A stretch of 35,837 nucleotides of DNA from Bacteroidota bacterium (GTDB lineage Bacteria; Bacteroidota; Ignavibacteria; UBA10030), in NCBI GenBank assembly GCA_016928255.1, contig JAFGLB010000156.1, positions 1 to 35,837 of the forward strand. The letters run 5' to 3'. The notes under the pieces are model-generated. The model ran no database searches and was not told where the DNA came from. It was given only the letters and a program-made list of their open reading frames with translations. Position numbers and translations under genes: made by a program. Positions 1-35,837 of the stretch are shown in pieces. Numbering within the stretch: the stretch's first letter is position 1; each line of letters begins with the position of its first letter.

Positions 1-185
1 AGCGGGATTCTGAAAAGCGGAACAAAAAACGCGTCCCGCAGAAAGCGCGGGATGCTGGAAAACGCACCCCGCATAGAGCGCGGGATGCAAAAAACGCACC
101 CCGCATAGAGCGCGGGATGCAAAAAACGCACATGGCTAATGGTGGGTTTAAGTTTTTATTATTAAGTTTAAAGTTAACCAGTGCA
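1..185. repeat. Left copy of imperfect direct repeat flanking the toxin-antitoxin module, with about three tandem 32-33 bp palindromic units
   Basis: agcgggattctgaaaagcggaa..cgcgtcccgc..gcgggatg..ggtgggttta.gtttttattattaagttta.agttaa.cagtgc recurs at 943-1064. Units start near 29, 62, 94 and (partial) 126. Each contains CCCGC...GCGGG. Confidence 0.85.
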
Positions 186-243
186 GCGGTTCCCGCCTTA
201 CGGGATTAGTTCCGGTCGTTAGGCGGCCGGAATAGTAAATCGC

Positions 244-552
244 TTATAGGAGTCTGAGGTAATCTCGTGCTCCATGTAAAATTCTATGGACTAGGATAGC
301 ATCGTCTTCAATTGTGTAGAATAAAAGATAATTATCAACAACTATGTAGCGATAACCCATTTGAGTAAGTTCTTCTTCTTTAGGTATTCGTCCGAGATGT
401 GGATGTTTTGAAAGTAGTAAAAGGTTCTTTTCAATCTTCGATGCAAGCGTTTCTGCTGCTGTCGGCCGATCAGCTGCTATATAATTAATAATTTCTGAAA
501 AATCATCTTCAGCAATACAAAGCAGGCGGATTTCATAATTAGGCCGCTTCAT
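244..552 (-). CDS. Type II toxin-antitoxin system RelE/ParE family toxin
   Basis: 102 aa with ParE/RelE-like features: FSEIINYIAADRPTAAETLASKIEKNLLLLSKHPHLGRIPKE...YRYIVVDNYLLFYTIEDDAILVHRILHGARDY. Overlaps the upstream antitoxin ORF by 14 nt. Confidence 0.9.
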   Translation of the reverse strand: MKRPNYEIRLLCIAEDDFSEIINYIAADRPTAAETLASKIEKNLLLLSKHPHLGRIPKEEELTQMGYRYIVVDNYLLFYTIEDDAILVHRILHGARDYLRLL

Positions 553-823
553 TAATTTGCTTTCTAAGATTTTTCATAACGACAGAAAGCGGGCGGCCTT
601 TATCGCCTGCAGCTCGTTGCGATTGAGCGACAGCCAATTTATTGAAAAGGTCTATTTTTAATTGTAAGTTGCTGTAGTGTGCCATGGACATAACAACCAT
701 GTCGCCTTCACCATTGCGAGTGATAAAAATTGGTTCATTTGACTTATGTGCCAGGTCGGATATTTCATTGGCTTTGTTTCTTAGATCTGAAATTGATTTT
801 ATTAAGGGCATTGTATCCTCCAT
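539..823 (-). CDS. Phd/YefM family antitoxin
   Basis: MPLIKSISDLRNKANEISDLAHKSNEPIFITRNGEGDMVVMSMAHYSNLQ is a typical Phd/YefM fold. Located immediately upstream of the RelE/ParE toxin. The true start is probably the internal MPLIK methionine. Confidence 0.9.
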   Translation of the reverse strand: MEDTMPLIKSISDLRNKANEISDLAHKSNEPIFITRNGEGDMVVMSMAHYSNLQLKIDLFNKLAVAQSQRAAGDKGRPLSVVMKNLRKQINEAA

Positions 824-942
824 TTATATATATGTAAATTATATCATTTAACTGATATTGTCAATCCATTTATCCGGCCAGCTAACCAGGCACTTCCCGT
901 AAAAACGCGGGGTGTCCCGCAACACTGTGATTCCGCTCAATA

Positions 943-1064
943 AGCGGGATTCTGAAAAGCGGAATAAAAAAACGCGTCCCGCATAGAGCGCGGGATGCAA
1001 AAAACGCACATTGCTAATGGTGGGTTTAGGTTTTTATTATTAAGTTTATAGTTAATCAGTGCGG
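943..1064. repeat. Right copy of imperfect direct repeat, with a single 32-bp palindromic unit
   Basis: Near-identical to 1-185 but lacking two of the tandem units. agcgggattctgaaaagcgga...acgcgtcccgcatagagcgcgggatgcaaaaaacgcacattgctaatggtgggttta. Confidence 0.85.
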
Positions 1065-1098
1065 CAGCGTGTTGTGTGCATACCGCGGAGCGGGATCC

Positions 1099-1197
1099 CT
1101 GCCTACGTGCCATAGGCACTACGGCAGGCAGGCTCGATTCGACCACGATTTACCTGAGAAACAGTAAGTCTGCCTGCCCGCCATGCTTTTTGGCGGG
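1099..1197. repeat. REP-like palindromic hairpin cluster
   Basis: CTGCCTACGTGCC-ata-GGCACTACGGCAG (1099-1127, imperfect) and CCCGCC-atgcttttt-GGCGGG (1177-1197). Confidence 0.55.
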
Positions 1198-1305
1198 TTG
1201 AATCGGGACTTATTTACTCCGAAAAGTTTTTTTTGGGGCTTGTTCCGTGTTGTTAAAAGGATGCGCCATTGCTATAGGAAAAATTCGAAACAATAGGAGA
1301 AAAAC

Positions 1306-1812
1306 ATGAAAAAAGTTTTAATGGCCTTTTTTGTTTTGATTAGTTTCTCTGGGTGTTCTACTCTTTTAGAATCAATTCTAGATTTGGATTATATACGCAG
1401 TTATTCAGGAAAACCTTTATCCCGCGAAGAAGTCGCTATTGTCACCCACAAAGACCCTTATTCTCAAGAAATATTTTTTAAGGCCGTTGATGGACAAAAA
1501 ATTAAAACGACATCCACAGGCTTTATTGAGCTTTTACCCGGTGAGCATATTATCGATGTTAAATGGGCAAATATGTATGGCGATAAGATATATACATCCA
1601 AGAGCGCAAACTCTATTAACTCACAATTTAAAGCAGGGCATACTTACATTATTGTGCCCAATTTTGATAAACAGACAAAAGAAGCATGGAATCCAAGCGT
1701 AATAGATATAAGTTCAGAAATAGATTCTTCCGAATATAAAGATTTAAAAAAGGCAATCGACAACTATTTCCAACGCGAAAGAAAGGCGTATTCCGAAGGT
1801 AATAATAAATAG
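1306..1812 (+). CDS. Predicted lipoprotein of unknown function
   Basis: 168 aa ORF with signal peptide and lipobox MKKVLMAFFVLISFSGCSTLLES. RBS aataggag upstream. Confidence 0.7.
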   Translation: MKKVLMAFFVLISFSGCSTLLESILDLDYIRSYSGKPLSREEVAIVTHKDPYSQEIFFKAVDGQKIKTTSTGFIELLPGEHIIDVKWANMYGDKIYTSKSANSINSQFKAGHTYIIVPNFDKQTKEAWNPSVIDISSEIDSSEYKDLKKAIDNYFQRERKAYSEGNNK

Positions 1813-1831
1813 AGATGGAAGAATATTAGGG

Positions 1832-2002
1832 AAAATAACTATAACAACGCACTCAACCCGGCTTTTTCCTTGGCTGCGCCGCTTAAAAGATTGGGATTAT
1901 GTTTATTGGCTAGGAGATGAGCGTGGATTTATTTCTATTGATTCTGAGTGATTAGTAATATCAGCAGATCGTCACATGGATGAGATTATAGAGCACGAAT
2001 AG
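1832..2002 (+). pseudogene. Decayed fragment of a small hypothetical protein with an in-frame TGA
   Basis: One frame reads KITITTHSTRLFPWLRRLKDWDYVYWLGDERGFISIDSE*LVISADRHMDEIIEHE*. The TGA at 1949-1951 interrupts protein-like sequence. Confidence 0.4.
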
Positions 2003-2146
2003 TTAGAGATTGGTAATCATAATTGGTACCTCCTAATTGATAATCTCAGGAGACAGCAGAAAAAGGAATAAACCGGAAGCCAAAGTCGGCAGGTTCTTTT
2101 AATATAAAAATTGTAAGCGGCAGCCAATTTATATACGAAACAAGAT

Positions 2147-2380
2147 TTGAAGCCAAATATTCTTTTCGTTTGTGGTAGAAATAAATGGCGAAGTCCAACG
2201 GCTGAATTTTTATGTCGAAAAGATGAACGCTTAAACGTCCGCCCGGCAGGCGTAAGCAGTAAGAGTAATTATCAGATTTCTGCAGATGACATTCAATGGG
2301 CAGATATAATTCTCGTTATTGAAGCTAATTATAAGGCACGTATTGCAGCACAGTTTTGCAATCTTCATTACTGTATATAA
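2147..2380 (+). pseudogene. Probably truncated low-molecular-weight protein tyrosine phosphatase-like protein
   Basis: MKPNILFVCGRNKWRSPTAEFLCRKDERLNVRPAGVSSKSNYQISADDIQWADIILVIEANYKARI carries the CX5R(S) loop and family-like N-terminus. The ORF stops abruptly before the expected C-terminal part. Confidence 0.6.
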
Positions 2381-2661
2381 AATGCAGCGGGAGCAGGGAG
2401 GGTAATAACAATCTATAGGATTTACGGGTCTGTCGCAAGACAATTTCTTAAAATGATTGGCTGAAAGATATTTTTAGGTACCCGAAACGATCCTTCGGTA
2501 AATAAAAAACTTTTCTATATCCGTCTTGAATATTAGTGAAAGAACAAGTATAATGCATTAATTAAAAAAAACGGAATTTGGTATTAATAGACGGTTACTC
2601 AGAACAAAGTAATTCTCTGTGCAGAAAACAATAATTAAACTGGATTCCGATGTAATTCCCG

Positions 2662-3114
2662 ATGTCTAAAATGGAGGATAATGCAATTATGGAAAGAAAA
2701 AAGATGTGCCTGGCACTTTTTAGCGGCAGTTTGGATAAGCTGACTGCAGCGGGAGTTATTCTAAGCGGTGCAGCAGCGGACGATATGGATGTGGATGTCT
2801 ATGTGCTTCTGCAAGGAGCTCGGGCATTCAAGAAAGAAATAGGCGACAATCTTGAACAGCTCTCAATGGCGGAAAATGCGAACCTGAAAAAAGAGTTTAT
2901 AGAATCTCTGAGTAGACTTAAAGTCAAGACTTGGATTGAATTTTTTAGGGAAGCTAAATCACTGACTAATGTGAAAATTCATATCTGCGGTTTAGCGGGA
3001 AAAATATGGGGCGGTGAAAAATTGGAAGATTTTGTCGATCTGGCTGATGATATATGCGGAATTAACGCTTATATTACCAGTGCACAAGAAGCGGATATTC
3101 ATTTGTTCATTTAA
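2662..3114 (+). CDS. DsrE/DsrF-like family protein (sulfur-trafficking)
   Basis: 150 aa DsrE-like fold (CLALFSGSLDKLTAAGVILSGAAADDMDVDVYVLLQGARAFKK...VKIHICGLAGKIWG) with a Cys at the typical active position. Directly upstream of tusA-like. Confidence 0.75.
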   Translation: MSKMEDNAIMERKKMCLALFSGSLDKLTAAGVILSGAAADDMDVDVYVLLQGARAFKKEIGDNLEQLSMAENANLKKEFIESLSRLKVKTWIEFFREAKSLTNVKIHICGLAGKIWGGEKLEDFVDLADDICGINAYITSAQEADIHLFI

Positions 3115-3129
3115 TTAAAAGGAAAAAAA

Positions 3130-3381
3130 ATGACCATAGAAGAATTGAAGGAATTGAAAGCAAATAAAACTGTAGATGCCCGCGGTACAGCTTGTCCCGG
3201 TCCATTGTTGGAGGCTAAAAAGACTATCGGTACTATACAGGCCGGCGATATCATGGAAGTTCTCTCGGCTGATGAAGGCAGTAAAGTGGATATTCCGAAG
3301 TGGTGCACAAAACAGGGTCATGAATACTTAGGTACGATAGAAGAGAGCGGCTATTTCAAGATATTCCTTAAAAAGAAATAG
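3130..3381 (+). CDS. TusA/SirA family sulfurtransferase
   Basis: VDARGTACPGPLLEAKKTIGTIQAGDIMEVLSADEGSKVDIPKWCTKQGHEYLG, with the characteristic CPxP motif. Confidence 0.92.
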   Translation: MTIEELKELKANKTVDARGTACPGPLLEAKKTIGTIQAGDIMEVLSADEGSKVDIPKWCTKQGHEYLGTIEESGYFKIFLKKK

Positions 3382-3386
3382 CAGGT

Positions 3387-3788
3387 GTGCCGGTGGTTAA
3401 AAAGAATAACGCCAGGATTCTCGTATTTTCTACAGAAAAAATTTCAGATCCTGCCATAGATATGGCAGGACTTTTAAAGCTGTATTATCCTTCGAAGGTA
3501 TATACTATCGCGGTACCTTGTTCCAGTGCTATTAAACCACGCTGGATTTTACATGCCTTTAACCAGGGTTTTGATGGAGTCTTTATTGCCGCCGACGGCA
3601 GTGATTGTCCCTATGGAGAGTCTTGTACTGCAAAGACCGGCATCCTGGTCAAACAAACTCATGAGTTGATGAAAGAAAAAAATATCAATCCAGCCCGCCT
3701 GAAAATGGCAGCGATTTGCTCAGTTTGCAGCGAATCGTTTGTCAAGCACATGAAAAGCTTTAATGAAGCACTGCAGAAAGGTAAATGA
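3387..3788 (+). CDS. Hydrogenase iron-sulfur subunit, MvhD-like
   Basis: 133 aa. ARILVFSTEKISDPAIDMAGLLKLYYPSKVYTIAVPCSSAIKPRWILHAFNQGFDGVFIAADGSDCPYGESCTAKTG...ICSVCSESFVKHM resembles the MvhD/FrhD-associated family. Confidence 0.8.
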   Translation: MPVVKKNNARILVFSTEKISDPAIDMAGLLKLYYPSKVYTIAVPCSSAIKPRWILHAFNQGFDGVFIAADGSDCPYGESCTAKTGILVKQTHELMKEKNINPARLKMAAICSVCSESFVKHMKSFNEALQKGK

Positions 3789-3792
3789 TTCT

Positions 3793-5100
3793 ATGGCTGC
3801 AGTTGAAAAGCTGAGTTTCGACGTACTCGTTGTGGGCGGAGGTATTGCCGGTATCGAGACAGCCATAAACCTGGGTAACAACGGGCTTAATGTTCTTTTG
3901 GTTGAAAAAGACCTGACACTGGGCGGCAAAATGATTATGCTGAGCAAAGTGTTTCCTACTTTGGATTGCGGTGCTTGCATCACCACTCCTAAGATATCTG
4001 AAGTCGCGCGTCATCCCAATGTAACTATCTTTACAAATACGGTGATAAAATCGATCAAGAAGCAAGACATGCATTATTTCAAATCTTTGCTCGTTCGCAA
4101 TCCCCGATATGTTATCGAGAGTGCATGTACCGGCTGTCAGCTGTGTGAAATGGCATGCCCGGTAGTCGTTCCGGATCAATACCAGTACGAGATGGTTGGA
4201 CGTAAAGCTGCATATATACCTTTCAGCATAGCCTGCCCGCGAGTGGCGGCTATAGATATAGAACACTGCACTTTATGCGGTGCTTGTGAACGTGTTTGTC
4301 CGCCTAAATGTATCGATTTTACTCAAGAACCTATCGAGTTCCAGGTAATTATCAAAGCGGTGATTATAGCCACCGGTTTCAATCTATTCGATCCGGCTCA
4401 AATCAAGCGTTTCCAATACGGCCAGGCTAAAAATATAATTACAGCTATGCAGATGGAGCGTCTGCTGGCGCCGACACGGCCGTATAATCACGTGCTGCGT
4501 CCGGGTGACGGAAAAATTCCCGACAAGATTGCCTATGTATTGTGTGTCGGTTCGCGTGACCGTACAGTGAACAATCCTATCTGTTCACAGATTTGCTGTA
4601 TGTATTCCATTAAGCAAGCGCAGCTTCTGATGGGTGCACTGCCTATGGCGGACGTAACTATATATTACATCAACATTCGCTCGTACGGAAAAGGATTCGA
4701 AGAATTCTACGAGCAAGCTAAAGGGATGGGTGTGAACTTTATCAAGGGCAAAGTAGGTACAATAAGTGAAAAGGAAAATGGCAGTCTTATTTTGCGTTAC
4801 GAGGATATATGTACCGGAAAACTGAAGGAAGCTGAGCATGACCTTGTTGTTTTATCGGCAGGAGTACTTGCCAATCAAGATGCGACCGGTTTTTTTTCTG
4901 ATGATCGCTGGGAGAAAGATGAGTTCCATTTTGCCAGACAAAATGATTTATTCTTCAATCCGGCTTTGAGCAGCATTGAGGGAGTTTTTCTAGCAGGCAC
5001 AACTTACGGTCCGATGGATATTCCTGATACTATACTGTCGGCAGGAGCCGCTTCTATGGAAGCGATTCGATATATCAAACAAATGGCCCTGAAGATATGA
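3793..5100 (+). CDS. HdrA/QmoA-like FAD-dependent oxidoreductase with two 4Fe-4S motifs
   Basis: FAD-binding GGGIAGIETAINLGNNGLNVLLVEKDLTLGGKM; CTGCQLCEMACP and CTLCGACERVCPPKC; C-terminal GVFLAGTTYGPMDIPDTILSAGAASMEAIRY. The supplied ORF starts at 3763, but ATG 3793 just after the mvhD-like stop is more likely. Confidence 0.85.
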   Translation: MAAVEKLSFDVLVVGGGIAGIETAINLGNNGLNVLLVEKDLTLGGKMIMLSKVFPTLDCGACITTPKISEVARHPNVTIFTNTVIKSIKKQDMHYFKSLLVRNPRYVIESACTGCQLCEMACPVVVPDQYQYEMVGRKAAYIPFSIACPRVAAIDIEHCTLCGACERVCPPKCIDFTQEPIEFQVIIKAVIIATGFNLFDPAQIKRFQYGQAKNIITAMQMERLLAPTRPYNHVLRPGDGKIPDKIAYVLCVGSRDRTVNNPICSQICCMYSIKQAQLLMGALPMADVTIYYINIRSYGKGFEEFYEQAKGMGVNFIKGKVGTISEKENGSLILRYEDICTGKLKEAEHDLVVLSAGVLANQDATGFFSDDRWEKDEFHFARQNDLFFNPALSSIEGVFLAGTTYGPMDIPDTILSAGAASMEAIRYIKQMALKI

Positions 5101-7031
5101 GCAAAAAAATCGGCGTATATATTTGCCGCTGCGGCTGCAATATCTCGGACTATGTAGATGTGGAAAAAGTTCGGGCGAGCGCAGAAAAGGAAGCAGACGT
5201 AGTTTTGGCGAAGACTATGGTATTTGCTTGCGCCGATTCAAGTCAAAAGGAGATTATAAACGATATCCAGAACGGGGTGATTAACTCTTTCGTCATAGCT
5301 TCCTGTTCGCCCAAACTGCACCTGCCTACCTTTCAGGCTGTGGCTGAGAGGGCCGGATTGAACAAGTATGAGTATGTACACGCTAATATAAGAGAGCAGG
5401 CATCTTGGGCTCATTCAGACGATAAAGAAGGCGCTACGGCTAAGGCAGTCCAATTAGTGAGAGCCGCCATTGCTAAAGTCCGTTTTGCCACAGCGATCGA
5501 GCCAATCGAGATACAGACACAGCAAGCTGTTTTGGTTATAGGTGCAGGTGTGGCAGGCATGAAAGCCGCTACATCTCTTGCTAAGATGGGAGTAAAAGTA
5601 TATCTAATTGAAAAAGAACATTTCATAGGCGGCCGAGTTGCACAGTGGGATGTTCTCTGCCTCACAGAAGAAACCGGTAAGGATTTGGTTACCCGTTTCT
5701 ATAACGATGTTGTGATGGACAAGGATATCACGCTGTTTACCGGCGCTGAGCTGATCGAAAGCAGCGGCAGTAAAGGCAACTTCAAGGTAAAGATTAAAAT
5801 CACACCGCGCTACATTAAAGATTTCTGCGAAAAGGAAAAAATGCGCCGGGCAATAGAGGTTTGCCCGGTCGAGGTAATCGATGATTTTAATTTTTCCATT
5901 ACAAAACGTAAAGCTATCTATCACAACTTTCCGAGTCAGTACCCGCTGGTTGCAGTGATCGATATGAAGAATTGTACACGCTGCGGCAAATGCGAAAAGG
6001 AATGCGATAAGATTGATTTTTCCCAGAAAGAAAAGATTATCGAGATCGATGTTGGATCGATCCTGGTTGCGACGGGATTTGACCCATACACGCCTAGAAA
6101 AGGAGAGTTTGGATATGAGGAGTATGACAATGTTATCACTTTGCCTCAGTTCAAGCGCCTGGTCGCAATCAACGACAAGGAGTTAAAATGGAATGGCCGG
6201 CAAGTTAAGACTATTGCATATATCTACTGTGTCGGCAGTCGTCAGCTGGAAGGTGAGAATAAATACTGCTCTCGCTATTGCTGCTCGACAACAATCTGTG
6301 CCGCGATCAAGGCAGGAGAAAAATTCCATGATCTTTCTCATTTTCACTTTACACGAGGTATCCGTACCTACGGCAAACAGGAAATGTTCTTCTATGAAGC
6401 CTCGAAACAAGGTCAGGTTTTTCTGCAGTCCTTTGAAGATGAACCGCCACGAGTAATGCGAAAGAACGATCGTACCATCGTTTGTATAAATGATATTCTA
6501 ACTAATCGAAGAGAGATTGAAGTTGATGCCGATCTTGTTGTACTGGTTACCGGTATGGTACCGCGTTCTCATGGACGAATCAGCGAAATCTTGAAACTCC
6601 CTCGAGGCCGGGATCGGTTTTTCAATGAAATCCATATGAAGCTCCGTCCGGTAGAAACTGTGATTGATGGTGTTACCATAGCTGGTGCCTGCCAGGGTCC
6701 GCAGAATGTCGTGGAAGCTATAAATTCCGCCCTCTCGGCAGCAATTAAATCCTACTCATTCGTCAGCCGGGATACACTGCAGGTTGAGCCGATTGTGGCC
6801 GAGATTGATGCCGGACTGTGCACATGGTGCGGAGCCTGTGCTAAAGCTTGTCCATTTGATGCTGTTACTCAAATCAACTTAGAAGGTAAAGAGATTGCCT
6901 CTGTAAACATGACAGTCTGCAAAGGGTGCGGTATGTGTCTGCCTGTCTGCCCGGTAAACGCTATCCAGTTGAAAACATTTAGTGATGATGAAGTAGAGAA
7001 GATGATCGGAGTGTTGGCCCAGGAGCTGTAA
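5097..7031 (+). CDS. HdrA/QmoB-like CoB-CoM heterodisulfide reductase subunit A family protein
   Basis: HdrA N-terminal domain (IGVYICRCGCNISDYVDVEKV...ASCSPKLHLPTFQ...ANIREQASW), FAD motif VLVIGAGVAGMKAATSLAKMG, internal CTRCGKCEKEC, C-terminal double ferredoxin CTWCGACAKACP / CKGCGMCLPVCP. Start overlaps the previous stop (ATGA). Confidence 0.88.
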   Translation: MSKKIGVYICRCGCNISDYVDVEKVRASAEKEADVVLAKTMVFACADSSQKEIINDIQNGVINSFVIASCSPKLHLPTFQAVAERAGLNKYEYVHANIREQASWAHSDDKEGATAKAVQLVRAAIAKVRFATAIEPIEIQTQQAVLVIGAGVAGMKAATSLAKMGVKVYLIEKEHFIGGRVAQWDVLCLTEETGKDLVTRFYNDVVMDKDITLFTGAELIESSGSKGNFKVKIKITPRYIKDFCEKEKMRRAIEVCPVEVIDDFNFSITKRKAIYHNFPSQYPLVAVIDMKNCTRCGKCEKECDKIDFSQKEKIIEIDVGSILVATGFDPYTPRKGEFGYEEYDNVITLPQFKRLVAINDKELKWNGRQVKTIAYIYCVGSRQLEGENKYCSRYCCSTTICAAIKAGEKFHDLSHFHFTRGIRTYGKQEMFFYEASKQGQVFLQSFEDEPPRVMRKNDRTIVCINDILTNRREIEVDADLVVLVTGMVPRSHGRISEILKLPRGRDRFFNEIHMKLRPVETVIDGVTIAGACQGPQNVVEAINSALSAAIKSYSFVSRDTLQVEPIVAEIDAGLCTWCGACAKACPFDAVTQINLEGKEIASVNMTVCKGCGMCLPVCPVNAIQLKTFSDDEVEKMIGVLAQEL

Positions 7032-7050
7032 ATAAAATGACGATAGTTTT

Positions 7051-7329
7051 ATGAAAGACGAAAAGCGGGAAACTTATAAAATAAAGCGAGACTCTTTTCA
7101 AGTCGCACAAGAAGTCAAAGACAGCTTGAAGCAGTTCAACGCCGTTAAAAAAAAGATTTTAGATGCAATGGGCAATGAGGGTTGTACTATTCCACAGATT
7201 GCCGCTCAGACGGGAATAAACCGTTCAGAAGCACTTTATTATGTTATGTCTATGCTGAAATTTGGCTGGATACAGGTAGTCGGTGTCGATGATAAGGATG
7301 AGTATTATATTTATCAAGGGAAAAAATAA
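7051..7329 (+). CDS. Small winged-helix/HTH-like protein in the Hdr-like operon
   Basis: 92 aa. AVKKKILDAMGNEGCTIPQIAAQTGINRSEALYYVMSMLKFGWIQVVGVDDKDEYYIYQ reads as an HTH plus wing. Its last bases abut the next start. Confidence 0.7.
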   Translation: MKDEKRETYKIKRDSFQVAQEVKDSLKQFNAVKKKILDAMGNEGCTIPQIAAQTGINRSEALYYVMSMLKFGWIQVVGVDDKDEYYIYQGKK

Positions 7330-8411
7330 TGTCAAGCCCGGATCTGAAATTTGGGAAAAAACTGGTAAAATACGGTGCCGTTGACTTTAACGCATGCTAC
7401 AACTGCGGGACTTGTACAGCCGTTTGCGCTCTGTCGAATGAGGAAGAATCATTTCCACGAGAAATGGTACGTTTCAGCGTTCTGGGACTCAGCGAGGATG
7501 TCAAGGGATCGCTGAAACCATGGCTTTGCTATTACTGCGGCGAATGCTCAACGCACTGTCCGCAGCTTGCTCAGCCGGGTGAGCTTATGATGTCGCTGCG
7601 ACGCTATCTTATATCCTGCTATGACTGGACCGGACTTTCCGGGCTATTGTACCGGAATCTATCAGCATATATCGCAGCTTTTCTGTTTATTGCCATAGGT
7701 ATTTTCGGATTGTTTTTCTCCGGCATTTGGAATCAGGCGGAATGGATGCATTACGGACACCTCTTTGAAATAATGGCCATTGCCTCCGTCTTTACAGTCA
7801 TTCTCCTGCCGAATATAATACGAATGTGGTACGCAACGGTTTGGAAACAGACAAAAAAACTGCATATCAAAACCTATTTTCTATCTCTCCCCGAGTTATT
7901 TATACATATGTTCACTCAGAAGCGCACTTTGTCATGTAATGATGAAATGAGCAACAAGATCTGGTGGTTTGAACATTTTATCGTCGTGATTGGCTACATG
8001 GGTTTACTGTTTACCACTGTAGTTTTGGATTGGTTCGCTGCTACAAATATATTAATTATTGTCCTTGGCTACTTTCTCAGTGCTGTAGTTTTTATTGTCT
8101 CATTTCACTTTATCTTCAATCGCATGCGTAAGAAAACGGAAAAAAGTTCTTTTTCACACCCTTCCGATTGGTTTTTTGTGATTTGGCTCTTACTAATGGG
8201 ACTTTCAGCTTGTGCTGTCAGGTTACTGATCGACCTTGGATTACTCTCAGCATACTTTTGGCTATACCTGCTACATCTTACTATACTGGTACAATGGGCT
8301 CTGGTTATTGTCCCCTTCGGGAAATGGACACATTTTCTTTATAGATCTTTTGCTATGTACTTTGATAAGATAGTTAAAGACACAGCTAATACTGCGGTTC
8401 GTACCGTCTGA
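7329..8411 (+). CDS. HdrC/QmoC-like 4Fe-4S dicluster protein with cytochrome b-like membrane domain
   Basis: N-terminal CYNCGTCTAVCAL...CYYCGECSTHCPQLAQPGELMMSLRRYLI, then several hydrophobic helices with His residues (WWFEHFIVVIGYMG, LLHLTILVQWALVIVPFGKWTHFLYRSFAMYFD). Confidence 0.85.
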   Translation: MSSPDLKFGKKLVKYGAVDFNACYNCGTCTAVCALSNEEESFPREMVRFSVLGLSEDVKGSLKPWLCYYCGECSTHCPQLAQPGELMMSLRRYLISCYDWTGLSGLLYRNLSAYIAAFLFIAIGIFGLFFSGIWNQAEWMHYGHLFEIMAIASVFTVILLPNIIRMWYATVWKQTKKLHIKTYFLSLPELFIHMFTQKRTLSCNDEMSNKIWWFEHFIVVIGYMGLLFTTVVLDWFAATNILIIVLGYFLSAVVFIVSFHFIFNRMRKKTEKSSFSHPSDWFFVIWLLLMGLSACAVRLLIDLGLLSAYFWLYLLHLTILVQWALVIVPFGKWTHFLYRSFAMYFDKIVKDTANTAVRTV

Positions 8412-8740
8412 CGGCTTTATTTAGGTCTTCACTTAAATGTTTCATACTACATCTTATGCATTAGTACGTTTTTTCTCCTCTTGCGGCTTGATTGACTAGT
8501 ATAATTTCCATTGAGAAGTATGTTGCTTATCCCGTATTTTATTCGGAATTATTTCTGTATGCCCTTTTGTGTTTAATCTTATTTAGTAATTAAAGCATAA
8601 CGAGTTCTATCTGTATGAAACAGAAGAAAAACGTATAAATACTTTGGTTCAGGTGTCTTAGATGAGTAATATTGGTATATTATTCTCAACAATGATTTAA
8701 TTACCGAAGTAACAGAACACTTTTGTGAAGGGTAAGTGAA

Positions 8741-9613
8741 ATGAATATAAGTGAGCAACTGCGCAAGAAACTGCTCGTCTTTCAAAAAAATGAAATAACC
8801 GAGCATCACATCTACACAAAGCTGGCGAAGAGGATCAAGGTTCCTGAGAATTGCCGGATACTGGAAAACATAGCCGAACAGGAATTACAGCATTACCATA
8901 CCTGGCGAACTTATACAAAACAGGATGTACAACCATCGACTTGGAGAATCTGGAAATATTATTGGATCAGCCGTATCTTCGGATTTACCTTCGGCGTCAA
9001 GCTGATGGAACGCGGGGAGGAAGATGCTCAGGGCAGTTATGAGCAGCTGAAAGACGTTATTCCCGAAGCAGAAGCCGTCATACGTGAAGAGAACCAACAT
9101 GAGACAGCTTTGCTCAAACTGCTGGACGAAGAAAAGCTGCGTTACACAGGTTCAATGGTTTTGGGCCTGAATGATGCACTGGTGGAGCTAACCGGTGCAC
9201 TGGCGGGTCTGACTTTAGCACTACAAGATACAAAGCTGATTGCCCTGACAGGTTCTATCACCGGCATTGCGGCCGCATTGTCGATGGGAGCATCCGAGTA
9301 CCTGTCAACGCGTGCCGAGGAAACTGTAAAGAATCCGTTGAGGGCGTCGATTTATACAGGCGTGACCTATCTGGTCACTGTGCTGCTTCTAATTTTGCCT
9401 TATCTGATTCTAGAAAATTACTATTTATGTTTAGGCTGCACGCTGGCCGAGGCTATTATAATCATTGCCTTGTTCAACTATTACATCTCGGTAGCCATGG
9501 ATAAACCGTTCGGAAAGCGATTTCTTGAGATGGCCGGATTGAGCCTGGGCATTGCAGCGTTCAGTTTCTTTATAGGCTTTCTTATGCGCACTTTTCTGCA
9601 TATTGATATCTGA
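8741..9613 (+). CDS. Ferritin-like domain / VIT1-CCC1 family membrane iron transporter fusion (MbfA/Er-VIT-like)
   Basis: N-terminal ferritin/rubrerythrin-type helices (NEITEHHIYTKLAKR, IAEQELQHYHTW, EEDAQGSYEQL, REENQHETALL). C-terminal VIT1 motifs (LGLNDALVELTGALAGLTLAL...GIAAALSMGASEYLSTRAE). Confidence 0.85.
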   Translation: MNISEQLRKKLLVFQKNEITEHHIYTKLAKRIKVPENCRILENIAEQELQHYHTWRTYTKQDVQPSTWRIWKYYWISRIFGFTFGVKLMERGEEDAQGSYEQLKDVIPEAEAVIREENQHETALLKLLDEEKLRYTGSMVLGLNDALVELTGALAGLTLALQDTKLIALTGSITGIAAALSMGASEYLSTRAEETVKNPLRASIYTGVTYLVTVLLLILPYLILENYYLCLGCTLAEAIIIIALFNYYISVAMDKPFGKRFLEMAGLSLGIAAFSFFIGFLMRTFLHIDI

Positions 9614-9758
9614 GCAATCCGGAACTGTCAAGAAAACAATCTGTATGTCGGGGAAGTCAAATCTGTTTACCTTAGGAACCGGTCGGCCGACCTGATCTTC
9701 ATTTAGTTGTATAGAAGTACTTGCCAAACACCATAATTTATTGTAAGTTTATATATAT

Positions 9759-9782
9759 AAAATGTTAAACGTTTAACATTTT
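9759..9782. promoter_or_regulatory. Perfect 24-bp palindromic operator for a LacI-family regulator
   Basis: AAAATGTTAAACGTTTAACATTTT is a perfect inverted repeat with a central CG, 38 nt upstream of the likely lacI-family start at 9821. Confidence 0.8.
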
Positions 9783-9820
9783 CTTCAATTAATTATCAAT
9801 TTGCAGTGAGGCGGTTCTAC

Positions 9821-10819
9821 ATGCTGACTATTCGCGATGTAGCAAAAAAAGCTAAAGTCTCGGTTATGACTATCTCCCGTGTTATTAATAATCCGGATAA
9901 AGTAAGCGCTAAAACTTATCAGGAAATCTGTCAGACAATGGAACATCTTGGTTACCAGCCGAGTCACATTGCGCAATCACTTGTTAGAAAAAGAACCTAC
10001 ACTCTTGGTGTTGTAATGCCGAATATCAAAAATACTTTTTTTAACAGCTGGTTTCGAAGCTTGGAAGAACATGCAAAATCTTTTAACTATACCCTGCTAT
10101 TAGGCGACACCGGTGAGGATATCAAGCATGAAATGAATCATGTTCGTTTACTGCATTCTCACAGGGTTGACGGTATTATTATTGTTCCGCATTCCTGCGA
10201 TACTGTATCTTATTTAATAAAATCTAAAATGCCGTTTGTTGTAGCGGACCGATTTATCCCGAAAGTTAAATCTGATTATGTTTTAACAGATCATTATGCC
10301 GGCGCATTTGAGGCTGTGGAGTATCTTGTTTCGCTTGGTCATAAAAAAATTGCGGTATTGAAAGGTCCGGGATTGATTTATCCCGATATAGAACGATTTC
10401 GCGGATTTTTAGATGTTATGAAAAAACATAATATCAAAGATCCCGAGTTATATGTTAGAAACTGTGATTTTCAGGAATCGCTGGCATATGAAGCTGTCAA
10501 AGATCTGCTCGGAAGACGAGATCCTCCAACAGCTATATTTTCTTTCAATAGTATAATGACAATTGGAACGATCAAAGCCGTCCAATCTATGAAGCTTTCT
10601 ATTCGGGATAATATATCACTGATAGGATTTGACGCAATTCCAGGTCAGTCAATTTTTAGACCTGCAATAACATATGTCCTGCAACCGATAGAAGATCTTG
10701 CAAGAAACGCGGTTCAAATATTATTAAAAAAAATTGAACATCCAAATAGCAGGAAAAAATATAGATTATTTCTAAAACCGAAGTTGATTATTGGCGAATC
10801 CTGCGGATACGTTAAATAG
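9821..10819 (+). CDS. LacI family DNA-binding transcriptional regulator
   Basis: MLTIRDVAKKAKVSVMTISRVINNPDKVSAKTYQEICQTMEHLGYQPSHIAQSLVRKRTYTLGVVMPN. The supplied ORF starts at 9806; the internal ATG at 9821 is preceded by gtgagg. Confidence 0.95.
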   Translation: MLTIRDVAKKAKVSVMTISRVINNPDKVSAKTYQEICQTMEHLGYQPSHIAQSLVRKRTYTLGVVMPNIKNTFFNSWFRSLEEHAKSFNYTLLLGDTGEDIKHEMNHVRLLHSHRVDGIIIVPHSCDTVSYLIKSKMPFVVADRFIPKVKSDYVLTDHYAGAFEAVEYLVSLGHKKIAVLKGPGLIYPDIERFRGFLDVMKKHNIKDPELYVRNCDFQESLAYEAVKDLLGRRDPPTAIFSFNSIMTIGTIKAVQSMKLSIRDNISLIGFDAIPGQSIFRPAITYVLQPIEDLARNAVQILLKKIEHPNSRKKYRLFLKPKLIIGESCGYVK

Positions 10820-10882
10820 TTAGTTTGATTAAAATAAATGAGAAATAAAATTATAATCATATCAATAATAAATGAGGTCTAA

Positions 10883-11839
10883 ATGAAAAAAGCATTAGTT
10901 TGCGGGGCAGGGGGATTTATCGGAGGACATCTTGTGAAGAAGCTAAAAAAAGAAGGGTACTGGGTGCGAGGAATTGATATTAAAAATCACGAGTGGTCGC
11001 CGGATGCAGCTGATGAATTTCTTTTGCTCGATCTTCGTATAGAAGAAAATTGTCGTAAAGCTCTTACGCTGGGATCCGGCACGTTTGATGAAGTTTACCA
11101 GCTGGCGGCTGATATGGGAGGAATGGGATTTATCCATTCGGCAGAAACCGAAATAATGCACAATAGCGCCCTTATAAATATTTATATGACAGATCTGGCT
11201 GCTCAAATGGGAGTGCCGCGTTATTTCTTCTCCTCTTCGGTGTGTGTCTACCGGGATATGAAACCCGGCGAACCGGAAATGGAAGAGAAAGAAGCAATTC
11301 CTGCACATCCGGATAATGAATATGGGTGGGAAAAACTTTATTCAGAAAGAATCGCTCAGGCCTATGAACGTCGTTATGGAATACAGGTACGTATAGCAAG
11401 ATTTCAAAATTGCTACGGTCCGGAAGGAACCTGGATGGGCGGCCGCGAAAAGGCACCGGCCGCAATGTGCCGAAAAGTTGCCGAGGTGCAGGATGGCGGG
11501 ATTGTTGAAGTGTGGGGTGACGGATCTGCAATTCGATCTTACACTTATGTCAGCGATATGGTAGACGGAATATTTCTTATTATGCATTCAGATTTGCATG
11601 GAGCTGTTAATATTGGCTGTCCGCAATATGTAACTGTCGATGAATTGGTGGATACTGTGGCTAAAGTTGCCGGTAAAAAAATAAAAATAAAACATGTCCA
11701 GGGACCTGTCGGTGTTCAGTCTAGAAATTTTTCAAATGAACGCATTTATTCAATCGGATGGAAAGCAAAAATAAATCTTGAGGAAGGTATTAAGCTGACT
11801 TATCCATGGGTGGAAAAACAGGTAAAAAACCATCGTTGA
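10883..11839 (+). CDS. NAD-dependent epimerase, GDP-mannose 3,5-epimerase-like
   Basis: LAADMGGMGFIHSAETEIMHN, SSSVCVYRDM, YGWEKL (YxxxK), YGPEGTWMGGREKAPAAMCRKV, VWGDGSAIRSYTYVSDMVDG. These signatures match GDP-mannose 3,5-epimerase as I recall the plant enzyme. Confidence 0.85.
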   Translation: MKKALVCGAGGFIGGHLVKKLKKEGYWVRGIDIKNHEWSPDAADEFLLLDLRIEENCRKALTLGSGTFDEVYQLAADMGGMGFIHSAETEIMHNSALINIYMTDLAAQMGVPRYFFSSSVCVYRDMKPGEPEMEEKEAIPAHPDNEYGWEKLYSERIAQAYERRYGIQVRIARFQNCYGPEGTWMGGREKAPAAMCRKVAEVQDGGIVEVWGDGSAIRSYTYVSDMVDGIFLIMHSDLHGAVNIGCPQYVTVDELVDTVAKVAGKKIKIKHVQGPVGVQSRNFSNERIYSIGWKAKINLEEGIKLTYPWVEKQVKNHR

Positions 11840-12113
11840 TTAATTTGCATAAGTGCGGTTAAATCGGAGATTATTTCTTTCTCTTGATTCTTGTTCAATA
11901 TCAATTATTGTCGATCTGATTAAAACGACTGCATCAGGCAATATTTAAGCTCAATCAATCATTGAAAATACAGTATCATTTCTGCCAAAGGAAGATGGAA
12001 TGTGAAAAAATCTTAAAGCAAAAATAATTGATGAATTGATAAAAGCATGAAGATCTCATGGAAGAGTGTGGCAGAAGTATTTCATAAAAAACAAAAGGAG
12101 CGGTTGTTTCAAA

Positions 12114-13259
12114 ATGAGTATGAAGAAAAAGGTTTTTGTAACCGGTTGTTATGATATGCTCCATAGCGGTCATATTGCTTTTTTTCAGGAAGCAGCCCTG
12201 CACGGAGATGTGTATGTCGGATTAGGATCAGATAAGACTGTTTACAATTTGAAAGGAAAGTATCCGATAAACAATCAGGATGAAAGAAAATATATGATTG
12301 ATTCTTTGAAGTATGTGAAACAATCCATGATTAATACAGGAAGCGGTATAATGGATTTTTCTAAAGAAATTGAAATGGTCAATCCCGATATTTTTATAGT
12401 CAACGAAGATGGGAATACTCCGGCCAAAGAAGAATTTTGCAAAAAAAAGGGGATAGAATATCTAGTTTTAAAAAGAGTACCATACGGAAATCTCCCTTCC
12501 CGCTCCACTACTGCACTCAGGCAGGAATGCACTATGCCGTTTCGCATTGATCTTGCAGGCGGGTGGCTTGATCAGCCTTTCGTCGGGATATATTCAAAAG
12601 GTCCAGTCATAACCATATCCATTGAACCGACAATTGAGTTCAATGAAAGAAGCGGAATGGCTTCAAGTACAAGAAGAAAAGCCATTGAGCTTTGGCATAC
12701 AGACGTACCGCCCGGAGACAGAGAAAAACTTGCAAAAATGCTTTTCAGTTATGAAAATCCGCCGGGAACAAAAATTATTGCCGGCTCACAGGACTCAATA
12801 GGAATTGTGATGCCTGGATTAAATAAACTCGACTATGAGGGAAATTACTGGCCTGCAAAAATTACATCGATATGCGATGAGGATGTTTTGTCATGGCTTG
12901 AAAGACATATCTATCTTATAACATTGGGCCCGAGAGTTAACGGATACGATGTCCTGGATAACACTGAGATAAATAAAGAAAATGCGAAGGCGTTAAGTGA
13001 TGCAGCTGAAATGTGCTGGATATCTATTCTAAACAAAAAAATAAAAGAGTATGGTATATTTTTAAAAAAATCATTTGAAGCACAGGTTAAAATGTTTCCC
13101 AACATGGTATATGATGATATTTTCAAGGTAATTGATAGATATAAGAACCGGTCATACGGCTGGAAATTATCAGGTGCAGGCGGCGGCGGATATTTAATAT
13201 TCATCGCGGATAAGAAAATTGAAGGAGCTATTCAGATTAAAATAAGACGGTCTTCATAA
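12114..13259 (+). CDS. Bifunctional HxGH nucleotidyltransferase (cytidylyl/adenylyltransferase-like) fused to a GHMP-family sugar kinase
   Basis: N-terminal KVFVTGCYDMLHSGHIAFFQEAALHGDVYVGLGSD. C-terminal MPFRIDLAGGWLDQPFV...IIAGSQDSIGIVMPG...WKLSGAGGGGYLIFIAD. Likely start ATG 12114 after aaaggag; the supplied ORF begins at 12066. Confidence 0.8.
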   Translation: MSMKKKVFVTGCYDMLHSGHIAFFQEAALHGDVYVGLGSDKTVYNLKGKYPINNQDERKYMIDSLKYVKQSMINTGSGIMDFSKEIEMVNPDIFIVNEDGNTPAKEEFCKKKGIEYLVLKRVPYGNLPSRSTTALRQECTMPFRIDLAGGWLDQPFVGIYSKGPVITISIEPTIEFNERSGMASSTRRKAIELWHTDVPPGDREKLAKMLFSYENPPGTKIIAGSQDSIGIVMPGLNKLDYEGNYWPAKITSICDEDVLSWLERHIYLITLGPRVNGYDVLDNTEINKENAKALSDAAEMCWISILNKKIKEYGIFLKKSFEAQVKMFPNMVYDDIFKVIDRYKNRSYGWKLSGAGGGGYLIFIADKKIEGAIQIKIRRSS

Positions 13260-13331
13260 ATGAACAAACCAACAAAAAAAAGGTGATTATGTAAGAATGT
13301 AACCGTAGAATAATTATAAGTATATTATTTT

Positions 13332-13645
13332 ATGGTGAGTTACAGCAAAATCAGTTATCATGACAACTTTTTGAACGGCAGAAAGTGTGTATTTTGCGGA
13401 TCGTTCAAAGTCTGTACAACAAAACGTGGATATGTAAAATGCAATAAATGCCAGAGACAAAAAGGAAGCCATCTTCTTCGCCGGGAGTTGAAAATCACAC
13501 TTGGTTTTTATCAACAACAACCGGCGTATCGATTGGCGAGCGATCTTGGCATAAATTATAAAACAGTCATGCGAGTCTATATAACTATCGTGGTGTTTCA
13601 AAATATCATTTTCCTATGTATTTTAAAATAGAGGGCGAAATATGA
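13332..13645 (+). pseudogene. IS1595-like transposase remnant
   Basis: Zinc ribbon CVFCGSFKVCTTKRGYVKCNKCQRQKGSHLLRRELKITLGFYQQQPAYRLASDLGINYKTVMRVY. A shifted frame (13586-13645) gives YRGVSKYHFPMYFKIEGEI*, then no catalytic domain. Confidence 0.6.
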
Positions 13646-13712
13646 AGTTATAGTTAATATGATTTTTAGTACAAAAATTTTTAATTTAGTACATTTTGTA
13701 ATAGGCCTGTAA

Positions 13713-14645
13713 GTGGGAAAGGTATATAAGAAATTGAAAGAATCCTTTTTAAAGGATCCCTTGACCAAGGAGAGTACAAACCACTATAAGGTCAGTCGTG
13801 CGTTGCTCGTCTACAGCACTTTTGCTATTCTTGTCTTATGGCCGTTGGGTGCAATAATACTTCTCCGGGGAAATGCATTTGGTCTTGCTATCGCTCTCTT
13901 TTTTTCTGGTCTACAAGGTCCCTTTCTCATCGGTTATGCTTTCGCTCACACCGCCCTTAAACAGTGGTGGCGGTGGTTTGTTCTGGCCTCAGGCGGATTG
14001 GGAATTCTTTTATTCTCATTGATCGACGCCGTCAACCTCGATATAGATGGATTCTTCGAACTCTTGATTCTGGGAATAGCAGGTCCGGCTATCGGTCACA
14101 CAATGATAACTACAATTGTCGGACCGCTCATTTTTGGTCGTGTTCTGTGCAGATGGGGGTGCTGGCGTGCAATGGTATTAGAGCGTCTTCCGATCGGAAA
14201 AGGTTCAGGCAGGCGTAAAGGTGTTTGGGTCTGGATGCCGCTCGTCGGAATAAGCATCAGCTTAATAGCTGCTGTTCTTTTTGCTTTAACCTCTAAAGGT
14301 ATACGTACTGAAAGCTTTTGGTCTGTAGCATTCGGTATTGCCGTTTACTATGTGGTCTCTATCGCGATGGCACTGTATTTGCAAGACCAACGCGCATTCT
14401 GCAAATACCTTTGTCCTGCTGGTTTCATACTGCATTGGACCAGCCGTTCGGCGCTTCTACATGTTTCCGGCGACGCTGAGATGTGCACCGATTGTAATGT
14501 GTGCACAGAAGTATGTCCGATGGATATTCCTGTAGCCCGGCGTGTGAAATCGGGCACAAGTATTAGCAAAGGTGATTGCATTCTTTGTCAGCGCTGTGTT
14601 GAGAGCTGTCCGATCGGCGTATTGAAAACGATTTTTAAAAAATAA
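13713..14645 (+). CDS. NapH/MauN-type membrane 4Fe-4S polyferredoxin
   Basis: Multiple hydrophobic helices, FGRVLCRWGCWRAMV and CKYLCPAGFIL membrane Cys motifs, then CTDCNVCTEVCPMDIPVARRV and CILCQRCVESCPIGVLK. GTG start. Confidence 0.82.
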   Translation: MGKVYKKLKESFLKDPLTKESTNHYKVSRALLVYSTFAILVLWPLGAIILLRGNAFGLAIALFFSGLQGPFLIGYAFAHTALKQWWRWFVLASGGLGILLFSLIDAVNLDIDGFFELLILGIAGPAIGHTMITTIVGPLIFGRVLCRWGCWRAMVLERLPIGKGSGRRKGVWVWMPLVGISISLIAAVLFALTSKGIRTESFWSVAFGIAVYYVVSIAMALYLQDQRAFCKYLCPAGFILHWTSRSALLHVSGDAEMCTDCNVCTEVCPMDIPVARRVKSGTSISKGDCILCQRCVESCPIGVLKTIFKK

Positions 14646-14815
14646 TTATCAGCCGATGCAGAAGAGATAAATACAAACAAAGATTTATAGCGGATGGGAA
14701 ATTAAAGTGCTTTTTTATTAATACATTTTATTTGCATTATTTCTTATCCTTTATCTGTGAAAAATTTTTATATTTAGCCGTAAATATTTAGTCTGGATTT
14801 TACACTTATAAAAGC

Positions 14816-16057
14816 ATGAGAATTTTACAGGTTATAATAGTGTTAATTCTCGCAGCTGCTGAAGGAATTTCACAGCGAAATGACCCGGCAGTGTTAGTGG
14901 CAGTATCAACAAGCAGTTATCAGGGCAGCCTGCAGAACGGAAGCTGGTCCCCCGACAATCAATTTATAATGTGTACAAACTGGAAAAGCGGTTATAATCA
15001 ATATCCAGCTGATATACTTTTAATTGAGTTGGAAGATTATTCAATTATATCTTTAACGACAGACGGAGAAAGCAATGTAAATATGCCGGGTTTAACATGG
15101 AATCCTGTTATAGATAGAGTGATATTCTCTTCAGAAAAAAGCGGCAATGGAGATCAGGTTCATATAATGGATCCTCACGGATTGCCCGGAAGTGCTGTTA
15201 GAATATCACCCTGGTCGGATAGAATGTGCTGGGAACCGGGCTTTTCACCGGACGGCGAATGGATTACATATGAGGCACATTATTTTCATAATCCAAATAG
15301 AGGTATTGTTGAAACATATAAAATCGACGGAACACAAGGACCTTTTCAATTAACCGATACCAACATTAGCGCAAATCAGCCAAGCTGGTCTCCCGCCGGC
15401 GACAAAATTCTCTATCAGGCCTTTGATGGAGATACCTGGGATATTTGGACAATGGACGTAGACGGTTCAAATAAACAGAACGTAACTGGATCGGATCCGG
15501 GTGATAAAACAGATGCTACCTTCTCACCTGACGGAAAGTGGATCGTTTATAGCGCAGATAACGGGACATTGCTTTATGCAAATATTTTTATAAAAAACCT
15601 GGAAACAGGACAATTAATCCGGGTCACTGATTATTCAGGCTACGACGGCGCCCCTTCCTGGTCAACCGATGATAGAATTGTCTTTGAATCAACAGAAAGA
15701 AATCCCGATGATTCAAACGGATCTATGCTTTGGATAATTAATGCTACAGTTAAGGGAACAACATTCATTTCAGAGAACAATACAGGTATGCCTAAATATT
15801 ATTATATGTCACAGAATTATCCAAATCCGTTTAATCCGACGACCATTATAAATTATCAATTGCCTGTAAAAGGTTTAGTTACATTAAAGATTTATGATGT
15901 GGTCGGAAGGGAAGTCGCTGCTTTGGTTGATGGGATACAGAATGCGGGATATTACAACGTTACATTCAACGGTGCAGGTATTTCGAGCGGAGTATATTTC
16001 TACAGGCTTCAAGCGGGGACACTTTGTAACACAAAGAAACTTTTACTCATGAAGTGA
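14816..16057 (+). CDS. Secreted TolB/WD40-like beta-propeller protein with T9SS-type C-terminal sorting domain
   Basis: Repeated GxWSPDNQFI / PGFSPDGEWITY / PSWSPAGDKILY / ATFSPDGKWIVYSAD blades. C-terminus SQNYPNPFNPTTIINYQLPVKGLVTLKIYDVVGREVAALVD...SSGVYFYRLQAG...KKLLLMK. Confidence 0.9.
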   Translation: MRILQVIIVLILAAAEGISQRNDPAVLVAVSTSSYQGSLQNGSWSPDNQFIMCTNWKSGYNQYPADILLIELEDYSIISLTTDGESNVNMPGLTWNPVIDRVIFSSEKSGNGDQVHIMDPHGLPGSAVRISPWSDRMCWEPGFSPDGEWITYEAHYFHNPNRGIVETYKIDGTQGPFQLTDTNISANQPSWSPAGDKILYQAFDGDTWDIWTMDVDGSNKQNVTGSDPGDKTDATFSPDGKWIVYSADNGTLLYANIFIKNLETGQLIRVTDYSGYDGAPSWSTDDRIVFESTERNPDDSNGSMLWIINATVKGTTFISENNTGMPKYYYMSQNYPNPFNPTTIINYQLPVKGLVTLKIYDVVGREVAALVDGIQNAGYYNVTFNGAGISSGVYFYRLQAGTLCNTKKLLLMK

Positions 16058-16130
16058 TTGTATAACTATAATGAAGGTGGATAAAGAAGACGGACTAATT
16101 TGCCGGCAGTCGGGAAAACAGGAGGGATAA

Positions 16131-16526
16131 ATGGGAAATGATATTTCATATAAAATTTTTTTATCGGAAGATGGAAAATATATTGTGGCAAAACATTGCG
16201 GGCAGTTAAATAGCAAGCTTATTATGGAGCGTACGCTTGAGGCGCACGCTCTTGGCGAGAGACTGGGCATAAAACGGCATTTAATGGACGTAACTGAAGC
16301 AACAAATACAGAACCGATCATTGATACATATAAGTTTGCACATAAAGATGTCAGGAGAACACCCGGAATAAGTACAGGAGTGCGGGTAGCTGTGCTGGTA
16401 AGGCCGGAGGATCACTCTCACGATTTTGCCGAGACAGTTACGAGAAATGCAGGTCAGAATATTACAATATTCAGAGACCGCGAATCGGCAATAGATCATT
16501 TATTAAAAGATATTCCGGATAAATAA
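16131..16526 (+). CDS. Hypothetical protein, possibly STAS/SpoIIAA-like
   Basis: 131 aa with a good RBS (ggaggg). DGKYIVAKHCGQLNSKLIMERTLEAHALGERLGIKRHLMDVTEATNT...NITIFRDRESAIDHLLKD. The fold call is tentative. Confidence 0.5.
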   Translation: MGNDISYKIFLSEDGKYIVAKHCGQLNSKLIMERTLEAHALGERLGIKRHLMDVTEATNTEPIIDTYKFAHKDVRRTPGISTGVRVAVLVRPEDHSHDFAETVTRNAGQNITIFRDRESAIDHLLKDIPDK

Positions 16527-16579
16527 CTTACCTATACGGCAATTTCTCTATAAGAAGAAATATTAAAGAAGAATAAAAA

Positions 16580-17491
16580 ATGAAAAAGATTATTTTAGCT
16601 TTGGCGATATTGTATTCTGTACAGTCTTTTTCTCAGGAATATATACCGTTATGGACTGCAGATAAAATGCCGAACTCAAGGGGCATAATTTTGCCTGACA
16701 GCATATCGAATGAACGGATTTACCGTGTGGGTCTGCCAGGAATGTGGGTGTTCCTTACATCAAAGCAGGAGAATAAGGGCGGCGCTGTTGTGATATTTCC
16801 CGGGGGAGGTTATCATCATGAAGCATATAACATTTCAGGACTGCAGTTAGCCAAGTGGTTTAACACATTCGGTATCAGCGCGTTTGTGCTGAAATATCGT
16901 TTACCGAATTCTGTTGATTTAAAAGATCATTCCATAGCTCCTCTTCAGGATGCACAGCGCGCATTGCGTATAATTAGAGCATATGCAAATTCATGGGGCA
17001 TTAATCCGGATAAAATCGGGGTTTTGGGAACCTCATCCGGCGGACATCTTGCTTCAACTATTGGAACACATTCGGAAGATGTTGCCGCAGCAGGCGATTC
17101 GCTGGATAGATATTCATATGTGCCGAATTTTATGATCCTTGTTTCGCCGGTTATTGATTTTGGAATGAAAGGGTATGGTTTTCATAAGGGACTTCTCGGT
17201 GATAACGCATCTGAAAAGATGATTGCCGAATATTCGAACCAGCTTCGTGTTACATCAAAAACACCGCCGGCATTTATTGTTCACGCGCAGAACGACAATG
17301 TCGTTCCGGTCTACCATAGCCTGGTATTTCATAAGGCGCTTCTTGACAGCGGTATCTCTGCAAGTCTGCATATTTTTCCGCAGGGCGCGCATAAAATTGC
17401 GCTTCGGGATAATCCCGGCTCAACAGCACTCTGGACAGAATTATGTGAACAGTGGATGAAGGAAATGGGATTTATTGAAACGAAGCATTAA
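16580..17491 (+). CDS. Secreted alpha/beta hydrolase (BD-FAE/acetyl-xylan-esterase-like)
   Basis: Signal peptide; GGAVVIFPGGGYHHEAYNISG..., KIGVLGTSSGGHLASTIGTH (GxSxGG), C-terminal FIVHAQNDNVVPVYHS and GAHKIAL. Confidence 0.82.
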   Translation: MKKIILALAILYSVQSFSQEYIPLWTADKMPNSRGIILPDSISNERIYRVGLPGMWVFLTSKQENKGGAVVIFPGGGYHHEAYNISGLQLAKWFNTFGISAFVLKYRLPNSVDLKDHSIAPLQDAQRALRIIRAYANSWGINPDKIGVLGTSSGGHLASTIGTHSEDVAAAGDSLDRYSYVPNFMILVSPVIDFGMKGYGFHKGLLGDNASEKMIAEYSNQLRVTSKTPPAFIVHAQNDNVVPVYHSLVFHKALLDSGISASLHIFPQGAHKIALRDNPGSTALWTELCEQWMKEMGFIETKH

Positions 17492-17512
17492 AAAATTACT
17501 TTTACGCAGGTA

Positions 17513-18367
17513 TTGGAAAATTATTTGAGTGTCATCGAACAAATAAATTTATTTTCTAGCCGGTATGGGAAGAGCATAAGTATCAACAATACAACCTGGC
17601 GCTACTATATTCTTGGTACCGGCGAACCAATTTTATGGCTTACAGGCGGAATGCGCCGTGCGGCGCTTGGATTTGCTTTTATGGAAAAGCTTGCGAAAAA
17701 TCATGTTGTTATAGCACCTGACTATCCGCCTGTGCATTCCATAGACGATTTTTTTGCCGGTCTGGACGCCATTCTGCGGACGGAAAAAATTACATCATTC
17801 GTTCTTGGCGGCCAGTCTTACGGCGGAATACTGGCGCAGGCCTATCTAGCGCGCAATGTCCATGCGGTTGAAAAGCTTATACTATCAAGTTCTGGTCCGG
17901 TTAATGCTATAGGCAAAGCCTGGTCTCCTATGTTGAATATTGTTACTGCTGTTATGCGAATCCTTCCCGAAAAGATGCTTAAAGAAAAATTTTCAAAAGA
18001 ATTAAATAAACATATTAATGTTCAAGAATCCGAGCGGGCTGAATGGCTGGAGATCATACGTAAAATCATACAAAATGATTTGACACGCTCTGATGTGTTG
18101 TCGCATTTTACAGTTGCTGTCGATATTTTAAAAAAGGGGATTGTCACTTCTGCAGCTTATAAGAATTGGACTGGCCGTGTTATTGTCTTGAGCGCTGAAA
18201 ATGACCCTACTCAGCGAAAGTCTGATCTCCCGCGGTATGAGCAATTGTTTAATCGTCCGGTAAAGGTTTTGAATCTGGGCAAGCTCGGACATACTGCAGC
18301 ACTTTTTGATCCAGATAAATATGTCGATTTGCTGGAGCGTGAACTCGGCTTAACTATTTTAAAATGA
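17513..18367 (+). CDS. Alpha/beta hydrolase
   Basis: TSFVLGGQSYGGILAQAYLARN nucleophile elbow, VIVLSAENDPTQ, LGKLGHTAALFDPDKY. TTG start. Confidence 0.75.
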   Translation: MENYLSVIEQINLFSSRYGKSISINNTTWRYYILGTGEPILWLTGGMRRAALGFAFMEKLAKNHVVIAPDYPPVHSIDDFFAGLDAILRTEKITSFVLGGQSYGGILAQAYLARNVHAVEKLILSSSGPVNAIGKAWSPMLNIVTAVMRILPEKMLKEKFSKELNKHINVQESERAEWLEIIRKIIQNDLTRSDVLSHFTVAVDILKKGIVTSAAYKNWTGRVIVLSAENDPTQRKSDLPRYEQLFNRPVKVLNLGKLGHTAALFDPDKYVDLLERELGLTILK

Positions 18368-18400
18368 AAAATGGATAATAATTGAATAAGATAAAAAAGA

Positions 18401-18426
18401 ACGTTCCCAAGAAAAATTGGGAACGT
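18401..18426 (-). terminator. Intrinsic terminator for the minus-strand J-domain gene, in the convergent gap
   Basis: ACGTTCCCAA-GAAAAA-TTGGGAACGT, a 10-bp perfect stem. On the minus strand it is followed by TCTTTTTTAT. Confidence 0.85.
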
Positions 18427-18458
18427 GGGGGATGGAGTATAGTAACGAGGGGGATAAA

Positions 18459-19430
18459 TCAGAAACGATATTTTGTTTTTAACCATTCATACGCCGCGTT
18501 TATTTCCTTAGATTTGGTTTCAGCGAGTTCTTTTAATTCAGGACCCAAATGCTGCACCTTATCGGGATGGTATTGGGCGATAAGATCAATGTAATTGGAA
18601 CGTATCTGCTCTTTTGTTACTTTTCCTTTTAATCCGATTAATTTGCCGTAATAGACATTCTTTTGCTCTTCGGTTGCTGTAGCAGGAGAAAAAGCACGCT
18701 TTGTTGATGGATCCTGATAACTTTTACGTTCATGATTATTTTGGCGCCCGGAAGTGCGGGCATAATCTGAATAATGATAGGTATAAGAGAGAGGGTCGAT
18801 TGTTTTTGAGACTTTTTTAAACAAATCGGATTTCCGTTCTCCTGATATTAAAAGATAATCGAGCAGAAGATGGTTAAGTTTGTTCAAACGGTTCATTTTG
18901 TTGGAAAGGGCATATTCAATTAGAAGCTTTTCGTTCATTTTTCTTGAGTAGAGAGCAAGGATTCGCTTGACCTTTTTATTGCCGTCGAGTACTGTCCCCG
19001 CGTAATTGAAAATGGGGCCTATTTTCCGCTGATGTGCAGGTTGGAGTGTGAGTGAATAAAGTATCGCAAATTCTGTAAAAACCGAATCGACTGACGTGTA
19101 TTTTCGTACCTGAAATGATGCATTAACACACCGGATTCGGCCTTTAATAACAGAGGCAAACTCGCTGAGAGCGGATGTAAGCGTAAGGTTTAAATTCTTA
19201 AAGCACAAAGCATTCAGAATAGGTTCGAGCCGCTGATTGTGAATAATATGATTAATATCGTCTTTCTTAAAACTGAAATAATCTATGTATCCCGATGAAC
19301 TGTAGCGTACAGTACTGAAGACACTCCATATTTGTTTATATAATTCATCGTATAAAGTGAAGGCCTCGGGATACTTATGCTGGCCGGCCAGCATATCGGC
19401 GATATTTCGCATTTTTTCTATTGAAGTCAT
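18459..19430 (-). CDS. Protein with C-terminal J domain
   Basis: C-terminal YGKLIGLKGKVTKEQIRSNYIDLIAQYHPDKVQHLGPELKELAETKSKEINAAYEWLKTKY contains the HPD motif. N-terminal about 250 aa is helix-rich and of unknown function. Confidence 0.8.
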   Translation of the reverse strand: MTSIEKMRNIADMLAGQHKYPEAFTLYDELYKQIWSVFSTVRYSSSGYIDYFSFKKDDINHIIHNQRLEPILNALCFKNLNLTLTSALSEFASVIKGRIRCVNASFQVRKYTSVDSVFTEFAILYSLTLQPAHQRKIGPIFNYAGTVLDGNKKVKRILALYSRKMNEKLLIEYALSNKMNRLNKLNHLLLDYLLISGERKSDLFKKVSKTIDPLSYTYHYSDYARTSGRQNNHERKSYQDPSTKRAFSPATATEEQKNVYYGKLIGLKGKVTKEQIRSNYIDLIAQYHPDKVQHLGPELKELAETKSKEINAAYEWLKTKYRF

Positions 19431-19435
19431 AATTA

Positions 19436-19918
19436 TTATGAATTCTTATTCTTGTTAAACATATTTGTTTTTGGAGAAAAAGAATACGTATTGATGGTAT
19501 TGCGAATATGACCGAGCAAATTTTTATTTTCCGATAACTCCGCCAGGATAGAAAATCCGATATTGATTTCCACAAATTTTCTCATTTCAAACTTCAATTT
19601 TAAATCGTCGAGACTGCGTATATCCAGGCCGTTGGTTTCCAGGTGATAATAAAAGGATTTGATAAGCGGCAGTCCGTTTATCTTGATTCCGGACATCCAG
19701 CTTTTGAGTTTGTATGAATCAAGCGGCTGGGATTTGACGGCTTCCTGCAAAGTTGAGAGGCGGACTCCGAGTATCTTAGCAGTTTTCTTAAGGAGCAGAT
19801 CATTGAAAGGCCGTTTACCGCGTTCGAGATTGGAATAATATCCCTGTGAAATCCCGAGCCTGGCGGCGAGGTCCGTGGTCTTCAGCTGTTTTTCTTTACG
19901 GAGTTCTGTTAATGTCAT
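19436..19918 (-). CDS. XRE-family HTH transcriptional regulator
   Basis: MTLTELRKEKQLKTTDLAARLGISQGYYSNLERGKRPFNDLLLKKTAKILGV. The supplied ORF starts at 19954; the internal Met at 19918 fits the HTH boundary better. Ends 5 nt before the J-domain gene start. Confidence 0.88.
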   Translation of the reverse strand: MTLTELRKEKQLKTTDLAARLGISQGYYSNLERGKRPFNDLLLKKTAKILGVRLSTLQEAVKSQPLDSYKLKSWMSGIKINGLPLIKSFYYHLETNGLDIRSLDDLKLKFEMRKFVEINIGFSILAELSENKNLLGHIRNTINTYSFSPKTNMFNKNKNS

Positions 19919-20364
19919 TCTAAAAATCCTGAATGATAATAAGAAATATTTCATATTATGTCAAGTAATAATTAGAAATATATCAGATTATTCTTCAATC
20001 CCTGCCATAATTTTATAATTGCGCAAAATGGATATTTTTTTATTCAAAGTGGCTGTAATATGATTCTTTATAGCCTTATTTTTTAAAGGTTATAATGTAA
20101 GTCTCAAGGAATAATAGTATAAGTATAGAATTAAGAGCGGCGGGCAGAAGAAGTATTAAAGCACTGGTTAAAAAAAGCGGATAAATGAAGTCCTTTTCCG
20201 TACTGTGATGAATGATAGGGTTTGATGTGGATCTTCCGGAATGGTCCTGGAAAAAACGAATATTTGATTCTAAAATTTCGACAATTAAGTATTTGAACTT
20301 CAGTACAAATAATCAGGCGGTAAAGTCCGTATCTGCTTTATTGATCTGCATAATATATGCTTGC

Positions 20365-20388
20365 ATATGCATCAACGTAAGTGCATAT
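20365..20388. promoter_or_regulatory. Candidate operator upstream of the arabinose locus
   Basis: ATATGCA-tcaacgtaag-TGCATAT, a perfect 7-bp inverted repeat inside a run of related half-sites (ataatatatgc, gcatatgc, gcatattatat). Confidence 0.4.
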
Positions 20389-20467
20389 TATATATTGTTG
20401 CATAAAATTCTTTGAGTATTTGTTATTCCAATATTAAATAAAACCAATCTTTTTGAAAGGGTAAATT

Positions 20468-21604
20468 ATGAAAAAACAGATATTCTTTTATGCATTGATG
20501 TCAATATTAATTATTCCAATTTCGTGCACAATTAATAAAAAGGATACAAGCATGATAGAAAAAACCTTGTACGGCAAGCTGCCGGATGGACGTGAAGTAT
20601 ATCAATTTACGTTAAAGAATAAAGCCGGCGCGACGATGAAAGTGATAAATTACGGGGCAATTGTTACATCTATGACGGTTCCTGACCGCAGCGGAAAATA
20701 CGAAGATGTTATTCTGGGATACGATTCTTTAGACGCTTACATAAAAGATAATACATTCTTTGGTTCTGTTGTCGGACGTTACGGCAACCGGATCGGAAAA
20801 GGCAAGTTTAAATTGGAAGGAAAAGAATACCAGCTGGCTTTGAATGACGGTCCGAATCACCTCCACGGCGGTAAAGTAGGTTATAATAAAGTGCTCTGGA
20901 CTGCTAAAGAGGTCCAGGATACAACAGGACCGGCTATCGAATTAACATATATAAGTGCGGACGGCGAGGAAGGATATCCAGGCACGGTTACATTATCTGT
21001 TGTTTATACTTTGACTGAGAATAATGAATTTAAGGCGGAGTATAAAGGCACGACGGATAAAACAACAGTGCTGAATCCGACGCAGCATTCATATTTTAAT
21101 TTATCCGGATCGTTCAATAATACCATTCTGGATCATGTCATATCAATCAATGCCGATGCAATGACACCGGTTGACAATACTCTTATACCGATTGGGAAAC
21201 TCCTCGACGTTACTAACACGCCCATGGATTTGCGCAATCCTACCGTGATAGGTGCGCATATAAATGATGATTTTGAACAGCTTAAAATTGCGGGTGGATA
21301 TGATCATAACTGGGTATTGAATAACTACGATAAGAAGGTCCGTGCCGTTGCAGAAGTATACGAACCGAAAAGCGGCCGCTTGATGACCGTTCTTACAGAC
21401 CAGCCGGGTGTTCAATTTTATTCCGGTAACTTCCTTGACGGAACCAGAAAAGGCAAAGGAGTCACATATCAAAAGAGAAGCGGTCTCTGCCTTGAAGCGC
21501 AATGCTATCCGGATACACCCAACAAACCGGAATTTCCGTCCTGCACTCTAAAGCCTGGCGAAGAGTATCGTCAAACGACAATATATCAATTCTCAACTAA
21601 ATAG
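20468..21604 (+). CDS. galM: Aldose 1-epimerase (lipoprotein signal)
   Basis: SVVGRYGNRIGKGKFKLEGKEYQLALNDGPNHLHGG, NPTQHSYFNLSG, GVQFYSGNFLDG, LCLEAQCYPDTPNKPEFPSCTLKPGEEYRQTTIYQF. Lipobox-like SILIIPISC. Confidence 0.92.
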   Translation: MKKQIFFYALMSILIIPISCTINKKDTSMIEKTLYGKLPDGREVYQFTLKNKAGATMKVINYGAIVTSMTVPDRSGKYEDVILGYDSLDAYIKDNTFFGSVVGRYGNRIGKGKFKLEGKEYQLALNDGPNHLHGGKVGYNKVLWTAKEVQDTTGPAIELTYISADGEEGYPGTVTLSVVYTLTENNEFKAEYKGTTDKTTVLNPTQHSYFNLSGSFNNTILDHVISINADAMTPVDNTLIPIGKLLDVTNTPMDLRNPTVIGAHINDDFEQLKIAGGYDHNWVLNNYDKKVRAVAEVYEPKSGRLMTVLTDQPGVQFYSGNFLDGTRKGKGVTYQKRSGLCLEAQCYPDTPNKPEFPSCTLKPGEEYRQTTIYQFSTK

Positions 21605-21622
21605 GATAAGGAGATATTAAAC

Positions 21623-23383
21623 ATGGGCACTCTTCAAGCTATAGATTGGATTTTGATTTTTCTCTATTTTGTCCTTGTTTTCGGCATTGCATGGTGGGCA
21701 TATTTAAAAGAGAAAAAATCAAAGACTTCAAGTGAATATTTCCTTGCGGGTCGTAATTTGGGATGGTGGATCATCGGCGCCGCGATTTTTTCTTCAAATA
21801 TCGGTTCAGAGCATCTAGTAGGACTTGCCGGTACAGGTGCAACCGATGGTGTTGCAATGGCTCATTACGAGTTGCATGCCTGGTGCCTTTTGGTCCTTGC
21901 CTGGGTTATGGTGCCTTTTTACATGCGATCAAAAGTATTTACCATGCCTGAGTTTCTGGAGAAAAGGTTTTCACCTGTCAACCGTACTGTATTATCGCTT
22001 ATATCTCTGGTTGCATATGTCCTGACCAAACTGGCTGTAGGTATTTTTGCTGGCGGTGTCGTTTTTGCCGCACTGATGCCTGAAGTGCAAATAGGCCCAT
22101 TTAATAGTTTCTGGGTTGGTTCTTTCGTTATTGTAATCTTAACCGGAATCTATACGGTTTTAGGAGGAATGCGTGCTGTGGCTTATACCTCGGCAATACA
22201 AACTTTCATTATTGTTGTCGGATCCAGTCTGGTTACATACTTCGGCATTAAAGTATTAGGAGGGTGGGATGCACTGTACGAGATTTGCGGTTCGGAAATG
22301 TTCAACCTATGGAAGCCCATAGTACCGGCCACCGTCGAAGCATCATGGGCGCCGGTTAAGGAAGCCGGGCGCATGGCTTGGTACTTCAATAGTAATTATC
22401 CCTGGATAGGTATGCTTTTTTGTGCCCCGATTATTGGATTGTGGTACTGGTGTACTGATCAATATATCGTTCAGCGTGCTCTTAGTGCTCAAAATGAGCA
22501 AGATGCGCGGCGCGGATCAATCTGCGCAGGATTTTTAAAGATTCTACCCGTTTTTATTTTCATTATCCCCGGTATGATTGCCTTTGCTATAGCAAAAAGC
22601 GGAGCTATACCTGTTATACAACAACAGTTATTTGATTCCCAGGGTGTATTGATAACAGATAATGCTCAACAGGCTTTTCCACTGCTGGTAGCACATATCC
22701 TGCCCGTTGGTGTACGCGGAATTGTTGTTGCTGGTCTTCTTGCCGCACTCATGAGCTCATTAGCAGGTGCATTTAACGCTTCCGCTGCTTTGTTCACTAT
22801 TGATTTTTATTCAAAAGTTCGGCCCAATGCCTCTCAGGAACGGTTAGTCTGGATAGGAAGACTGGCTACAGTCGTTATGGTAATTATAGCCTTGTTTTGG
22901 ATTCCAATCATCCAGGGCGGTAGAGGATTATACGATTATCTTCAGGGTGTTCAAGCCTATCTGGCACCTCCGATATTTGTCGTTTTTTTCTTTGGTGTGT
23001 TTAATAAACGGCTTAATGCCAAAGGATGTCTCTGGGCTTTGATTTCCGGTTTTGCCATGGGTTTGTTCAGGCTGGCTGTAGATACACCGGTAAAATTAAT
23101 TGAAAATTTCAGCTATACCGAAGGATCATTCTTCTGGATTGTTAATAACATTTTCTTCCAGTATTACAGTTTGCTGATCTTCCTTGTTAGTCTCGCGGTG
23201 ATGATTATTGTCAGCTATATGACCGAGGAACCGAACTATGCAAAAATCAGCGGCTTGACTTATGGCACCAGGACTGCTGAAGACCATAAAGCATCTCGTG
23301 CTACCTGGAATAAATGGGATATCTTAGGTTCTGCAGCTATTCTGATCATTATTCTAGTTACATATCTGTATTTTACAGGATAA
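21623..23383 (+). CDS. Sodium/solute symporter (SSS family)
   Basis: Multi-TM. SSEYFLAGRNLGWWIIGAAIFSSNIGSEHLVGLAGTGA, GIYTVLGGMRAVAYTSAIQTFIIVVGS, LMSSLAGAFNASAALFTIDFYSK. Confidence 0.92.
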   Translation: MGTLQAIDWILIFLYFVLVFGIAWWAYLKEKKSKTSSEYFLAGRNLGWWIIGAAIFSSNIGSEHLVGLAGTGATDGVAMAHYELHAWCLLVLAWVMVPFYMRSKVFTMPEFLEKRFSPVNRTVLSLISLVAYVLTKLAVGIFAGGVVFAALMPEVQIGPFNSFWVGSFVIVILTGIYTVLGGMRAVAYTSAIQTFIIVVGSSLVTYFGIKVLGGWDALYEICGSEMFNLWKPIVPATVEASWAPVKEAGRMAWYFNSNYPWIGMLFCAPIIGLWYWCTDQYIVQRALSAQNEQDARRGSICAGFLKILPVFIFIIPGMIAFAIAKSGAIPVIQQQLFDSQGVLITDNAQQAFPLLVAHILPVGVRGIVVAGLLAALMSSLAGAFNASAALFTIDFYSKVRPNASQERLVWIGRLATVVMVIIALFWIPIIQGGRGLYDYLQGVQAYLAPPIFVVFFFGVFNKRLNAKGCLWALISGFAMGLFRLAVDTPVKLIENFSYTEGSFFWIVNNIFFQYYSLLIFLVSLAVMIIVSYMTEEPNYAKISGLTYGTRTAEDHKASRATWNKWDILGSAAILIIILVTYLYFTG

Positions 23384-23449
23384 TTGAATTGTGATAATAC
23401 CATGAGTCTTTATATGGTATCGCGTTAATATTAAATAAAGAGAAAAAAA

Positions 23450-25153
23450 ATGAGTAAGTATATAATAGGACTTGATTTCGGAACGAACTCCTGCCGCTCT
23501 TTAATTGTAAATGCAGCTGACGGCAAGGAATTAGCAAGTAATGTTTTTCCATATCCATCAGGAAAAGAGGGTGTTATTGTAGACTCTGCCGATCCTCAAT
23601 TGGCAAGGCAGAATCCTCAAGATTACATTCTTGGAATCGAAGCAACAATTAAAAAGGCCTTAAAAAAGGCGAAGCAAGTCCATTCGAAATTTTCTCCAAA
23701 GGATGTAATAGGAATTGGTGTTGATACTACCGGCAGCAGTCCGCTGCCGGTAGATATCAACGGACAGCCGTTGTGTTTTAATAAAAAGTTCAGGAAAAAT
23801 CCCGCCGCAATGGTTTGGCTGTGGAAAGACCATACAAGTTATGCAGAGGCTGCACAGATAACTGAACTCGCAGCAAAACTGCGTCCGCATTATCTTTCAA
23901 AAATCGGCGGTACGTATTCATCCGAGTGGTGGTGGAGTAAAATTCTTCACTGTAAAAATACCGCACCCGAAGTATATGAATCTGCCGGCAGCTGGGTAGA
24001 AATCTGCGATTGGATACCTGCACATCTTGTTGGCGAACTCCGCCCGAACAAAATAAAACGAAGCATCTGCGCTGCAGGCCATAAAGCGATGTATAATAAA
24101 TTATGGGACGGCTTGCCGGATGAGGAATTTCTGAATTCACTTTCACCCGGATTCGGTTCTATAAGAAACCGTCTCTATGACCTGGCGTTTACTGCAGAAA
24201 GCCTGGCCGGTTATTTATCGGAAGAATGGGCTAAGCGGTTGGGACTTACAACCAGTGTTGCAGTAGCAGTTGGCGCATTCGATGCACATATGGGAGCTGT
24301 GGGTGCAGGAATTTCAACGGGTACGATGGTAAAAATACTCGGTACAAGCACCTGCGATATAATGATCTCGCCGAATCAAAGAATTTTAAATGATATTCCG
24401 GGTGTATGCGGAATTGTCGACGGTTCAGTGGAAGGCGGGTATTACGGTGTAGAAGCAGGCCAGTCGGCTGTCGGCGATATTTTTCTCTGGTTCGTTAATA
24501 ATCTCGTCCCCAATTCATTCGGCAAAACGCAGGATGAAAAATTCAAAAATCTTCAGGCCGCCGCTAAAAAATTAAAGCCCGGCGAAACAGGACTGCTGGC
24601 GCTTGATTGGAATAACGGAAACCGCACTATTCTTGTAGATGTCCGTCTGAGCGGCTTGATTCTCGGACAAACACTTCATACGGAACCGCATGAAATTTAC
24701 CGTGCCCTGATAGAAGGAACGGCATTTGGAGCTCTTGCAATAATAGACCGTATTGAAGAATACGGATTGAAGATAAACGAGATTGTCAATTGCGGCGGGC
24801 TTGCTTCCAAGAATCCGCTGTTAATGCAGATTTATGCGGATGTAACCGGCAGACCTATGAAAATATCCAAAAGCGACCAGACACCGGCATTAGGTGCATC
24901 GATTTTTGCAGCGGTTGCAGCCGGTAAAAAAGCAGGCGGTTTTTCTTCGGTCGATGAAGCCAAGCAGAAAATGACAGGGACAGGCAGGAAATTTATGCCT
25001 ATCAGGGAAAATCATGAAATATATAAGAAGTTATATATCGTATATCGCCAACTGCATGACGGATTCGGTACTAAAAAATGGTCCGGCAGTATGTTTAATG
25101 TTATGAAAGATTTGATGGCAATACGCGATCAGGTAAGAAAAAAAAATAGATAG
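23450..25153 (+). CDS. araB: Ribulokinase
   Basis: FGGY kinase N-terminus IIGLDFGTNSCRSLIVNAADGKELASNVFPYP. GIGVDTTGSSPLPVDINGQPL, MVWLWKDHTSYAEA, NCGGLASKNPLLMQIYADVTGRPM. Confidence 0.93.
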   Translation: MSKYIIGLDFGTNSCRSLIVNAADGKELASNVFPYPSGKEGVIVDSADPQLARQNPQDYILGIEATIKKALKKAKQVHSKFSPKDVIGIGVDTTGSSPLPVDINGQPLCFNKKFRKNPAAMVWLWKDHTSYAEAAQITELAAKLRPHYLSKIGGTYSSEWWWSKILHCKNTAPEVYESAGSWVEICDWIPAHLVGELRPNKIKRSICAAGHKAMYNKLWDGLPDEEFLNSLSPGFGSIRNRLYDLAFTAESLAGYLSEEWAKRLGLTTSVAVAVGAFDAHMGAVGAGISTGTMVKILGTSTCDIMISPNQRILNDIPGVCGIVDGSVEGGYYGVEAGQSAVGDIFLWFVNNLVPNSFGKTQDEKFKNLQAAAKKLKPGETGLLALDWNNGNRTILVDVRLSGLILGQTLHTEPHEIYRALIEGTAFGALAIIDRIEEYGLKINEIVNCGGLASKNPLLMQIYADVTGRPMKISKSDQTPALGASIFAAVAAGKKAGGFSSVDEAKQKMTGTGRKFMPIRENHEIYKKLYIVYRQLHDGFGTKKWSGSMFNVMKDLMAIRDQVRKKNR

Positions 25154-25199
25154 ATTTAAACTCCAGCCTAAAATACAATAACCCAGGCGGATAGGCACT

Positions 25200-27158
25200 A
25201 TGAAAAAATGGCCGGCGTTTTGTGCATTGTTTTTATTATCCGTTGTTCAATGCATGGCACAGTTTTTAGAATTTTCCGATTATCCGATTTCCATGGTGGA
25301 TATTAGGAAAGTTGAACTTACCGATAATTTCTGGCTTCCCAAGATAAAGATCGTACAGAACAACACGATCAGTTACGGCTTTGAAAAATGCCGGAGCGAA
25401 GGCAGGCTGGAAAATTTTATGATTGCCGGCGGTAAAATGAAAGGCAAAGTCAGAGGTAAGATGCCTTTCGATGACACAGATGTTTACAAGATTATCGAAG
25501 GTGCATCTTATTCTTTAATCAGTGCTCCTAATAAAGAGCTGGATGCGTATCTTGATTCGGTTATCAGTATTATCAAAACAGGCCAGGAATCCGACGGGTA
25601 TATAACAACATGGTTTACTATAGATCCCGATAATCCTCCCGCACCATGGGTGCCTAAAAACGGCAAGCGCTGGACGCGTGCAGGATCGAGTCACGAACTT
25701 TACAACAGCGGCCATTTGTTTGAAGCCGCAGCTGCGCACTACAGAGCAACCGGTAAAAGAAATTTCCTCGATATAGCGGTTAAAAACGCCGATCTGCTTG
25801 TCGAGAACTTCGGTCCAGGCAAGCTTACCATACCGCCGGGTCATCAGATTGTTGAAACCGGATTGATACAACTCTATCGAATTACGGGCAATGAGAAATA
25901 TTTAAAATTAGCTAAATGCTTCCTCGACTGGCGGGGAGATTCCACCACACACAATTTATACGGAGAATACAGCCAGGATCACAAATCCGTACAACAGCAG
26001 GATGAAATTGTGGGACATGCCGTACGCGCCGTTTACATGTATGCCGGTATGACAGATATTGCTGCCATCCAAAAAGATACGATGTACTTGAAAGCTGTAA
26101 TGAATATCTGGAAAAATATGGTTGAAAGAAAAATATACCTCACCGGCGGTATCGGTGCAAAGCATGAAGGCGAATCGCTGGGCAGGGATTATGAATTACC
26201 CAACCTGACTGCTTACGGCGAGACTTGTGCATCTATCGGCAATGTTTACTGGAATACGCGTCTTTTCATGCTTTCAGGCGATGCAAAATATTTCAATATA
26301 ATCGAACGAACTCTGTATAACGGATTAATTTCCGGGATTTCGCTCGACGGCAGGAGTTTCTTCTATGTGAATCCGCTTGAATCGGACGGAAAATTTAAAT
26401 TCAACTCAGGTTCAAATACACGTCAGCCATGGTTTGATTGTTCATGCTGTCCTACAAATTTGATCCGTTTTATTCCTTCTCTGCCCGGGCTGATTTACGC
26501 TGTCCAAAAGGATACTCTGTATATCAATCTATATGCTTCCAATAAAGCCGAATTTAACACAGAGAACGGTGTGACCACGATAGAACAGCAGACGGAATAT
26601 CCTTGGAACGGTGAAGTAAAAATTAAAATCAATCCGCATAAGGACTCATATTTTACCTTAAAGCTGAGAATGCCGGGATGGGCGCAGAATGAAGTTGTAC
26701 CGGGCGATTTATATACTTACACAGATAATCTTAATGACAGGATCGATATTGCTGTTAACGGCAGAAAAATTGAATACAGGAATGACAGAAATTATGCTGC
26801 AGTCACCAGATTATGGAAGCAGGGAGATCAAATAACAATAAGTTTACCCATGAAAGTACGACGCGTTGTTTCAAATATTAAAGTCAAAGATAATGTAGGC
26901 ATGACGGCGCTCGAATACGGGCCGATTGTTTATTGCCTTGAAGGGATTGATAATAATCAGCTGGATAATATTTCTATTCCGGCGGATGCGAAACTTGCTG
27001 TTAAGAAGCAAAATGATTTACTCGGCGGTGTTAATATAATTATGGGTGAAATTCAGGCCGGAGACGGCGAAAGCAGGCTGAATATTACTGCAATACCGTA
27101 TTATGCATGGCTGAATCGATGGCCGGGAAAAATGAAAGTCTGGCTGCCGCAAAGATAA
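25200..27158 (+). CDS. Glycoside hydrolase family 127 (DUF1680), beta-L-arabinofuranosidase-like
   Basis: Signal peptide. DDTDVYKIIEGASYSL, YLTGGIGAKHEGESLGRDYELPNLTAYGETCASIGNVYWN, WFDCSCCPTNLIRFIPSLPGLIYAVQKDTLYINLYASN. Family Glu/Cys motifs (ETCA, CSCCP) are present. Confidence 0.9.
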   Translation: MKKWPAFCALFLLSVVQCMAQFLEFSDYPISMVDIRKVELTDNFWLPKIKIVQNNTISYGFEKCRSEGRLENFMIAGGKMKGKVRGKMPFDDTDVYKIIEGASYSLISAPNKELDAYLDSVISIIKTGQESDGYITTWFTIDPDNPPAPWVPKNGKRWTRAGSSHELYNSGHLFEAAAAHYRATGKRNFLDIAVKNADLLVENFGPGKLTIPPGHQIVETGLIQLYRITGNEKYLKLAKCFLDWRGDSTTHNLYGEYSQDHKSVQQQDEIVGHAVRAVYMYAGMTDIAAIQKDTMYLKAVMNIWKNMVERKIYLTGGIGAKHEGESLGRDYELPNLTAYGETCASIGNVYWNTRLFMLSGDAKYFNIIERTLYNGLISGISLDGRSFFYVNPLESDGKFKFNSGSNTRQPWFDCSCCPTNLIRFIPSLPGLIYAVQKDTLYINLYASNKAEFNTENGVTTIEQQTEYPWNGEVKIKINPHKDSYFTLKLRMPGWAQNEVVPGDLYTYTDNLNDRIDIAVNGRKIEYRNDRNYAAVTRLWKQGDQITISLPMKVRRVVSNIKVKDNVGMTALEYGPIVYCLEGIDNNQLDNISIPADAKLAVKKQNDLLGGVNIIMGEIQAGDGESRLNITAIPYYAWLNRWPGKMKVWLPQR

Positions 27159-27205
27159 AAAGAGCATGATGCAGATGATAATAAATCGATTTCAAGGATA
27201 TTACT

Positions 27206-30052
27206 ATGTTTAATTGCCGGCGGCTGAAAATTCAAGCAATATTTTTACTGCTGATTTTATTTCAGTTATGCTCTGCTTTTGAAAAACAATCCGATGGTAT
27301 TTTTCTGGTATTGAAGAAAAGAAGTGATAGTGATGTACAATGGCTGAAGGTTCAGGTCTGCAGTGAAAGCATAATCCGGGTTATTGCATCTCCAGTCAGG
27401 TCTTTTTCAAACCATCCGAGTCTTATTGTTGAAAAGAAAGTATGGGAACCTGTTGACTGGACGGTGAAAGAGACGGGGAGATGGATTATACTATCTACAG
27501 CGAAACTTGCTGTTCGTATTAATTCGAAAACTGGAGCAATTTCATTTTTCAGCGCGAATGGCAAACCGGTGCTGGAAGAAGAAGACAGCGGCGGGAAGAT
27601 TATAACATCTGCAGAAGTTATGGGTGAAAAGGCATTCCATATTCAGCAGGTATTTAAATCGGCCGAAGACGAGGCGTTTTACGGGCTGGGCGGGCATCAG
27701 AATTCCATTATGAATTATAAGGGTCACGATGTGGATTTATGGCAGCATAATATGGTGGCAGTTGTGCCTTTTCTGGTCTCAAGCAGGAATTATGGAATTC
27801 TCTGGGATAATAATTCAAGAACGAAATTCGGCGATATCCGCGAATACGAGCCGATTTCTTCATTAAAACTCACAAGCGATGACTGCGCTGAAGGATGTCT
27901 GACGGCGGAGTATTATAGGGATTCAAATTTCGACACTGTATTTGCAGTTCGTAATGAACAACGGATTGAACATGAGTTTATTGATGTTAACGACAGCTTC
28001 CCTGAAGGATTCTTACAAAATGCAGCTGCTGTAAGATGGAGCGGTAAGATACAATGCCATAAATCAGGTATCCATAAATTCAGGTTATATTCAAGCGGCT
28101 ATATAAAAATGTGGCTCGATGGAAAGTTAGTTGTTGACGGCTGGCGGCAGAATTGGAATCCATGGACGCATTTTGCAAAACTAGACATGAAATCCGGAAG
28201 CAAATATGATATAAAAATTGAATGGATTCATTCAGGTGGATACATCGGATTGAAATGCCTTGAACCTGATAATAAGGATTATGTAAACAGATTGTCGCTT
28301 TATTCCGAGGTTGCCGATCAAATTGATTACTATTTCGTAAATGGAGATAATCCTGACGAAGTAATTCATGGCTATCGGAAAATAACGGGTAAAGCACCGA
28401 TGATGCCTAAGTGGGCAATGGGTTTCTGGCAATCGCGCGAGCATTATAATTCACAGTCCGACATAATTTCAACTGTAGAAGAATACCGGAAACGCAGAAT
28501 ACCGCTTGATAACATTGTTCAAGATTGGTTTTACTGGAAAGAAGACAAATGGGGGGATTCCGAATTCGATTCAACCCGTTATCCTGATCCGAAAGGAATG
28601 ATAAAAAAACTTCATAATGATCTTAATACGAAAATTATGATATCTGTCTGGCCGAAATTTTATGCAGGATCGAAGTATTATGATCTCTTTAAAGAAAATG
28701 GCTGGCTGTACATGCGCAATATTGAGAAAGGACAAAAAGATTGGGTTGGTCCGGGATATATATCGACTTTTTATGACGTGTACAATGCTGATGCAAGAAA
28801 GGCTTTCTGGGAAATACTAAATAAAAATCTTTTCAGTCTCGGCATCGATGCCTGGTGGCTGGATTGCACGGAGCCGGATATTCAATCAAATCTTTCAAGA
28901 ACGGAAACTATACTTCGTCAAAATCCGAATGCATTAGGAACCGCTTCAAGATATCTGAATGCGTATTCTCTATTGAGTGCGAAAGGTGTTTACGAAGGTC
29001 AACGCAGTGCAAATGCCGATCAGCGTGTTTATATACTGACCCGGTCTGCTTTTGCCGGCCAGCAAAAATATGCAGCAACTACCTGGAGTGGAGACATAGC
29101 TGCCCGCTGGTATGATATGAAGGCTCAAATCTCATCCGGCACAAATTTTTCTATTTCCGGAATACCATACTGGTCGATGGATATCGGCGGTTTTTCTGTA
29201 GAACCCAGGTATGAACGGCCGGATGATAATGATTTGGATGAATGGCGCGAACAGATGACGCGCTGGTTTCAATTCGGAGCTTTCTGTCCGATTTTCCGTT
29301 CCCATGGCCAATTTCCATATCGTGAAATTTTTAATATTGCACCGGATAACCATCCGGCTTATAGTTCCATGCTCGCATATAATAAATTACGCTATAGATT
29401 GATGCCGTACATATACTCCCTCTCGGGTATGGTTACACACGAAGACTATACAATTATGCGTCCCTTGGTTATGGATTTTGGCAGCGATAATAAAGTTTTT
29501 GATATTAACGATCAGTATATGTTCGGACCCGCATTTCTTATAAATCCGGTCACTGAATATAAGGCAAGAAAACGGAATATATATCTGCCTTCAGGTTCAG
29601 GGTGGTATCATTTCCAGACAGGCAGATATTATGAAGGCGGGCAGAATGTGCAGGCAGACGCGCCGTATTCTGAAATGCCGATTTTTATAAAAGAAGGCTC
29701 GATTATTCCGTTCGGACCTGATATTCAGTACACATCTGAAAAGCCGGCAGATACAATTAAATTGTTTATTTATACAGGCAAAAATTCCGGCTTTAATCTT
29801 TACGAAGATGAGGGTGATAATTATAATTATGAAAAAGGATTGTATTCAATTATTACATTTAAGTGGGAAGAGAGTAATAAGTTGTTAATGGTTGAAGACC
29901 GCAGGGGTGATTTTCCCGGTATGCTGAAGAATAGAATTTTTGAGATCGTTCTGATTGGGAAAAACCAGAGTGCAGGATATGAAAATGCAAAACCGGTAAA
30001 AGCAGTTTTTTATTCAGGGGAAAAGATAAGAGAAAAATTTGATTTTGAATGA
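27206..30052 (+). CDS. Glycoside hydrolase family 31 with PA14 insertion (alpha-xylosidase/alpha-glucosidase-like)
   Basis: Signal peptide. PA14-like insert (LTAEYYRDSNFDTVF...AAAVRWSGKIQCHKSGIHKFRLYSSGYIKMWLDGKLVVDGW). GH31 motifs WMGF-like MPKWAMGFWQSREHY, GIDAWWLDCTEPD, TWSGDIAARWYDMKAQI, FSISGIPYWSMDIGGF. Confidence 0.92.
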   Translation: MFNCRRLKIQAIFLLLILFQLCSAFEKQSDGIFLVLKKRSDSDVQWLKVQVCSESIIRVIASPVRSFSNHPSLIVEKKVWEPVDWTVKETGRWIILSTAKLAVRINSKTGAISFFSANGKPVLEEEDSGGKIITSAEVMGEKAFHIQQVFKSAEDEAFYGLGGHQNSIMNYKGHDVDLWQHNMVAVVPFLVSSRNYGILWDNNSRTKFGDIREYEPISSLKLTSDDCAEGCLTAEYYRDSNFDTVFAVRNEQRIEHEFIDVNDSFPEGFLQNAAAVRWSGKIQCHKSGIHKFRLYSSGYIKMWLDGKLVVDGWRQNWNPWTHFAKLDMKSGSKYDIKIEWIHSGGYIGLKCLEPDNKDYVNRLSLYSEVADQIDYYFVNGDNPDEVIHGYRKITGKAPMMPKWAMGFWQSREHYNSQSDIISTVEEYRKRRIPLDNIVQDWFYWKEDKWGDSEFDSTRYPDPKGMIKKLHNDLNTKIMISVWPKFYAGSKYYDLFKENGWLYMRNIEKGQKDWVGPGYISTFYDVYNADARKAFWEILNKNLFSLGIDAWWLDCTEPDIQSNLSRTETILRQNPNALGTASRYLNAYSLLSAKGVYEGQRSANADQRVYILTRSAFAGQQKYAATTWSGDIAARWYDMKAQISSGTNFSISGIPYWSMDIGGFSVEPRYERPDDNDLDEWREQMTRWFQFGAFCPIFRSHGQFPYREIFNIAPDNHPAYSSMLAYNKLRYRLMPYIYSLSGMVTHEDYTIMRPLVMDFGSDNKVFDINDQYMFGPAFLINPVTEYKARKRNIYLPSGSGWYHFQTGRYYEGGQNVQADAPYSEMPIFIKEGSIIPFGPDIQYTSEKPADTIKLFIYTGKNSGFNLYEDEGDNYNYEKGLYSIITFKWEESNKLLMVEDRRGDFPGMLKNRIFEIVLIGKNQSAGYENAKPVKAVFYSGEKIREKFDFE

Positions 30053-30089
30053 CATCACGATTTTTTAAATAATTATAGAAGGTGTCAAA

Positions 30090-30779
30090 GTGCTTAAAAA
30101 AATAAAGCGACAAGTTCTTGAAGCGAATCTGTATCTGGCGGATTTGAATCTTGTAACCTTAACATGGGGAAATGTAAGCGGTATTTCACGCGAAGAGGGA
30201 TTTGTAGTTATAAAACCAAGCGGTGTTGATTATAAAAAAATGAAGTTGAATGATTTGGTGGTAGTGGATTTATCCGGAAAAGTTGTTGAAGGCGATTTGA
30301 GGCCGTCATCGGATACGCCGACACATCTGGAATTATATAAGGCATTTACAGGCATTGGCGGCATTGCGCACAGCCATAGTGAATATGCCACGGTATTTGC
30401 TCAGGCTTGCAGGGAAATCGTGTGTTACGGCACCACGCATGCAGATACGTTTGACGGAAATGTTCCAGTGACAAGATTTTTGAAAAAAGGTGAAGTTGAA
30501 AAGAATTACGAAATTAACACAGGAAAAGTAATTATTGAGCGGTTCGGCAAACTTGATCCTGCAGCCGTGCCGGGAGTTCTGGTTGCCGGCCATGCACCGT
30601 TTACATGGGGGAAAGATGCATATGATGCGGTAAAAAACAATTTAATATTGGAGAAGATAGCAAAGATGGCGTTGAACTCGCTTGGATTAAATCCCAGGCT
30701 CAGACAATTGCCGGATTATATTTTAAGAAAACATAATCAGAGAAAGCATGGACCGAATGCTTATTACGGTCAGAGATAA
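30090..30779 (+). CDS. araD: L-ribulose-5-phosphate 4-epimerase
   Basis: LVTLTWGNVSGISREEGFVVIKPSGVDYKKM, SSDTPTHLELYKAFTGIGGIAHSHSEYATVFAQACREIVCYGTTHADTFDGNVPVTR, GVLVAGHAPFTWGKD. GTG start. Confidence 0.95.
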   Translation: MLKKIKRQVLEANLYLADLNLVTLTWGNVSGISREEGFVVIKPSGVDYKKMKLNDLVVVDLSGKVVEGDLRPSSDTPTHLELYKAFTGIGGIAHSHSEYATVFAQACREIVCYGTTHADTFDGNVPVTRFLKKGEVEKNYEINTGKVIIERFGKLDPAAVPGVLVAGHAPFTWGKDAYDAVKNNLILEKIAKMALNSLGLNPRLRQLPDYILRKHNQRKHGPNAYYGQR

Positions 30780-30811
30780 TTATTACATAAAAAAAACTTA
30801 TAAGGACTAAT

Positions 30812-32305
30812 ATGATAAATCTTAAGCAATATGAAGTATGGTTCGCAACCGGCAGTCAGCATTTATACGGGCCTGAAACGCTCAGGCAGGTTGCGCAGAA
30901 TTCGCAGGCAATAGTTGATGGATTGAATGCTTCCGGAAATATTCAAGTGAAAATTGTTTTCAAGCCTGTTTTGACAACCCCGGAAGCTATTCACTCTCTT
31001 TGCCTCGATGCAAATTCACAGCCGAACTGCATTGGTATGATTATGTGGATGCATACTTTTTCCCCGGCTAAAATGTGGATAGGCGGATTAAAAACGCTGG
31101 TTAAACCGTTCGTTCATCTGCATACACAATCGAATCGTGATATTCCATGGGATTCAATCGATATGGATTTCATGAACCTTAATCAGGCGGCACATGGAGA
31201 CAGGGAATTCGGTTTCATTTGCACACGCATGGGTAAGAAACGCAAGGTCATAGTCGGCTACTGGCAGGATCAATCCATTCATCAACAGTTGGATACATGG
31301 ACGCGCGTTGCAGCTGCATGGGCAGATGCACAAGGCGGAAAGATCGCACGTTTTGGCGATAATATGCGCGATGTAGCGGTTACGGAAGGCGATAAAGTAG
31401 AAGCACAGATCCGTTTGGGTTACTCGGTGAACGGTTATGGAATTGGAGAATTGGTTAAATATGTGAATGAAATATCGGATGCCGATATCGATAAATTGAT
31501 TGCAGAATATGAAGCAAAGTATGCTGTTGCGGCTTCAGCAAAAAAAGGCGGTGAGAAATATATCAATCTTCGCGAAACGGCCCGTATTGAATTGGGAATG
31601 CGAGCATTTCTTAGTGAAGGTAAGTTCAAGGCATTCACAACAACATTCGAAGACCTCTATGGGTTAAAACAATTACCCGGTCTGGCTGTTCAGCGTCTTA
31701 TGGCAGATGGTTATGGATTCGGCGCGGAAGGCGACTGGAAAACAGCGGCGTTAGTACGCTCCATGAAGGTGATGGCAACAGGCTTGAAAGGCGGAACATC
31801 CTTTATGGAAGACTACACATATCATTTAAATCCGGCAGGGATGAAAGTGCTGGGTGCACATATGCTGGAGGTATGCGAATCCATTGCTGAAGGAAAACCG
31901 TCGCTGGAAGTACACAAGCTTGGTATTGGAGGCAAAGACGATCCGCCGCGGCTTGTTTTCAATGTTCCTAATGGTGCGGCTTTAAATGCGTCTTTGATAG
32001 ATATGGGGACGCGTTTCCGCTTGATTGTCAATGAGGTTGATGTTGTTTCGCCGGATCGGCCTCTGCCAAAACTGCCGGTTGCGCGTGCAATTTGGATTCC
32101 CAAGCCAAATCTCCAGATAGGAGCCGCAGCATGGATATTGGCAGGAGGTGCGCATCATACAGGATTTAGCCAGGCAATCACTGCAGAGTACTTGGAAGAT
32201 TTTGCAGATATCGCAGACATGGAATATCTCTTAATTGACGGATCAACTAAAATCTCTCAGTTCAAAAAGGAACTTCGTTGGAACGAAGCATCGTTTGGGC
32301 GGTGA
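30812..32305 (+). CDS. araA: L-arabinose isomerase
   Basis: [89 protein letters not shown]. Confidence 0.97.
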
Positions 32306-32386
32306 ATTAAACAGATAAACAGTCTTTGTGGATCTTAATCGGAAAGACAGAAAAAAGCCGGGCTGATTTCAATTTTCCGCAAATAG

Positions 32387-32540
32387 TTGATTGCAGATGC
32401 TGATATACACGCATACGTTGCCGGCGGCGAAGTCTTGAAAACTAATCAGAATTCTTTCGGCTGGATCAGGGATGTTGCCAATTAAAGAAATGGGACGTTT
32501 TTACCGGCTTGTTCTGATTGAACAACATTTTCCGCACAAG
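32387..32540 (+). pseudogene. Frameshifted remnant resembling the C-terminus of an L-fucose-isomerase-like sugar isomerase
   Basis: Frame 1 gives LIADADIHAYVAGGEVLKTNQNSFGWIRDVAN*. An overlapping shifted frame gives IKEMGRFYRLVLIEQHFPHK. Spliced, this reads GEV..NSFG.I..VA.KEMGRFYR.VLIE..FPH. Confidence 0.45.
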
Positions 32541-32582
32541 CAGAGAGTGATTGATACAAATCAGGATATATATGCCGGAGAA

Positions 32583-33863
32583 TTATTTGACCGGGAGAGA
32601 AATATAAAAAGTCGAACCTTTTTTGAGCTGACTTTCAACCCAGACGCGCCCATTGTGCGCTTCGACAATTTTGCGGACTATTACAAGTCCCAGTCCTGTG
32701 CTCGACTCGCCCGATGTAGTTTGAACACTTGTCCTTGAAAACGGTTTAAAAAGCTTGTTCAATTCATTAGGAGGGATTCCCTGGCCTTCATCGCTTACGG
32801 ATATAATAAGATTATTATTTTCCTGTCTGGAGAGGATTGCGACTTTCGATTGCGGGAATGAAAATTTTATGGCATTTGAAATAAGATTATTCAGGGCTTG
32901 TTCTATTTTTTTTCTGTCAAGCTGAAGGACCGGCAGGTTCTCTTCCGAATTATATTCGACCGTAATTTGTTTTCTCCCGGCAATGACGCGGTTTAAAGAG
33001 ACATTATTGCGGATAAGGTCGACGATATTTACCGATTCAAGATGTATTGAAAGTTTTCCGGATTCGATAACGCTCACATCCAGCAGTTCCTCGATAAGAC
33101 CCCGCATGAATTTACTCGATTGCTTGATCATTTCAAGAAATTCCTTTATCTCAGAGCATGCTTTGTCTTTTAATTCTTCCGTAATAAGATCCGCCGCGGT
33201 ATAAATGGTTGTCAGAGGATTGCGCAGGTCGTGCGCTGCGATGCTCAAAAAACGGTTCTTTTCCTGGTTGAGTTTTTCAAGCTGGACATTTTTTTGCTCA
33301 AGCTGCCTGTGAATTTCCATAAGGTCTGCGTGCGCTTTATGGAGTTCGTTGTTTTTCTGGACTGCATTATCGTATGTTGAGAGCAGAAGATCGATAATCT
33401 GCATGCGATCGGAATCGATGAAGTATCTTTCACCTGCGAATACTATTTCTATTTCACCGTCTTGAGGGATATTTTTCCGAATTTGCAGATTCGCAAAAAT
33501 ATTTTTTATGCAGGCAATGAGAAACGAATCCTCGTAAGGCTTGGTTAGAAAGTTATCGGCACCTGCCTGCAGCCCTTTTATTACATCCTGCGGATCGGAT
33601 AAAGATGTAAGCAGCATTACAGGTATGGACTTGAGCTCAGGATCACTTTTAACGGTTTTGCACAATGCAAATCCATCCATCACAGGCATAATGATGTCAG
33701 TGATAATCAAGTTCGGCCTATTCCGTCTGATGACTTCAAGGGCATCGGATCCGTTATTTGCTGAATTGACCGCGTAGCCGTTTTCTTCAAGTATGAAACG
33801 GAGCATTTTAGTCTGAGTGGGGCTGTCTTCGACTATAAGGATATTTGCCTTGGCATCTGTCAA
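32583..33863 (-). CDS. Response-regulator receiver / histidine kinase hybrid
   Basis: REC domain (ILIVEDSPTQTKMLRFILEENG...LIITDIIMPVMDGFALC...PVMLLTSLSDPQDVIKGLQAGADNFLTKPY). HK domain (FLSIAAHDLRNPLTTIYTAADLI...LDRKKIEQALNNLISNAIKFS...ISVSDEGQGIPPNEL...STGLGLVIVRKIVEAHNGRVWVES). Confidence 0.95.
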   Translation of the reverse strand: MTDAKANILIVEDSPTQTKMLRFILEENGYAVNSANNGSDALEVIRRNRPNLIITDIIMPVMDGFALCKTVKSDPELKSIPVMLLTSLSDPQDVIKGLQAGADNFLTKPYEDSFLIACIKNIFANLQIRKNIPQDGEIEIVFAGERYFIDSDRMQIIDLLLSTYDNAVQKNNELHKAHADLMEIHRQLEQKNVQLEKLNQEKNRFLSIAAHDLRNPLTTIYTAADLITEELKDKACSEIKEFLEMIKQSSKFMRGLIEELLDVSVIESGKLSIHLESVNIVDLIRNNVSLNRVIAGRKQITVEYNSEENLPVLQLDRKKIEQALNNLISNAIKFSFPQSKVAILSRQENNNLIISVSDEGQGIPPNELNKLFKPFSRTSVQTTSGESSTGLGLVIVRKIVEAHNGRVWVESQLKKGSTFYISLPVK

Positions 33864-34206
33864 TTATTATTCCATCGTTAATAATGCATTTGTATTGATG
33901 CTAAAATACCGAGCATGTTTTTTCTATACGTGTTTTATCCCCTTGCGAATACACCAGTTAAATTCATATATAAAATATAAGAACAATTTATAAATTTCTT
34001 TTTACATTCAAAAGATAATATAATTAGGCCGAAAAAGCTCAACTATGCGGATAATGACAAAAAAGGCAGATACTGCTTCATTGAAAAACTTTTCTTTCTC
34101 TCTTCTTTGTAGTGCTAATTTAAGTTATATTTAGGTAATAAGAATAATCCTATATGTTAAATGAGAATATATGGTTTATTTTAACGAAGGTTTTTAGAGG
34201 GCTGAT

Positions 34207-35837
34207 ATGAATATATTTAGCGCCCTTAAAAAACTTATCTTGCCCCCTCAATTCCATGATGAGGAACAGAATCGTGTTGCATTGATTCTTACCATCATTG
34301 CATTAAGCTCTTTCATTATTTTGGCTATTGTTGTTGTTTACAGGCTTATTGCAGGTCATCTCCGAGAACTCCTGCCTATTCTGATCATGTGTTTTGTTGT
34401 TTTTATATCGATTGTTTTGCTGCACCGAAAAAAACTGAGATGGTCAGGTACCGTATTATTGTGGTGTCTGCTGGGAGTGGTTGATTACCTTGCATGGATA
34501 AACAGCGGTCTTCATGATATTGTATTATTCAGTATTCCCGGAGTCCTTGTAGCAGCCGGACTTATTTTAAACCGCAATCACTATCTGTTGGTTACATCTG
34601 CAGCATTTCTTTCGATAGTTATGATCGGTTATTTTGAGATCGCCGGCGTGATACAGAATGCATACAGCGTTTATACAGGCTGGAGTGATGTAATTGACTT
34701 CATTTTTATAGTAGGACTGACGGCGATTATTACCTGGTTCCTTTCCGATAACCTGCGTAAAAACATGCTCAGGCTGCAGAATGATGAAAAGGAAATTAAT
34801 ATTCAATCGTATCAATTGAAGGAATCCGACAGGCGTTACCGTGCTCTTTTTGAAGGTGCCAATGACGCAATTTTTATTCTTACAGGCGACAGGTTTGTTG
34901 AATGCAATTCGATGGCGTTAAAAATGTTCGGCTGTGAAAATCCGTCCGATATTATAGGTCATCAGCTGAAAGAATTCAGTCCTTTATCACAGCCGGGTGA
35001 TTTAAGTTCGGATGAAAGAATGATAGTAATTATTAATTCGGCTCTTTTGGGGAGGCCGATGCGGTTCAATTGGAAATATTCTCGTAAAGATGGGACTTTA
35101 TTTGACGCAGAAGTCTCTTTGAACAGAATTGAATTCGGCGGCAAGGTATATCTCCAGGCTCTGGTCAGCGATATCACAGAACGTCTCCAGGCTGAGGAGA
35201 CTTTAAGAAAAAGCGATGAAAAGCTGCGTAACATAGTTGAGAACAGCCGCAATATTTTTTATTCCTGCAATAAGGATCTCGCTTTCACTTATATAAGTCC
35301 CCAATCTGTCGACATCTTTGAATGTGAACCCGGCGAGGAGGTGGTCAGTTTTAAGGACTTTATAACAGACAATCCTGTCAATAAGCTTGGATATGAACAT
35401 GCGATGAAAGCAGTTCAAACCGGCGAGAGGCAGCAGGCATACGAACTTGAATTGTTGAGCAGGAAGGGAAGCCGCATCTGGCTGGAAATTCAGGAAGCTC
35501 CGGTTGTGAGAGACGGCCGGACTATTTCACTGGTCGGCGTAGCTACCGATATTACTAAACGGCAAAGAGCTGAAAAGGCATTGCAGGTCAGCGAGAAAAA
35601 ATACAGAGATATTGTTACCTGGGCTCCTATCGGAATTTATCAGTCGACTCGCAGCGGAAAGCTGCTCAGTGCAAACAGCAGTATCGCGCTGATGTTGGGG
35701 TACGATTCGGAGAATGAATTTGTTGGGTGCAATATGGGAGAGGTTATTTACAACGACCAGCAGGACTTGGAACAGTTTATTTTTCAGCACGATATGGCGG
35801 GTCAGAATGTTTCGATGAATTATGAAACACAATGGAA
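34207..35837 (+). CDS. Membrane-anchored multi-PAS sensor protein (probable histidine kinase or diguanylate cyclase; 3' end outside window)
   Basis: Manual translation from ATG 34207: MNIFSALKKLILPPQFHDEEQNRVALILTIIALSSFIILAIVVVYRLI... with about six hydrophobic helices, then PAS repeats (DRRYRALFEGANDAIFILTGDRFVECNSMALKMFG; EKLRNIVENSRNIFYSCNKDLAFTYISPQSVDIFE; EKKYRDIVTWAPIGIYQSTRSGKLLSANSSIALMLGY). Open to the window end and absent from the supplied ORF track. Confidence 0.88.
   Translation, partial: MNIFSALKKLILPPQFHDEEQNRVALILTIIALSSFIILAIVVVYRLIAGHLRELLPILIMCFVVFISIVLLHRKKLRWSGTVLLWCLLGVVDYLAWINSGLHDIVLFSIPGVLVAAGLILNRNHYLLVTSAAFLSIVMIGYFEIAGVIQNAYSVYTGWSDVIDFIFIVGLTAIITWFLSDNLRKNMLRLQNDEKEINIQSYQLKESDRRYRALFEGANDAIFILTGDRFVECNSMALKMFGCENPSDIIGHQLKEFSPLSQPGDLSSDERMIVIINSALLGRPMRFNWKYSRKDGTLFDAEVSLNRIEFGGKVYLQALVSDITERLQAEETLRKSDEKLRNIVENSRNIFYSCNKDLAFTYISPQSVDIFECEPGEEVVSFKDFITDNPVNKLGYEHAMKAVQTGERQQAYELELLSRKGSRIWLEIQEAPVVRDGRTISLVGVATDITKRQRAEKALQVSEKKYRDIVTWAPIGIYQSTRSGKLLSANSSIALMLGYDSENEFVGCNMGEVIYNDQQDLEQFIFQHDMAGQNVSMNYETQW

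Follow-up and report, generated by a model that had tools for sequence, protein, structure and literature searches.

A conserved operon joining the sulfur carriers DsrE and TusA to a membrane Qmo-like complex: a candidate sulfane-sulfur:menaquinone oxidoreductase in Bacteroidota

The seven-gene operon

The window, that is, the whole stretch of DNA analysed (35,837 nucleotides), carries seven tightly packed genes on the forward strand between positions 2662 and 8411, separated by gaps or overlaps of -26 to +19 nt. All seven ORFs of the initial annotation were recovered. The genes encode, in order, DsrE, TusA, an MvhD/FlpD-like protein (hereafter FlpD), two HdrA-type flavoproteins, a winged-helix protein and a QmoC-type subunit, as follows.

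2526..2554, + strand: sigma-70-like promoter candidate TTGAAT-17-TATAAT, 5' of the operon; a weak candidate from a consensus scan in which chance gives as many
2662..3114, + strand: DsrE-family sulfur carrier (PF13686, 36.9 bits; cut-off 25)
3130..3381, + strand: TusA sulfur carrier with CPGP motif (PF01206, 82.9 bits)
3387..3788, + strand: MvhD/FlpD-like protein with rearranged cysteines (PF02662, 97.7 bits)
3763..5100, + strand: QmoA-like short HdrA-type flavoprotein (HdrA models, 454 bits)
5097..7031, + strand: QmoB-like HdrA-type flavoprotein (HdrA models, 555 bits)
7051..7329, + strand: winged-helix protein (winged-helix folds are the best matches of its AlphaFold model)
7329..8411, + strand: QmoC-type subunit, HdrC-like domain plus cytochrome b (qmoC NF038018, 148 bits; cut-off 300)

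The true start of DsrE is likely at 2689, where a conserved MExKK start follows GGAGG, giving a protein of 141 aa. The QmoA-like gene probably starts at 3793 rather than 3763. On re-checking the window, we saw no gene for HdrB (CCG), DsrAB, AprAB or LbpA, in agreement with the initial annotation.

Sulfur carriers and redox subunits

DsrE and TusA had been proposed to form a sulfur-relay pair, and the profile scores confirmed both families. TusA has the Cys-Pro-x-Pro active site expected beside PF01206, and its Cys22 was conserved in 100% of 61 sequences. Cys109 of DsrE (numbering of the 150-aa ORF) was invariant in the alignment of cluster DsrE sequences (36/36). Against the DsrE2 equivalog NF047629, DsrE scored 22.9 bits (cut-off 210); by these profile scores it is a member of the wider PF13686 family, outside the DsrE2 equivalog. 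The conserved active cysteines, together with what is known of the two families, suggest that DsrE and TusA would carry sulfur as cysteine persulfide.

The QmoA-like protein contains two [4Fe-4S] motifs and the HdrA CX12CX3CC motif. It scored 362 bits against methanogen HdrA chains and 215-239 bits against canonical QmoA, values from different searches of which only the gap is meaningful. The QmoB-like protein has an HdrA N-terminal domain and a C-terminal 2x[4Fe-4S] domain, without a fused FlpD. In the tree it grouped with HdrA, and neither flavoprotein grouped with canonical Qmo. Joining them to the AprBA-linked QmoA and QmoB was rejected by the AU test (p = 0.00124 and 0.00435). The sequence comparisons thus place both flavoproteins as HdrA-derived, not as QmoA/QmoB orthologues: of the earlier QmoA/QmoB labels, the HdrA-type character held and the orthology did not.

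The QmoC-type subunit, which unites an HdrC-like 2x[4Fe-4S] domain and a multi-helix cytochrome b domain in one polypeptide, formed its own clade. Among 57 sequences, all eight ligand cysteines were invariant and several histidines invariant or nearly so. Its match to NF038018 bears out the predicted fused HdrC/cytochrome b subunit, although the score falls below the cut-off; AprBA-linked QmoC proteins of the same phylum and of Bacteroidales reached 395-498 bits.

FlpD is encoded by a separate gene (133 aa), and its structure model matched MvhD with a TM-score of about 0.8. Cys45, Cys74, Cys80 and the CxxC at 111/114 were all invariant among 75 sequences. However, comparison with canonical MvhD/QmoB showed that this is not the canonical [2Fe-2S] cysteine set: two canonical cysteines are kept, the N-terminal cysteine and that of the GC motif are lost, and C80 and the CxxC are gained. 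The distant variants L057 and L058 keep the CxxC only. The initial annotation described a full electron-transfer chain; the MvhD-like, two HdrA-type and QmoC-type proteins are indeed present, but such a chain cannot be assumed because the canonical [2Fe-2S] ligand set of FlpD is incomplete.

In the survey of relatives described below, which took the best 80 of 583, the cluster included the winged-helix gene at 74 loci. The AlphaFold model of the protein had a mean pLDDT of 89.6, and its acidic DDxDEY wing is conserved. An ArsR-type persulfide sensor was considered and rejected, given that no cysteine is conserved and the recognition helix is only 12% Lys/Arg. The protein looks more like a component of the complex than a classical regulator, and is probably a bound accessory subunit.

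Distribution and gene neighbourhood

We surveyed the best 80 of 583 confirmed relatives, from GTDB genomes and mostly Bacteroidales; gene order was counted by an HMM recount after removal of artefactual antisense ORFs. The ordered cluster was kept in nearly all of these 80 independent loci, which rules out an oddity specific to the window; the system is widespread. Conservation of DsrE and TusA beside the Hdr genes, on which the initial annotation had made its reading depend, was high. Wherever the locus was untruncated, both sulfur carriers had, with few exceptions, a fixed place in the operon, and even the remote L057 version retains TusA. About 12% of the sampled Bacteroidales genomes (roughly one in eight) carry the cluster, including Dysgonomonadaceae; outside Bacteroidales it turns up sporadically, in genomes of other phyla. 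Among cultured strains, Prolixibacter denitrificans DSM 27267 and Seramator thermalis have it. Records from Bacteroidota, Aminicenantes, Krumholzibacteriota and Chlorobiota share both the gene set and its order.

In some relatives the operon directly follows genes for a YedE-type sulfur transporter, rhodanese lipoproteins, a two-domain rhodanese and a porin; in others it directly precedes PhsA/PsrB/NrfD-like genes and YedE. A Crp-type operator (TGTGA-N6-TCACA) was found in 33 of 48 upstream regions of relatives. A search of the window for this operator gave nothing above chance, and no YeeE/YedE was found in the window's genome. Horizontal transfer probably brought the operon into this organism, and the Crp-type regulator, the operator and the YedE importer of its relatives probably did not come with it.

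Sulfur genes of the carrier genomes

The initial annotation would have taken dsrAB or aprAB in the same genome as a sign of ordinary Qmo. Searching the window's genome returned no dsrAB (no NIR_SIR protein), aprA, sat or cysD; the positive control for aprA, Chlorobiota genome G082, was matched. None of the 31 carrier genomes tested had dsrAB, and only five had aprA. Some Bacteroidales genomes hold this cluster and a canonical aprBA-qmoABC together, and in the four aprA loci that we read, aprA had its own canonical QmoABC elsewhere in the genome than the cluster. The five aprA carriers also hold CysD, with no Sat found. CysD is usually assimilatory; with Sat missing as well, we rejected a full thiosulfate-disproportionation pathway in these five.

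Proposed function

We propose, with a probability of roughly 0.55, that the product of the operon is a sulfane-sulfur:menaquinone oxidoreductase, bound to the membrane, supplied by TusA/DsrE and most likely working reductively. The carriers would deliver sulfur to a cytoplasmic module in which the modified FlpD joins two HdrA-type FAD/[4Fe-4S] subunits; the QmoC-type subunit would anchor this module to the membrane. The architecture of that subunit suggests that its [4Fe-4S] clusters and b haems exchange electrons with menaquinone. Given the fermentative or anaerobic hosts, the net direction would most likely be reduction of persulfide sulfur, derived from polysulfide, elemental sulfur or thiosulfate, to sulfide.

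The invariant carrier cysteines, Fe-S ligands and several haem-ligand histidines support this reading, as do the conserved gene order, the YedE, rhodanese and PhsA-type neighbours, the Crp-type operator, the lack of dsrAB in the 31 carriers and the rarity of aprA. Several points count against it. Under standard conditions, passing electrons from menaquinol to persulfide costs energy; since menaquinol is a weak donor for persulfide reduction, the complex would need an extra driving force, supplied by proton-motive force or by a second electron source of low potential acting through the HdrA flavins. The known disulfide-cleaving site of Hdr is the HdrB-type non-cubane cluster, and none is found here. 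The incomplete [2Fe-2S] ligand set of FlpD makes its link to the flavoproteins uncertain, and the window's own genome has no YeeE/YedE importer. Reduction of elemental sulfur has been reported for Petrimonas (PMC9695182), a genus related to the carrier Dysgonomonadaceae, and this also counts in favour, by kinship to the carriers.

The strongest competitor, to which we give about half the weight of the reductive reading, runs the other way: sulfide or carrier-bound sulfane sulfur would be oxidised to reduce menaquinone in an SQR-like or sHdr-like module, and the electrons would pass on to fumarate, nitrate or extracellular acceptors. On thermodynamic grounds electrons flow more readily this way, sulfur import by YedE and rhodaneses is reminiscent of oxidative systems, and the five carriers with aprA and CysD could oxidise sulfite. 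However, there is no HdrB or LbpA for sHdr-type sulfite formation and no dsrAB, most carriers are without aprA, many hosts belong to fermentative Bacteroidales groups, and PhsA/Psr-like reductase genes lie 3' of the operon in some loci.

A more speculative idea concerns FlpD, which might have been converted from a [2Fe-2S] electron carrier to a thiol protein. Its CxxC would accept the persulfide of TusA/DsrE, and the HdrB-less, Qmo-like membrane complex could then itself perform persulfide/disulfide redox chemistry against menaquinone. We consider this somewhat improbable; if true, it would define a new class of sulfur reductase and account for cytoplasmic sulfane-sulfur reduction in Dsr-less Bacteroidales.

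It is less probable still that the complex is simply of the type II Qmo kind and works with some other cytoplasmic oxidoreductase, bifurcating or confurcating electrons with ferredoxin/NADH, with DsrE/TusA forming a neighbouring but separate relay, for example for persulfide homeostasis or cofactor sulfuration. Bifurcating Hdr modules typically have HdrA-type flavins and the MvhD fold, and type II Qmo is reported from genomes with or without Apr/Dsr, its function being stated as unknown (Neukirchen et al. 2023, PMC10504309). The fixed operon position of the two carriers speaks against such a partner, and no other oxidoreductase gene was broadly conserved beside the cluster in the neighbourhoods of relatives. 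Canonical QmoABC donating electrons to APS reductase shares the layout of two HdrA-like proteins plus QmoC, but is refuted as a general role and very improbable here, given the tree, the AU test, the QmoC score below the NCBIfam cut-off, the absence of aprA from the window's genome and the separate canonical Qmo of the aprBA carriers.

Digesters, sediments and oil reservoirs are rich in anaerobic Bacteroidales, among them sulfur reducers; the tested carriers of the cluster are without the Dsr pathway. With its sulfur carriers tied to a quinone-linked Hdr-type complex, the operon offers a concrete candidate for Dsr-less sulfur reduction, and its product is a candidate enzyme for sulfur use without a classical sulfite reductase.

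Comparison with known systems

Canonical (type I) QmoABC, which works with AprBA, likewise combines two HdrA-type flavoproteins with an HdrC-cytochrome b subunit. In contrast to the present cluster, its FlpD is fused to QmoB (703-750 aa) and it is linked to AprBA instead of DsrE/TusA; the two fall in different clades. The tree, the AU test, the conserved DsrE/TusA neighbourhood and the lack of an own AprA give strong support to the initial proposal of a membrane Hdr-like complex that is coupled to sulfur carriers and differs from canonical Qmo.

The sulfur-oxidising sHdr complex with DsrE3, TusA and the lipoate-binding protein LbpA also has an HdrA-type protein fed by a DsrE/TusA relay. However, it is cytoplasmic and contains HdrB1/B2, HdrC1/C2 and LbpA, whereas the present operon has none of these and encodes a membrane cytochrome b subunit instead. 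We found no ORF resembling the CCG domains of HdrB1/HdrB2 in the window and none in the conserved cluster of relatives, and sHdr identity was rejected on the lack of HdrB and LbpA.

The YTD cluster (YedE, TusA and DsrEFH type II; PMC12998232, PMC13293266) shares TusA and a DsrE-type protein, and YedE lies near some relatives. It is defined by YedE, TusA, DsrE and two or three conserved hypothetical proteins; the window's genome lacks YedE, and the operon has no DsrF/DsrH-type genes but includes a Qmo-like redox complex.

The HdrA and MvhD folds are shared with methanogen HdrABC-MvhAGD and its bacterial versions; here there is no HdrB and no hydrogenase, and the FlpD cysteine set is changed. 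A bacterial HdrABC-MvhAGD version lies on contig C203 of the window's genome.

Our literature search, of incomplete coverage, found no description of TusA/DsrE with a Qmo-like complex in Bacteroidales, and a TusA/DsrE-coupled membrane Qmo-like complex appears undescribed. The cluster resembles type II Qmo, examples of which come from Vulcanisaeta and Ammonifex, as described in the available parts of PMC10504309: a QmoC-type subunit accompanies proteins in the QmoAB position that are nearer to HdrA than to canonical QmoAB. TusA, DsrE, a separate FlpD, the winged-helix protein and Bacteroidales are not mentioned in those parts. The cluster also suggests a role for the HdrA-like type II Qmo.

Gene content and order of the cluster

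All seven ORFs named in the initial annotation were found at 2662-8411, and profile matches bore out their family assignments. Judged from the sequence, the gene spacing is that of one operon. As that annotation stated, no HdrB, DsrAB, AprAB or LbpA gene was seen within the window.

Genes of the operon at 2662-8411, in order
First, + strand: DsrE (PF13686), likely start 2689 by alignment
Second, + strand: TusA (PF01206), with CPGP motif
Third, + strand: FlpD/MvhD (PF02662)
Fourth, + strand: QmoA-like HdrA-type flavoprotein, likely start 3793 by alignment
Fifth, + strand: QmoB-like, the second HdrA-type flavoprotein
Sixth, + strand: small winged-helix protein (wHTH), between QmoB-like and QmoC-type
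Last, + strand: QmoC-type HdrC-cytochrome b protein

Just upstream of the operon, a truncated low-molecular-weight phosphatase-like ORF of 77 aa (2147-2380) is possibly a remnant from an insertion. A rubrerythrin-like plus VIT-family protein is encoded directly 3' (8741-9613), and a small two-gene pair on the - strand (244-823) resembles, by eye, a RelE/ParE-type toxin-antitoxin system.

Conservation and regulation among relatives

A scan of GTDB genomes with the QmoA alignment confirmed at least 583 relatives. The best 80 of these were analysed, with profile HMMs built from their loci. The order DsrE(a or b)-TusA-FlpD-QmoA-QmoB-wHTH-QmoC was kept in 67 of these 80 loci, which were picked by QmoA similarity, so that conservation is shown for that subfamily only; the proposed association of DsrE/TusA with the Hdr genes is conserved to this extent. 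All but one of the remaining 13 run into a nearby contig end, the exception being L133, which is without DsrE. The carriers among the best 80 were mostly Bacteroidales, with Aminicenantes, Krumholzibacteriota and Chlorobiota records. Of 295 genomes sampled from the order to which one Bacteroidetes carrier belongs, about 37 had a strong QmoC orthologue (≥378 bits).

Within the class that includes the host, some genomes hold a remote version, with TusA first, DsrE last and a QmoC about 30-33% identical. A 1490-aa fusion of two HdrA-type modules adjoins QmoC-like and MvhD-like genes at another locus in this class (L056, 8956-13428) and is another membrane Hdr variant. Some Paludibacter-type genomes (L083, L076, L087 and L089) carry a DsrE-type gene of 158-165 aa, predicted to be lipoprotein-like, between the QmoA-like and QmoB-like genes.

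At 54 of the 80 loci, visual inspection of the sequence identified a Crp/Fnr-family gene, in most cases divergently oriented and immediately 5' of the operon. The palindrome TGTGA-N6-TCACA occurred in 33 of 48 upstream regions, and control palindromes neither overlapping nor resembling it in up to 4. This regulator and putative operator possibly form a sulfur regulon that the window lacks, both the Crp gene and the operator being absent there. The regulator carries N-terminal Cys residues at Bacteroidales loci including L061 and L102. Genes for a YedE sulfur transporter, rhodanese lipoproteins, a porin and a two-domain rhodanese precede the operon in some marine-type Bacteroidales; at other Bacteroidales loci, PhsA-, PsrB- and NrfD-like genes and a further YedE gene come after the operon.

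Conserved residues

TusA Cys22 and DsrE Cys109 were invariant in the alignment of cluster sequences, as were all [4Fe-4S] ligands of QmoC and of the QmoA-like subunit, including the HdrA CX12CX3CC motif. In the QmoB-like subunit the corresponding HdrA motif was invariant, the C-terminal cluster motifs were 97-100% conserved and the first ferredoxin motif (C293-C303) was present in about 70-75%. QmoC His144, His216 and His335 were invariant, and three more His exceeded 90%.

The FlpD model, of moderate confidence (mean pLDDT 75.6), has the MvhD fold (TM about 0.8). FlpD retains only two canonical cysteines; it has gained Cys80 and a CxxC (111/114), invariant across 75 sequences. Remote versions retain the CxxC alone. 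Given this changed set, a standard [2Fe-2S] site is not assured; the CxxC could act as a pair of redox thiols or belong to a new cluster site. The winged-helix protein (pLDDT 89.6) resembles general winged helices. It has no conserved Cys among cluster sequences, its recognition helix is poor in basic residues and its conserved wing is acidic, which together suggest a subunit role.

Separation from canonical Qmo

Quick trees, built without sulfate-reducer and archaeal Qmo sequences, placed the cluster's QmoA-like, QmoB-like and QmoC proteins in clades of their own; in the HdrA-type tree, AprBA-linked QmoA and QmoB grouped together. Joining the QmoA-like subunit with canonical QmoA was rejected (p-AU 0.00124), as was joining the QmoB-like subunit with canonical QmoB (p-AU 0.00435). 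Both HdrA-type subunits fall outside canonical QmoA/QmoB, in line with the initial proposal of an Hdr-like complex other than ordinary Qmo. With the qmoC model, the cluster QmoC scored 146-148 bits versus 395-498 for canonical proteins.

Five Bacteroidales-type carriers hold aprA, and dsrAB and sat are absent from these five. At all four aprBA loci read (L152-L155), canonical qmoABC stands beside aprBA, apart from the cluster. Such carriers therefore have two distinct complexes, an argument against the cluster having an APS-reductase role. The aprBA genes occur without dsrAB and Sat but with CysD in G433, G427, G444 and G446 (L152-L155), and also in G435; a small four-helix-bundle-like gene lies between aprB and aprA at L152 and L154.

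Host genome and origin of the cluster

The window corresponds to contig C208 in an assembly of 3.16 Mb that is 96% complete. Searches of this genome, with positive control genomes, found neither dsrAB nor aprA, the genes whose absence bears on the initial proposal; more broadly, no NIR_SIR protein (dsrAB or assimilatory sulfite reductase), AprA, Sat, CysD or YeeE/YedE was found. Contig C203 of this genome (L036, 561-12834) encodes a separate Hdr/Mvh system, in which a four-subunit sulfhydrogenase-type [NiFe] hydrogenase adjoins HdrC-HdrB-HdrA-MvhD together with another [NiFe] hydrogenase.

A close QmoC orthologue was found in none of 5 same-genus and none of 26 further same-family genomes, and the VIT-type neighbour gene was absent from the 30 relatives tested. 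Across 396 genomes from the phylum, all other matches were far weaker: some were versions at 30-38% identity, and others came from a family in which G082 carries a canonical AprBA-linked QmoC. The cluster's nearest relatives occur in an Aminicenantes MAG, with 85% identity over QmoA, and in Bacteroidales. GC is slightly higher over the operon (0.44-0.46 versus about 0.40). Because the close orthologue and the VIT-type gene are missing from the relatives tested, the cluster was probably gained horizontally. A slight chance of binning error for this contig remains, the reported contamination of the assembly being 0.17%.

Proposed mechanism and known relatives

Beyond the gene content, order, residues and context established for the cluster, we infer that persulfide on TusA/DsrE would exchange electrons with menaquinone through a FlpD-HdrA-HdrA-QmoC complex. 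We favour reduction of persulfide sulfur to sulfide, at a probability of about 0.5, because the hosts are fermentative, reductase genes neighbour the operon in some relatives, the sulfite-forming site (HdrB/LbpA) is absent and the related genus Petrimonas is known to reduce sulfur (PMC9695182). The oxidative direction is rather unlikely given these hosts, genes and the missing site, although redox potentials stand against reduction. Menaquinol is a weak electron donor for persulfide, so persulfide reduction would have to draw on proton-motive force or on another donor of low potential.

By its published description, the type II Qmo account of Neukirchen et al. (PMC10504309) fits the cluster. 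No description of a TusA/DsrE-coupled form was found in the literature searched. The sulfur relay is common to the cluster, sHdr (PMC12423496) and the YTD cluster (PMC12998232, PMC13293266), but the redox partner differs from both.
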